A stretch of DNA of 44,659 nucleotides from a virus, in the IMG/VR virus record IMGVR_UViG_3300028800_000155, positions 1 through 44,659 of that record; one strand, written 5' to 3'. Shown piece by piece: positions 1-44,659 of this stretch. The notes beneath the pieces are model-generated. The model searched no databases. It was given only the letters and a program-made list of their open reading frames with translations, and was not told the origin of the DNA. How positions within the stretch are numbered: position 1 is the first letter of the stretch; the number at the start of each line of letters is the position of its first letter. The position numbers were made by a program, and so were the translations under genes.

Positions 1-1
1 G

Positions 2-583
2 GAGACCGCAAAACTGGTGGACAACCCGGAGCTTTTTAAGACCGAGGGCATAGCGATGATGCGCCGCATGCAGGAGCGCTATGCCAACGACCCGGCGCTG
101 GGCGTTTTCACCTTGCACTTTGCGGAAGCGCTGCGTGGCACACTGCCGATGTTTCCGCCGCCGATGCACGCCGCTGTGATACAGAGCTTGATAGTGCAGG
201 TGATCATAGAATGGGGCGACATAGTGAAGGAATACGAGGAGCAGATGCAGCCGAAGAAAATGCAGGACGTGACGCCGCCAGTAATCCACCTGCCCGGAGC
301 GGGAGAAAAAAATACGGTGCTCATTCCCCCACCCGAAGAAAGCAAAGAGAGTGTGGACCAGTCACTGGATATTTTTAAGAAGATAGGCCAAGCAGCGGCC
401 GAGGCCAATAAGCCGGAGCCGAGTGCGGCCCGGAAGATACGCATGGCCTTCGCCGCACAGATCCTAGCCGAGCTGGATGACATGATAGCGACGGCGCGGA
501 AGTTCAGCGATGACTACGGACGTGATAAGGCAGTGGGGTTGATCGCTGCCCGGCAGAAAATAGAAAAAATAATACAAAAATAA
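2..583 (+). CDS. Hypothetical protein, N-terminus outside window
   Basis: The reading frame is open to the first base of the window, so this is the 193-residue C-terminal part of a longer protein. A GTG at 17 could be a start, but nothing supports it over read-through from upstream. The visible part looks mostly helical, with a Met/Pro-rich stretch (LPMFPPPMHAA), a Glu/Lys-rich linker and a basic C-terminal helix ending in KIIQK. I recognise no family. It ends 5 nt before the ParB-like gene, so the two are probably co-transcribed. Its position next to ParB and RusA-like genes suggests a DNA-metabolism region, but this says nothing firm about its job. Confidence 0.8.
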   Translation, partial: ETAKLVDNPELFKTEGIAMMRRMQERYANDPALGVFTLHFAEALRGTLPMFPPPMHAAVIQSLIVQVIIEWGDIVKEYEEQMQPKKMQDVTPPVIHLPGAGEKNTVLIPPPEESKESVDQSLDIFKKIGQAAAEANKPEPSAARKIRMAFAAQILAELDDMIATARKFSDDYGRDKAVGLIAARQKIEKIIQK

Positions 584-588
584 TTACC

Positions 589-2004
589 ATGGTATCAAAA
601 GAAACCAAGCAGGAGTATGTGGCGGTGAAGCTGCTCCGTGAGAGCAAGACGAACCCCCGCGGCAATAGCTTCGAAGGCCCCGCCTTTGATGATTTGGTGA
701 AGAGCATAGAGGAGCGCGGCATATTGGTGCCGCTGATTGTGCGCCCACTACCGGCACTCGGTAGCAAGGGTGTGATATATGAGGTGGTGGCAGGCCACCG
801 GCGCCTGCGCGCGGCGATAAAAGCAAAGACGGAAAACGTGCCGGTGCGCGTGATGACGCTGAATGACGCGGAAGCGCGCGAGGTGCAGATCATAGAAAAC
901 CTCCAGCGCGAGGACGTGCACCCGCTCGAGGAGGGCGAGGCATACCGCAAGCTGATTGAGTTCTCGAAAATGACCGTCGCCGATATTTCGGTGAAGGTCG
1001 GCAAGCCGGAGGCCTATGTAAAACAGCGCCTCTTTTTGACGAACCTCATAGCCGGCGCCGCCAAGCAGTACCGGGAGGGAAAGTTCAGTGGCGAGGCGGC
1101 CGGCATGATAGCGCGCCTCAGCGAAGGCAATCAAGAGAAGGTGCTCGCAAACATTCGCGCCAGCGGCGAGTGGACACGGCGTGCAGAGAACGTGAAGAGC
1201 TGGATCAAAGCGCACATAACGAGCCAGATCTCGTTCCAGCCGTGGCTCAACGACAAGGACGCCGCTAAAGCGGTAGGTCCGTGCAAGACGTGCCCGCCGA
1301 ACAAGGGCTCACTTTTCGGAGACATCAAGGACGGCCAATGCACCGACCTCGCGGACTGGACGCGTAAGATGGCGCTCTACGTCGCGTATCGGATAGCGAA
1401 GGAGCCGAAGCTCGTCAAGGTAACGAAGGAATACGGCAAGGCGCCGGCCGGGCTGCTTGGGCGCAGCAACTACGAGACGCTCAGCACGAAAGCTAAGGAC
1501 CACTGTGCCGCGGCGCGGCAGGCGATCGTAGCGGCAGGCGAAGATATGGGGACGACGCTGTGGATTTGCTCAGACCCCGCCTGCAAGAAACATGGCGGCG
1601 AGCACACCAGCTACCAGCAGACACCGGAAGAGCGCAAGAAGCGCAAGGCAGAGATCGCCCGCGAGCGCACTAAGGCGCTGAACAAATACAACGCCTTCGT
1701 CGTGGACATAAAAAAGACCATCAAGTGGCCGCTAACTGAGCTGACGCTCGACGCGTTGATCGAAGACGCGCTGCGCGACCACCGCATGAGCAGTATGGAG
1801 CAGATAGCGAAGCGCCTCGGCCTGCAGGTCCACAAGGAGAAAAACTCCCAGTGGGGTGGCATTTCGAGCAGCTATAAACACTCGCTACACGAGCACCTCG
1901 CCAAAGCCAAGCCGGAAGAGAAGCTGCAGATCTACGTTGAGCTCGCCGTCCAACAGTTCCACTGGTCGGAGTTTGGAAAGAAACCGGGTAAGGGTGTAAA
2001 ATAA
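589..2004 (+). CDS. ParB/RepB/Spo0J-family protein with cysteine-rich C-terminal region
   Basis: A 471-residue protein. The N-terminal ParB nuclease/CTPase-type fold shows TNPRG (21-25), the hallmark AGHRRLRAA (about 68-76) and IENLQRE followed by DVHPLEEGEAY (102-119). A helix-turn-helix of the ParB type lies around 125-150. The second half is not plain ParB: it has cysteines at about 232, 235 and 251, and a CSDPACKKHGGEH cluster (327-339) that looks metal-binding. Family members bind centromere-like DNA or act as nucleases or transcription regulators; in phages without a ParA they often regulate replication or transcription. No ParA is seen here. The start at 589 lies in the recurring ACCATG context. 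Two shorter ParB-fold proteins follow at 5699 and 6622. Confidence 0.9.
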   Translation: MVSKETKQEYVAVKLLRESKTNPRGNSFEGPAFDDLVKSIEERGILVPLIVRPLPALGSKGVIYEVVAGHRRLRAAIKAKTENVPVRVMTLNDAEAREVQIIENLQREDVHPLEEGEAYRKLIEFSKMTVADISVKVGKPEAYVKQRLFLTNLIAGAAKQYREGKFSGEAAGMIARLSEGNQEKVLANIRASGEWTRRAENVKSWIKAHITSQISFQPWLNDKDAAKAVGPCKTCPPNKGSLFGDIKDGQCTDLADWTRKMALYVAYRIAKEPKLVKVTKEYGKAPAGLLGRSNYETLSTKAKDHCAAARQAIVAAGEDMGTTLWICSDPACKKHGGEHTSYQQTPEERKKRKAEIARERTKALNKYNAFVVDIKKTIKWPLTELTLDALIEDALRDHRMSSMEQIAKRLGLQVHKEKNSQWGGISSSYKHSLHEHLAKAKPEEKLQIYVELAVQQFHWSEFGKKPGKGVK

Positions 2005-2008
2005 GACT

Positions 2009-2278
2009 ATGAAAATACTCGGACTAATCAGAACGACGCCGGGCGGCAAGCACGCATGGTATATGGCAGAAATAAACGGCAGCACGATGCCAGTAAGGAA
2101 GCCGATCACGGCGGAGCTCGAAGGCGTGCCGCAATATGCCGGCGGCGAGTACAAGGAGTTCGGCACCTTCGTAGGCGGCCGCAACATAGAGCAGACCGGC
2201 CGGGCCGTGCAAATGGAGATAGCGACCTCGGAGAAAAAGGAGGGCTTCTTCGATAAAATTAAGCGCGCCGTAAAATGA
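2009..2278 (+). CDS. Hypothetical protein (89 aa)
   Basis: Starts 4 nt after the ParB-like gene and overlaps the next gene by 4 nt (ATGA), so it is translated as part of an operon. The N-terminal half looks like a compact beta-rich domain (KILGLIRTTPGGKHAWYMAEING), the middle is Gly/Thr-rich (QYAGGEYKEFGTFVGGRN), and it ends in a basic helix (KKEGFFDKIKRAVK). No signal peptide, membrane segment or known motif is visible. Function unknown; the call as a gene rests on tight spacing, coding-like codon use and its place in the operon. Confidence 0.75.
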   Translation: MKILGLIRTTPGGKHAWYMAEINGSTMPVRKPITAELEGVPQYAGGEYKEFGTFVGGRNIEQTGRAVQMEIATSEKKEGFFDKIKRAVK

Positions 2279-2514
2279 AGAAGTTCCTAGCAAAGCTATT
2301 CCCCGCTCGTTTCCGCCAACGGATCACTGTGCAGGTCCCGGCGGAAACATTGGAGCGGTTCGCGGGCTTCATTCAAAGCAAGCAGCTCAAGGCGGGCGAT
2401 CGCGTAAACCTCGAAGCGACCAGCGGCAAGTTTTTGATAACCTTCCTCGTAGTTCCGCCGCAGGAGTTATCCACCGAAACGGCCGCGGTCAAAAAAGACG
2501 CTGTGCTAAAATAA
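2275..2514 (+). CDS. Hypothetical protein (79 aa)
   Basis: The start codon overlaps the stop of the previous gene (ATGA), typical of translational coupling. It has a basic N-terminus (MKKFLAKLFPARFRQR) followed by an apparent small beta/alpha domain with TVQVPAETLERFAGFIQS, a GDRVNLEATSGKF turn and a hydrophobic strand. The pattern 'KAGDRVNLE' recalls small beta-barrel DNA- or RNA-binding folds, but no specific family can be assigned. It sits immediately upstream of the RusA-like resolvase gene. Confidence 0.7.
   Translation: MKKFLAKLFPARFRQRITVQVPAETLERFAGFIQSKQLKAGDRVNLEATSGKFLITFLVVPPQELSTETAAVKKDAVLK
2504..2512 (+). promoter_or_regulatory. Possible extended -10 promoter for the RusA-like gene
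   Basis: TGCTAAAAT at the end of the preceding gene puts a TAAAAT hexamer 14 nt upstream of the ATG at 2521. That is close to the 12-13 nt spacing of the stronger leaderless promoters in this window. It overlaps coding sequence and is weaker than those. Confidence 0.35.
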
Positions 2515-2520
2515 ACACAG

Positions 2521-2943
2521 ATGGCGTTGATAGCTTTTACAATCGAAGGGAATGGAGTCGAACCCGACGGCAACGCCTTACCGAAAATCCGTAAAACGAG
2601 AGGGCAGAGCTGGACGGAGCCGGTGCAGCGGTACATCAAGTGGAAACGTTACGTGCAACTCACCTACGCAAAATATCTTGAAGAGCACGCGACGAAGCCG
2701 ATCTACAACGAAGCCGCACGCCGCATAATACAGAACAAGAAGCCGATCGCCGGAATAGCAGAGGCCAGCATGGGCATAGAGATCTACTGGCACGATGAAC
2801 GGCACGGCGACCCGGAGGGCATATTCGGCAGCATAGCGGACGCCCTCTTCGAGAACGACAAGCACCTCGCCATTGACTACGTGCGCTTCCACCACCCGGA
2901 AGACAAAAAGGGAAAGGTCAATATAAAAATAAATATACATTAA
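2521..2943 (+). CDS. RusA-like Holliday junction resolvase
   Basis: A 140-residue protein, close to the usual ~120-140 residues of RusA. The family signature is acidic residues in and after a helix that pairs substrates across a dimer. Here HGDPEG (D97), then IADALFENDKHLA (D107 and D113) reproduces the RusA order D..(D)NL..AxxDAL....DD/ND..V. The C-terminal KGKVNIKINI strand also fits. RusA enzymes cleave four-way junctions, resolving recombination or replication intermediates before packaging. The first catalytic position reads DPEG rather than DxDN, so this is a divergent member. It sits in an early DNA-metabolism cluster behind a ParB-like gene. Confidence 0.7.
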   Translation: MALIAFTIEGNGVEPDGNALPKIRKTRGQSWTEPVQRYIKWKRYVQLTYAKYLEEHATKPIYNEAARRIIQNKKPIAGIAEASMGIEIYWHDERHGDPEGIFGSIADALFENDKHLAIDYVRFHHPEDKKGKVNIKINIH

Positions 2944-2946
2944 AAC

Positions 2947-3570
2947 ATGGACTGGATAGTGAGGATATACGCCAAGCTGGCCTACCGGTGGAGGTTGGAA
3001 GCAAAGGCGGCCGAGCAGGACGTGCAGGCGGATCTGGCACAGCTGCATGCGGACCAGCGCAAGAAGACGATGGCCGACATCGAGAAAGAGATAGTGGCGC
3101 TGGAAAAGGTAGAGGCGGATATTGCGGAGAAAGAGAAAGTGAAAAAGGGCGTGTGGAAGTGTGACAACGGCCACACCGTTTCGATGGCTGAAATAGGTGA
3201 CCCAGATGACCGGCCGGCAAGTGCCGGTGCGCCGCAGTGTGGCATACCTATGCCGCCGGCGACGCCCGACGAGCTGAAGGGCAAAGAAGGAAAACCGGCG
3301 TGGGTGGAATGGGCGAAGACGCAGACCGTACCGTACTGCGACCGGCCGCTGACGTTCTATACGTGGGACAAACTCAACAAGAACGAGGAGTACGAAGATA
3401 ACCGCCGATCGAAGGACGAGCGGAAAGAGCAGCAAGCTGTGATAGCTGGCAAGAAGGCCTACATAGACGAGCTGAAGGAAAATATAAAAGGCGGCGAAGA
3501 GACGGCCAAGCATTTCCGACGTGAAGCGCAGCGCGATCGCACAGTGGCACGGGAGATAAAAGGCCTGTAG
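2947..3570 (+). CDS. Hypothetical coiled-coil protein with cysteine pairs (207 aa)
   Basis: Starts 3 nt after the resolvase gene. Residues about 15-70 are a long charged helix rich in Lys, Glu and Ala (coiled-coil candidate). A middle section holds CDNGHTVSMAEIGDPDD, a further cysteine (APQCG) and a Trp-rich stretch (KPAWVEWAKTQTVPYC), which might be a small metal-binding domain. A second charged helix (about 140-207) closes the protein. No enzymatic motif is recognised. The alternation helix, Cys/Trp domain, helix suggests a structural or DNA-associated role, but that is a guess. Confidence 0.7.
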   Translation: MDWIVRIYAKLAYRWRLEAKAAEQDVQADLAQLHADQRKKTMADIEKEIVALEKVEADIAEKEKVKKGVWKCDNGHTVSMAEIGDPDDRPASAGAPQCGIPMPPATPDELKGKEGKPAWVEWAKTQTVPYCDRPLTFYTWDKLNKNEEYEDNRRSKDERKEQQAVIAGKKAYIDELKENIKGGEETAKHFRREAQRDRTVAREIKGL

Positions 3571-3623
3571 GCCGCAGCGGCGTAACATTCCCAACGTAAT
3601 ACCTTCCCGACACAAAGGTCGAG

Positions 3624-3629
3624 TAAAAT
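3624..3629 (+). promoter_or_regulatory. Possible -10 element upstream of the 184-aa gene
   Basis: TAAAAT lies in the 76-nt gap between genes, 23 nt before the ATG at 3647, followed by an A-rich leader (ATAAAAAATTAACAGCC). It resembles the class of promoters with a short A/T leader seen at 25733 and 32168, but lacks the TGn extension. Confidence 0.35.
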
Positions 3630-3646
3630 ATAAAAAATTAACAGCC

Positions 3647-4201
3647 ATGATAAATAAAGAAAAGAATGGGATCACCGAAGGCGCGCAAGTGCTCTTCACA
3701 TTGGAGAGTGGTGCAGTGCGCCCGGCGTTCATTGTGAACGCGTGGAAGGCAAGCGCCTATCAGCAAGGCGAGGTGAACTTGATGGTGCTGACGGACTTTG
3801 CGAACGATAAGCTCAACCCGACGGAATGGAGGACGAGCGTAGCGTACAGCGAGACCCCGAAGGCAGGCACGTGGAGCTGGCCCGACGGTCATGCTTGCAC
3901 AGTGGACGAGGCCCCGGCCCCCGCTGAGCAGAAGACCGAAGAGAAGGCAGCCGACGGCGGCACTGGAACTGGTGAGGGCGAAGGAGCTGGCACCAAGACC
4001 GACGCAGACAAGGAGGCGGCAGCGCCTGCTTTCAACGTGAGCGACAAAGTCACCATCAACGAGGGTGAGATCGCTGGCGAAGTCGTGACCGTGGAAACCA
4101 CGGACGGCGTGACGCATTTCGGCGTGAAGTTCACCGGTACAGACGGCTCGGAGCAGACCGGCGCATACACGGCCGACCAGCTGACCGCAGTAGCTGCATA
4201 G
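3647..4201 (+). CDS. Hypothetical protein with acidic linker and small C-terminal beta domain (184 aa)
   Basis: Residues 1-85 form an apparently globular domain (ITEGAQVLFTLESGAVRPAF...TDFANDKLNPTEWR) ending in a Trp-rich turn. A low-complexity Ala/Glu/Gly/Thr linker follows (about 86-130). The last ~55 residues (NVSDKVTI...GEVVTVETTDGVTHFGVKF...YTADQLTAV) look like a small SH3/KOW-type beta barrel. The same C-terminal pattern (NDKVTI...GVQY...FDEDELAAVQ) makes up the whole of the 65-aa protein at 12375. Both genes are followed by a structured intergenic RNA whose ends are GGGGGTG and CACCCCC. Function unknown. Confidence 0.75.
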   Translation: MINKEKNGITEGAQVLFTLESGAVRPAFIVNAWKASAYQQGEVNLMVLTDFANDKLNPTEWRTSVAYSETPKAGTWSWPDGHACTVDEAPAPAEQKTEEKAADGGTGTGEGEGAGTKTDADKEAAAPAFNVSDKVTINEGEIAGEVVTVETTDGVTHFGVKFTGTDGSEQTGAYTADQLTAVAA

Positions 4202-4220
4202 GCGGCAGGATTGAAAAAAT

Positions 4221-4440
4221 AAAAGCGGGGGTGGCAGGATCCGTGGCTACCACGGCGGCGCCGCAGATGTACGCGCCGGCGAGAGCACTGCTGTGAATAA
4301 CGGGGTGAGTTTCATACACTCGATTAATTTCGCGCCCTCAATATGCTAGGCGCACCACGTCTACGGCGGCGTGGCCTGCGGCGAGCATCCGCTGCAGCTA
4401 GTCCCCGATCCCGTGGGTCTGGAGGCACCCCCGCGCTTTT
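4221..4440 (+). ncRNA. Candidate structured RNA (~220 nt) with a long closing stem
   Basis: No convincing gene lies between 4202 and 4454. The two ends of this stretch are complementary: AAAAGC plus GGGGGTG at 4221-4233 pairs with CACCCCC at 4426-4432 and GCTTTT at 4435-4440, leaving a 2-nt bulge, so the whole segment can close on itself. Inside are a CCGTGG-CTA-CCACGG hairpin (about 4240-4254) and a CCACG/CGTGG hairpin near 4353-4371. The 3' strand ends in CTTTTATTATT, so the closing stem might also act as a terminator. I recognise no known RNA family. A direct role as riboswitch, regulator or packaging element is open. Confidence 0.5.
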
Positions 4441-4454
4441 ATTATTAAAATACG

Positions 4455-4550
4455 ATGTACATAACCGAAGCATGCGAGGCAGGAGAGCATGGTGAGTGCC
4501 CGGATCAGGGCGACTGCCAGTGCGAGTGCCACGCAGACGACGCTATATAA
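4455..4550 (+). CDS. Small acidic cysteine-rich protein (31 aa)
   Basis: An intact 31-codon frame between the structured RNA and the next gene. It encodes four closely spaced cysteines after a first one (GECPDQGDCQCECHADD), reminiscent of a tiny metal-binding knuckle; six acidic residues lie among them. A TAAAAT hexamer at 4446-4451 precedes the ATG by 9 nt, slightly short for a leaderless start. The stop is 2 nt before the ATG of the next gene, a spacing normal for this genome. Too short for a confident gene call, but the cysteine density is unlikely by chance. Confidence 0.5.
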   Translation: MYITEACEAGEHGECPDQGDCQCECHADDAI

Positions 4551-4552
4551 CC

Positions 4553-4849
4553 ATGATAGATACCATAGAAAAATTAAGAGACAGCGTGGCCCAGCGCGTG
4601 AGTGAGTTTGCCGACGCCGTAGTGCTGTGGGCGGCCGTGGAAAACGTGGCCAGCGCGGAAGAGATCGAAGCCGTAGAGTTTCCCAACACGGTAAAGGATG
4701 GCATCCTAAGCCACGTGGAGTTCAGGATAAAAGCGACCAATAAAATAATAGCGGCGATGCAGGTGCACTTTGTTCAGGATGGCGAAAACAGTAAGCTGGT
4801 TTTCAAAGAGACGGTGCCGCCGACGTTCCGCAAGATACCGAAAGTATAA
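4553..4849 (+). CDS. Hypothetical protein (98 aa)
   Basis: The frame extends further upstream, but the ATG at 4553 is preferred: it sits in the ACCATG start context, follows the small cysteine-rich gene by 2 nt, and the upstream residues (PGSGRLPVRVPRRRR) look non-coding. The protein starts with an amphipathic helix (IDTIEKLRDSVAQRVSEFADAVVLW) and continues as an apparent alpha/beta domain with strands HVEFRIKA and AAMQVHFVQ. No family recognised. The stop overlaps the next start by 1 nt (TAATG). Confidence 0.75.
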   Translation: MIDTIEKLRDSVAQRVSEFADAVVLWAAVENVASAEEIEAVEFPNTVKDGILSHVEFRIKATNKIIAAMQVHFVQDGENSKLVFKETVPPTFRKIPKV

Positions 4850-5127
4850 TGGCAAAGAAAACAAAACGCAGTGCGATCAATAGAGCCGTAGAGGAGCTGG
4901 CCACCGAGATGGAAGGGTGTGTGATAGGCAAAGGGACCGCCGGACTGATGAGCGACCGTATAGGAGTAGATTTTATATCGCGCATGATATTTTGCAGTGA
5001 GCTGAGGTACATGAGTATAGTGCCGGACTATACGCCGAAGGAAGACATAAAAGCGGAGCTGCGGCGGCTAGTAAAGCGGCTGCGGGATGCAGATAATACC
5101 ACGCTATCCACAGGCACGCTGTTGTAA
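4849..5127 (+). CDS. Hypothetical protein (92 aa)
   Basis: Coupled by 1 nt to the preceding gene. It has a basic N-terminus (MAKKTKRSAINRAVEELATEM), a glycine-containing middle (GCVIGKGTAGLMSDRIGVDF) and a helical C-terminal part rich in Arg/Lys/Glu (KAELRRLVKRLRDAD). It could be a small nucleic-acid-binding or regulatory protein, but no motif decides this. It is the last gene before the promoter of the long 5158-12344 operon. Confidence 0.7.
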   Translation: MAKKTKRSAINRAVEELATEMEGCVIGKGTAGLMSDRIGVDFISRMIFCSELRYMSIVPDYTPKEDIKAELRRLVKRLRDADNTTLSTGTLL

Positions 5128-5151
5128 GCGGATATGCGGATATGGTAAAAT
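5122..5151 (+). promoter_or_regulatory. Leaderless promoter for the HTH regulator and long operon
   Basis: Extended -10 TGG-TAAAAT (5143-5151) with a -35-like TTGTAA at 5122-5127, spacer 18 bp. The hexamer begins exactly 12 nt before the ATG at 5158, so transcription would start at or next to the A of the start codon. It probably drives the overlapping gene run that follows. Confidence 0.6.
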
Positions 5152-5157
5152 AACACC

Positions 5158-5415
5158 ATGCTAACATTCACGAACGTGCGCGAGCGAAACGCGCTGACCA
5201 AAGCAAAAATATGCGCGGCCAACATAGAGAAAGCCCGCAAGGATATGGAACAGGCAGAGCGGGATCTGGTGTACGCGATAGCCGCCTCCGGGCAAAGGCA
5301 GAGCGATATAGCCGGTGCGCTGGGCATAACGCCGCAGTACCTGAGCGACATAATGAAAGGGCGCCGCGGTGTATCGGATGAGTTTATAAACGCCGTAAAA
5401 AAGATAAAGCTATGA
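5158..5415 (+). CDS. Helix-turn-helix regulator (XRE/Cro-like, 85 aa)
   Basis: An N-terminal charged helix (about 1-40, ERNALTKAKICAANIEKARKDMEQAERDL) precedes a compact HTH at about 47-77: RQSDIAGALGITPQYLSDIMKGRRGVS, with the usual 'S/DIA..LGIT..YLS.I..GRR' pattern of XRE-family DNA-binding domains. The protein probably dimerises through the N-terminal helix. As the first gene of the long operon behind a leaderless promoter, it may autoregulate or control the early-to-late switch. It overlaps the next gene by 4 nt (ATGA). Whether it acts as repressor or activator cannot be told from sequence. Confidence 0.8.
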   Translation: MLTFTNVRERNALTKAKICAANIEKARKDMEQAERDLVYAIAASGQRQSDIAGALGITPQYLSDIMKGRRGVSDEFINAVKKIKL

Positions 5416-5702
5416 CCGAGCCGCAGCAGCAGATAGTGAAACGCCTAGAGTTTATAGCGACGAACGTGCGGGACTGGCACGTGACCGGGCGCAACTGCCT
5501 AGTGCGGGAAGGGGTGTACCTGACGGGTTCGTGGCTGGGGGTCTTTTTCAACATGCCGGCGCTGAGATATGTGGGCCTGTTTATGGCGGCGATAGAGGTG
5601 ACCTACTACACGTTTTATATACGACCGAACCTATGGCGTGCGATAGATAAGCTGGAGGAGGCGCAAAAAGAAATAGCGCAAAAAGCCAACACACCTGAAT
5701 GA
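5412..5702 (+). CDS. Small membrane protein (96 aa)
   Basis: Coupled by ATGA overlap on both sides. It has a soluble N-terminal ~35 residues, then two hydrophobic stretches: GVYLTGSWLGVFFNMPALRY and VGLFMAAIEVTYYTFYI, which could form a membrane hairpin. A charged C-terminal helix (AIDKLEEAQKEIAQKA) follows. The layout fits a small inner-membrane protein, for example one involved in superinfection exclusion or host-membrane anchoring, but nothing specific is recognisable. Confidence 0.7.
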   Translation: MTEPQQQIVKRLEFIATNVRDWHVTGRNCLVREGVYLTGSWLGVFFNMPALRYVGLFMAAIEVTYYTFYIRPNLWRAIDKLEEAQKEIAQKANTPE

Positions 5703-6391
5703 ACCACACCACCATACCACTGAAGGACCTGCGCCGTGCGGCATACAACCCGCGCATAATGCCATCGAATGAGGCCGAAGCGCTGCAGCTGAGCATAAAG
5801 ACGTTTGGGTTCGTAGAGCCGGTGGTGGTGAACGAGCACGCGTGCAACCTGTGCGGCGACCGGAAGAACATTTTAATAGGCGGCCACCAGCGACTGACGG
5901 CGCTGGAGATGCTGATAAAGACGGCGACGGCCGTGCCTAACCTAGCCATGGCCGATGACGGCACAGAGATACCGGCGACGGTGGTGGACCTGCACCTTGC
6001 ACAAGAAAAGCAGCTGAACATAGCGCTTAACAAACTGGGCGGCAGCTTCGATACGGTAAAGCTGAAGTATTTAATGCGCGAAATAATGGAGATGCACACC
6101 ACGGTAGATATGGCGGCGACCGGGTTCACAGCCGCAGAGCGCGATAACCTGCTGCAGCCGATAGAGCTGAACGAGGCCGCCGCCTTCGCCAAGGTGCCGG
6201 ATGGCGACGAGCCAGCCACGCCGCAGATGAGCTTCGTGCTGAGCAACGACCAGAAAGTGACGCTGTATGAAGCGATAGCAAAAGCGCGGGAAGAGAAAGA
6301 GATCGGACTGGATATGGATAACGAGATAACGATGGGCCACGCCGTAGTCGAGCTGGCAAAAACCTACCTACAAAAGCATGGAAGCCGATAA
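5699..6391 (+). CDS. ParB N-domain protein (second ParB-like)
   Basis: A 230-residue protein with a ParB-type N-terminal domain: PLKDLRRAAYNPR (7-19), KTFGFVEPVVVNE (34-46) and the hallmark IGGHQRLTALE (60-70). A CNLCG pair (49-52) is inserted just before the hallmark, as in some phage members. The rest, with LNIALNKLGGSFD and GFTAAERDNLL, matches phage and plasmid ParB-domain proteins usually found beside terminase or methyltransferase genes. Their roles are not settled; some ParB-fold proteins are nucleases or CTPases. It has no HTH like that of the protein at 589. It is coupled to its neighbours (ATGA upstream, 14-nt overlap downstream). Confidence 0.85.
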   Translation: MNHTTIPLKDLRRAAYNPRIMPSNEAEALQLSIKTFGFVEPVVVNEHACNLCGDRKNILIGGHQRLTALEMLIKTATAVPNLAMADDGTEIPATVVDLHLAQEKQLNIALNKLGGSFDTVKLKYLMREIMEMHTTVDMAATGFTAAERDNLLQPIELNEAAAFAKVPDGDEPATPQMSFVLSNDQKVTLYEAIAKAREEKEIGLDMDNEITMGHAVVELAKTYLQKHGSR

Positions 6392-6632
6392 GGAGATGCT
6401 AGAAAGAAATGCGCACATTTCCGATGAGGAGATACTGCACGACATAGAGGATACCACGCGCGAGATAGCCGAGATGGAGATAGAGGCCGAGCACCTAGAG
6501 CAAACGCCGCTCTCAATGCGTGACGCCCGCTGGGATCACATGCGTGCCAGTGCGCGCCGCACGGGCATAGCTGAGCGCAAAGAGTTTGTGGCAAAGCTAC
6601 AAAAATTATATAACCTGCGCCATGGAAATTAA
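6378..6632 (+). CDS. Hypothetical acidic helical protein (84 aa)
   Basis: Lies between two ParB-like genes and overlaps both. The first half is strongly acidic and helical (SDEEILHDIEDTTREIAEMEIEAEHLEQ), the second basic (RDARWDHMRASARRTGIAERKEF). This charge split and predicted coiled coil suggest a small adaptor or dimerisation partner for its ParB-like neighbours, but there is no direct evidence. No known motif. Confidence 0.65.
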   Translation: MEADKEMLERNAHISDEEILHDIEDTTREIAEMEIEAEHLEQTPLSMRDARWDHMRASARRTGIAERKEFVAKLQKLYNLRHGN

Positions 6633-7242
6633 GCAACGCAAAACAGCAGAGATAGTGGCGATGGCCGCGGCGTACAACCCCCGGCACATAACCGAGGAGC
6701 AGATGGACGCGCTGTGCGAAAGCATAAAGCGCTTCGGCTTCGTGGTGCCCGTGCTGATAAATACCCTGACCGATACGATCGTGAGCGGCCACCAGCGCGT
6801 GAAGGCCGCGGTGAAGCTCGGGCTGGAAGAGGTGCCGGTGATAGAGATGCACGTGGACGCGGCCGGCGAGAAGATCCTGAACATAGGCATGAACCGCATA
6901 AAGGGAAAGTTCGATGCGGAAAAGCTGAGCGCGATATTTTCGGAACTGGTAAAGAGCGGCGATGACGTAGAGATAACCGGCTTCAGCCGGCTGGAAGTGG
7001 CGGAGCTGGGCGCGCTGCTGGGTGAGAAAAAAGCGGACACGGCCAAGACCTCGCTATTCGTGATAAAGCTGGACCATACCGACAAGAAAATAGTGCAGGA
7101 GGCGCTGCGGCTATGCAAGGCACTGGAGAAGCACCAAGACGGAAAGTTTAACGGCGCCGCAAATGCGAACAGCAACGGCAACGCGATAAGCCGGATCGCG
7201 GAAGAATATATAAAAACAAATGGCCAAAGTGCAGCGGTGTAA
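6622..7242 (+). CDS. ParB N-domain protein (third ParB-like)
   Basis: The frame is open from 6586, but the ATG at 6622 is chosen because the preceding residues belong to the coding region of the upstream gene and the family N-terminus begins here. ParB motifs are clear: AYNPR (17-21), CESIKRFGFVVPVLIN (32-47) and SGHQRVKAA (55-63). GMNRIKGKFD and ITGFSRLEVAELGALLG are also typical of phage ParB-domain proteins. It is a paralogue of the protein at 5699, about 206 residues. Isoleucine is coded 13 times by ATA, 3 by ATC and 1 by ATT (hand count), a good example of the bias in this genome. Confidence 0.85.
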   Translation: MEIKQRKTAEIVAMAAAYNPRHITEEQMDALCESIKRFGFVVPVLINTLTDTIVSGHQRVKAAVKLGLEEVPVIEMHVDAAGEKILNIGMNRIKGKFDAEKLSAIFSELVKSGDDVEITGFSRLEVAELGALLGEKKADTAKTSLFVIKLDHTDKKIVQEALRLCKALEKHQDGKFNGAANANSNGNAISRIAEEYIKTNGQSAAV

Positions 7243-7534
7243 AATATGCGGGTGTACAGACAAGCAGGCATGCGCCAGCGGCGGATGCTTTTGGGTAGCG
7301 CCGAACCTGTGCAGCCGATGCGTGAGCAAGCAATATGACGGCGGTAAAGGATATGATTTTGTTGGCTCGCTATACGGCGTGCCGGCCGTGATACCGAGCG
7401 AGGTGCGCGAACGTATACGGCACATGTTTAGCACGCTGAGCCACGGCGACTATAGCAAGGTGCGCGTGGTGATCGAACAGATACGGATAGAGCCAATTAA
7501 AAAGGCCGCGATAACCAAAAAGAAAAAAGCATGA
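7220..7534 (+). CDS. Small zinc-binding phage protein (104 aa)
   Basis: The N-terminal part is a cysteine cluster CKICGCTDKQACASGGCFW...LCSRC (about 7-34), the pattern C..CG.T...AC...C.W...LC..C seen in many phage miniproteins. It probably binds one or two zinc ions. The rest is a basic helical tail (RERIRHMFSTLSHGDYSKVRVV, ending in KKKKA). It overlaps the end of the upstream gene by 23 nt and the next by 4 nt. Members of this group are of unknown function, perhaps nucleic-acid binding. Confidence 0.8.
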   Translation: MAKVQRCKICGCTDKQACASGGCFWVAPNLCSRCVSKQYDGGKGYDFVGSLYGVPAVIPSEVRERIRHMFSTLSHGDYSKVRVVIEQIRIEPIKKAAITKKKKA

Positions 7535-7863
7535 AGCTACGCCTTCGATGGTTTAATAAAATATATGCACTGGCGCTCGGGTATTTCTGGCTGCCGTGCC
7601 CGATGTGCGGCAAAGAGTTCGGCGGCCATGAGTGGACCGATGGCTATGCCGGCATACCGAAGATCAGCGAGGGTGGCACGTGGCTGAGCGGAACGGGCAC
7701 CGGGGTGTGCCCGGAGTGCTCGCCGTACGTGAACGCGATACACCGGCTAGTGCAGCTGGGTGTGCTGCCGGATATAGAAGGCACGAGCGAGCGCGTGCCG
7801 TACCTAGGACTGGGAGAAGATCTGAGCATAAGTGGCGGAGAAAAAGTAACCATAAAGGCATGA
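7531..7863 (+). CDS. Zinc-binding protein with CPMCGKEFGGHEW motif (110 aa)
   Basis: Contains CPMCGKEFGGHEW (about 23-35) and, after a Gly-rich loop, CPECSP (about 60-65). Together these form a CxxC...CxxC zinc ribbon of a kind recurrent in phage early operons. The hydrophobic N-terminus (WFNKIYALALGYFWLP) is moderately nonpolar but too short and mixed to call a membrane helix. ATGA overlaps on both sides show translational coupling. Function unknown. Confidence 0.8.
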   Translation: MKLRLRWFNKIYALALGYFWLPCPMCGKEFGGHEWTDGYAGIPKISEGGTWLSGTGTGVCPECSPYVNAIHRLVQLGVLPDIEGTSERVPYLGLGEDLSISGGEKVTIKA

Positions 7864-8132
7864 GGACCCCTGCGAAAAATATACCGAGGTGTACGTGGTG
7901 CCCTTGCCACAACAGCAAACTGGGCAAAGCGTACGCGCATAATACCCCATGCTGCCGCTATATGAACGGATACGTGACGTGCCGGCACAAAGCGGATCCG
8001 GGGACGTGCTTGAAATGCCGGGTGACAAGCTGGGATATTTTCGAGGCCAAGCTGCTTGGGCTGCTGTGCGGCGTGGTGGTGGGGCTGCTAGTCGGCGCCC
8101 TGATATATTCATTTTTTAACCTATGTGGCTGA
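7860..8132 (+). CDS. Cysteine-rich protein with C-terminal membrane helix (90 aa)
   Basis: The frame is open further upstream, but the ATG at 7860 is taken because it overlaps the preceding stop (ATGA), as elsewhere in this operon. The soluble half is packed with cysteines and histidines (CTWCPCHNSKLGK...CCRYMNGYVTCRHKADPGTCLKC), suggesting a metal-binding domain. The C-terminus is one hydrophobic helix (LLGLLCGVVVGLLVGALIY) with only a few residues after it: a tail-anchored layout. It could place a zinc domain at the host membrane. No family recognised. Confidence 0.75.
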   Translation: MRTPAKNIPRCTWCPCHNSKLGKAYAHNTPCCRYMNGYVTCRHKADPGTCLKCRVTSWDIFEAKLLGLLCGVVVGLLVGALIYSFFNLCG

Positions 8133-8479
8133 TCTGGAGTAACGAACATAAAGCGTGGTGGGGGCCGCGCAAGAACGGATATACGCGCACGCGTGATGAC
8201 GCCGGCTACTACACCTTCGAAGAGGCGCTGCAGATAGTGCGCGAAGCGAACATGCACCGCAGCCCGGACCAAGAGCCGTACGAGGCGATGGTGTTCGATG
8301 GCAACGCGGAACAGGCGCGGGACCTGACGGCGGAGCTGTACGACCGGCTGAACAAAGCGCTGCAGATCATAGACCTGTATGACGGCGAGATACGGGAGGC
8401 GGGACTGGACAGGCAGGGCTTTTGCCAAGGCGTGCTTTTCAAGGACGGCATAAAAAAATTAAGAGAACCGCTGACATGA
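8123..8479 (+). CDS. Conserved phage hypothetical protein (118 aa)
   Basis: The N-terminal block MWLIWSNEHKAWWGPRKNGY followed by T...DAGYYTFEEALQIVREAN matches a small-domain pattern found in many phage and prophage genes of unknown function. Aromatic residues and Trp pairs suggest a compact beta domain. The second half is helical (AEQARDLTAELYDRLNKALQIIDLYDGEIREAG). It overlaps the previous gene by 10 nt and the next by 4 nt. Confidence 0.75.
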   Translation: MWLIWSNEHKAWWGPRKNGYTRTRDDAGYYTFEEALQIVREANMHRSPDQEPYEAMVFDGNAEQARDLTAELYDRLNKALQIIDLYDGEIREAGLDRQGFCQGVLFKDGIKKLREPLT

Positions 8480-8724
8480 TAAACTTCATCGTAATACGGC
8501 CGGGTGGCACATATACAATAATAAAGCCAAAGCACTATAGCTGGGTGTGGGTGATGAAAAAAGCGACGCTGGACGTGCGTGCGAACCTGACCGTGGACGG
8601 CACGCTATACAATCAAGGCACGATAATAACGAACGGCGCACGCATATTTGTAGGCCCGGAGAAAGTGGAACAGGAGCTGGACGATGTCGGCGGTATCCGC
8701 GCGAAGAAATTACTAATGCCATGA
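8476..8724 (+). CDS. Hypothetical beta-rich protein (82 aa)
   Basis: Start at 8476 chosen for the ATGA overlap with the upstream stop; the longer frame upstream would run through another gene. The protein alternates short strands and turns (INFIVIRPGGTYTIIKPKHYSWVWV, then ATLDVRANLTVDGTLYNQGTIITNGARIF), resembling a beta-solenoid fragment or small beta sandwich. No catalytic motif. It overlaps the next gene by 4 nt. Confidence 0.65.
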   Translation: MINFIVIRPGGTYTIIKPKHYSWVWVMKKATLDVRANLTVDGTLYNQGTIITNGARIFVGPEKVEQELDDVGGIRAKKLLMP

Positions 8725-9140
8725 CCGGAAAAATTAACGTAAATGAGAATGAGCGAAAGGTGCTCGAGCAGCTGGCGGAGGACGATGAGGTTTGCTTCTA
8801 TTTCAAGTCGCTCGCCGGCGACGGATTGGATATAAAGGCGGTGCGGCGTGCGTGCCGATCGCTAGCACGCAAGGGGTTGGCCGAGTTCCACCGTGGACTA
8901 TTTAACGAGGACGGGCAGGTGGCCGGCAGCGGATACGGGATAACGAGCGACGGGCTGCTATATATAAATCCGTGCGATATTTCCGGCTGCGGCGGCCGCG
9001 TGAGCTACGATTACAAAAAGGACGTCGCCGGAAAGTTTAATTGGGACGTGGGCTTCGATACAAAGACCAGCCGCCGAATCCGCGAGTGTGAGGACCACTA
9101 CCGGAAGAGCGCGACGGCGGAACAAAAACAGATCCTATGA
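8721..9140 (+). CDS. Winged-helix-like hypothetical protein (140 aa)
   Basis: The ATG at 8721 overlaps the upstream stop; the longer upstream frame is out of phase with real genes. The N-terminal half (NENERKVLEQLAEDDEVCF...IKAVRRACRSLARKGLAEF...GYGITSDG) has the helix, helix, recognition helix and wing pattern of winged-helix proteins, where 'L..KGL.E...G....G...G..IT..G' marks the wing. The second half has three cysteines (PCDISGCGG, RECEDH). It may be a DNA-binding regulator of the long operon; the assignment rests on pattern alone. Confidence 0.65.
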   Translation: MTGKINVNENERKVLEQLAEDDEVCFYFKSLAGDGLDIKAVRRACRSLARKGLAEFHRGLFNEDGQVAGSGYGITSDGLLYINPCDISGCGGRVSYDYKKDVAGKFNWDVGFDTKTSRRIRECEDHYRKSATAEQKQIL

Positions 9141-9550
9141 TACAAACACTAGAGAGAATAGAGACCGCGGAACAGGAGCAAGCGCGCATGGTAGCGGAGA
9201 CCTTAAACAGTTCGCACGTGAAGCGCTGCGACGCGCACAAGATCTACCACAACTCCGCGCTTCCCTGCCCGCTTTGCGCTCAAGGCAGCCGGGTAGAGGA
9301 GAAGCTCGCCCCGGAGCCGCGCGTGGTAAAGAAGGGGACGGGTAAGTGCCGGATTTGCGGCGGCGGAACGAGAGGCACGCCGGTCTGTACAAAGTACCAG
9401 TGCCAGCTAAAAGCATACCCGCCGCAATACCTGCGGTGCCCATGCGGGACGAAGATCATAAAAGGCGAAATAAAGCTCTGCGCGAAGTACGAGTGCTGGA
9501 AAAAAGCCGGCCGCGCGGACGAGTGGCGGCATAAATATGTAAAACGATAA
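9137..9550 (+). CDS. Multi-zinc-finger protein (137 aa)
   Basis: Carries several CxxC pairs in series: KRCDAHKIYHNSALPCPLC (about 30-47), KCRICGGGTRGTPVCTKYQC (70-89), LRCPCGTKIIKG and LCAKYEC (99-119). This implies at least two zinc ribbons joined by basic linkers. The N-terminal 25 residues are an acidic helix. Such proteins often bind nucleic acid or other proteins. Coupled on both sides (ATGA upstream, 1-nt TAATG overlap downstream). Function unknown. Confidence 0.75.
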   Translation: MIQTLERIETAEQEQARMVAETLNSSHVKRCDAHKIYHNSALPCPLCAQGSRVEEKLAPEPRVVKKGTGKCRICGGGTRGTPVCTKYQCQLKAYPPQYLRCPCGTKIIKGEIKLCAKYECWKKAGRADEWRHKYVKR

Positions 9551-9972
9551 TGAGAGATATCACGATCGGCGATATTAAAAGGCACGAGCGGTGGCAGTTT
9601 CGCCTCCGGCTAACGACGTACGCGAAAGATACAATCGACCGCGGCCTTTTTCTCGAGCTGAACGTGCTGCGGTTTACCGGAAAAGAGCAGCCGTACGAGA
9701 CGCGGCAATATAAAGGCATCAGCTTCTTTGCCGGCGTCCGGAACCCCGTGCACGTTTATTGGATAAATGGCCGCGTGACAGATCTACTAAACATGGAATA
9801 CGGCGCGATACCGAAGTGGTGGTACGCCCGGCCGTGGCGGTGGATACTCGGAATGAAAAACGACTACCGCGACCATTTCAAAGGACCGGCCCGCTGGGTA
9901 ATAAAGCTGCTGCGCGCGCGGTGGCCCCGGAAGGTTTGGACGCAGTGGAAAAACCCAATTTTATATTACTAA
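9550..9972 (+). CDS. Hypothetical Arg/Trp-rich protein (140 aa)
   Basis: Begins 1 nt before the upstream stop ends. A first half with regular strands (WQFRLRLTTYAKDTIDRGLFLELNVLRFTG) is followed by a region unusually rich in Trp and Arg (PKWWYARPWRWILGM, then WVIKLLRARWPRKVWTQWK). The basic aromatic C-terminus could contact membrane or nucleic acid. No recognisable family or motif. Confidence 0.65.
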   Translation: MRDITIGDIKRHERWQFRLRLTTYAKDTIDRGLFLELNVLRFTGKEQPYETRQYKGISFFAGVRNPVHVYWINGRVTDLLNMEYGAIPKWWYARPWRWILGMKNDYRDHFKGPARWVIKLLRARWPRKVWTQWKNPILYY

Positions 9973-10493
9973 TGATTAACGAGAATAAAAAAGGCTGGAG
10001 CTACCAAGACGGGAAAAAACTCGGAAGCATAGCGTGCCCGGAGCACGGAGTAACGCCGATTGTTGGTATTTTCGGACCGCTGAACCGTCTAGGCGTAGGG
10101 TGCGTAAAGTGCTACGGCCACCTGCCGCTCGTTCCGGTTAAAGTAGCCGCGGCGGCGTTCAAAAGAAGCGGAGAGACGAAAGAGATCATCGAGCAGCCGA
10201 TGAGGTATTGGTACAACCGCGGAAAAAAAGAAGCGCACGTGCCGGAGATAGTGATATGCGCGGCGATAGTTACCGCGAACGGGACGATCATACGAGGGCA
10301 CCGGCACAACGACGCGATCGCCGCGGCGCAAACCCGGCACCTTGGTATGGGGCCGCAGCAAGGGTTCATAACGTCGCGCAACCGATACGTTGATCGCAAG
10401 CAAGGGCTAAAGATACAGCTCGCAGCAGGGATAGCATCGGCCGATCCCGGAGGATACCGCGGCGGCGAACTATATAGCGAAGATCTATACTAA
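9972..10493 (+). CDS. Conserved phage protein with C-terminal RHHD/SEDLY-type domain (173 aa)
   Basis: Start at 9972 from the TAATG overlap. Residues about 15-50 hold a zinc-like CPEHG...VGCVKCYGH. From about 95 on, IVICAAIVTANGTIIRGHRHNDAI, QGFITSRNRYVDRKQG and the final GGELYSEDLY reproduce a small domain widespread in phages: capture of 'G.RH.D', 'QGF.TS..R.V.R..A' and a terminal 'LYSEDLY'. The domain's biochemical role is unknown to me. It is coupled to a 59-aa gene that follows. Confidence 0.75.
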   Translation: MINENKKGWSYQDGKKLGSIACPEHGVTPIVGIFGPLNRLGVGCVKCYGHLPLVPVKVAAAAFKRSGETKEIIEQPMRYWYNRGKKEAHVPEIVICAAIVTANGTIIRGHRHNDAIAAAQTRHLGMGPQQGFITSRNRYVDRKQGLKIQLAAGIASADPGGYRGGELYSEDLY

Positions 10494-10672
10494 TGGCACT
10501 AGCGCTCGAGGAGAAGTTTAGAATAGTGGAGACGGCGGCCTTCGATGAGTGGAAGCGCGCCGGGCCAAAAAAAAGAGAGGATATAACGAAGGCGATCGGA
10601 GAGTGGGAAGCGCGGGAGATCATAAAGCAGATAGAGGCGGAGGCCAATAAAAAATACACAAAGAAAAAATGA
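10493..10672 (+). CDS. Small charged protein (59 aa)
   Basis: A 59-codon gene between two accepted genes. Its ATG overlaps the upstream stop by 1 nt (TAATG) and its stop overlaps the next start by 4 nt (ATGA), so without it the operon would have an unexplained 175-nt gap. The product is a highly charged helical peptide (MALALEEKFRIVETAAFDEW, then EWEAREIIKQIEAEANKKY, ending in KKK). No family recognised. Confidence 0.75.
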   Translation: MALALEEKFRIVETAAFDEWKRAGPKKREDITKAIGEWEAREIIKQIEAEANKKYTKKK

Positions 10673-10917
10673 AACTAAAAGTGCTGGCTTACGAAAAGGA
10701 AGAATGTGCCCACCGCTGCATAGACGAAAAAGGTGACCGGCATCTGGTGGATTTTTATCTGAACAACGACGAGCCGCTGAATGAAATAGAGCCAGAGGAT
10801 TTGGTAGGGAAAATAGTGGAATGTAAAGAGCTGGGCATATATATCGAAGTGGCGGTTTTAGCGGAGGTTGTGGATGGCGGCATAACACTGGAGGACCTAA
10901 GGGAAGGAACGCTATAA
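10669..10917 (+). CDS. Hypothetical acidic protein (82 aa)
   Basis: Coupled by ATGA upstream and TAATG downstream. The sequence alternates strands and acidic loops (KVLAYEKEECAHRCIDEKGDRHLVDFYL, EIEPEDLVGKIVECKELGIYIEVAVLAEVV) and could be a small OB-like beta barrel. The pattern 'LVGKIVEC' recalls small barrel folds, but this is not enough for an assignment. Confidence 0.7.
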   Translation: MKLKVLAYEKEECAHRCIDEKGDRHLVDFYLNNDEPLNEIEPEDLVGKIVECKELGIYIEVAVLAEVVDGGITLEDLREGTL

Positions 10918-11183
10918 TGAACGAGACCACGCAACAAGTAAAGCGGCTGCCGGCAAAGGATAAGTTCGTGCTGCCCGACGGCCGCCCCGTTCGATACGAG
11001 GCAATAGAGTGCAGCGGCTGGATAGAGTTATTCTTTTCGTGGTACCCGGCGGACTGGATGAACCGAGAAGAGTCGCAGGTGTGGGAAGCGTACCTCCTCG
11101 AGCCGGAGATCGTCGGCACATACCAAGAAGCGATAACGGCCTATATAAAAAATCACGACGCCCACGCGCAAACCTTGCTATGA
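10917..11183 (+). CDS. Hypothetical protein (88 aa)
   Basis: Starts 1 nt inside the previous stop. A basic N-terminus (QVKRLPAKDKFVLPDGRPVRY) leads into an aromatic middle (SGWIELFFSWYPADWMNREE) and a helical end (QEAITAYIKNHDAHAQTLL). No motif recognised. Its stop overlaps the start of a nine-codon frame at 11180. Confidence 0.65.
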   Translation: MNETTQQVKRLPAKDKFVLPDGRPVRYEAIECSGWIELFFSWYPADWMNREESQVWEAYLLEPEIVGTYQEAITAYIKNHDAHAQTLL

Positions 11184-11209
11184 AAAATAACCGACTAACT
11201 AAAAAATGA
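11180..11209 (+). CDS. Nine-codon coupling frame (MKNNRLTKK)
   Basis: ATG overlaps the upstream stop (ATGA), and its TGA overlaps the ATG of the next gene at 11206 (ATGA again). The frame therefore bridges an otherwise uncoupled 22-nt gap. It may simply pass terminating ribosomes to the next gene; the basic nonapeptide need not have a function. Confidence 0.3.
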   Translation: MKNNRLTKK

Positions 11210-11529
11210 GACCCATGAAAGACGTCCCGCTAGAAGAGCGCCGGCAGATATTGCTTGAACTGCAAACAGAGAAGAGCAAGCCGGTGCGAGAGCGGCACGA
11301 TATAACGGCGAACGTACTGACGCATATACGCTTCTTCCACGGCAACAGCAGCGCGAAGGCGCGCGGATATTATTATAAAGATCTCTTGGCCGGCGTTGAG
11401 CACCCGCTCATGGCCCAGCTGCGCGTATTAAAGGCAGAAGGTAAGAATAGCCAGCAGGCGGCCGAGGTATCCGGAGTGCCATTAGAGAAAGTAAACGCGA
11501 TGTGGGGTAAGATAGAAATAAAGAAATGA
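11206..11529 (+). CDS. Hypothetical helical protein (107 aa)
   Basis: Starts at 11206, overlapping the nine-codon frame; a second ATG nine bases on (11215) is an alternative. The protein is basic and helical (PLEERRQILLELQTEKSKPV), with a middle NVLTHIRFFHGNSSAKARGYYYKDLL and an HTH-like end (KNSQQAAEVSGVPLEKVNAMWGKI). The latter resembles the helix-turn-helix of small phage regulators. A DNA-binding role is possible but unproven. It overlaps the Mom-like gene by 4 nt. Confidence 0.65.
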   Translation: MRPMKDVPLEERRQILLELQTEKSKPVRERHDITANVLTHIRFFHGNSSAKARGYYYKDLLAGVEHPLMAQLRVLKAEGKNSQQAAEVSGVPLEKVNAMWGKIEIKK

Positions 11530-12344
11530 ACGACGACCAAACAAAAACAGCGGACGGCTGGCCGGAGGTAGAGGTGCAGAAGCTCACCCCTGTCAAGCCC
11601 CACGACGGACCTGCCGCGCTGAAGGATGGCGAGAGCGCGAAGGACATAGTGGTAAAGCCGATCCAACCGCAAATAGCCAAAGAGATGGTGATACGCGGGC
11701 ACTATAGCCATAAGGTAGCACCGAGCAGCTGCCTGAACTTCGGCGTTTTTTGGAAAGGAAAGCTGGAGGGCGTGCTGCAGTACGGGCACCCGATAGATAA
11801 GAGAAAGTCGCTGACGCTGGTGCGCGATACGGAATGGAACGGCTTCCTAGAGCTAAACCGCATGTATATGTCACCGGTGCTGCCGAAGAACACCGAGAGC
11901 AGAGCGCTGGCGGTGACCCTGCGCATGATACGGAAGAACCTGCCGCACGTGAAATGGGTGGTGAGCTATGCGGATGGCACACAGGCCGGCAGTGGAACGA
12001 TATACCGTGCGAGTGGGTTCGTGCTGACCGGCGTGCGAAAGAACCAGACGATCCTATACGTGCCCAGCATGGATGAGTGCTTTGCCAAGCTGAGCTTCAC
12101 GCACAATAAGGCGTTCAAGGTGTACGAGCGGATAAAGCAGGAGACCGGAGTAGACGTGCGCGAGGTTATGGGCGGTGCCGCCAGTGTGGATAAGGTGATA
12201 AAGGCGCTCGGCGCGGTGATCCTGCAGGGCTACCAAGTGCGGTACCTGTATTTTTTGGATGCGGCGTACCGTGCTAAGATGAATGTACCGGAGCTGCCGT
12301 ATAACGAGCTGAAGAAGCTCGAATGGCCGCCGGGGATCCGGTAG
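11526..12344 (+). CDS. Mom-like GNAT-fold DNA modification protein
   Basis: 272 residues. From about 45 on it matches the Mom family of phage Mu-type DNA modification proteins, a divergent GNAT fold that adds a methylcarbamoyl-type group to adenine and protects phage DNA from host restriction. Visible marks are RGHYSHKVAPSSCLNFGVF (58-76), NGFLELNRMYM (105-115), ESRALAVTLRMI (124-135) and SYADGTQAGSGTIYRASGF (147-165). The last is the signature 'SYAD...G.GTIY.A.GF/W'. The ~100 C-terminal residues are an extra helical part of unknown role. Chemistry has been shown only for Mu-type members, so the modification made here is inferred. It is the last gene of the long operon. Confidence 0.7.
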   Translation: MNDDQTKTADGWPEVEVQKLTPVKPHDGPAALKDGESAKDIVVKPIQPQIAKEMVIRGHYSHKVAPSSCLNFGVFWKGKLEGVLQYGHPIDKRKSLTLVRDTEWNGFLELNRMYMSPVLPKNTESRALAVTLRMIRKNLPHVKWVVSYADGTQAGSGTIYRASGFVLTGVRKNQTILYVPSMDECFAKLSFTHNKAFKVYERIKQETGVDVREVMGGAASVDKVIKALGAVILQGYQVRYLYFLDAAYRAKMNVPELPYNELKKLEWPPGIR

Positions 12345-12374
12345 AAAGGTCGGCAAAGCAAAATAATAAATACC

Positions 12375-12572
12375 ATGGTAATAAAAGAATTCGCGTTTGA
12401 GCTCAACGACAAAGTAACTATCATCGCAAGCGGCGTGGTGGGAGTTGTAAGCGGCTTGAGCGTATCGAAGGGCATGAGCGTAAACCGCATCGGCGTGCAG
12501 TACGTGACCGAGACGAAGGCGTCGGAGTACGGCTGGTTTGACGAGGACGAGCTTGCAGCGGTGCAGGCATAA
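12375..12572 (+). CDS. Small beta-domain protein, paralogue of the C-terminus of the 3647 gene (65 aa)
   Basis: Non-coupled start in the ACCATG context, 30 nt after the Mom-like gene. The whole protein (ELNDKVTIIASGVVGVVSGL...NRIGVQYVTETKASEYGW, then FDEDELAAVQ) matches the C-terminal ~55 residues of the protein at 3647. It probably folds as a small SH3/KOW-like barrel. Like that gene it is followed at once by a structured RNA with GGGGGTG and CACCCCC ends. Function unknown. Confidence 0.7.
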   Translation: MVIKEFAFELNDKVTIIASGVVGVVSGLSVSKGMSVNRIGVQYVTETKASEYGWFDEDELAAVQA

Positions 12573-12580
12573 GCAGACTA

Positions 12581-12626
12581 CGGGGGTGCCCAAGGAAGTG
12601 GCGAAAGCTAATGTCGCTCACCCCCG
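12581..12626 (+). ncRNA. Hairpin RNA with CGGGGGTG/CACCCCCG stem
   Basis: An 8-bp perfect closing stem, CGGGGGTG (12581-12588) with CACCCCCG (12619-12626). An internal hairpin is built on AGTGGC-GAAA-GCT and GTCGCT. It begins 9 nt after the 65-aa gene and ends 5 nt before tRNA-Gly. There is no U-run, so it is not a classical terminator; it may mark a processing site or be the partner of the similar element at 4221. The remaining stretch 12707-12758 shows nothing I can name. Confidence 0.45.
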
Positions 12627-12631
12627 GACAT

Positions 12632-12706
12632 GCGGGTAAAGCATAGAGGTAATGCGCCGGCGTTCCACGCTGGAGAAGGCGGATCAATACCGACCTACCC
12701 GCTCCA
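12632..12706 (+). tRNA. trnG: tRNA-Gly (anticodon UCC)
   Basis: Acceptor stem GCGGGTA/TACCCGC (7 perfect pairs), discriminator T and an encoded CCA end. D-stem GCAT/ATGC with loop AGAGGTA; anticodon stem CCGGC/GCTGG (one G-U) with loop GTTCCAC, anticodon TCC at 12664-12666. The GCGGG start and U73 are typical of tRNA-Gly. The T-arm is irregular: GGCGG pairs with CCG-A-CC, leaving a bulged A (12693), and the loop is ATCAATA instead of TTCRANN. So it is either a functional but unusual tRNA or one that is decaying. Confidence 0.7.
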
Positions 12707-12758
12707 CGAAATAGCAAGCTGTCGCAAATAGCGGCGGCGAGGTTTTTGATTAGAGATA

Positions 12759-12845
12759 ATGGGTATAAACGGTAAAAGCGCGCGGCCGGCGACGTGCGAT
12801 GCTGCGCACAGCTACCCCCCGACACCGATTAGCGATAAGGTATAA
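12759..12845 (+). CDS. Possible small protein (28 aa)
   Basis: An ATG-initiated frame (MGINGKSARPATCDAAHSY...) runs from an A-rich start (AGATAATG) to a TAA lying within the -10 box of the terminase promoter. The composition is unremarkable and no partner gene or motif supports it. Listed because it fills the gap between tRNA-Gly and the terminase operon. Confidence 0.25.
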   Translation: MGINGKSARPATCDAAHSYPPTPISDKV

Positions 12846-12846
12846 T
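12841..12846 (+). promoter_or_regulatory. Leaderless promoter of the terminase operon
   Basis: Consensus TATAAT begins exactly 12 nt before the ATG at 12853, followed by AAAAAT. The predicted transcription start coincides with the A of the start codon. No -35 element is evident. Confidence 0.65.
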
Positions 12847-12852
12847 AAAAAT

Positions 12853-13704
12853 ATGGGAAACTATGGCGAGACCGTACGGCAATATCACGAGCAACGAGTG
12901 CGCGGCGTTTTGATACTGCAGCCCATGGCGACCATAGACATGATCCGTGAGGCGCTGATGAACAGCCAGACCGACCCGATAGATCTGAGCCGCAACTATT
13001 TGGCGAAGGTGAAGCGTAAAATAATGGGCGAGCGCATGCACCGCAGCAAGGGCTGGAACGAGACGCGCCGCATAGCGGAGATCGAAGACAAAAAGCAGCT
13101 GATAGACCAACGGCTGTGGAGCGAGGCGCAGAACATGAAGAACCCCGGCGTGGTGCGCGTGATGGCGCTGCAGCAGCTGCTGAAGAACGAGTTTGACCTA
13201 CTGGAGAGGCAGAAAGCCAGCGGCGCCTTTGCGGCCGCTGACGAGGCACTGATACCGAAACGGCCGGAGCTGAGCGAGCAGCAAATAGATCTGGTGCTAG
13301 GCGCGATGGAAGCGTGGCGCATAATACCGGAGATCGTGCCAAAGCTGCGCGTGATAGAAGCAGGACCTGAAGCGGTAACACATACCCCTAGCTCTCCCGC
13401 AACACCCAGCCCGGCGTTAAGTGTGCCGGCCGATACTGCAGAAAAAACGGTAAACACCGACGTACCGGATGCGCCGCGTACGGCGCCGGAAGATCCTATG
13501 CCGATGACCTACTGCGTGGTGTGCAAACAGGAATGGCGTAAATACCCGACCGAGAATGATAAACCATGGGCCTGCTATCACCGCACGCCGTGCACGGAAA
13601 GCATAGAGCTGCTGGACGGCGCGGAGTTTGCGCACGACGAGGCCGAGATACAGAAAATAAACGCCGCCCGTTTCATGGCGCAAAGAAATAATGGAGCTGC
13701 CTGA
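12853..13704 (+). CDS. Probable terminase small subunit
   Basis: The frame is open from 12799, but the ATG at 12853 is chosen because a perfect TATAAT sits 12 nt upstream; the upstream residues (LRTATPRHRLAIRY) would cover the promoter. 283 residues. The N-terminal ~60 (GETVRQYHEQRVRGVLILQPMATIDMIREALM) look like an HTH domain, followed by long helices (RRIAEIEDKKQLIDQRLWSEAQNM). Then come a Pro/Ala/Thr-rich linker (about 175-215) and a C-terminal CVVCKQEW...CYHRTPC zinc-like segment. Small terminases bind packaging sites and feed DNA to TerL. The assignment rests on its place directly upstream of, and overlapping, terL plus the HTH-helical layout. Confidence 0.65.
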   Translation: MGNYGETVRQYHEQRVRGVLILQPMATIDMIREALMNSQTDPIDLSRNYLAKVKRKIMGERMHRSKGWNETRRIAEIEDKKQLIDQRLWSEAQNMKNPGVVRVMALQQLLKNEFDLLERQKASGAFAAADEALIPKRPELSEQQIDLVLGAMEAWRIIPEIVPKLRVIEAGPEAVTHTPSSPATPSPALSVPADTAEKTVNTDVPDAPRTAPEDPMPMTYCVVCKQEWRKYPTENDKPWACYHRTPCTESIELLDGAEFAHDEAEIQKINAARFMAQRNNGAA

Positions 13705-15250
13705 GAACCACATGGACCGCGAGACGCTGCGCGAACTGGTGCGCACGTATGCCGGCCGCAGAGCGATCGTAAAAAAGTATGGCTTCATCGGCTGGGCGCT
13801 GGTGTACCTGCCGCACTATTTCCGGCTGCCGCCGGGCAATTTCCACTACACGCTGATGAACGCGCTGGTGGACCCGGACGTGCTGAACGCACTGATAATA
13901 GGGTTCCGCGGAAGCGCCAAGAGCACGATAGCGAGCACGGCGCTGCCGCTGTACCTTGCACTGGAGCTGCCTGAGCTGCACCCGTTTATTATTCCGATCG
14001 CTGACACCGGCGTGCAGGCAGCGGCGAACATGAGCGCGATAAAGTACGAGCTGGACCACAACGAGATAATACGCGGCGACTACGGCGCGCCGAAGACCAA
14101 ACGCGCCGGCCGCCGTACGTTCGATGAAGGCCAATACGTGAAGCGCGAAGACGGCAGCTATGACTGGACGCTGGAAAGCGAAGAGGAGTGGCAGAGCAAG
14201 AACATCCTGCTGAACACCGGCGTGCGCATACTGGCGCGATCGCGCGGCCAGAAAGTGCGTGGACTGCGCCACCGGCAGCACCGCCCCAGCGACGTGATCG
14301 TGGACGACCCGGAGGACTTGGAATGGGTGAAGACGCAGGAGAACCGTAACAAGACCGAGAACTGGCTGCGCGGCGAGGTCATCCCTGCGATCGAAGAAAG
14401 CAAAGGCAAGCTGATAGTGATAGGCAACCTGCTGCACAACGACTGCTTGGTGGCGCGGCTGCGCGCGGAGAGTAAAACGGACGGCGGACTCTTCAAGCTC
14501 TTCGAGCTGAACATGTTCGATGAAACCGGCATAGAGACGCCGGAGCACGTGACGTGGCCCGCGAAGTACCCGACGCAAGCGGCGATAGATAGGCAGCGAC
14601 AACGCGCCGGCGCCGTGGCGTGGCAGCGCGAGTACAAGCTGAAGGTGGTGGCCGAAGAGGATCAGGTAATAAAGCCGGAGGACATACACTACTACAACGC
14701 GATACCGAGCACGTTCTTGGCGTCATGGAAAGGCCACGGCGTGGACTTGGCAATATCGCAAGCGGCGAGCGCCGACTATACGACGTGCGTGGACGGCGAC
14801 GTGTTCTATGTGGATCCCGATAACCTAGAGCAGCAGGGTGGCAGCGTGCGGATTTTCATACGCCCGAACCCATACAACCGGCACGTGACCTTCCACGAGT
14901 TCATGCAATACGTGCGCGTGATACCGGGCGACCGCGGCGGCGCGCACATGTTCTATGTGGAAGACGTGGGCTACCAGAAAGCGGCGATACAGGAAATGGA
15001 GCGCATGCTGCTGCCGGTGCAAGCGATGAAGCCGACGAGTGATAAGCGATCGCGCCTACAGGTGGTGGCGCAGTACATAAAGAACGGCACGGTGGTGTTT
15101 CCGCGGACCGGCTGCGACGAGCTGATAGGCCAGATGCTGAACCTAGGTACCGAAAGCCATGACGACCTTGTGGACGCGCTGGTGTGGCTGATATGGGGGC
15201 TGGTGGACCAAGGGCTGGACATTCCCAAAGTACGGTGGGTTGAAGTGTAG
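13691..15250 (+). CDS. terL: Terminase large subunit (ATPase-nuclease)
   Basis: The DNA-packaging motor, 519 residues, a normal length. The ATPase domain shows Walker A GFRGSAKST (71-79) and Walker B DVIVDDPED (201-209), with a motif III-like VIGNLLHND (243-251). The C-terminal RNase H-like nuclease shows D352 in HGVDLAISQ, FYVEDVG (421-427) and SHDDLVDAL (489-497), the acidic residues that bind metal. It translocates DNA through the portal and cuts concatemers. It overlaps the small subunit by 14 nt; a second ATG at 13712 is an alternative start. The lineage looks like the Terminase_6 group, which often uses headful packaging, but that needs a phylogeny. Confidence 0.95.
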   Translation: MELPENHMDRETLRELVRTYAGRRAIVKKYGFIGWALVYLPHYFRLPPGNFHYTLMNALVDPDVLNALIIGFRGSAKSTIASTALPLYLALELPELHPFIIPIADTGVQAAANMSAIKYELDHNEIIRGDYGAPKTKRAGRRTFDEGQYVKREDGSYDWTLESEEEWQSKNILLNTGVRILARSRGQKVRGLRHRQHRPSDVIVDDPEDLEWVKTQENRNKTENWLRGEVIPAIEESKGKLIVIGNLLHNDCLVARLRAESKTDGGLFKLFELNMFDETGIETPEHVTWPAKYPTQAAIDRQRQRAGAVAWQREYKLKVVAEEDQVIKPEDIHYYNAIPSTFLASWKGHGVDLAISQAASADYTTCVDGDVFYVDPDNLEQQGGSVRIFIRPNPYNRHVTFHEFMQYVRVIPGDRGGAHMFYVEDVGYQKAAIQEMERMLLPVQAMKPTSDKRSRLQVVAQYIKNGTVVFPRTGCDELIGQMLNLGTESHDDLVDALVWLIWGLVDQGLDIPKVRWVEV

Positions 15251-15256
15251 CGGCAT

Positions 15257-15285
15257 TTGACAAAGAAAATAGAGTGTGCTATGAT
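15257..15285 (+). promoter_or_regulatory. Near-consensus sigma-70 promoter, leaderless
   Basis: Perfect -35 TTGACA (15257-15262), 17-bp spacer, and extended -10 TGC-TATGAT (hexamer 15280-15285). The start codon ATG at 15292 is exactly 12 nt after the first base of the -10 hexamer, so RNA would begin at the ATG. This is the only promoter in the window with a perfect -35 and it fixes the geometry for the others. Confidence 0.8.
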
Positions 15286-15291
15286 GAAGTT

Positions 15292-15519
15292 ATGGAACTG
15301 CCAGCTTGTAACGGGATCTGCTGCGGAAATAGACCGGGCTACAAGAAGTATGGCGGTATGTGCCAGCTCTGCTACGTCTACGAAGAGTGGCGAAAGCGCG
15401 GCACGCAATTCCGGCACGAACCCTCGAAGCGCTTCCCGCACGGCCGCTGGCGCATAAGCCCACGGGCTAAGTGGCGGCCAATGGAAACATACAGCGCGAA
15501 GTTCTTCCTACCGCGATAG
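15292..15519 (+). CDS. Cysteine-rich basic protein (75 aa)
   Basis: The frame begins upstream at 15274, but the promoter just described places the mRNA start at the ATG of 15292. The N-terminus contains CNGICCGNRPGYKKYGGMCQLC, a compact zinc-knuckle-like cluster (five cysteines within 22 residues). The rest is rich in Arg, Lys and aromatic residues (RKRGTQFRHEPSKRFPHGRW). Nucleic-acid binding seems likely from composition. It stands alone between terL and the tRNA-Ile locus. No named family. Confidence 0.75.
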   Translation: MELPACNGICCGNRPGYKKYGGMCQLCYVYEEWRKRGTQFRHEPSKRFPHGRWRISPRAKWRPMETYSAKFFLPR

Positions 15520-15522
15520 ATA

Positions 15523-15531
15523 TGCTATAAT
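15523..15531 (+). promoter_or_regulatory. Promoter of the tRNA-Ile transcript
   Basis: Extended -10 TGC-TATAAT (hexamer 15526-15531), a perfect consensus, at the end of the cysteine-rich gene. Transcription should begin near 15538, about 125 nt upstream of tRNA-Ile. Confidence 0.65.
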
Positions 15532-15537
15532 TACTGC

Positions 15538-15663
15538 GAGGCGTTTAGGACAGGACCGGCACGTGCTGCAGCCACGTACCCTCCGAAAACCCTGCACCTT
15601 CGGGAATTGGGAGGTCGTGCACCGCGCGGGAAGCCGGATAGAGCGCGCGGGCATTTTCCCACT
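15538..15663 (+). other. Structured leader upstream of tRNA-Ile
   Basis: No gene. Hairpins are visible: ACGTG-CTGCAGC-CACGT (15561-15577), whose 7-nt loop mimics an anticodon arm, and a GC-rich CGCGCG.../CGCGCG pairing just before the tRNA. TGCAC/GTGCA flanks a middle segment. The leader may direct processing of the tRNA or be part of a longer non-coding RNA that includes it. Confidence 0.4.
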
Positions 15664-15735
15664 AGGCCTTTAGCTCAGCGGTAGAGCAGTGAGCTTATAC
15701 CTCACCGGCGGCAGGTTCGACCCCTGCAAGGCCTA
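15664..15735 (+). tRNA. trnI: tRNA-Ile (anticodon UAU)
   Basis: All four arms are well formed: acceptor AGGCCTT/AAGGCCT (7 of 7 pairs), D-stem GCTC/GAGC with loop AGCGGTA, anticodon stem GTGAG/CTCAC with loop CTTATAC, and T-stem GCAGG/CCTGC with loop TTCGACC. Variable loop 5 nt, discriminator A, CCA not encoded. The anticodon TAT (15696-15698) reads the isoleucine codon ATA. Most bacteria read ATA with a CAU anticodon modified to lysidine by TilS; a genuine UAU anticodon is rare. It fits this phage, in which ATA is the main isoleucine codon of most genes. Confidence 0.92.
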
Positions 15736-15750
15736 CAGCGTACACCGTTT

Positions 15751-15867
15751 GGTTCTCGGGCATTTGGTGGGTGGACAGCAGGGCGCGCCGGTTTCGGCTG
15801 GCGCTACCCCATGAAGCCCACACCTTTCGCGGCCCAACGGGTTGCGATAGTATAGTGCCCGAAAACC
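15751..15867 (+). ncRNA. Candidate structured RNA (~117 nt) downstream of tRNA-Ile
   Basis: The ends pair over 12 positions with one mismatch: GGTTCTCGGGCA (15751-15762) with TGCCCGAAAACC (15856-15867). Inside, GTGGG near 15769 pairs with CCCAC near 15817, and a GC-rich hairpin is built on GCCG-GTTT-CGGC (15788-15799). A coding frame runs through it, but the real start of the next gene lies downstream at 15918. No known RNA family recognised. It may be co-transcribed with the tRNA. Confidence 0.45.
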
Positions 15868-15902
15868 AGATGGAGATATGCACAGGCCGCGCACAGCGGC
15901 TT

Positions 15903-15911
15903 TGCTATACT
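15903..15911 (+). promoter_or_regulatory. Leaderless promoter of the zinc-knuckle gene
   Basis: Extended -10 TGC-TATACT (hexamer 15906-15911), exactly 12 nt before ATG 15918, with AAAAGC between. Confidence 0.65.
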
Positions 15912-15917
15912 AAAAGC

Positions 15918-16520
15918 ATGAAATATCACGTAGCCGAAGACATATACGGAAATGCACGGCACCTTGTGATCGATGACGACATGGGTGGCTACGTTGTAGA
16001 GGATCTGACACCGATAGAGAAATCAGACCCAATAGGCAAGCTAGTGGTGACGCATGAAGTGGAAGAACAGATAGCGCGCTCGGCACCGGCGGCACTACTG
16101 CGGCGTGCGGCGAAGAAAGATAAGAAGGTAAAGCCAGCGACGAAAGCGCCGAAGCAGAAAGGCGCGTGCGGCAACTGTGGCGAAGTGGGACATAGCAAGT
16201 GGCACTGCCCGAAGCTGGGCCGCGGAGGGAGCGGTGAAAACGGGAGTGCGGGAAAAGTGGGGCTGTGCTGGTGCGGCCGCAATTACGGACACACTGGCAT
16301 GCACAAGCGGAGGCAGGAAGATGCAGCGCCGGCACAGAGCACCGCGCCAAAGCTACGCGAGGGCAAGCTGACGTTCGATGAGTTCCGCGCTGAGGTGAAC
16401 CGACGCGCGCATGCCGGCGAGAAGCCGACGCAGGTGGCGATAGCGCTGAAAGAGCGGCCGAAGATGGTGGCGCGCGTATGGCCGAGGGACGTGCCGATGG
16501 GCGGGAGTGTTGAAGAATAA
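15918..16520 (+). CDS. CCHC zinc-knuckle protein (200 aa)
   Basis: Start fixed by the promoter 12 nt upstream; the frame itself is open from 15771. Residues 84-97 (CGNCGEVGHSKWHC) are a textbook C-x2-C-x4-H-x4-C zinc knuckle, the fold used by retroviral nucleocapsids to bind single-stranded nucleic acid. A second cluster CWCGRNYGHTGMH (117-129) may bind another metal. Lys-rich linkers flank them (KKDKKVKPATKAPKQK). The C-terminus (LTFDEFRAEVNRRAHAGEKPTQVAIALKERPKMVARVW) has an HTH-like 'PTQVAIALKERPKMV'. A nucleic-acid-binding role is likely. Knuckles of this type are uncommon in tailed phages. Confidence 0.8.
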   Translation: MKYHVAEDIYGNARHLVIDDDMGGYVVEDLTPIEKSDPIGKLVVTHEVEEQIARSAPAALLRRAAKKDKKVKPATKAPKQKGACGNCGEVGHSKWHCPKLGRGGSGENGSAGKVGLCWCGRNYGHTGMHKRRQEDAAPAQSTAPKLREGKLTFDEFRAEVNRRAHAGEKPTQVAIALKERPKMVARVWPRDVPMGGSVEE

Positions 16521-16526
16521 AAAAAG

Positions 16527-16535
16527 TGTTACACT
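16527..16535 (+). promoter_or_regulatory. Leaderless promoter of the 16543 gene
   Basis: Extended -10 TGT-TACACT (hexamer 16530-16535), 13 nt before ATG 16543, followed by AAAAATA. Confidence 0.6.
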
Positions 16536-16542
16536 AAAAATA

Positions 16543-16965
16543 ATGGAACCGCTAAAAGCTATAGAAGTCCGCCGGGTAGAGAGTTCGGCCGAGCTGATGA
16601 AGCCGGGCGACTACACGTACATAGCAAAGCGCGAACCGGTGCGGCGAATAGAAACGCTGCCGATTCCCCCGCCGCGGCAATTTTTCAAACGGCTGGCATG
16701 GCGTATATGGGGACGCAAAGAGCTGCAGCACGAAGTGATAGAGCTGCGCTGGCCTGACTACGACGCGATCATACTGAACTGCCCGAACTGCAACCAGCCC
16801 ATAGCGACGACCGCGGCGCACAAGATAATAAGCGTGGAACCGCTGACCATTTCCGTGCCGATAGCGTGCGGCTACGAGAAAGCGCAAGGCGTGGCGCGCG
16901 ATGCGCGCGAGCAAGAGCGCGCAAGCAATTTTGAAATAACCGGCGGACGAATAATACGCGTATGA
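16543..16965 (+). CDS. Zinc-ribbon protein, DUF6527-like (140 aa)
   Basis: The frame opens at 16507 but the promoter 13 nt upstream favours the ATG at 16543. The N-terminal 80 residues are basic and Pro-rich (PIPPPRQFFKRLAWRIWGRK). From about 80 on, ILNCPNCNQPIATTAAHKII, VEPLTISVPIACG and the end NFEITGGRIIRV fit a small family: a CxxC pair, then 'PLTI.P.....C', then 'F.ITGG.I'. Two further copies lie at 16962 and 36396. The family resembles DUF6527, phage-associated zinc-binding proteins of unknown function; that name is from memory of the pattern. Confidence 0.65.
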   Translation: MEPLKAIEVRRVESSAELMKPGDYTYIAKREPVRRIETLPIPPPRQFFKRLAWRIWGRKELQHEVIELRWPDYDAIILNCPNCNQPIATTAAHKIISVEPLTISVPIACGYEKAQGVARDAREQERASNFEITGGRIIRV

Positions 16966-17213
16966 CCATACCAGAGCTGAAAAAAGTAGACGGCCTGAAC
17001 CAACTCCAAAACCCCGGAGATTTTTGTTTCTATAGAAACTACGGCGGCAAGGTGGTGGGCATAATAATGATCTGTCTATGCGGCCAGCGCATACAGGCGG
17101 GTGACCGGCACCGGATAGTGAGCGAGGATCCGCTGACGATAGCGCCGCAGATGGTGCACAGCGAAATGCACTGCCAATTTTTTATAACCGACGGGAAAAT
17201 AATACTACCCTAA
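16962..17213 (+). CDS. Zinc-ribbon protein, DUF6527-like, second copy (83 aa)
   Basis: ATGA overlap with the previous gene. The core is the same as in that gene: MICLCGQRIQAGDRHRIVSED, PLTIAPQMVHSEMHC and a final FFITDGKIILP. Compared with the 140-aa copy, the basic N-terminal extension is missing and the first CxxC pair has become CLC. The two adjacent genes look like an old tandem duplication. Immediately upstream of the portal gene, so possibly a minor virion or assembly protein, but that is only positional. Confidence 0.7.
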   Translation: MTIPELKKVDGLNQLQNPGDFCFYRNYGGKVVGIIMICLCGQRIQAGDRHRIVSEDPLTIAPQMVHSEMHCQFFITDGKIILP

Positions 17214-17216
17214 CCC

Positions 17217-19646
17217 ATGGCAAACGAGGACACGTTTGGTACCCGACTGATCCGTTCGTTCACGCAGAACCGCTTCATAAAAGGTGGCCTGAGCTGGGTG
17301 CCGGGATACAACAAGCGCATAGAGCCGGAGCTGTTTAGCCAAGGCCGCAAGATAACGATGGACCGCTACGGCCTGCGCGCGAAAGCGAGCGGTGGCGCCG
17401 GTGGACAGTTTGCGGAATACGGCGACGAGTACAGCGCGATGGCGATTTACCGGCCGAGTGGCGGCAAGCGCGTGGACGCCGCAAAGGCGATGAGCAACGC
17501 AGTGGGCTGGCCGTACGTGGCCGGCAAAGCGATCGCACGCGAAGTGATGAACATCGACTTCCGGCTGTTTCAAATAAGCGGCAAGGACCACAAAGAAAAA
17601 GAGGAGCACGATATACTGGACCTGCTGGATACGGTGAACCCGGATATGACCGGCAGCGAGCTGAAATATCTGACGAGCTTCCATCTAGACCTGACCGGCA
17701 ACGCCTACTGGCTGATGACCGGCGTGAAGGACGAGAAGGGAAAACCGAACGCGCTCTACATGCTGGACCCCAGCCGCGTGCGCGTGATGGTGGACCAGCG
17801 CGATTTTCCGTTTCAAGTGACCGGCTATAAAGTGCGCTTCAATACATTTACGAAATACTACCAGCCGTGGGAGGTGCTGCACTTCCGCGAACCGGACCCG
17901 CTGGATCCGTACGAAGGCGTAGGCCCGGTGCAGAACGTGGCGGAGTGGATAGATCTGGACAACTATGCGATGGAGTTTAACCGCCGCTTCTTTGTGAACG
18001 GCGCGCGCCCGGCAGGATTTTTGATAAGCGACACGGTGGTGAACGAGGCGCAGATAGAGAATATAAAGATCAGCTTTGCGGATGTGCATGGCGGCATAGA
18101 CAACATGAACCGCATAGCCGTGCTGCCGAAGGGTTTGAAATGGCAGGCCAGCGGCACGTCGCCAAAGGATATGGACTTTAGCAACCTGAGCGACAACACG
18201 CGCGATCGGATACTGAGCGCCTTCGGCGTGAGCAAGACCATACTGGGCACCGCGGAGAGCGATACGAACCGCGCGACCGCGGAGACGGCCGACTATGTGT
18301 TCAGCAAGCGCGTGGTGCGGCCGCGCATGCAGCTGATCTGTGATTTTTTGAACCAGCGACTGGTGGGCCGCTACGGCGATGATCTGTACATAACCTTCAT
18401 AGACCCTGTGCCGGAAGACCGCGCCGCGCGCGTGACTGAGATGCAAGCCGCCATAGGAAGCCAGCCGGTGCTGACCGTGGACGAAGCGCGTGACGAGTAC
18501 ATGGGCCTAGGCCCGGTGGACGGCGGCGACAAGCTGATGGTGCCGAACACGGTGACGGCCGCGGGAGAAAAACCGCCCGCACCTGAACCGGCGCCGGCAG
18601 CTGGAAAGAAACCGCCGCAGAGCGATACTGAAAAAGAAGAACAAGAGGAGCAGGAAGAGGATGGAAAAAAAGGTAAGCAGGTGAAAACCGCCAGCGGCGC
18701 TCGGGTAGCGTTCCGCCCGGCACGAGCGCGCATGAAGACGATAACCGTAAAGCGCAAAGAGATGGCGTCCGAGACCGCGCGCATGATAGAAGCCGCGCTG
18801 GCCAAGGCGCTAGCAAAACCGACGAGCCGTTTCGCACCTGATGAGAAAAAGGACGCCGCAGCATTCGAGAGCTTTAAGGAACAGGCGGCCGCGGCCGAGA
18901 AAGCGATACACGCGATCATACTGGAGGTGAACGCGAAGCAGCGCAAAGAAGTGCTGGAGAACTTGGCGGAAGCGACCGGGAAAAACGCAGAAAAACTGAT
19001 GCGCGCAGGAGTGGAAACAAAAGCGGTAGATCCCACTAAGCTGTTCGATCTGGATAACTGGATAACCTTCACGACCGACGCGCTGACGCCGACGATAGAA
19101 AAGTTTTTTGCAGCAGCCGGTACCGCCGCGGCGGCCGAGCTGGGCTTCAGCGACATAAACCCACTGACGAACAATGCCGCAAAGGTGGCGCTGCACCGCA
19201 GCGTGGCGCTGATGAGCGAAAGCTATAACACCACAACGCTGGCCGTGCTGGAAGAAAAGCTGAACGAAGGCATAACGGGCGGCGCGAGCTTGGCGGACCT
19301 GACCAAGACCGTAGGCGATGTGTTCGATGTGAACGACAAATATAGCGCCGAGCGCATAAGCAAGACCGAGGCGTTTCGCACGATGAACGAGGCGCAGAAG
19401 GTGGCGTGGAAGCAGACAGGCGTGGTGAAGACGATGCGCTGGTACACGAGCGAGATGGATAACGTGTGCCCTTTCTGTGCCGAGATGAACGGCAAGAGTG
19501 TGAGCATAGATGACAACTTTTTTGACCAAGGCGAGACCTATACCGTGGGCGATCAGTCCATGAGTGTGGACTACAGCGATATAAGCGCGCCGCCGCTCCA
19601 TCCCAACTGCAACTGCTTCATCCGGCCAGACGAACTAACCGACTAA
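17217..19646 (+). CDS. Portal protein fused to MuF/SPP1 gp7-like head morphogenesis domain
   Basis: 809 residues, about twice a normal portal. Residues ~40-440 match the HK97-type portal: LDLTGNAYWLMTG (155-167), LDPSRVRVMVD, EVLHFREPDPLDPYEGVGPV, FFVNGARPAGFL and DTNRATAETADYVFSKRVVRP. A Lys/Glu/Pro-rich linker (~450-530) follows. Residues ~530-809 match MuF: SAERISKTEAFRTMNEAQ, then CPFCAEMNGK (751-760) and PPLHPNCNC (792-800), a probable zinc site. Portals form the 12-subunit packaging ring; MuF-type proteins enter the capsid or are injected. The fusion would place one MuF domain per portal subunit. No frame break is seen at the junction, so it is one gene. Confidence 0.9.
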   Translation: MANEDTFGTRLIRSFTQNRFIKGGLSWVPGYNKRIEPELFSQGRKITMDRYGLRAKASGGAGGQFAEYGDEYSAMAIYRPSGGKRVDAAKAMSNAVGWPYVAGKAIAREVMNIDFRLFQISGKDHKEKEEHDILDLLDTVNPDMTGSELKYLTSFHLDLTGNAYWLMTGVKDEKGKPNALYMLDPSRVRVMVDQRDFPFQVTGYKVRFNTFTKYYQPWEVLHFREPDPLDPYEGVGPVQNVAEWIDLDNYAMEFNRRFFVNGARPAGFLISDTVVNEAQIENIKISFADVHGGIDNMNRIAVLPKGLKWQASGTSPKDMDFSNLSDNTRDRILSAFGVSKTILGTAESDTNRATAETADYVFSKRVVRPRMQLICDFLNQRLVGRYGDDLYITFIDPVPEDRAARVTEMQAAIGSQPVLTVDEARDEYMGLGPVDGGDKLMVPNTVTAAGEKPPAPEPAPAAGKKPPQSDTEKEEQEEQEEDGKKGKQVKTASGARVAFRPARARMKTITVKRKEMASETARMIEAALAKALAKPTSRFAPDEKKDAAAFESFKEQAAAAEKAIHAIILEVNAKQRKEVLENLAEATGKNAEKLMRAGVETKAVDPTKLFDLDNWITFTTDALTPTIEKFFAAAGTAAAAELGFSDINPLTNNAAKVALHRSVALMSESYNTTTLAVLEEKLNEGITGGASLADLTKTVGDVFDVNDKYSAERISKTEAFRTMNEAQKVAWKQTGVVKTMRWYTSEMDNVCPFCAEMNGKSVSIDDNFFDQGETYTVGDQSMSVDYSDISAPPLHPNCNCFIRPDELTD

Positions 19647-19647
19647 C

Positions 19648-19869
19648 ATGAAAACTGCCGCTGCCACACTAAAAAAGTCCGAGCTGCTGACCACCTGCTG
19701 CAAAGCGGGCTTCACCAAGATGGTGATACCGCTGAACGAGTACCTGACGAGGATCCGCGGCGGTGAGGTCGCACCGCACGTGTGGAACCTGTACTGGATA
19801 CCGGTGCAGACATGCACGGCGTGCGGCAAGGAGTGCGAAGTAGAAATGCAAACCCCTAAACAAGAATAA
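19648..19869 (+). CDS. Small zinc-binding protein (73 aa)
   Basis: Begins 1 nt after the portal stop. It contains TCCKAGFTKMVIPLNEYL, a Trp-rich middle (VWNLYWIPVQ) and TCTACGKECEVEM, so two cysteine groups (CC and CxxC..C) that could bind one zinc. The arrangement resembles small zinc-ribbon proteins of tailed phages. No clear function; it sits among structural genes. Confidence 0.65.
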   Translation: MKTAAATLKKSELLTTCCKAGFTKMVIPLNEYLTRIRGGEVAPHVWNLYWIPVQTCTACGKECEVEMQTPKQE

Positions 19870-19870
19870 G

Positions 19871-20452
19871 ATGCTGGACCTAGCCCAAAACCTTATAAAA
19901 GTAAAAACCCTTGGCGGCTACAACGCTACGGCATATTTGATAACGCTGCAGAGCGGGCAAGGCGCGAAGCTGAATAGCGCCGGCGGCTTTAATATGATCT
20001 GGTGGAATATAACGGACTACCCGGACCCGTCCGATGATCCGAACGCGGAGATAACCCGCGTGGCCAGTGTGAGCGGCGACGTGGTGACGCTGGTGAACAA
20101 CGGCAGCAGCCGCACCGAGCAAGAAGGGATAGTGCCCAGCACGAAGAACACGGCCAACAAAATATACGTAATGGTGCCGTGCCTTTCAGCCAAGATGATC
20201 ACCGACATAGGCAACAACCTGCGCTACCCGTGGCAGACGCCGGGCACGGTGACTGGCACGATAGATGGAACGAACCGGAACTTTACGCTGCCGTGGACGC
20301 CGAACGACCCGAACAGCTTGGTGCTCTATCTGAACCAGCAGCCCTATTTTGCTGGCGTGCATTTTGTGTATAACGGGGGAACCTCGATAACTTACCTGAC
20401 CGCACCGGATGGGTCGCTAGCTCAGTACGGTCACGTGGCGACTGGACAATAA
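19871..20452 (+). CDS. Virion structural protein with beta-sandwich domain (193 aa)
   Basis: Starts 1 nt after the previous stop. The first 100 residues are beta-rich (GGYNATAYLITLQSGQ, VASVSGDVVTLVNNGSSRTEQEG). The second part, with TPGTVTGTIDGTNRNFTLPW, then NSLVLYLNQQPYFAGVHFVY and ITYLTAP, matches a domain often seen in phage tail, neck and adhesin proteins ('G..NG.N..FTL...P..SL.LYLNG......DY......I.....P'). Likely a head or tail decoration or fiber-attachment protein. It directly precedes the giant fiber gene. Confidence 0.65.
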   Translation: MLDLAQNLIKVKTLGGYNATAYLITLQSGQGAKLNSAGGFNMIWWNITDYPDPSDDPNAEITRVASVSGDVVTLVNNGSSRTEQEGIVPSTKNTANKIYVMVPCLSAKMITDIGNNLRYPWQTPGTVTGTIDGTNRNFTLPWTPNDPNSLVLYLNQQPYFAGVHFVYNGGTSITYLTAPDGSLAQYGHVATGQ

Positions 20453-20460
20453 AAAAAATA

Positions 20461-20469
20461 TGTTAAACT
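20461..20469 (+). promoter_or_regulatory. Leaderless promoter of the giant fiber gene
   Basis: Extended -10 TGT-TAAACT (hexamer 20464-20469), 13 nt before ATG 20477, followed by AAAAATA. Opens the secreted-fiber cassette. Confidence 0.65.
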
Positions 20470-20476
20470 AAAAATA

Positions 20477-23400
20477 ATGAGAAAATTAGCTGGACTGATT
20501 TTAATGGGGCTGTGGGCGGGGCTTTCCATAGGCATGATAGCGCAACCGCTGTCCTCGGCTCACGCGGCCTATTTGCCGGTGCAGGGGGGCACTGGAACGG
20601 CAACGATCCCCGCGGCCGGGCAGACGCTGATAGGTAACAGCAGCGGAACATACACCCCGGCATATATACTGTGCGCCGGCACGTGCTCGGTAGCAACGAG
20701 CAGCGGCGGCATAACGATAACCGGCACCGGCGTGGCGACGAACACCGGAAACTGGGCTGGCACGTGGCAGCTGTATAACCCGTCCGACTTTTTGGCATCG
20801 AGCACTACCAAGGTGATAAGCGTGAATGGCCTATCTGGCGTGGTGACGATAACGAGCAGCACGCTGGGCGTGGTATGGCCGACCGTGAACGGGACGCAGG
20901 CAAGCGCATACCAGATAGTGCCGGGCACAGGCCTGAGCTCAAACGTAAGCGGCGCGACCACGACGCTCTCGGTAAACCTGAACAGCGGCAGTGCGGTGAC
21001 GTGCAGCGCCAACCAATTCCTGAATACGTTAAGCGCGACCGGCACGGCAGCGTGCGGCACTATAACCTTCCCGACGCCGATGGCCTACACCTTTTCGGCC
21101 GGCACGGGGATTTCGATAAGCCAAGCGACCAGCAGCTCGAACACGACGACCACGGTGACGCTGAATATAAATAATGGCAGCGTGCAAAACTGCGCCGCGG
21201 GCACGTATGCGAACCAGCTGAGCGCGACGGCAATTATAAGCTGCGGTATAGCAGTAAACACGATAGCGGGGGTAAACACCTCGACGATCAGCTTTATAGC
21301 GGCGGGTGGAACCAAAATAACCACGAGTACGAATAGCATCACCTTTACGACGGTGAGCACGAGTACGGCGAATAGCTGGACGGCGCTGCAGACCTACACG
21401 CAGGGCATAACGGTGAACGGCCCGGTGCAGCTTGCGTCCACAACGAACGCCTTGCTGGTGACCGATGGCAGCGGAAACGTGACAGGATATGCGGGATCTA
21501 CCTGCAGCGCCGGCAACGCACCACGCGGAGTGAGCGCAACGGGCACGGTGCAAAACTGCACTGCATACCTGACCGGCAACCAGAGCGTGACGCTGACCAT
21601 AAGCGGCGACGCAACCGGTACCGCAAGCGGAGCGACGAGCATAGCCGACAGCATACAGGTGACCGGACTGCTTGGGAAAGCGCTGCCCTCACTAGCGACT
21701 GGAACGCTCTACTACAGTAACGGCGCGTGGAGCATAAATAATAGCTTCCTGACCAGCGCGATTACGTCGGTGAATGGCAATACGAGTGCAGCGCAAACCT
21801 TTACCGGTGGGACCGGTATAAGTGTAGCTAGCGCCGGCGGAAACACGACCACAACCAACACTGGCGTCACGTCTGTCTCTGCGGGCACCGGTATATCGGT
21901 AAGCTCCGCAACGGGCACCCCCTCAATAACTAACACTGGCGTGACGACATTTACGGGATCCGGCTGCGTGACAGCGGCCAACTCGACCGGCACGGTGGCG
22001 CTGACAGTGACGTGCATAAGCGGAAACCAGAACATAACATTTACGATCGCTGGCGATGCTACCGGGACCGCCTCGGGCGCGACGGCGATAACGGATAGCA
22101 TAACGGTGACTGGACTGAACGGCAAAGCACTGCCAGCGAATACGACCGGCACACTGCAGTACAGCGCCGGCGCGTGGAGCATAAACCTAGCGACGAGCTC
22201 GCTGGGCCTTTACAGTGCTGGCGGTGTGCTTTCGAGCTATACGGGATCGAGCTGCGCGGGCGGCCAATATGCGATAAGCATGAGCGCGAGCGGAACAGTA
22301 GGATGCGCAACGCCATCAAGCAGCGGCGGTAGCGGGAATGTGTATGTAAGCCCGACCTCGACGATCGTGGCGAACGAGTTTATGTACTACACCGCGAACG
22401 GCAGCTCCACAGTTTCGGCCACGTCCTCGATGTCTATGAACACGAGCACCGGCAAGATCAGCTTCGCCAACGATGTATCGACTGAAATAGGAACGCTGTA
22501 CACGCATAACGTGGTAGCGACTGGCGGCAATTTCCAACAGCAGAACGCGAGCGGCCAGAACTATTTTGATGGCCAGCTAGCGTTGGGCACGAGCACCGTA
22601 CCGACCGGCATAACGCTGTACGTGGCCGGCACGACAGCCCTCGCAACGACCACGATCGTGAGCTTGAATGGCGCGGTCTATGTGCCGCAAAACTTTGCCA
22701 CGGCCGGATGCCCGGCCTACACCACCTCAACTGATTATGGAGCGTGCGTGATGGCAATCTATAATTCTTTCGCTTCCTCAACGTGGGACACCATCATTGC
22801 AGACGGCGTCGTAGCGACGCAAGCGCAGTGGACTACACCGATAAATTTCAACAGGAATGGCGTCTCGATAAATTACATATCAGAGGGCGGAACAACGCTC
22901 GCTTATGGCGGCACTGGATCGGCAGTGACAGTGAACACGCAGAACCCGACGGGCCACCTTATCACGCAGGTGGGCGGATTTAACATGCAAGGCCATGCAT
23001 CGCTTCTCGCAACGGGAGCTACGAACACGGCGACAACGACCGGTATAACGTGTGGCGGAACGAATGGATGCGTCGGTGTGGATTTCCACGATATGAGCAT
23101 TAATGGTTTTGGCCAGCAAATCCACCAAACTTCAAATGCCTATATGAACACCTACGAACATATAGCGCTCTCTGGCGGCAACGGCGGCAACATGAATGGT
23201 AGCTGTTTCATTATGGATGCGGCATCAAATTCCGGTGAGCGTACAGTTTTAGATGGTGTGAACTGCACGGATCCGGGGAACTCGACGACCACGAACGCCG
23301 TTTATTTTACAAACGGCGCGGCGGCTTCGACATTTATACAAAACCTCTCGGATGATGATGCACAGGCCTACATCGGCTACTCGAATGGCCTTGTCTCTAT

Positions 23401-24430
23401 CGGAAAAATCCACGTCGAAAACTCGGCTTATTCCACGTATGGTTCCTTTATCCCGATAATCACAGCTGCCAATGCTCAATACACCCAGCTCGACATTCAA
23501 GACATCGAGGTCGCGCAGGACAGCGCGGCGACCTCAACTGGATTCCAGACGATTATCAAGCATGGTGTAGTTCTTTCGGTAGAAGCGGCGCACATCGACA
23601 ACTACGGGAATGCCACGATCGCTCTTTTCTCAGATAATTCCCTTGGAGGTTCTGACAGCGAGCGCATCTGCAATCTCTCTGCTCCCTCCTATGGAGGAAC
23701 ACCCCTCACAAATATCGCGGCAGGAAGTGCCTATACGCTCGCTTTAGAAAATGGATGTGTTTCGGATTACAACCAGGGTCCAGTGCTTGGAGAGTATGTC
23801 GATGCCGCTGGCGAAACCCATTGGCAAATTAACGGCGTGGATAAACTCTTTATGGAAGCATCCGGCAAGATGCACTTCGTCGGCGATGTGACCACGGAAA
23901 ACTCAACGCTTTACACGCACAGCATAATAGGAACCGGCGGAAACTTCCAACAACAAAACGGCAGTGGCGTGAACTACTTCGCTGGCACCCTCACGACGGG
24001 ATCGACGACCGCAGGACCGGCGACGTCCAACGTGGTCGGGACAATGAACGTGACCGGTGCGACCACGCTGAATGGCGTGACAGAAGCCTCCGGGACGCAA
24101 TACTACTCGCTGGGATATGTGAACGCGACCACCACCGCGAGCACGACCGCGATCAACTGGAACAACGGCAACGTACAAAGCGTGCTTTTGCAGACGAGCA
24201 CCACGATGACGTTCAACAATACCGTGGCGGGCGGTCGCTACATCCTCGGGGTGATCCAGGACGGCACCGGATCGAGAATAGTCACCTGGCCCTCGACAGT
24301 GCACTGGTCCGCAAGCACCGCGCCGACGCTCACCACCACGGCGAGCAAGATGGACCTCATCACCTTCGTGTGCATGGCGGTGTCGTCCACTGATTGCTAC
24401 GGAGGAGCCAACCTGAACTACAGCCCATAA
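20477..24430 (+). CDS. Giant fiber/tailspike-like protein with Sec signal peptide (1317 aa)
   Basis: Residues 1-30 are a clear Sec signal peptide: MRK, a hydrophobic core LAGLILMGLWAGLSIGMIA, and cleavage after SSAHA. The mature protein is Thr/Ser/Gly-rich and beta-repetitive up to ~730, with a 54-aa repeat (368-421 and 517-570, 41 of 54 identical). Residues ~735-1130 (TTSTDYGACVMAIYNSFASS, then FHDMSINGFGQQIHQTSNAY) look like a pectate-lyase-type beta-helix, as in tailspikes. This domain is bordered by two copies of a 46-aa module (662-707, 1133-1178). Codon use changes in it: isoleucine shifts from ATA to ATC. Probably a receptor-binding or surface protein; a signal peptide is abnormal for a virion fiber made in the cytoplasm. 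Confidence 0.8.
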   Translation: MRKLAGLILMGLWAGLSIGMIAQPLSSAHAAYLPVQGGTGTATIPAAGQTLIGNSSGTYTPAYILCAGTCSVATSSGGITITGTGVATNTGNWAGTWQLYNPSDFLASSTTKVISVNGLSGVVTITSSTLGVVWPTVNGTQASAYQIVPGTGLSSNVSGATTTLSVNLNSGSAVTCSANQFLNTLSATGTAACGTITFPTPMAYTFSAGTGISISQATSSSNTTTTVTLNINNGSVQNCAAGTYANQLSATAIISCGIAVNTIAGVNTSTISFIAAGGTKITTSTNSITFTTVSTSTANSWTALQTYTQGITVNGPVQLASTTNALLVTDGSGNVTGYAGSTCSAGNAPRGVSATGTVQNCTAYLTGNQSVTLTISGDATGTASGATSIADSIQVTGLLGKALPSLATGTLYYSNGAWSINNSFLTSAITSVNGNTSAAQTFTGGTGISVASAGGNTTTTNTGVTSVSAGTGISVSSATGTPSITNTGVTTFTGSGCVTAANSTGTVALTVTCISGNQNITFTIAGDATGTASGATAITDSITVTGLNGKALPANTTGTLQYSAGAWSINLATSSLGLYSAGGVLSSYTGSSCAGGQYAISMSASGTVGCATPSSSGGSGNVYVSPTSTIVANEFMYYTANGSSTVSATSSMSMNTSTGKISFANDVSTEIGTLYTHNVVATGGNFQQQNASGQNYFDGQLALGTSTVPTGITLYVAGTTALATTTIVSLNGAVYVPQNFATAGCPAYTTSTDYGACVMAIYNSFASSTWDTIIADGVVATQAQWTTPINFNRNGVSINYISEGGTTLAYGGTGSAVTVNTQNPTGHLITQVGGFNMQGHASLLATGATNTATTTGITCGGTNGCVGVDFHDMSINGFGQQIHQTSNAYMNTYEHIALSGGNGGNMNGSCFIMDAASNSGERTVLDGVNCTDPGNSTTTNAVYFTNGAAASTFIQNLSDDDAQAYIGYSNGLVSIGKIHVENSAYSTYGSFIPIITAANAQYTQLDIQDIEVAQDSAATSTGFQTIIKHGVVLSVEAAHIDNYGNATIALFSDNSLGGSDSERICNLSAPSYGGTPLTNIAAGSAYTLALENGCVSDYNQGPVLGEYVDAAGETHWQINGVDKLFMEASGKMHFVGDVTTENSTLYTHSIIGTGGNFQQQNGSGVNYFAGTLTTGSTTAGPATSNVVGTMNVTGATTLNGVTEASGTQYYSLGYVNATTTASTTAINWNNGNVQSVLLQTSTTMTFNNTVAGGRYILGVIQDGTGSRIVTWPSTVHWSASTAPTLTTTASKMDLITFVCMAVSSTDCYGGANLNYSP
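21578..22186 (+). repeat. Two copies of a 54-codon repeat in the giant fiber
   Basis: Copies at 21578-21739 and 22025-22186, each encoding 54 residues with the core GDATGTASGAT...DSI.VTG...GKALP...TGTL.YS.GAWSIN; 41 of 54 residues are identical. Likely a tandem domain duplication in the fiber shaft. Confidence 0.85.
22460..24010 (+). repeat. 46-codon module duplicated on both sides of the beta-helix domain
   Basis: Copies at 22460-22597 and 23873-24010, both 138 bp, sharing the core TLYTH...TGGNFQQQN.SG.NYF.G.L; 28 of 46 residues are identical. They bracket the segment with different codon use. Confidence 0.85.
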
Positions 24431-25185
24431 TGAGAAAATACCTCGCAGCAATAATTTCATTGGCAGTCATCCTGACCGGACTATTTATGGCAAGCCCAGC
24501 GCTCGCCGTGACGTACCTATCGCCATCATTTGTGCAGGCATCGAGCACGTCCGACGGATGTACGAACTGCGCGTCCGACGTGACCTCCACGTTGAACGGC
24601 GTCGCAGCAGGGGATTTGCTGCTCATGGGTTTCGGCCAGTCCATTCTCGGCACCTCGACGTTTACCGATAGCAACGGCACGCCGATATTTCTGGCAAGCA
24701 CCACATGGCACACCAATAGTGAAAGCTGGTGGTACTACGAGCCGAACGCTGCCGCGGGGACGCACAACATTCACGTTCACTTTCCCATTAACCAGTCCTA
24801 TCCCGGAGTATTCGTAGAAGAGTACAGTCGGTCGGCGACGTCGTCTCCGATTGACACGTTCAGGGTAGCGATCGGCAACGGTGGCAGCACCGCTAGTAGC
24901 GGCAACCTGTCTTCGACCGCGCAAGTGAACGAGATGGTCTATGCGAACGGCGCAAGCGCGGGTGGATCGTTATCGGCCCCGAGCGGATTTACTATGCGGG
25001 ATAGCAGCGCAAACGCCATGGACAACGCGACAAGCTCTCTCGCGCAAGGCACGGTTACCTCCGGCACTTTTAACTACAGCGGCGGCGGCATCGACTGGGC
25101 CGTGATGGCAGCGACCATTAAAGGACAAGCAACTTCTTCAGCGGCGTCGACGTCGACCGACGCCTTATTCTTTGCAGGCGATTAA
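24430..25185 (+). CDS. Secreted beta-sandwich protein with Sec signal peptide (251 aa)
   Basis: The start at 24430 overlaps the fiber stop by 1 nt (TAATG); the longer upstream frame is not needed. Residues 1-26 are a signal peptide (MRKYLAAIISLAVILTGLFM, ASPALA, cleavage before V27). The mature part has the repeating pattern of a ~200-aa jelly-roll domain: GDLLLMGFGQSILGTSTFTD, WWYYEPNAAAGTHNIHVHF, FVEEYSRSATSSPID, then IDWAVMAATIKG. Such domains occur in secreted carbohydrate-binding proteins. It ends in a Thr/Ser tail. Likely partner of the fiber on the cell or virion surface. Confidence 0.7.
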   Translation: MRKYLAAIISLAVILTGLFMASPALAVTYLSPSFVQASSTSDGCTNCASDVTSTLNGVAAGDLLLMGFGQSILGTSTFTDSNGTPIFLASTTWHTNSESWWYYEPNAAAGTHNIHVHFPINQSYPGVFVEEYSRSATSSPIDTFRVAIGNGGSTASSGNLSSTAQVNEMVYANGASAGGSLSAPSGFTMRDSSANAMDNATSSLAQGTVTSGTFNYSGGGIDWAVMAATIKGQATSSAASTSTDALFFAGD

Positions 25186-25189
25186 AACC

Positions 25190-25354
25190 ATGTACGCTTT
25201 TACTGGATACGGAACCAACGCATACGCAGCGAGCCGCCAAGAAGGCATAAAGGGGATCCTTTCAATAATAGGAACCCGGACGCTGTACCTATGCACGAAT
25301 ATAACGCGCGTAGTCGTCGCGCTGACCAATACCACGCGGACAATAACAATATGA
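25190..25354 (+). CDS. Hypothetical protein (54 aa)
   Basis: Begins 4 nt after the preceding stop in the AAAACCATG context used by non-coupled genes and ends in an ATGA overlap with the next gene. The N-terminus is aromatic (YAFTGYGTNAYAASRQEG), the rest hydrophobic and Thr-rich (TNITRVVVALTNTTRTITI). Short, but well supported by start context and coupling. No family recognised. Confidence 0.6.
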   Translation: MYAFTGYGTNAYAASRQEGIKGILSIIGTRTLYLCTNITRVVVALTNTTRTITI

Positions 25355-25698
25355 ACATAGTAATTCAACCATACGAGATAGTGCAGGGAGACCACGGCGC
25401 GCAGCTGAACTTTGTGGTGGTGGATGGCAACGGCGATATAGTGGACCTGACCGGTGCCTCGCTGTCACTGGCCGCGCAGGACGCCAACGACCCAACACAG
25501 ACCAACCTGACGCTCTCGGGGAGTGTGCAGGTGGACGTGGCGACCAGCGGGACGTGCCACTATACGACGGCTGTGGGTGACTTCCCGAACCCCGGAACCT
25601 TCAACGCCCAGCTGACGATCGCCTCAGGCGGCAACAGCATAACGGCCCCCAACATCACGATAATAGTGCTCCCTTCCCTGCCCGCGCTGAACAACTGA
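25351..25698 (+). CDS. Baseplate/adhesin-type beta domain protein (115 aa)
   Basis: Start at 25351 overlaps the previous stop by 4 nt; the longer frame from 25291 would overlap the upstream gene needlessly. The pattern NIVIQPYEIVQGDHGAQLNFVV, GDIVDLTGASLSLAAQD, SGTCHYTTAVGDFPNPGTFN, then 'AQLTIASGGNSITAPNITIIVLP' is that of N-terminal domains of siphophage upper baseplate proteins (BppU type) and related Ig-like folds. Probably attaches fibers to the virion or forms a trimeric adhesin module. Confidence 0.7.
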   Translation: MNIVIQPYEIVQGDHGAQLNFVVVDGNGDIVDLTGASLSLAAQDANDPTQTNLTLSGSVQVDVATSGTCHYTTAVGDFPNPGTFNAQLTIASGGNSITAPNITIIVLPSLPALNN

Positions 25699-25732
25699 AC
25701 TAAGTTATACACACCCCAAATAAAGGTCGCTA

Positions 25733-25741
25733 TGTTAAACT
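25733..25741 (+). promoter_or_regulatory. Extended -10 promoter with A/T-rich leader
   Basis: TGT-TAAACT (hexamer 25736-25741), 29 nt before ATG 25765. The short leader TAAAAATATAAATATATA ends in AAAACCATG. It closely resembles the element at 32168. Confidence 0.6.
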
Positions 25742-25764
25742 AAAAATATAAATATATAAAAACC

Positions 25765-26319
25765 ATGACTAAAACAGAAAAGTACATTGTGGGTATAGTC
25801 GTTCTCGTAGTGGTAGCGCTCGGAGGTTTCTTTTTCGGAAAGATCGGCAGTGGCAACACGGCCGGTGACTTTGCCGGTGGCATAACGCCGGGCACGCTCG
25901 TCACCGCCAGCGCCAGCGGCGGTATTACCGGAAACGGATACATCCAGCCAGTAGGTGCGTTTTCGAGTGCCGCCATAAACGGCATCACGGTTGGTGGCAC
26001 GGATCAGTACCACGGCTTCACGGCATACGTGACGGCGTCGGGAACCCCGGCATCGGTAGTGACGCTTGGCGCCCTCGGCCTTGCGAGCTCGACGGCAACC
26101 AGCTCGGTCACTGTCCCGGAAACCGCGGGCCTTTCGATCGGCGCAATTTGCAGCGGTAGCTCAGCGACGACCACGGTATACGTTTCGGGCTGCGTGCTTA
26201 CGACGACCAACGGAGCGACCGGCACGGCACTTGTTGCATACAGCAACATAACCGGCGCCAACCTCTCGGTCCCGACCAGCACGATTTTCCGCCTGACGTT
26301 TGACCAGCTCCCTTACTAA
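25765..26319 (+). CDS. Membrane-anchored surface protein (184 aa)
   Basis: The N-terminus is MTKTEKYIVGIVVLVVVALG followed by GFFFGKIG: one hydrophobic helix after a short basic stretch, i.e. a signal anchor. The remainder is a Gly/Ala/Thr/Ser-rich beta domain (SGGITGNGYIQPVGAFSSAA, SATTTVYVSGCVLTTTNGAT) with two cysteines that could form a disulfide. It probably stays in the host membrane with the domain outside. It has its own promoter and stands between the fiber cassette and the capsid genes. Role in exclusion, adhesion or virion decoration is open. Confidence 0.65.
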   Translation: MTKTEKYIVGIVVLVVVALGGFFFGKIGSGNTAGDFAGGITPGTLVTASASGGITGNGYIQPVGAFSSAAINGITVGGTDQYHGFTAYVTASGTPASVVTLGALGLASSTATSSVTVPETAGLSIGAICSGSSATTTVYVSGCVLTTTNGATGTALVAYSNITGANLSVPTSTIFRLTFDQLPY

Positions 26320-26343
26320 CGGGAAAAAATATCACCATAAAAA

Positions 26344-28296
26344 ATGAACCCAGAGAGCGTTAAGGCATTCACCAAGGAGCTAGCAGTTAAACTGAAGAGC
26401 AACCTTGAAGACCCGAAGACGGCACGCTTCATAGAGAAGCTGGCGACGACGAGCCAAGACGCTCTCGTTCATTTTGAGGTGGTGATGAGCACGGATGATG
26501 AGGACCGACAGGGCGACGAACTGGATCAGAAGCTATGGAATTTTGAATACTTTGACCTGAACCCGGTAGTGCTGTGGGCACACGACTACGAGAGCATGCC
26601 GGTAGGCATGGTGACTGGCCACACGATAAAAGGCAGCCAGACGATTGTAACCGGAGTGTTCGCACCCAGCGAGATCTATGAGTGGGCCGGCACGTGCGCG
26701 GGCATGTATAAGGCGAAGTTCTTAAACGCCGTATCGCCGGGCTACCTGCTCGACGAGAAAGGCAACCGCGAACTGCTGGAAGTTTCTTTTTGCCCCGTAC
26801 CGGCGGGGCGTTTTGCTATCTCGACGCAAGAGATGCGCGCGCTGAAGACGAACACACGCGAGCTAGTGACCAAGGGGTTCAGTTTTATGGAAAAAGAGGT
26901 AACGCCAATAGCAAAGACGCCGCAGATAGGCGATACCTGTGAGCTGACGGATGGCTCACCGGGAGTGCTGGCCACCGACGATGACAACCCCGGAACACTT
27001 GTCTGTGTTCCCGCAGCAGGAGGCAAAACTATAAAAAATAATAACACCACCATGAAGGACGAGCTGGACAAAAAATTAAAAGCGGAACACGGACGGCATG
27101 GCAAGGCGATCGCCAAAGCAATCGACGAATTTGACGAGAAGTGCATGAAGTGCGTGAAGGCGCAGGACGACGAAGAAGAGAAGAAAGCCCACGGCGCTGA
27201 CCACGCGGAGCATTTGGATAAGGCGGTGGACGAGTTTACGAAAGCCGTGGATGCGGAGCACGTGGACCATAAAGAGGCCTGCCTGAAAGCGGTGGATGAA
27301 ACGTATGAGGATTTTGGAAAAGAGGACGGCGGCACGAAAGCCGTGAAGGCGAAGGACATAGAAGAGTTTAAGAGCGAGGTAGGCGATGAGCACGAGAAGC
27401 ACGTGAAGGCGTTTACGAAAGCCATAGACGAGTATACCAAGGCGGTGGACGGCGATCCGGAGAAGCACGAGAAGGCCATGGAAGAGTTTACGCAGAAGTC
27501 GGCCGACGAGCTGGACCGCCACGAGAAGGCACACGAGGATATGACCGAGAAGGCGTTTGGCGAAGGCGAGGATGACGGCAAAGCGGAAAAGAAGCTCGGC
27601 AAATGCAAGAGCTGTGCCGCGGCCGGCCCGGTAGGGACCAAGCACGAGAACTGCCCGAAGCATAAGGGCATGGTGGAGGACATTTTTATGGAGGACGCGG
27701 AGCAGCGCGAGAAGAACGAGCGTGTTAGCTACGTGATGCAGGTCATGTACGCTTTCTGTGAGGCGTTTTACTATGCCGACGTGACGGACTTCTTCGAGCT
27801 ACTGGAGGAGGCCATAGAGCTGATAGAGGCATACGCCTCGCATGAGAAGACCGGCGAGACCGACGCGGAAGAGCAGGCCGAAGGCCAGAGCCAGAAGAGC
27901 GCGCCGCGGATCCTTGCGAAACTGAAGGAGATACGGAAGAGCGGCCGCACGATAAGCAACGCGACCAAGGACAAGCTCGACGGCGTGATAAAAGCGCTGG
28001 AAGAGCACAAGACGAAGGCCGAGGAGGACCACAAGGCCCACCTTGACCACACCGACGATGTCATCGCTGCCGTTAAGGCAATAACGCCTGAAGGCGACGA
28101 GGGGGACGATGACGGCAAGAAAGCCGTTACCCCGAAACAAAGGCCGAGCACCGCAGGCCCCGCACCGCGGCAAAAAGGCAAAGCATCGGAAGAGTTCGAT
28201 GCGCTCCTTTTCGCCCAGCGTCTCCTGCGGCAGATCAAGACGGGTACTGACGACGCCCTGCGGCAAATAAACAGCAGCATAGGCGATAAGCGCTAG
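26344..28296 (+). CDS. Prohead protease fused to scaffold domain (650 aa)
   Basis: Residues ~40-155 match the HK97-type S78 prohead protease: VVMSTDDEDRQGDELD, WAHDYESMPVG (His80), AVSPGYLLDE (Ser131) and LLEVSFCPVPA with a nearby Glu. The enzyme would digest the scaffold and trim the capsid precursor. After residue ~236 comes a very charged scaffold-like part. Residues ~240-390 are built of Lys/Glu/His repeats such as DEFTKAVDAEHVDHKEA and DEYTKAVDGDPEKHEKA; coiled-coil and helical segments follow to 650. A CKSCAAAGPVGTKHENCPKH segment (~425) may bind metal. An in-frame internal start at 27052 would make the scaffold alone. Confidence 0.85.
   Translation: MNPESVKAFTKELAVKLKSNLEDPKTARFIEKLATTSQDALVHFEVVMSTDDEDRQGDELDQKLWNFEYFDLNPVVLWAHDYESMPVGMVTGHTIKGSQTIVTGVFAPSEIYEWAGTCAGMYKAKFLNAVSPGYLLDEKGNRELLEVSFCPVPAGRFAISTQEMRALKTNTRELVTKGFSFMEKEVTPIAKTPQIGDTCELTDGSPGVLATDDDNPGTLVCVPAAGGKTIKNNNTTMKDELDKKLKAEHGRHGKAIAKAIDEFDEKCMKCVKAQDDEEEKKAHGADHAEHLDKAVDEFTKAVDAEHVDHKEACLKAVDETYEDFGKEDGGTKAVKAKDIEEFKSEVGDEHEKHVKAFTKAIDEYTKAVDGDPEKHEKAMEEFTQKSADELDRHEKAHEDMTEKAFGEGEDDGKAEKKLGKCKSCAAAGPVGTKHENCPKHKGMVEDIFMEDAEQREKNERVSYVMQVMYAFCEAFYYADVTDFFELLEEAIELIEAYASHEKTGETDAEEQAEGQSQKSAPRILAKLKEIRKSGRTISNATKDKLDGVIKALEEHKTKAEEDHKAHLDHTDDVIAAVKAITPEGDEGDDDGKKAVTPKQRPSTAGPAPRQKGKASEEFDALLFAQRLLRQIKTGTDDALRQINSSIGDKR
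27052..28296 (+). CDS. Nested scaffold protein (internal start, 414 aa)
   Basis: Inside the protease gene, in the same frame, the ATG at 27052 (codon 237) is preceded by CTATAAAAAATAATAACACC and the ACC that marks other starts. This is an A/T-rich leader out of place in GC-rich coding DNA, and is translated there as an Asn-rich linker (TIKNNNTT). It falls exactly at the border between the protease and the scaffold domain, where lambda and others have a nested scaffold gene (C/Nu3). The product would be the helical, Lys/Glu/His-repeat scaffold. Predicted from sequence context; no experiment supports it. Confidence 0.55.
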   Translation: MKDELDKKLKAEHGRHGKAIAKAIDEFDEKCMKCVKAQDDEEEKKAHGADHAEHLDKAVDEFTKAVDAEHVDHKEACLKAVDETYEDFGKEDGGTKAVKAKDIEEFKSEVGDEHEKHVKAFTKAIDEYTKAVDGDPEKHEKAMEEFTQKSADELDRHEKAHEDMTEKAFGEGEDDGKAEKKLGKCKSCAAAGPVGTKHENCPKHKGMVEDIFMEDAEQREKNERVSYVMQVMYAFCEAFYYADVTDFFELLEEAIELIEAYASHEKTGETDAEEQAEGQSQKSAPRILAKLKEIRKSGRTISNATKDKLDGVIKALEEHKTKAEEDHKAHLDHTDDVIAAVKAITPEGDEGDDDGKKAVTPKQRPSTAGPAPRQKGKASEEFDALLFAQRLLRQIKTGTDDALRQINSSIGDKR

Positions 28297-28330
28297 TACC
28301 CTGACTGATCTAGAAACCACACATTTTATT

Positions 28331-29578
28331 ATGGATAAAGAAACCATAACAAAAGTTTTAGAAGAAGTTCGCGCAACGACCGAAAAGGGTCTGACCGATT
28401 TTGGCGCAAAGATGGAAGAGCAGCTCTCCGGTAAAATGGAGGACATCTCCGTAAAGAACGCCAAGAAGGTTGTGGAGCAGATGTTGAATGACCGCTACGT
28501 TTTTAACCGAGACGTGACGGGAATGGACCGCGAGCAAAAGATCTCTTTTGCAAAGCAGGTGCAGAGCATCTACTTCGGCAACCCGGACCGCAGCGCTTCT
28601 CTCCGCGTCAAAGCCAATGAGGCGTTGATCGAAGAGCAGAACAACCGAGGCGGATACCTCGTTGAGCCGGAAGTGGCAGCCGCCATTCTCCGCATAGCTG
28701 CGTCCGTAGGTACGATCATGAAGCAGTGCCAGCACTGGCCGATGAAAAGCGACGAATTGGGCATCCCGAACTACACTGGTTCGTTCTTGACCGGTTCGTA
28801 CGTAGGCGTTGATCTTCCGGGGACGGTGACGGGTTTGACCTTCGGCCAAGCCGTGCTCATCGCCCGCAAGTGGCAGCTCGCGTTCACTGTAGGCAACGAC
28901 CTTTTGGCCGATGCAAGCGTGAACCTCGCTGAATGGTTGCTCGCATTAGCCGGCGAAAGTTTGGCTAATATGATCGATCAGCAAGGATTCATCGGAGGGA
29001 CACCGGCGACAGCACCGGGTCCGTTCGTTGGTATTTTGAACGCCGCAAACGTTCAGAAGTACACCCTTGCAAGCGGCAGCACCACGTACGCGAAGTTCAA
29101 CGTGATAACGGACAGCTCGGCCATGATCGGTATGCTCGAGGAAAGCGTTTTAGATGGCGCCGCATTCTACATGCACCGCACCGTCTGGGCGTCCCTCCGC
29201 GTACAGTCCGACGTAGTGAACGGCCTCCCGCTCCTCCTCTTTGGAGGTTTGGCGTCGCCCGCGACGTTGGATATTGACCCGACCGGCGGACCGATCCGCC
29301 CGGCAGGTTCGATCCTCGGCTTCGCTGTGTACACGAACCGCTGGTTGCCTTCTACCGCTGTTGTTTCGCAGGCCAACACGCCGTTCCTGATTTTCGGGAA
29401 CATGAAAGCGTGCGCCTTCGGCGACAAGGGCGATATGCGGGTAGCCCAGTACGAATCCGGCAGCTTCGGCGGCAAGGAGATCGCATTGGCAGACCAGCGC
29501 GGCATTGTGTACAAGCACCGCCACGCGTTCGTAGTCGTTCTTCCTCAGGCCTTTGTTGTTTGCTACACCCACGCTTAA
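28331..29578 (+). CDS. Major capsid protein (HK97 fold)
   Basis: 415 residues. Residues 1-100 form a charged helical delta-like domain that the protease would remove. The rest has the HK97-fold pattern: GGYLVEPEVAAAILRIAASVGTI (P-domain start), then PGTVTGLTFGQAVLIARKW, AFTVGNDLLADASVNLAEWLL (spine helix), MIDQQGFIGG, ASPATLDIDPTGG and a C-terminal GDMRVAQYESGSFG with VYKHRHAFVVV. It forms the icosahedral shell. Codon use differs from neighbours: isoleucine is 13 ATC, 5 ATT and 3 ATA (hand count), as expected for the most highly expressed gene. Confidence 0.92.
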   Translation: MDKETITKVLEEVRATTEKGLTDFGAKMEEQLSGKMEDISVKNAKKVVEQMLNDRYVFNRDVTGMDREQKISFAKQVQSIYFGNPDRSASLRVKANEALIEEQNNRGGYLVEPEVAAAILRIAASVGTIMKQCQHWPMKSDELGIPNYTGSFLTGSYVGVDLPGTVTGLTFGQAVLIARKWQLAFTVGNDLLADASVNLAEWLLALAGESLANMIDQQGFIGGTPATAPGPFVGILNAANVQKYTLASGSTTYAKFNVITDSSAMIGMLEESVLDGAAFYMHRTVWASLRVQSDVVNGLPLLLFGGLASPATLDIDPTGGPIRPAGSILGFAVYTNRWLPSTAVVSQANTPFLIFGNMKACAFGDKGDMRVAQYESGSFGGKEIALADQRGIVYKHRHAFVVVLPQAFVVCYTHA

Positions 29579-29759
29579 TACAGGCGTTTGGATAGCGCGT
29601 AAGTGAAACCTGAGCCAACCATCCGGGCCGTGCCGATCGTCACGTGCGGCCCTGATGGAGAACAAAGTAACCGCCCTCGAACTGCAAAGGGGAGACCCGA
29701 ACCAGTTCGTCCCTTCCGATTAAAGTCGAAGGAAGGTAGGGGCCAAAAAAACCAATTAT
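29579..29759 (+). other. Intergenic region with hairpins after the capsid gene
   Basis: Non-coding, 181 nt. Contains GGGCCG.../CGGCCC (about 29627-29654) and CCTTC(C)GA-TTAAAG-TCGAAGG (about 29713-29735). An ATG frame from 29603 runs through it into the next gene but looks like a shadow (Arg/Pro-rich). It might end or stabilise the capsid transcript; no U-run is present. Confidence 0.4.
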
Positions 29760-30251
29760 ATGCGCGCAACAGTATACGACGACGTGCAGATACTAAAGGG
29801 TGCATCCATAGACCCCGTGAGCTTGGCTACAACGGTCGCAGCGACCGGCAATAGCGTGGACACGTTAGATGGCGACAACGCAGCCATCTACGTGCGAGCT
29901 GCGGCGGCCTCGGGCTCGCCGGCAACGGCCGCGCTCGTGGTGACGCTTCAAGAGAGTGCTGACGGCAGCACGAACTGGAGCAACGCCTTGGACAACACTG
30001 GTGTTGTGATCGGCTTTACGCTGGACGCCCATGCGGCGGCCGCGGAGGGCTTAGCCCGTATCGAAGGCCTCAACCTTAACCGGAAGCGATACCTTCGGGC
30101 GGTGATCACGCCAAACATTTCCGCGGGCGGCGCGGTAGTGGCGATGGCGAACATCATCATCGGCAACCCGCAGGAGCTGCCGACGAACGCGAGCGTCACG
30201 GTGACGATCAACGGTAACTCCGTTGTAGTCCCGGCGGTATCGAACACCTAA
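29760..30251 (+). CDS. Head decoration or fiber protein (163 aa)
   Basis: The gene right after the capsid protein. A beta-sandwich pattern: GNSVDTLDGDNAAIYVRAAA, VVTLQESADGSTNWSNALD, LARIEGLNLNRKRYLRAVI, then NIIIGNPQELP. This is common in small phage proteins located between the capsid and connector genes, where several are known to decorate capsids. The C-terminal tail (ASVTVTINGNSVVVPAV) adds two strands. Exact role unproven. Its codons are less ATA-biased than average. Confidence 0.65.
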   Translation: MRATVYDDVQILKGASIDPVSLATTVAATGNSVDTLDGDNAAIYVRAAAASGSPATAALVVTLQESADGSTNWSNALDNTGVVIGFTLDAHAAAAEGLARIEGLNLNRKRYLRAVITPNISAGGAVVAMANIIIGNPQELPTNASVTVTINGNSVVVPAVSNT

Positions 30252-30270
30252 AAAGGTTCGAGCTTTCGCA

Positions 30271-30298
30271 GCAAGGGCCTTTGAAAAAGGGCCTTTGC
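30271..30298 (+). terminator. Strong GAAA-loop hairpin without U-run
   Basis: A 12-bp stem (GCAAGGGCCTTT with AAGGGCCTTTGC, two G-U pairs) closed by a GAAA tetraloop, 20 nt after the decoration gene. No T-tract follows, so it may protect or process the 3' end of the capsid mRNA rather than terminate it. Confidence 0.5.
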
Positions 30299-30323
30299 GC
30301 GAGAGAATAATAAAACAAAAACC

Positions 30324-31220
30324 ATGCCCACAATTCAACAACAAGCACCGTGGTACGCGCTCACGACAAAGGCCCGCATCCGCGCGCGCCTGAAGCTGAA
30401 CGACGATGGCTTTGACGATCTGCTGGTGAAATATATAACCGGCGCGACAGACCAGATAGAGAGCGAGTGCGGCCTACCCGGCATGGAGCGCTACCCGAAT
30501 GACGGGCACTTTTTGCAAAAGAAATATAACCGTGAGCAGTATACGATCCGCGGACTGAACGTGCAGCGCATGGTGCTGCGCAACCATCCAATTTTGTGGT
30601 ACACCGTGACGGCGACGCTGACGCAGGGCAACCCGACCATAACGCTGCCGGCCGGGCAGTGCGTGGGGCTGGCCGCGGGTATGCCGCTGTACGATATAAC
30701 CGGCAAGTGGCCGCAGGGCACCGTGGTACAGAGCGTGAGCTATGTGGTGGGTAGCGGCGCACCGACCGGGACCGTAACCATGAGCAACGGCGCGAGCACG
30801 AGCGGCAGCCAGAACTTTGAAATATGCGGCGTGATAGCGTTCGAGTGGAAGAGCGGGCCGCCGAGTAACCCGACGTGGACACCGTTCATAACGGACCAGT
30901 GGGAAGTGGAAGACCAAGGCGCCGCGGGCATAGTGCGCGTGTATGGCGCCATGCCGACGATTTATAGCAACATGCTGCGCCTGACGTACGTGGCGGGCTT
31001 CCCCCACGACTGGCAGAACGCCGGCAACGCCGGGACGCACCGCGTGCCGGGCGATCTGAGCGAGCTGTGCGAGGATCTGGTAGTGCGCGCTTTCAAACGC
31101 AAGGACTTCGCCGGCAAAGTGAGCGAAGGCATGCAAGGTGCGCAGACCGCATGGCGGGATCTGTTCGATGCAAAGGACCAGCTGACGATAGACCGGTATC
31201 GCCGCTATAACATAGGATAA
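30324..31220 (+). CDS. Head-tail connector (gp6/adaptor-like) with inserted domain (298 aa)
   Basis: N-terminal TKARIRARLKLNDDGFDDLLVKYITGATDQIESECG is the helical start typical of head-tail adaptors (gp6/gp15 type), and the end ELCEDLVVRAFKRKDFAGK...AWRDLFDAKDQLTIDRYRR forms the matching closing helices. Between them (~80-250) is a beta-rich insert (VTATLTQGNPTITLPAGQ, GTVTMSNGASTSG) not present in short family members (~100-150 aa). Adaptors form a ring below the portal. Starts in the AAAACCATG context. Confidence 0.75.
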   Translation: MPTIQQQAPWYALTTKARIRARLKLNDDGFDDLLVKYITGATDQIESECGLPGMERYPNDGHFLQKKYNREQYTIRGLNVQRMVLRNHPILWYTVTATLTQGNPTITLPAGQCVGLAAGMPLYDITGKWPQGTVVQSVSYVVGSGAPTGTVTMSNGASTSGSQNFEICGVIAFEWKSGPPSNPTWTPFITDQWEVEDQGAAGIVRVYGAMPTIYSNMLRLTYVAGFPHDWQNAGNAGTHRVPGDLSELCEDLVVRAFKRKDFAGKVSEGMQGAQTAWRDLFDAKDQLTIDRYRRYNIG

Positions 31221-31224
31221 AACC

Positions 31225-31704
31225 ATGCCCAACACCGGACAATTCACCGTAACCATTCCGAACATAGAGCAGCTGAAGGCGGCGATGGCCGCATACCCGA
31301 CTATAGCCACGCCGCTAGTGCAGCAAGCGATCGTGAAGGCGCAGGCCATACTGGCGCAGAACACGAACGCGAACACCGTGCCGCAAAAAACGAGCTTTCT
31401 TTTGCATAACTGGGGAGTGGAGATAGGCACGCTGTACGCCCGGTGGTGGCCGCAGCAGACCTACGCGCCGTATGTGGAGTTCGGCACGCCGCCGCACGTG
31501 ATAGAGCCGGTGAATAAGATGGCGCTGGCAAATACCGCGACCGGCTGGGGACCGTACAAGCGCGTGAACCATCCGGGCACAAAGCCCAACCCTTTCATGG
31601 AGCGAATACTGGCGGCGAGCCAAGAGGCGATAGTCACGCTTTTTAGCGACGCCGGAGATAAAATAACCGCGGCGGTGGCCGCACAGACCGCAAATGGCAA
31701 ATAG
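31225..31704 (+). CDS. HK97 gp10-like neck/tail completion protein (159 aa)
   Basis: The family mark is TYAPYVEFGTPPHVIEPV (~79-96) followed by RVNHPGTKPNPFMERILAAS (~115-134), the 'YA.YVEFGT' and 'HPG...P.PF...A' pattern of gp10-like proteins. These join head and tail or complete the neck. N-terminal helices (EQLKAAMAAYPTIATPLVQQAIVKAQAIL) precede it. The 3' end overlaps the next gene by 11 nt, the usual arrangement with the tail terminator. Confidence 0.85.
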   Translation: MPNTGQFTVTIPNIEQLKAAMAAYPTIATPLVQQAIVKAQAILAQNTNANTVPQKTSFLLHNWGVEIGTLYARWWPQQTYAPYVEFGTPPHVIEPVNKMALANTATGWGPYKRVNHPGTKPNPFMERILAASQEAIVTLFSDAGDKITAAVAAQTANGK

Positions 31705-32161
31705 CTGGGCACAAAATATGAAGCAGGCGATCGTGAATGATCTGCAGAAACTGATGAACGCCGGCGTGCTGGGCGCCGTAGTGATAGATAACGGCACCAA
31801 GCGCAACCCGGCCGACTACGACTTTGTGCAATTTCCCGCGGCGGTAATAAGCGCGGCCGACGTGCCGAGCAGCGAATACTACGACACCCGGACGAACCTG
31901 CGGGACTACGTATGGTACGTGATGGTGGTACTGACCGAGGACACGATCCCGGCGAACAGCACTAGCTATTTCGAGGGCCTGATGGACGCCGTGCTGAACC
32001 AATTTGATGGAGACGTGACACTGCAAGGCATGGCGAACGGGGGGGTAAGCGCTGCGTCGCTCACGCCACCGGGGCCGATCGCTGCCAGCGCGATAACCTA
32101 TGCCGGGTTCATACTGACCCTGAAAGCACGGCAGCTGGTGCAAGCTGGCGTTCAATCATAA
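31694..32161 (+). CDS. Tail terminator protein (155 aa)
   Basis: Located between the gp10-like gene and the tail tube, the classical place for tail terminators. It has a first helix (SWAQNMKQAIVNDLQKLMNAG), strands (VQFPAAVISAADVPSSEYYD; YVWYVMVVLTED) and a helix FEGLMDAVLNQFDGD, ending in 'TYAGFILTLKARQLV', where the YxFxL-type strand is typical. It would cap the tube to fix its length and meet the head. Assigned mainly by order and fold pattern. Confidence 0.75.
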   Translation: MANSWAQNMKQAIVNDLQKLMNAGVLGAVVIDNGTKRNPADYDFVQFPAAVISAADVPSSEYYDTRTNLRDYVWYVMVVLTEDTIPANSTSYFEGLMDAVLNQFDGDVTLQGMANGGVSAASLTPPGPIAASAITYAGFILTLKARQLVQAGVQS

Positions 32162-32167
32162 GCGGTA

Positions 32168-32176
32168 TGTTACAAT
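32168..32176 (+). promoter_or_regulatory. Extended -10 promoter with A/T-rich leader
   Basis: TGT-TACAAT (hexamer 32171-32176), 35 nt before ATG 32206. The leader TAAAAATATAAACCAATAT ends in AAAAACCATGG. It nearly repeats the element at 25733, so tail-tube genes and the surface protein may share regulation. Confidence 0.6.
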
Positions 32177-32205
32177 AAAAATATAAACCAATATATATAA
32201 AAACC

Positions 32206-32466
32206 ATGGAAGACGACAAAGAAAAAAAGGCGGAAGTGCAGGAGGTGAAGCCGGGCGATTTTCCGAAGGGCGTGACGCTGACGGCGGCGACGGTGGTGAA
32301 GAATAACTATCATTTCCCGAACCTCGTAGAGGACGGCGTAGAGTACTGCGCTATAGGAGTGGAGGCGTCCGATAGCAACGAGGCGTTAGATCTATGGAAG
32401 CTAAAGCGCATACCGGTGGAACCGGAAAACACAAAGGTCGATCAGGGAACTAACGACAGTAAATAA
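32206..32466 (+). CDS. Hypothetical acidic protein (86 aa)
   Basis: Lies between the tail terminator and the tail tube gene behind its own promoter. The N-terminus is very charged (EDDKEKKAEVQEVKPGDF), the middle looks like a small alpha/beta domain (KGVTLTAATVVKNNYHFPNL, VEYCAIGVEASDSNEALDLW), and the tail is polar. Similar small acidic proteins near the tail tube are sometimes assembly factors, but no family is recognisable. Confidence 0.65.
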   Translation: MEDDKEKKAEVQEVKPGDFPKGVTLTAATVVKNNYHFPNLVEDGVEYCAIGVEASDSNEALDLWKLKRIPVEPENTKVDQGTNDSK

Positions 32467-32472
32467 CGTAAT

Positions 32473-33483
32473 ATGAGTGGAACAAAAGGAATAGGTCGGC
32501 TAGACGCGCTCGGTTTTGCCAAAGAGGCGACGCGCGGCACGGCCATAAGCGCTGCGACGTACTGGGTGCCCTTCAACGACCTTGGCTTTGATGAAAAGTT
32601 TGAGAACGCGGTAAAGGACCAAGCGTTTGGCGTGATAGAAAACTCGGTGGGTCAGTCCCGCGTAAAGAACTGGGCGGAAGGGACCTTTAAGGTTCCTATG
32701 ATCGACCAGAGCATAGGGCTGCTCTTCCTGAGCTTGTTCGGCGCGCAGGCCTCGGCTACCCATAGCGGCGAGACGACGGTGTTCGATCATACGTTCACCG
32801 TTGGAGAAAGCGCACAGCACCAGTCGCTGACGTTCTTCGTGCATGACCCGACCGGCGGCACGGACTACAGCTATGCCAACGGCGTCATCCACAAAATGGA
32901 GATAGACGCGGAGGTGAAAAAGTTTGTGGAGATCTCGCTGAGCGCCAAGTCGTTCAAAGGGGCCGCGCAAAGCGCCTTCACCCCGGCACTGCTGACCGAG
33001 AACTACTTTATAGCGCAGTACCTGACCTTCAAGTACGCGACGACCGTGAGCGGTCTGAGCGGCGCGACGGCGATAGCACTGCGGAATATAAAGATCTCCA
33101 TAGACGAGGACGTGGAGGATCAGGACGTGCTGGGCAGCAACAGCCCGGCGGACTTCTTGAATAAGGAGTTTAAGGTGAGCGGAACGCTGGAGGCGATCTT
33201 TCAAAACCTGACGGATTTTAAGAGCGTGTCCATAGCGACGCCGAACGTCCCGCAGGCGATGCAGATAGCGATCGTGAACACCGACGTGAACATAGGGGTG
33301 GTGCCTTCGCACCCCAGCGTGATAATAACGCTGGACCAAGTGTATTTTACCGAGCTGGCGATAAAGCGCACCCCGAAGGACATCGTGTACCAGACGCTGA
33401 AGTTCGAGGGAACGTACAGCACCACCAACTCGGAGATGATCAAGATAGTGCTGACGAACACGGTAAGCGGCGCGTACGCGTAA
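32473..33483 (+). CDS. Major tail tube protein (336 aa)
   Basis: GIGRLDALGFAKEATRGTAI (4-23) is the usual opening of this tail tube group ('G..G.A.E...GT'), and the protein is a series of beta strands typical of the tube fold: VKNWAEGTFKVPMID, DHTFTVGESAQHQSLTFFVH, VIHKMEIDAEVKKFVEISLS and DVEDQDVLGSNSPADFLNKEF. It stacks as hexameric rings to form the tail tube. Position just before the tail chaperone supports it. Codon use is mixed. Confidence 0.8.
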   Translation: MSGTKGIGRLDALGFAKEATRGTAISAATYWVPFNDLGFDEKFENAVKDQAFGVIENSVGQSRVKNWAEGTFKVPMIDQSIGLLFLSLFGAQASATHSGETTVFDHTFTVGESAQHQSLTFFVHDPTGGTDYSYANGVIHKMEIDAEVKKFVEISLSAKSFKGAAQSAFTPALLTENYFIAQYLTFKYATTVSGLSGATAIALRNIKISIDEDVEDQDVLGSNSPADFLNKEFKVSGTLEAIFQNLTDFKSVSIATPNVPQAMQIAIVNTDVNIGVVPSHPSVIITLDQVYFTELAIKRTPKDIVYQTLKFEGTYSTTNSEMIKIVLTNTVSGAYA

Positions 33484-33500
33484 CCGTTAATATAAACCAC

Positions 33501-33523
33501 GGGGGCGGCGACCGGCCGCCTCC
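33501..33523 (+). other. GC-rich hairpin between tail tube and tail chaperone genes
   Basis: GGGGGCGGC-GACCG-GCCGCCTCC, 9 bp with one G-U pair, in the 58-nt gap. No U-run follows. It may stabilise the upstream mRNA or limit read-through to lower chaperone expression. Confidence 0.45.
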
Positions 33524-33541
33524 GGCGACACAATAATAACC

Positions 33542-33847
33542 ATGGCAGACCGAGAAACAAAAGTAGTGCAATTGCCGAGCGGCAAGAGTGCGACGCTGAA
33601 AGTGTTTTTGACGGCACGCGAGGTGCTGGGCATAGTGAAGGAGAACGAGCCGGCCGCTGATGGTGCAGAGGCAAAGCCGGTGGACAAGTTTGCGCAGGCA
33701 GAGAAGCTGATGGAGATCGCCGTGACCGAAGTGGACGGCGTGAAGGAAAAGATAGCCGAGTACGCACAGGATCTTCCGGTGCAGGACTATCTAGCGCTGG
33801 TGAACGAAGTGACCAAGCTGATCGAGGGTTTTCCGGCGGCGAAGTAG
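33542..33847 (+). CDS. Tail assembly chaperone, short form (gpG-like, 101 aa)
   Basis: Small helical protein between the tail tube and tape measure genes, the place of tail assembly chaperones. The N-terminus is KVVQLPSGKSATLKVFLTAREVLGIVKE; the C-terminus has helices EKIAEYAQDLPVQDYLALVNEVTKLI. It keeps the tape measure protein soluble while the tube assembles. Near its end the sequence GGGTTTT allows slippage into the overlapping -1 frame to make a longer form. Confidence 0.8.
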   Translation: MADRETKVVQLPSGKSATLKVFLTAREVLGIVKENEPAADGAEAKPVDKFAQAEKLMEIAVTEVDGVKEKIAEYAQDLPVQDYLALVNEVTKLIEGFPAAK

Positions 33848-34050
33848 CGGACTTTGAGTACGAATGGCGCCGCTATTTCGCCCGCGGCAAGGGATCCCTG
33901 CCGCCTGAGATGATGTATGCGTGGCTGGTAGGCAACGGTGTGCCGGTGACGTGGGAGGACTTTAACCAGCTCCCATGGCCAGTGCTGCAGGCGCTGCGAA
34001 CATACATAAACGCAAAAGCAGAGGATATGAAGCGGCAGCAAAAGCAATAG
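33542..34050 (+). CDS. Tail assembly chaperone, frameshifted long form (gpGT-like, ~169 aa)
   Basis: The -1 frame after 33832 is open to a TAG at 34048-34050 and has no start of its own. It encodes 72 further residues, rich in Trp, Tyr and Phe (ADFEYEWRRYFARGKGSLPP, then EMMYAWLVGNGVPVTWEDF, LPWPVLQALRTYI). This is the composition of chaperone T domains in other siphophages. Joined at the slippery heptamer it gives 97 residues of the short form plus the extension. The long form would bind the tape measure protein. Coordinates span both frames; the protein is made only by frameshifting. Confidence 0.75.
33826..33832 (+). promoter_or_regulatory. Programmed -1 frameshift site GGGTTTT
   Basis: Reads G-GGT-TTT in the zero frame, a canonical X-XXY-YYZ slippery heptamer. 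Three nucleotides downstream GCGGCG (33836-33841) can pair with CGCCGC (33868-33873) as a stimulatory stem. The zero-frame stop is five codons after the site. Confidence 0.75.
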
Positions 34051-34076
34051 CTTTGACGCCGCACGCCGCTCAGGGG

Positions 34077-34082
34077 TATCAT
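34077..34082 (+). promoter_or_regulatory. Possible leaderless -10 element
   Basis: TATCAT lies exactly 12 nt before ATG 34089. It has no TGn extension and no clear -35, so it is weaker than the others. Confidence 0.35.
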
Positions 34083-34088
34083 TATCGT

Positions 34089-34337
34089 ATGAACACTACC
34101 AACGAAAAGGCGAAATGCCCCAACTGTGGGCAGTACAAGATGATAAGCCGGCGCACCGCGTGGCGCACCGCAGCCATGATATGCCTGCTCGGTGCGGGCA
34201 TTTCGTCCATTTTGTGCATAATACTGATAGGCATACCATTCCTGATTTTCTTCGTGCTGGCCGCCCCGATATGTTTTATAGTGAGCTTTTTCGCAAAGGG
34301 AGCCGGCTGCCAAAACTGTAAGTTCCAAATAAAATAA
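34089..34337 (+). CDS. LITAF-like split zinc-ribbon membrane protein (82 aa)
   Basis: The ATG at 34089 is preferred over 33975 because the upstream part overlaps the frameshifted chaperone region and a -10-like element sits 12 nt before it. CPNCGQ (10-15) and CQNCKF (74-79) form two knuckles, separated by ~50 hydrophobic residues (AAMICLLGAGISSILCIILI, then IPFLIFFVLAAPICFIVSFF). This split of a zinc ribbon by a membrane segment is the layout of LITAF-type proteins. Its place between chaperone and tape measure is unusual, so it may be a later-added accessory gene. Confidence 0.7.
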   Translation: MNTTNEKAKCPNCGQYKMISRRTAWRTAAMICLLGAGISSILCIILIGIPFLIFFVLAAPICFIVSFFAKGAGCQNCKFQIK

Positions 34338-34350
34338 CGCGAAGCCAACC

Positions 34351-36399
34351 ATGGCAACCTCCCAATCCGTCCTTGAAATCCTGATACAAGCCGTTGATAG
34401 CAGCGCGGCTGCTTTCGATGAGGCGCTAGGGAACCTGAGTGCGACGGGAGATGCGGCGCAGGCGGCGAATGAAAAGCTGCAGACCATAGGCGACGGCATG
34501 AGTAAAGTGGGCGATGCGATCGCGCCCATAGCGGCGTCGCTGGACGCCTTTTATGGCGGTGCGGTGGATGCGGCCGCGAACGTGCAGGAAGCAAATGACA
34601 AAGCGTTCACGACGGTATCGAACGTGATAGACACCGCCGCGCAGTCCACCTCGGGCTATGCCACGCAGGTGACCTTCCTGAAGGATAAGATCGATGCGCA
34701 GGAGGCCAGTATACAGTCCAGCACCGCGACGCTGGATAAAAACAGCGGGAGTGCTGCAACCGTGGCGGCGTCTCATGCAAAGGCGGCCGCGAGTATAGCG
34801 ACGGCGCAGGCGAATGTACAAAAACTGCAGGGCCAGCTGGATCTACTGACCAATAGCGAAACGCTGGCCGGCTCGAGTGCCACACAAATAACGGCGCAGT
34901 TCGATGCGACCGCGCGCGCCAACACCGCGCTGGGATTTTCAATAAGTGATAGCGTTACGTCTCTTTCCACGATGTTCGCCGCGACCCACAGCGTGACCGA
35001 CGCGCAGGCCGCATACCAAGCCGCGATGGATCTGGCCCGCGCCAAAGGCGAGGACCTGACGACCGCGACCCAGCAGGTGATGATGGCGTTCCAAGGACAG
35101 GGCCGTGCGCTTGTAGGGCTGGGAATTAACATAAAGGACGGCCTGAGCGGCATGGACGCCTTGCAGGCCATTCAGGGGGTCGTAAACGGGCAAGCACAGG
35201 CCTACTCTGATACGATGGCGGGGCAAATGAGCGCCGCGCTGCAGAATATAAATAAACTGTTCAGCGACCTCGGCAGTACCCAGCTGCCGATGCTGACCAA
35301 ACTATTTGAGGCGATCAATAAAATAATAACGGCAGTAGATGCGTGGGCCAGCGCGCACCCGAAACTGACCGAGACCATTCTCATAGTGGTAGGCGTGGTG
35401 GGCGCGCTACTAACGGCGCTGTCCGGACTTTTGATAATAGCCGGCGCGCTCATTTCGGCGATCGCCGCAATAGGCATAGCGTTCGGGATAAGCGCCGGCG
35501 CCGTGCTGGTGGCCGGCGGCCTGATCATAGGCGCCGTGGTGGCCATAGGCGCGATAGTAGCGCTTATCATTCTGTACCACACGCAAATAACTGCAGCTAT
35601 AGTGACGGCGTGGAACGCAGTGGTATCGTTTTTGACTACTGCCTTTAATGACATAAAATCGGTGATAACGACGGCGTGGACCGACATAAAGGCGTTCTTC
35701 CAAACAATATGGGATGCGATATTTGATATTTTTGCCGTGGAAATAGATCTAGTAGTGGGAGTGGTGTACTTGGCGATGGAGGCCTTTGACCCGAAATGGC
35801 GCGCGCAGTGGACCGCAATATCGAGCTTCTTCACGGCGCTGTGGAATGACCTGAAGGCATTTATAGAAACGATATGGACGTGGATAACGAACATTTTTAC
35901 CACGTCGCTGAACGGCATACAGGCGCTGTGGACCGCCGTCTGGAACGGCGTAAGCTCGGTGTTCTTGGGAATATGGGACGGCATAAAAACCGCGCTGAGC
36001 AGCGCCATTGATTTTATAACGAGCAAAATACAGACCTTCATAAGCTGGGCCACCGGCGTGTTCGCACCGGTGCTGAGCGCCGTAAATGCGATCGGCGGCG
36101 CTGCTTCGAGCTTTGGCAAGGCCGTAGGAGGCGCTGTGAGCGCCGCGGTGAACGTGGGCGCCTCGATCACCCACATACAGGACGCTATAATAACGCCGAG
36201 CGGACAGGTGATACAAAGCGACCCCAGCGACTATTTGATAGCGACCAAAACACCGGGCGCGCTCGGGGGTGGCGGTGGCGGCGTGACGGTAAATTTAAAC
36301 GGGGGAATGTATTTGAGTGATCAGGCGGCGACACTGATAGCGAACCAAGTGGCAAAGCTGATAACGCGGCAAGTAAAGACCAGAAACTACGCCACATGA
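34351..36399 (+). CDS. Tail tape measure protein (682 aa)
   Basis: The N-terminal helical part (ILIQAVDSSAAAFDEALGNL, 'ALGFSISDSVTSLSTMFAAT') and DLARAKGEDLTTATQQVMMAFQGQG match the tape measure domain. At ~345-420 there are long hydrophobic stretches (LTETILIVVGVVGALLTALS, LIIAGALISAIAAIGIAFGI). Trp-spaced helical repeats follow (AWNAVVSFLTTAFNDIKSVI, WTDIKAFFQTIWDAIFDIF). The protein sets tail length; at the usual ~0.15 nm per residue 682 residues imply a tail near 100 nm. Starts in the ACCATGG context and ends in an ATGA overlap with the next gene. Confidence 0.9.
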   Translation: MATSQSVLEILIQAVDSSAAAFDEALGNLSATGDAAQAANEKLQTIGDGMSKVGDAIAPIAASLDAFYGGAVDAAANVQEANDKAFTTVSNVIDTAAQSTSGYATQVTFLKDKIDAQEASIQSSTATLDKNSGSAATVAASHAKAAASIATAQANVQKLQGQLDLLTNSETLAGSSATQITAQFDATARANTALGFSISDSVTSLSTMFAATHSVTDAQAAYQAAMDLARAKGEDLTTATQQVMMAFQGQGRALVGLGINIKDGLSGMDALQAIQGVVNGQAQAYSDTMAGQMSAALQNINKLFSDLGSTQLPMLTKLFEAINKIITAVDAWASAHPKLTETILIVVGVVGALLTALSGLLIIAGALISAIAAIGIAFGISAGAVLVAGGLIIGAVVAIGAIVALIILYHTQITAAIVTAWNAVVSFLTTAFNDIKSVITTAWTDIKAFFQTIWDAIFDIFAVEIDLVVGVVYLAMEAFDPKWRAQWTAISSFFTALWNDLKAFIETIWTWITNIFTTSLNGIQALWTAVWNGVSSVFLGIWDGIKTALSSAIDFITSKIQTFISWATGVFAPVLSAVNAIGGAASSFGKAVGGAVSAAVNVGASITHIQDAIITPSGQVIQSDPSDYLIATKTPGALGGGGGGVTVNLNGGMYLSDQAATLIANQVAKLITRQVKTRNYAT

Positions 36400-36653
36400 A
36401 ATTAACCGACCTTAATCCTGAATGGCGTGAGCTGCCGCCGGGCAATAAGTACCTCTATTTTGACTGCCCCACGTGCGCGACAAAACACCGGGAAGTGATC
36501 GCGGTGGATAACACGCACTTTCCCGATCAGACATGGCACGTCGTAGGAACGGAGCAAGCGTTTGAGCGCATAAGCATCACGCCCAGCTTACAGCAGCACT
36601 GCAACACCAGCCCGCACTATTTCATAACAAACGGAGAAATAATGATCGTTTAA
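36396..36653 (+). CDS. Zinc-ribbon protein, DUF6527-like, third copy (85 aa)
   Basis: Coupled by ATGA to the tape measure gene. YFDCPTCATKHREVIAV (22-38), a WHVVG strand, RISITPSLQQHCNTSPHYFI and NGEIMIV form the complete DUF6527-like pattern: CxxC, Trp, 'ITPS....C...HYFI.NG.I'. It is the best match of the three copies (others at 16543 and 16962). The family is frequent in phages and of unknown function. Its place between tape measure and baseplate genes hints at a tail-tip or assembly role. Confidence 0.75.
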   Translation: MKLTDLNPEWRELPPGNKYLYFDCPTCATKHREVIAVDNTHFPDQTWHVVGTEQAFERISITPSLQQHCNTSPHYFITNGEIMIV

Positions 36654-36654
36654 A

Positions 36655-38139
36655 ATGGCGAACCCCGTATATATAACCCGGAACGGCGTGGACATCTCCA
36701 GCATAATAAACTGGAGAGATGTGGATATGGTGAGCGTGCTGACCAAAGAGGTAAGCACGCTAAAGTTCTCTATCAGCTATAATGCCGCAGGATCCGCGCC
36801 GGCGAACATGCCGACCATAGGCGATACGGTGAAAATGTACGACACCAACAACAGCGGCGGCATCATTTTCGGCGGCACGGTGACAGAGACCGAGGCGACC
36901 ATTTCCGGCCTGAATATAAAATACCTGATAACGTGCACGGACTGGAGCTATATATTTGACGGCACGCTAGTGAAGAAGAACTACGCGATGATGGACCCAC
37001 AGGCCATAGTGGAAGATCTAGTGGCCAATTTTTGCTCGGGTAAAGGGTTCACGACGGCGCACGTGCAGTTCGGCGGCTTCGCGGTGCCCAGTATAAAGTT
37101 CAACTACCAGCAACCGACGAAATGCTTGGAGAGCTTGGCCAAGCTAATCGGCTGGGACTGGTATATAGATCCGAATAAGGACCTGCACTTTGGCCTGTTC
37201 GATGTGGAGGATGCGATCGGCAGCGGCGGACTGGCGCCGATAAGCGTGGACGCGACCAGCGGGCAGATAGAGTGGAACTCACTAGATGTGGACCTGAACC
37301 TGCAAAACATGCAGAACAGTGTCTATGTTATTGGCGGCAACTACACCAAGACCTTCACCGCGGCGAACACCCCTGACACGTTTCCCACCGACGGCGTGCG
37401 GCAATTCTTCACGACCAGCTACCCGTACGACATAAGCACGATCGTGGTGACCCTGAACGGCGTAAAGCAGACCGTGGGAACTGCCAACAGCACCGACCCT
37501 GCGACGGTGGCGGTTTTGTATAACGATGCGCAGCGCTGGATACAATTCACCGCCGGCGCGCCGGGCTCAGGTATGACCGTGAAAGTGTACGGTAACGCCA
37601 AGGTGCCGATAGTGGCGCATGCGAGCGACGCGGCCGCGGTGGCGACCTATGGCGAATACCAGAGTGTGGTGGTGGACCAGAAAATAACGACGGTGCCGGA
37701 AGCGCAGGCGCGCGCGACCGCGGCGATCCTGCAATTCGGCCACCCGGTGTTCGATGTGAAGGTGAACACCTATATAGCCGGCTGCCAAATAGGGCAAGTG
37801 ATCGAAGTGAACCTGCCGGCCTTCGGCTGCGTAAAACAGCTGGTGATAAAGCGCATAGAGGCGACGGTGTTCGCGCCGGGACCCAACGCATACTGCGAGT
37901 ACCAGCTGGAGTGCATAGGCAGCGATAACGTGACCTTCGTGGATATAATGACGACGCTGCTGCAGCAGGAAGCCGCACAGACCGACGTGGGCGATAGCAC
38001 GGTGAATGAAAACTTGGAGGTGATACTGGAGCCGGTGACGGTAACGGACGTGCTGACCGTGACCACCTCGCAGGCGCCGTACGCGTGGGGTGCGGGATCC
38101 TCGAATATAATACGCTGGGGCTTTTGGACATGGAGCTAA
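36655..38139 (+). CDS. Tail hub / baseplate protein (494 aa)
   Basis: Follows the tape measure as tail-tip proteins do. The N-terminus PVYITRNGVDISSIINWRDV and 'LKFSISYNAAGSAPANMPTIGDTVKMYD' resemble gp27-like hub domains, with IFGGTVTETEATISGLNIKY and CTDWSYIFDGTLVKKNY as in siphophage baseplate hubs. A second, Thr/Val-rich beta domain (~240-330, TIVVTLNGVKQTVGTANST) may be an inserted Ig-like unit, then VFDVKVNTYIAGCQIGQVIEV closes the hub fold. No hydrolase motif seen. It may connect the tail tube to fibers. Confidence 0.7.
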   Translation: MANPVYITRNGVDISSIINWRDVDMVSVLTKEVSTLKFSISYNAAGSAPANMPTIGDTVKMYDTNNSGGIIFGGTVTETEATISGLNIKYLITCTDWSYIFDGTLVKKNYAMMDPQAIVEDLVANFCSGKGFTTAHVQFGGFAVPSIKFNYQQPTKCLESLAKLIGWDWYIDPNKDLHFGLFDVEDAIGSGGLAPISVDATSGQIEWNSLDVDLNLQNMQNSVYVIGGNYTKTFTAANTPDTFPTDGVRQFFTTSYPYDISTIVVTLNGVKQTVGTANSTDPATVAVLYNDAQRWIQFTAGAPGSGMTVKVYGNAKVPIVAHASDAAAVATYGEYQSVVVDQKITTVPEAQARATAAILQFGHPVFDVKVNTYIAGCQIGQVIEVNLPAFGCVKQLVIKRIEATVFAPGPNAYCEYQLECIGSDNVTFVDIMTTLLQQEAAQTDVGDSTVNENLEVILEPVTVTDVLTVTTSQAPYAWGAGSSNIIRWGFWTWS

Positions 38140-38148
38140 AAACGAAAA

Positions 38149-38157
38149 TGTTATACT
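38149..38157 (+). promoter_or_regulatory. Leaderless promoter of the 38164 gene
   Basis: Extended -10 TGT-TATACT (hexamer 38152-38157), 12 nt before ATG 38164, followed by AAAACC. Confidence 0.65.
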
Positions 38158-38163
38158 AAAACC

Positions 38164-39036
38164 ATGCAGCAAAAACATATCATCGTACCGGAAAGAAAAA
38201 TAGGACCGCGCGGCACCGTGACACTGCGCCAGTACCACGCCGGCGCGCTGAACGCGATAGAGCCGTACGTACGCGAGAGCCGCCGCTATGCACAGCTTAT
38301 CCAGACCGAACCCGGCGAGCTAATGCGCCAATACTACCGCGGCCGGCGGGCGCAGCTGAAGAAGACGATCGATGGGATTCTGCTGCCGCGTGAGAAAGCC
38401 GAGGCGAACGTGCAGCGGAATATCATTGTGTACTCCTACGGCTACGGCTACGACATTTTGGTGCAGTTCCTGAACAGCGTCTATAATGGCGGATTTTCAA
38501 TAAACAACGCTGCAGCGATGGCGGCGACAACGGACGGTACGACTGCCATAATAACCGGCATAACGAGTACGGCGACACTGGCACCCGGCATGATGGTGAG
38601 CGGCGTAGGCATACTGCCCTACAGCACTATTATTTCGATAGACAGCAGCACCTCGATAACCATCTCGCAGGCCACCAACGTGGGCGGCACGAATACACTC
38701 TATTTTTTCCAAACGCAGCAGCTGGGGATAGGGTGGGGAGAAATAGGAACCGGAGCCACCACGCCGGCAACCGCAGACACCGCACTGACGACGCCCTTCG
38801 CGCGCATGCCGGTGAGCTATGCGGCCGACGATGGATACAACACGGCCGGGGTGCAGTTCTTTTTCCCCGATGCACTCCTGACCAACCAGACCTATTTGGA
38901 GTTCGGCACCTTCGTGGGCGGAGGCGCAACGCTGGGATCTGGCAACATGTTCAACCACGCGCTATTTGCCAGCCCATATAGTAAAAGCGCTGGCACTGAT
39001 ACCACCGTCGAAGTGGATTTTGAATTTGGCCTATAA
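38164..39036 (+). CDS. Tail or baseplate structural protein (290 aa)
   Basis: Basic, Arg/Tyr-rich N-terminus (~1-110, VRESRRYAQLIQTEPGELMR, LLPREKAEANVQRNIIVYSY). A Thr/Ile-rich beta insert follows (~118-180, TDGTTAIITGITSTATLAPG, SSTSITISQATNVGG), the kind of small domain found in fibers. The C-terminal part (PVSYAADDGYNTAGVQFFFP, LEFGTFVGGGATLGSG) resembles minor tail proteins. Probably a baseplate or fiber-connecting protein. Transcribed from its own leaderless promoter between two such units. Confidence 0.6.
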   Translation: MQQKHIIVPERKIGPRGTVTLRQYHAGALNAIEPYVRESRRYAQLIQTEPGELMRQYYRGRRAQLKKTIDGILLPREKAEANVQRNIIVYSYGYGYDILVQFLNSVYNGGFSINNAAAMAATTDGTTAIITGITSTATLAPGMMVSGVGILPYSTIISIDSSTSITISQATNVGGTNTLYFFQTQQLGIGWGEIGTGATTPATADTALTTPFARMPVSYAADDGYNTAGVQFFFPDALLTNQTYLEFGTFVGGGATLGSGNMFNHALFASPYSKSAGTDTTVEVDFEFGL

Positions 39037-39045
39037 TGTTATACT
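39037..39045 (+). promoter_or_regulatory. Leaderless promoter of the glycine-rich fiber
   Basis: Extended -10 TGT-TATACT (hexamer 39040-39045), 12 nt before ATG 39052, followed by AAAAAT. Overlaps the end of the upstream gene by almost nothing: the two lie 15 nt apart. Confidence 0.65.
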
Positions 39046-39051
39046 AAAAAT

Positions 39052-40947
39052 ATGGCACGCGCTCGGAAAATAACGAATGGCATGACGGGGTTCGCACAGG
39101 AATGGAACGCGCTACACAACGAAGCCGCTGGAGGCGGTTTTTTGTTGGTACACAACCAGCTGGGCGTGATCGCTTTGCCGACCAACCCCACCGATGGCCA
39201 AACACTGACGCTCACGCCGAACGGCACCGGCGTTGTGATCCGTTTTAAGACCACACCGGTGGCGGCGAATGACGTGAAGATAGGCGGCACGAATATAATA
39301 ACGACGGCGAACCTGTGGGCCTTTGTGCTGAACCCCGGACTGACCACTAGCAACCAGATAGCGGCGACCGCGGCGAACCAGCAGCTGCTGGAGTATGCCG
39401 GCTATGGCTGCCCCGGCCTGAGCACGAACGTGGTGGTGTACTCGAATAACCGAAGCATCTACGCGCCGCTGACGAGCTTTACGGCGAGCACGACCGTGAC
39501 CGGCGGGAGCTGGACGGCCGCCACGCTGAAACTGTACGTACAACCGGGCGCATATTATTTGAACGGTACACGCGTTCTTTTTACCGGCGCGAGCTCGCCG
39601 GCCATAACGGCGCCGGCCAGCAACCCCCGCATAGATCTACTGACCGTAGATCCCAGTGGAACGGTAGCCATAACGACCGGTACGGAAGGCGCAAGCCCCG
39701 CAACGCCGAGCTACCCCTCGAATAAGCTGGTGCTGGCAGAGATCTATAACGTGGTGGGCGAGACCGGCATATATGATAATGCGAACCAACAGACCGGGCA
39801 GGGATATATATATAACGATGTACGGCCAGAGGTGAGCAACGGCCCGATTTTGAGCGCGATACCTGACGACATACTGCCGGACGCCACCGATACCCGCAGC
39901 TTGGGATCCGCAAGCTATGAGTGGCTGAATATCTATGGCGAAAATGTGTACGCAAAGAACTACTACCTGAACGGCGTGCTGACGGCGTTTAAAACGGACG
40001 GCTGGGGTGATGGCTCAGACGGCACCGTGAGCATAAGCACGACGGTGACGCTGACGCGTGACATGTACTACAACACGCTGACCGTGACCGGCACCGGCAT
40101 ACTGATAACGGCCGGCTACCGCGTTTTTGTGTTGAATGTTTTAACGGTGAATACCGGCGGCCTTATCCATAACAACGGCGGCAACGCGAGCGGATCCACT
40201 GGCGGAACCGGAGGCGCGGGTGGCAACCTCGCCGCGGGTGCGAACGGTGGCAACGGCGGAGGTGGTGGTGCAGGCAGCAGTGCGAACCAGCCGGGCAACC
40301 CCGGAACCCAACCGAGCACGCCGGCAGTGACTAAGCCAATAGGAAACCTGACGTCGGTAGCTGGTGGCAGCGCGGGACAGGGTGGCACTTATATCTACGG
40401 CGGAGGCAGCGGTGCGGCGGGCGGCGCGGCGGGTGCGGGTTCCGGCACGCCTATAAACTATCCCCGCTCACTGTTCACTGCGTTCGGCCTCGCCGATGGC
40501 AGTACGCTACTCGGCTGTTCAGTGGTGAGCGGCGCGGGCGGAGGCGGAGGTGGTGGCGGTGGCACGAGCTCCATCAACACTAATGGAGGTGGCGGTGGTG
40601 GTGGTGGTGGCGCCGGTGGTAACGGTGGTTTTGTTTGGATAGCGGCATTTTCGATAGTGAATAACGGCACCATACAGTCGAATGGTGGCAACGGAGCGAA
40701 TGGTGGAACCGGCGGCAACAGTGGCATCAGCGGCGGCGCGGGTGGTGGTGGCGGCGGCGGCGGGTCGGGCGGCAACGGCGGCGTTATCGTGTATATCTGC
40801 TCTGCGTTTTCGGGCAACACGCCTACCACAGCGGGAGGCACTGCCGGCACCGGTGGATCACCGGGCACCGGAGCGTCGGGTATGACGAGTGGCTCATCCG
40901 GAAATGCGGGCGTCGGAGGCGCGCTGTACGCGCTGCAAACACTCTAA
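39052..40947 (+). CDS. Glycine-rich tail fiber/adhesin (631 aa)
   Basis: Residues 1-~310 look like a fiber shaft with a phage-typical start (ITNGMTGFAQEWNALHNEAA) and a tail-fiber motif LPDATDTRSLGSASYEWLNIY (~282-302, 'D.RSLGS....W...Y'). Residues ~320-390 are beta strands. From ~374 to the end the protein is extremely Gly/Ala/Ser-rich, with runs such as GGGGGGGGGTSS and GNGGFVWIAAF between short conserved strands. This is the style of polyglycine-sandwich receptor-binding domains (as in gp38-type adhesins). It is probably the receptor-binding fiber. No chaperone gene is evident behind it. Confidence 0.75.
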   Translation: MARARKITNGMTGFAQEWNALHNEAAGGGFLLVHNQLGVIALPTNPTDGQTLTLTPNGTGVVIRFKTTPVAANDVKIGGTNIITTANLWAFVLNPGLTTSNQIAATAANQQLLEYAGYGCPGLSTNVVVYSNNRSIYAPLTSFTASTTVTGGSWTAATLKLYVQPGAYYLNGTRVLFTGASSPAITAPASNPRIDLLTVDPSGTVAITTGTEGASPATPSYPSNKLVLAEIYNVVGETGIYDNANQQTGQGYIYNDVRPEVSNGPILSAIPDDILPDATDTRSLGSASYEWLNIYGENVYAKNYYLNGVLTAFKTDGWGDGSDGTVSISTTVTLTRDMYYNTLTVTGTGILITAGYRVFVLNVLTVNTGGLIHNNGGNASGSTGGTGGAGGNLAAGANGGNGGGGGAGSSANQPGNPGTQPSTPAVTKPIGNLTSVAGGSAGQGGTYIYGGGSGAAGGAAGAGSGTPINYPRSLFTAFGLADGSTLLGCSVVSGAGGGGGGGGGTSSINTNGGGGGGGGGAGGNGGFVWIAAFSIVNNGTIQSNGGNGANGGTGGNSGISGGAGGGGGGGGSGGNGGVIVYICSAFSGNTPTTAGGTAGTGGSPGTGASGMTSGSSGNAGVGGALYALQTL

Positions 40948-40951
40948 TAAA

Positions 40952-41365
40952 ATGAAGCAATCCACCAACGAAAAAATAGACGCGCTGACAGCAGCCATCG
41001 AGAAACTTTTATTAAAGGAAGTAGCGCCTGTGGCGCCGGTATTACCCGTAGCGCCCATAGCCCCGGTGGCCCCAGTGCTTCCCCTCACTACGACGACCGC
41101 CGAAGACCACGTGGCCATAGCGACGCTCACGGTATCAGTGGCGGCACTGGATACGAAGGTGACGGAAAAGTTTGCCGATATAAAGAACGACATCAAAGCA
41201 ATTTCCGACGGCACAGCAACGCAGCTTGCCGACCATGAAAAACGGCTGAGAGCGGTCGAGCAGTACCGGCAGAACCTCGTGGGAAAAATGAGCGTGATAG
41301 TGGGGATCATAACCCTCGCCGTCTCGGTCATCGCACTGTGGATAGGTAAAAAGCTAGGACTATAA
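40952..41365 (+). CDS. XhlA/holin-like membrane protein with Pro-Val repeats (137 aa)
   Basis: The ATG at 40952 follows the fiber stop by 4 nt (the frame is open from 40889, inside the fiber gene). N-terminal helix (QSTNEKIDALTAAIEKLLLK), then a repeat of VAPVLPVAPIAPVAPVLP (~26-43), a coiled coil (LDTKVTEKFADIKNDIKAIS, HEKRLRAVEQYRQNL) and one C-terminal membrane helix (KMSVIVGIITLAVSVIALWI) ending GKKLGL. The coiled coil plus single terminal helix matches XhlA-type lysis proteins. The Pro repeat is an unusual addition. First gene of the lysis region. Confidence 0.65.
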   Translation: MKQSTNEKIDALTAAIEKLLLKEVAPVAPVLPVAPIAPVAPVLPLTTTTAEDHVAIATLTVSVAALDTKVTEKFADIKNDIKAISDGTATQLADHEKRLRAVEQYRQNLVGKMSVIVGIITLAVSVIALWIGKKLGL

Positions 41366-41372
41366 ACTAACG

Positions 41373-41381
41373 TGTTATAAT
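41373..41381 (+). promoter_or_regulatory. Leaderless promoter of the endolysin gene
   Basis: Extended -10 TGT-TATAAT (hexamer 41376-41381), perfect consensus, 13 nt before ATG 41389, followed by AAAAACC. Confidence 0.7.
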
Positions 41382-41388
41382 AAAAACC

Positions 41389-42501
41389 ATGGAAACATCG
41401 ACACAACCCCTTTCATTTCCCGTCTCCGGCGCGCACGCGAGCAAGCCGGACTACCGCAGCAGTGTGATCGCCGCAGCCGTAGCAAAAAGCGTGACGCCGG
41501 TGACGACGCAGCCGCCCTCATTATTTACGGACTTTCAAAAACTGGGTGGCTCGCTGAACCAGCTGAGCACGCCGGCGTGCGTGAGCCATGCGATGGCACA
41601 GCTGATGAAGCTCTGGTGGTATCTGAAGACCGGGAATATAGTAAACTTTTCGCCGCGCTTTTTGCATGCAGAAACTAAAAATATATGGACCGGGCCGAAT
41701 GACGGCCGGGATCCGGTGGGCGTAGCAAAGATAGCGCAGAGCATAGGATGTGCAACGATAGCGACGTGCCCCAACGATACGACACTGGACAACGCGACGT
41801 ATATGAACGTGCCGATAACGCCGGCGATGACGGCAGAGGCAGCGCAGTATAAGATCCCCGGCTTCGTAAGCTACCCGAACCCCACGCAAGAAACGATCCG
41901 GATGCTAATAACGACCTACGGCGCCGTTTCGCTGCTTTTCCGCATAGGCGCCGAGTTTTGGACAGGGCTGAACGGCGTGGCGAGCTGGGCTGAAGCGGAT
42001 ATAGATCCCGTGCGCGCGCCGAAAAATGCCGCGGACGTAGTGAGCGGTCATGAGCTGGTAGGCAGCGGCTATAATGCCGCACTGGACCACTTTGTAAATA
42101 GCTGGAGCAACGGCTGGGCGCAGCAGGGAGAGGCGGACTACATTTTTAGCGAGTGGGCGCAGTACATAACCGAGGCGCTGGTGATCGCTGAGGTACCGAG
42201 TGACGCGCTGCAGGCAGTGCGTGAGCTGCCGCCGCCGGGTGAGTTCAAGCACAACTTTGCAACCAACATAGAGGTCGGCCAGACAGGGCCGGAAGTGCGC
42301 GCGCTGCAGATAGCGCTGACGATCGATGGAGAAGGTACCTACCCCGAAATTAACGGCATATATGGCCCGCTGACAGAGCAGGCAGTAATGGCCTTCCAAG
42401 CAAAGTATCAGGCGGCCGATCCTGATACGATAGCCGTGCTTGCCGGGAAGAACGTCGGACCGGCAACCCGTGCTGCATTAAATAAACTGTTCAACATATA
42501 A
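41389..42501 (+). CDS. Papain-like peptidase with peptidoglycan-binding domain (endolysin candidate, 370 aa)
   Basis: A C1A-type cysteine peptidase: NQLSTPACVSHAMAQL (57-72) with Cys64, SGHELVGSGYN (219-229) with His221, and FVNSWSNGWAQQGEADY (235-251) with Asn237. The C-terminus (~290-366) is a PG_binding_1 domain: VGQTGPEVRALQIAL, YPEINGIYGPLTEQAVMAFQ and VGPATRAALNKLF. No signal peptide, so export needs the holin-like neighbours. A papain-type peptidase joined to a peptidoglycan-binding domain would cut cross-linking peptides in the wall. The binding-domain pattern is one I associate with Patescibacteria proteins. Confidence 0.8.
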   Translation: METSTQPLSFPVSGAHASKPDYRSSVIAAAVAKSVTPVTTQPPSLFTDFQKLGGSLNQLSTPACVSHAMAQLMKLWWYLKTGNIVNFSPRFLHAETKNIWTGPNDGRDPVGVAKIAQSIGCATIATCPNDTTLDNATYMNVPITPAMTAEAAQYKIPGFVSYPNPTQETIRMLITTYGAVSLLFRIGAEFWTGLNGVASWAEADIDPVRAPKNAADVVSGHELVGSGYNAALDHFVNSWSNGWAQQGEADYIFSEWAQYITEALVIAEVPSDALQAVRELPPPGEFKHNFATNIEVGQTGPEVRALQIALTIDGEGTYPEINGIYGPLTEQAVMAFQAKYQAADPDTIAVLAGKNVGPATRAALNKLFNI

Positions 42502-42505
42502 AAAT

Positions 42506-42910
42506 ATGACAACGATAAAAAAGGTGTTTGCCAATTCCGGTAAGTTTTGGAACTGGCTAGTGGTTTCGAGCGCGAACCCCCAGCAGGTAGCGCTGACAGT
42601 GCAAGGCGTGTTTTCGATGACGATAGTGCAGACGCTGTTCGGTTTGCTGCCGTACGTGGGCATCCATCCCTCCTTCACGCTGGCGATGGCCGGCGCCGGA
42701 GCGGCGAGCATAGTATATACCGCGCTGACGATAGTATCCGGTGTGGTGACGCTATATGGGCTTTTGCGCAAAGCGATCGTAACGATACACGGGCTAGTGC
42801 CGGCAACCGTGACGGTGGTGGTGGCACAGCCGAAGCCGTCCGTAGTAGTAACGGTCCCAGTCGCATCGCCGGCCGCGCCGGCTAATGGAACACCCGGACC
42901 GCAAGCATAG
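42506..42910 (+). CDS. Holin-like membrane protein (134 aa)
   Basis: Starts 4 nt after the endolysin gene in the context AAAAATATG. It has two hydrophobic segments after a short N-terminus: VQGVFSMTIVQTLFGLLPYV and FTLAMAGAGAASIVYTALTI with VVTLYGLL continuing. A Pro/Val-rich tail (AQPKPSVVVTVPVASPAAPA) follows. Two membrane segments next to a peptidoglycan hydrolase fit a holin, though no named holin family is recognised. The tail resembles the Pro-Val repeat of the 40952 protein. Confidence 0.65.
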   Translation: MTTIKKVFANSGKFWNWLVVSSANPQQVALTVQGVFSMTIVQTLFGLLPYVGIHPSFTLAMAGAGAASIVYTALTIVSGVVTLYGLLRKAIVTIHGLVPATVTVVVAQPKPSVVVTVPVASPAAPANGTPGPQA

Positions 42911-42927
42911 GGGCTTTCCCCTCCACG

Positions 42928-43428
42928 ATGAACCGCTACCTTTTCGGCGGCATCGCCATAGCGGTGGCCCTCAGTAGCTTCGCCGCAGGCGTAGTGAACC
43001 GGGTAACCCTTATAGCGGCCGCCCAAAGCAGCCCCACCGCGCAAACAATTCCAAAGATAGTGACGCCACCACCGGCCGCTGCGCTGGCGCCGGCAACCAC
43101 GACCGACCTATTCGCCGGCGATGAGATCCTAGAGCGCGCCTGCAGCTGCGAAAGCTGGGGCGACCCGAACCATGTACCGCGACAGTTCAACGCCGATGGA
43201 TCTATTTTATGGGGACAAGAAACAGACCCCAAGACCGGCAAGACGATAGTAGTGAAGCGAGATGTGGGTGCCTGTCAAGACAACACGAAGGCCCACGGCA
43301 CGGAGATAGCCGCGCTCGGGCTGAATGTGATAACCTCGTACGACGATAACGTAGCGTACGCGAAGATCCTGCAGGCCCGCGCCGGCATGGAACCATGGAG
43401 TGCATCGCAGAGCTGCTGGCAGCAATAA
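42928..43428 (+). CDS. Secreted lytic transglycosylase-like protein (166 aa)
   Basis: Residues 1-~32 are a signal peptide or signal anchor (RYLFGGIAIAVALSSFAAGV). After a Pro/Ala/Thr linker comes a lysozyme-like domain: ILERACSCESWGDP with likely catalytic Glu75, RQFNADGSILWG (85-96), DVGACQDN (112-119) and YAKILQARAGMEPWSASQSC (144-163). It would cut the glycan strands of peptidoglycan from the outside of the membrane. The order CCES...QFN.DG...DVG..Q...W..S.SCW is one I know from Patescibacteria transglycosylase-like proteins. It is the last gene before a terminator. Confidence 0.7.
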   Translation: MNRYLFGGIAIAVALSSFAAGVVNRVTLIAAAQSSPTAQTIPKIVTPPPAAALAPATTTDLFAGDEILERACSCESWGDPNHVPRQFNADGSILWGQETDPKTGKTIVVKRDVGACQDNTKAHGTEIAALGLNVITSYDDNVAYAKILQARAGMEPWSASQSCWQQ

Positions 43429-43429
43429 T

Positions 43430-43458
43430 ACACAGGCCCCAAAAGGGGCCATTGTGTT
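43430..43458 (+). terminator. Rho-independent terminator after the lysis operon
   Basis: ACACA-GGCCCC-AAAA-GGGGCC-AT-TGTGT, 6 GC pairs with an AAAA loop plus an outer stem. It is followed by TAAAAT, which is also the -10 of the next unit. The T-run is short, so termination may be partial. Confidence 0.65.
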
Positions 43459-43463
43459 AAAAT
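43455..43463 (+). promoter_or_regulatory. Promoter of the tRNA-Trp transcript
   Basis: Extended -10 TGT-TAAAAT (hexamer 43458-43463) in the 3' arm of the terminator. Transcription would begin near 43470, 60 nt upstream of tRNA-Trp. Confidence 0.5.
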
Positions 43464-43529
43464 GGAAGTACGTACCAGCGCGGCTATAGATCAAAACTAT
43501 TTTCGCTATATAGGCCAAACGGTACGACT

Positions 43530-43600
43530 AGGCACTCAGCTCGATGGACGAGCAGCCGCCTCCAAAGCGGAAGACGTGGGTTCGATTCCTACAGCGCCTG
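43530..43600 (+). tRNA. trnW: tRNA-Trp (anticodon CCA)
   Basis: Acceptor AGGCACT/AGCGCCT (6 of 7 pairs, one A-C mismatch), D-stem GCTC/GAGC with loop GATGGAC, anticodon stem GCCGC/GCGGA (outer G-A mismatch) with loop CTCCAAA, T-stem GTGGG/CCTAC with loop TTCGATT, discriminator G. The CTCCAAA loop, A1 and G73 are as in bacterial tRNA-Trp. CCA is not encoded. The anticodon reads UGG only, so it gives no evidence for UGA recoding. The two mismatches suggest mild decay or host-specific tolerance. Confidence 0.85.
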
Positions 43601-43658
43601 CAGTTATGCACAGTTAAAAAAATAATGATGCAGGCGTACACTGAAAGTAGTACCTCGA

Positions 43659-43665
43659 AAGGAGG
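43659..43665 (+). promoter_or_regulatory. Strong Shine-Dalgarno sequence
   Basis: AAGGAGG lies 7 nt before the ATG at 43673 (4 nt before an adjacent ATG at 43670). It is the only near-perfect ribosome binding site I see in the window, and it decides the start of the following gene. Confidence 0.7.
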
Positions 43666-43672
43666 AGCTATG

Positions 43673-43828
43673 ATGGTGTACCGTTCGCAGCACCCACACC
43701 CACTCAGGTTTCGCTCCCTCGTCCGCAACAAGGATGAGATACACCTCGTGCTCCACTGCGAGGTGTGCGACCGAGACATAACATTCAAGGTACCATCAAA
43801 GGAACCGGATGAAAGGAAAAAGGTGTAA
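43673..43828 (+). CDS. Small zinc-knuckle-like protein (51 aa)
   Basis: The frame runs from 43544 through the tRNA, but the strong ribosome binding site puts the start at 43673 (or 43670, adding one Met). The product VYRSQHPHPLRFRSLVRNKD, then IHLVLHCEVCDRDITFKVPS, holds one CxxC pair and a basic N-terminal half. Likely a small nucleic-acid-binding or regulatory protein. It stands downstream of tRNA-Trp and may be part of the same transcript. Confidence 0.65.
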   Translation: MVYRSQHPHPLRFRSLVRNKDEIHLVLHCEVCDRDITFKVPSKEPDERKKV

Positions 43829-43831
43829 GCC

Positions 43832-44035
43832 ATGGCAACCAACCTCAAAATGGTGGGATGCATTAACTGCTGCCTTCTCACACGTGCCGACTGGACGATG
43901 TGCCAGCACGGCGATCACCGCCGCGACCGGAAGATGGCGCTTGAACACGCGCCGCATCCACACCCAACCGCGGAAGACCGCGAGGACTATTTCCTCTGGC
44001 TATCGCAACAGAACGTGAGCCAGCTTGTGCATTAG
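43832..44035 (+). CDS. Small Cys/His-rich protein (67 aa)
   Basis: Starts 3 nt after the previous stop. CINCCLLTRADWTMCQHGDH (~10-29) has the spacing of a C-x2-C...C-x-H metal site. The remainder has an acidic helix (HPTAEDREDYFLWLSQQ). No known family. It ends just before a 575-nt non-coding stretch with terminators and a DnaA box. Confidence 0.65.
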   Translation: MATNLKMVGCINCCLLTRADWTMCQHGDHRRDRKMALEHAPHPHPTAEDREDYFLWLSQQNVSQLVH

Positions 44036-44085
44036 ATCTTCCAACCAGAAGCGGCCTTGAGCGGCGAGCCGAAATCACCGTTCAC

Positions 44086-44119
44086 CAAAAACCCCGTGCC
44101 ATAACCACGGGGCTTTATT
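44086..44119. terminator. Bidirectional rho-independent terminator
   Basis: CCCCGTG (44092-44098) pairs with CACGGGG (44106-44112). CTTTATT follows on the + strand, and on the - strand the run is TTTTT. It would stop transcripts from both sides. Confidence 0.75.
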
Positions 44120-44230
44120 CTGTCCGGATACTCGCGGTCTTGGAAGTCCGGGAATACACCGGACCATACCAGTCATGCTGGCGGCGAGAGATACGATATA
44201 TATGCCGTGCCACCGGCCAATACCTTACAT

Positions 44231-44257
44231 AGAAAAGCGCCGCCCTCACGGCGGCGC
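44231..44257 (-). terminator. Hairpin with T-run on the minus strand
   Basis: GCGCCGCC (44237-44244), loop CTCAC, GGCGGCGC (44250-44257): a perfect 8-bp stem. On the minus strand the hairpin is followed by TTTTCT, the form of an intrinsic terminator. I see no minus-strand gene that it would end, so it may block antisense transcription. Between this hairpin and 44490 I see no gene. Confidence 0.5.
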
Positions 44258-44492
44258 CCCCGATAGCTATCTCGGTGAAGGTCTTAGGTGCGCCTTCTTG
44301 GGATATATAACGAAGAACGGCCGCTTTTGTTACAGACAGCCGGATAGAGCTGAGAAGTGGCAAACGCCCCTCTACGCCGCTGAAAATAGCCAAAAAGGCC
44401 TATGCAGACCCCACTCCCCTATCGGACCCTTCCCCTATCGCAAAAAAGCCCGAAATAGCGAGGTTACCGGAAGAGGGGAGTGGCCCGGAGAG

Positions 44493-44544
44493 TTATCCAC
44501 AGAAAAGGCTTTCGGGTGTTTGACGGCGTGCGGCGTGCGGCGTA
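44493..44544 (+). other. DnaA box followed by three tandem 7-bp repeats; possible origin
   Basis: A perfect DnaA box TTATCCACA at 44493-44501. 22 bp downstream are three head-to-tail copies of CGGCGTG (44524-44530, 44531-44537; the third reads CGGCGTA, 44538-44544). It lies in a large gene-free region. The combination resembles a replication or partition site, perhaps a target for one of the ParB-like proteins. No GC-skew or AT-rich unwinding element could be tested. Confidence 0.4.
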
Positions 44545-44610
44545 GTATTCAGTCATGCCGAAGGTCGAACGGCGCAAGCAATAAATAACAAACACTAAAA
44601 TATAAAAACT

Positions 44611-44659
44611 ATGGATACAAAAACCGAATTGATCAAAGGCAGCTGCGAGACCTGTGGAT
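44611..44659 (+). CDS. Start of a protein, C-terminus outside window
   Basis: ATG preceded by TAAAATATAAAAACT, the A-rich leader used by other non-coupled genes here. Only the first 16 residues are visible (MDTKTELIKGSCETCG), ending in a CxxC pair, so possibly another small zinc protein. The upstream TAAAAT at 44596-44601 may be its -10. It does not continue in frame into the gene at the beginning of the window. Confidence 0.6.
   Translation, partial: MDTKTELIKGSCETCG

Follow-up and report, generated by a model that had tools for sequence, protein, structure and literature searches.

A tRNA carried by a phage and the codon preference that it supposedly explains are usually taken as a single phenomenon. 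The DNA analysed here, a viral sequence of 44,659 nucleotides (IMG/VR virus record IMGVR_UViG_3300028800_000155, the whole of which is hereafter referred to as the window), carries a gene for a tRNA-Ile with anticodon UAU and uses ATA as its main isoleucine codon. An earlier note on this DNA proposed that the phage brings the tRNA that its own messages need. Does the tRNA account for the codon bias, or does the bias account for the tRNA? Here, the two are separated, and the bias is followed back to a preference among base steps, one that acts also at sites on which tRNAs have no influence. The window comes from a tailed phage with terminase, portal, capsid, tape measure and tail genes, and every large gene is on the plus strand. 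The features used below are the following, with TpC given as the odds of the T-then-C step.

589..2004, plus strand, ParB-like gene (PF02195); TpC normal, 0.98
12632..12702, plus strand, possible degenerate tRNA (29.0 bits in Rfam, equal to the gathering threshold; no ARAGORN call)
13691..15250, plus strand, terminase large subunit (PHROG 38, E 1e-58); 21 ATA, 7 ATC, 4 ATT
15664..15735, plus strand, tRNA-Ile, anticodon UAU (ARAGORN and Rfam RF00005, 64.6 bits)
17217..19646, plus strand, portal protein with a Mu F-like domain (PF04860 and PF04233); 27 ATA, 7 ATC, 1 ATT; GTC absent
24394..26319, plus strand, genes by the tail-fibre gene; TpC 1.01 in 24394-25185 and 0.91 in 25765-26319
28331..29578, plus strand, major capsid protein (PF05065); TpC 1.00; 3 ATA, 13 ATC, 5 ATT
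43530..43600, plus strand, tRNA-Trp (CCA) (ARAGORN; Rfam 45 bits)

The tRNA-like element at 12632-12702 has a perfect acceptor stem and, by eye, the loop GTTCCAC with anticodon UCC (Gly). Three ParB-like proteins (5699-6391, 6586-7242 and 589-2004) are encoded in this one small phage.

The tRNA-Ile gene was called by ARAGORN as Ile (tat) at 15664-15736, and the full-length match to Rfam RF00005 at 15664-15735 scored 64.6 bits (gathering threshold 29), with zero non-standard pairs marked. These two results bear out the earlier description of an intact tRNA-Ile with a TAT anticodon, and they place the UAU anticodon in the DNA itself, as in the lysidine-free AUA decoding of the Mycoplasma mobile type. 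The anticodon loop is CUUAUAC, the discriminator is A73 and CCA is not encoded. Identity elements of bacterial-type tRNA-Ile are A73, A37, U36, C4-G69 and U12-A23, and all five can be read from the sequence of the gene. The tRNA has G29-C41 and C38, unlike E. coli tRNA-Ile, which has C29-G41 and A38. Since C38 is shared by other UAU tRNAs, 13 of them viral and 12 from Patescibacteria, positions 29-41 and 38 are not diagnostic for tRNAs with this anticodon. The gene has the appearance of a working one, and its product is predicted to read AUA directly. The nearest tRNA found is that of locus L201 in the Patescibacteria genome G105; with 58 of 72 bases the same at best, tRNA similarity is not decisive for assigning a host.

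The 60 plus-strand open reading frames of the window contain 536 ATA, 210 ATC and 93 ATT codons, so that ATA makes up 64% (536/839) of isoleucine codons. The GC content at third codon positions (GC3) is 0.70, and NNA codons apart from ATA are mostly minor. For comparison, 14 relatives of similar GC3 have in sum 655 ATA, 3147 ATC and 1184 ATT codons. Because the other NNA codons are minor at this GC3 and the relatives are led by ATC, the ATA excess is far from chance. Relatives found through the terminase in a first search (49-59% identity) have 9-21% ATA, with GC3 of 0.63-0.70 in the nearest of them, while those found through a tail gene (identity up to 71%) have 8-15%, and one distant fragment has 27%. 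None of the 24 whole contigs of relatives has a tRNA-Ile; the clear tRNAs in these contigs are three, for Met, Ser and Leu. The ATA use of the window is far above that of related phages and above that of all high-GC3 bacteria sampled, which may not include the host. The hand count given earlier for the gene at 6622 (13 ATA, 3 ATC, 1 ATT) was exact, and the statement that ATA is the chief isoleucine codon in most genes holds genome-wide. The exceptions, which had gone unmentioned, are the capsid gene (28331-29578) and a few other genes, which use ATC normally.

Reassignment of ATA, for example to Met, exists in mitochondria and would offer a precedent for an unusual reading here. In eight proteins aligned with those of relatives, the columns at ATA hold I (49%), L (17%), V (15%) and M (3%), and columns at ATC and ATT are alike, while columns at ATG hold M in 41% of cases in relatives. 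The frequency of ATG in the window is normal. These aligned residues refute the reading of ATA as Met, and we regard any reassignment as hardly conceivable. As judged from the alignments, ATA is an isoleucine codon in the window.

The codon shift extends beyond isoleucine, and Val, Leu and Ser have shifted too. Where the window and its best relative have the same residue, ATC of the relative has become ATA at 126 of 171 positions, GTC has become GTG at 88 of 114, CTC has become CTG at 108 of 147, and TCN has mostly become AGC. Only 10% of NTC codons (ATC, GTC, CTC) and 16% of TCN codons were kept at paired residues, against 52% of other NNC codons. The TpC odds at codon positions 1-2, 2-3 and 3-1 are 0.71, 0.57 and 0.58, compared with 1.16-1.19 in relatives. 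The TpA odds at the same positions are 0.85, 1.38 and 1.01, compared with about 0.6 in relatives, and the usual avoidance of TpA has been lost. The step that is avoided within codons is avoided also between them. TC was found at 195 codon junctions while 330 were expected from synonymous codon shuffles (z -9). Two-fold NNY codons end in T in 22% of cases when the next base is C and in 34-45% when it is another base (odds ratio 0.46, p 8e-12), a preference that is reversed in relatives (1.35). Because the choice of tRNA plays no part at junctions, where TpC is nonetheless avoided, the ATA richness is more likely to stem from TpC avoidance.

The avoidance can be described further. GA is near 1.0 on the coding strand while TC is low, so that, within coding sequence, the avoidance concerns one strand. 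The intergenic sequence, a small sample of 2.7 kb, has low values of both TC (0.68) and GA (0.76). Because all genes lie on one strand, an effect of the coding strand and an effect of the replication strand are inseparable in the window. Across 31 genes, the share of ATA is correlated with the NTY share of Val and Leu (rho -0.80) and with the TCN share of Ser (rho -0.67). Its correlation with the junction TC odds in these genes, where per-gene counts are small, is not significant (rho -0.22, p 0.24). For Ile, the odds of A over C have shifted about two times as far as for Val or Leu, which leaves room for some selection linked to the tRNA.

Three candidate causes of the TpC loss were set aside. 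Cytidine deamination at TC predicts raised TT and ATT, yet ATT is 11% in the window and 24% in relatives. Restriction-site avoidance predicts a loss of GA on the same strand, yet GA is near 1.0. A Mom-like DNA modification gene at 11526-12344 (PF25680, E 9e-49) has homologues that were found only in the viral loci L196, L199 and L313. The first two of these also avoid TpC, as described below, but L313, whose copy is 66-69% identical, has a normal TpC of 1.24.

The TpC effect is patchy. Normal or near-normal TpC, together with the use of ATC, is found in 589-2004, 24394-25185, 25765-26319 and 28331-30251, the last being the capsid gene and its neighbour. The capsid protein is 80% identical to that of L159, while the terminase and portal proteins are about 57% identical; L159 and another locus, L016, resemble each other in the capsid as well as in the terminase and portal. 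Recent exchange is the simplest reason for the normal codons of the capsid gene, given these identities, and the capsid is probably a recently exchanged module. An avoidance of ATA in the capsid gene through high expression was also considered, and it is confounded by this likely exchange.

The same syndrome can be found in one other phage, represented by the two fragments L196 and L199. Their TpC values are 0.72 and 0.63 and their ATA use is 51-52%, and there is no tRNA within the available fragments. Since L196 and L199 are far from the window in the terminase tree, the low-TpC and ATA-rich state probably arose at least twice. Two further features of these fragments can be noticed. In L196 (405-1067) and L199 (719-1114), which come from two metagenomes, a ParB-like start is joined directly to a Mom-like C-terminal half, by fusion or deletion. 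The portal/Mu-F gene of L196 (3236-6271) has a long insertion, possibly an intein, between conserved parts that end in ...HPNC and ...NCRCYIRP.

The tRNA itself is found in many other viruses. A pattern scan found tRNA-Ile(TAT) in at least 120 contigs of viruses; ARAGORN agreed on Ile(tat) for all matches listed. These contigs are mostly not dominated by ATA. Those of median GC are not led by ATA, those of high GC3 are mostly led by ATC, and the window is, among the matches listed, the only ATA-majority contig above GC3 0.6. In one set of contigs (L056, L082, L102, L050 and L119), tRNAs Arg(tct), Thr(tgt) and Ile(tat), often with Trp(cca), occur together with a raised ATA use of 38-52%; tRNAs called as SeC(tca) or Stop(tta) types occur additionally in L050 and L119.

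The anticodon is also common in a bacterial phylum. We examined 287 genomes of a single phylum, inferred to be Patescibacteria because its centre genome, G007, is a Kaiserbacteria bin, using a strict tRNA-Ile(UAU) pattern and counting TilS above its curated cut-off. The pattern was found in 179 of the 287 genomes (about 60%) and TilS in 75. Both were found in only 3 genomes (Fisher p 2.6e-36), and in all three the pattern match is not a tRNA according to ARAGORN. A further 36 genomes have neither. In one of these, a relaxed pattern brought up a plausible tRNA, and incompleteness of the bins may explain many of the others. ARAGORN confirmed Ile(tat) in most of 60 sampled stretches with the pattern, some of which stop inside the tRNA. 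Several of the UAU stretches have a row of Met-Met-Ile(tat), where several TilS genomes have Met-Met-Met(cat) (L200-L279). These rows suggest that C34 changed to U34 in place, with loss of TilS, a pattern that resembles the change described with TilS loss in M. mobile and hemoplasmas (PMC4014445). Reading of AUA without TilS appears, from these gene inventories, to prevail in most of the sampled phylum, in which TilS and the UAU tRNA exclude each other almost perfectly. The earlier statement that native UAU tRNAs are known in only a few bacteria is therefore out of date in substance, and tRNA-Ile(UAU) is, by these predictions, common in phages and Patescibacteria rather than rare. A literature search found no paper on Patescibacteria with tilS or the UAU tRNA, and a 2021 review lists UAU as lost in prokaryotes, the case of the Patescibacteria not being mentioned (PMC8007984). 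This way of reading AUA, thought to be rare in bacteria, would provide many natural cases for the question of how U34 avoids misreading AUG. Patescibacteria with the native tRNA near GC3 0.7 have just 4-21% ATA, and of 80 sampled stretches none has both GC3 above 0.6 and ATA above 21%. Since ATA is not the leading isoleucine codon of these bacteria at high GC3, possession of the tRNA alone is insufficient for ATA richness.

Relatives of the window were found in bins of both Acidobacteriota and Patescibacteria, some of the closest among the TilS-bearing Acidobacteriota, although the binning of phage contigs can be wrong. In the terminase tree, the window is on a long branch that adjoins a clade with Acidobacteriota-binned loci (support 92/79). 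TilS is present in the relatives' Acidobacteriota bins and absent from their Patescibacteria bins, and the loci of the Acidobacteriota bins are led by ATC. In a host with TilS, the phage tRNA would be an added, lysidine-free route to AUA, and in one without TilS it would be a copy of the local type.

We consider it probable that avoidance of TpC is mainly behind the ATA dominance, and that the tRNA answers the demand so created. The coding strand of the phage would have come to avoid T-then-C, losing the usual avoidance of T-then-A. This pressure would push Ile to ATA, Val to GTG, Leu to CTG and Ser to AGC; Ile would be pushed onto ATA because all its other codons end in T-C or T-T. A heavy demand for AUA would then make an own AUA tRNA useful, and the tRNA would be gained or kept, as in codon compensation. 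This order of events assumes that TpC avoidance preceded the tRNA, and that the tRNA gene is transcribed and its product aminoacylated with Ile. The proposal that the phage carries the tRNA that its messages need is upheld in that the tRNA-Ile(UAU) is real, ATA encodes Ile, and the ATA dominance is unlike that of relatives that lack the tRNA. It does not hold as a statement of cause, since the GTG, CTG and AGC shifts and the avoidance of TpC at junctions are beyond the reach of one Ile tRNA, most phages with the UAU tRNA are not ATA-dominated, and neither are the native-UAU bacteria of similar GC3. The reverse order, in which selection for ATA followed from the presence of the tRNA, would explain why the window has both the tRNA and 64% ATA while its relatives have neither, and why Ile has shifted about twice as far as Val and Leu. 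The joint shift of four amino acids, the codon use of the other UAU contigs, and the ATA-rich L196 and L199 fragments with no tRNA in the available part all speak against it, and we find it unlikely.

Phages often share base signatures with their hosts, and the window could match a host that has the same base-step signature and an ATA-rich code. The occurrence of the syndrome in the distant L196 and L199 would be expected if two lineages shared a host type. Against such matching stand the 80 Patescibacteria stretches, in which the combination was not seen, although the host phylum may be unsampled, and the ATC-led loci of the Acidobacteriota bins; we hold it to be possible but doubtful. It could also be that NUY and UCN codons are avoided, for example because a host defence destroys the tRNAs that read them, the phage using the spared tRNAs and its own Ile tRNA. 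The avoided codons (ATY, GTY, CTY and UCN) are indeed read by a limited group of tRNAs, and tRNAs by which phages escape anticodon nucleases are documented (PMC10264068), yet a loss of tRNAs does not predict avoidance of T-C across codon boundaries, which makes this account rather improbable. Of two candidate drivers, a message nuclease that cuts UpC would fit the junction data better than a loss of NUY- and UCN-reading tRNAs. Returning to TpC avoidance as the cause, two wider readings can be put forward tentatively, at somewhat less than an even chance. On the first, nearly the whole phage genome would have been re-coded while its proteins diverged to 55-70% identity, in a cell that penalises UpC in messages (or TpC on the strand) but not UpA, with the AUA tRNA as a repair; on the second, which concerns the phylum, most Patescibacteria would have lost TilS and read AUA through tRNA-Ile(UAU), and lysidine would not be near-universal.

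Several known systems can be compared with the window. Phage tRNAs that evade anticodon nucleases (PMC10264068) are, like that of the window, phage tRNAs without simple codon compensation; unlike in those systems, neither a nuclease nor a target tRNA was identified in the window. The native tRNA-Ile(UAU) of Patescibacteria has the same anticodon and includes the nearest relative found. The Patescibacteria differ in not being ATA-led at high GC3, and a tRNA identity of 80% at best is no proof of recent transfer. Mycoplasma mobile and hemoplasmas have a genomic tRNA-Ile(UAU) and have lost TilS (PMC4014445, PMC4013482). As predicted for the window, a genomic UAU anticodon reads AUA without lysidine in these bacteria, where it belongs to a cellular gene that replaced tRNA-Ile2(CAU), whereas the gene of the window is phage-borne. 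Prophages of Latilactobacillus curvatus carry tRNA-Ile genes, one of the ten with UAU, and use ATA more than their host does (PMC10688831). They share with the window the carriage of Ile tRNAs by a phage, one of them with UAU, but ATA is the least used isoleucine codon there (16%), and most of the tRNAs have CAU and depend on TilS (PMC10688831).
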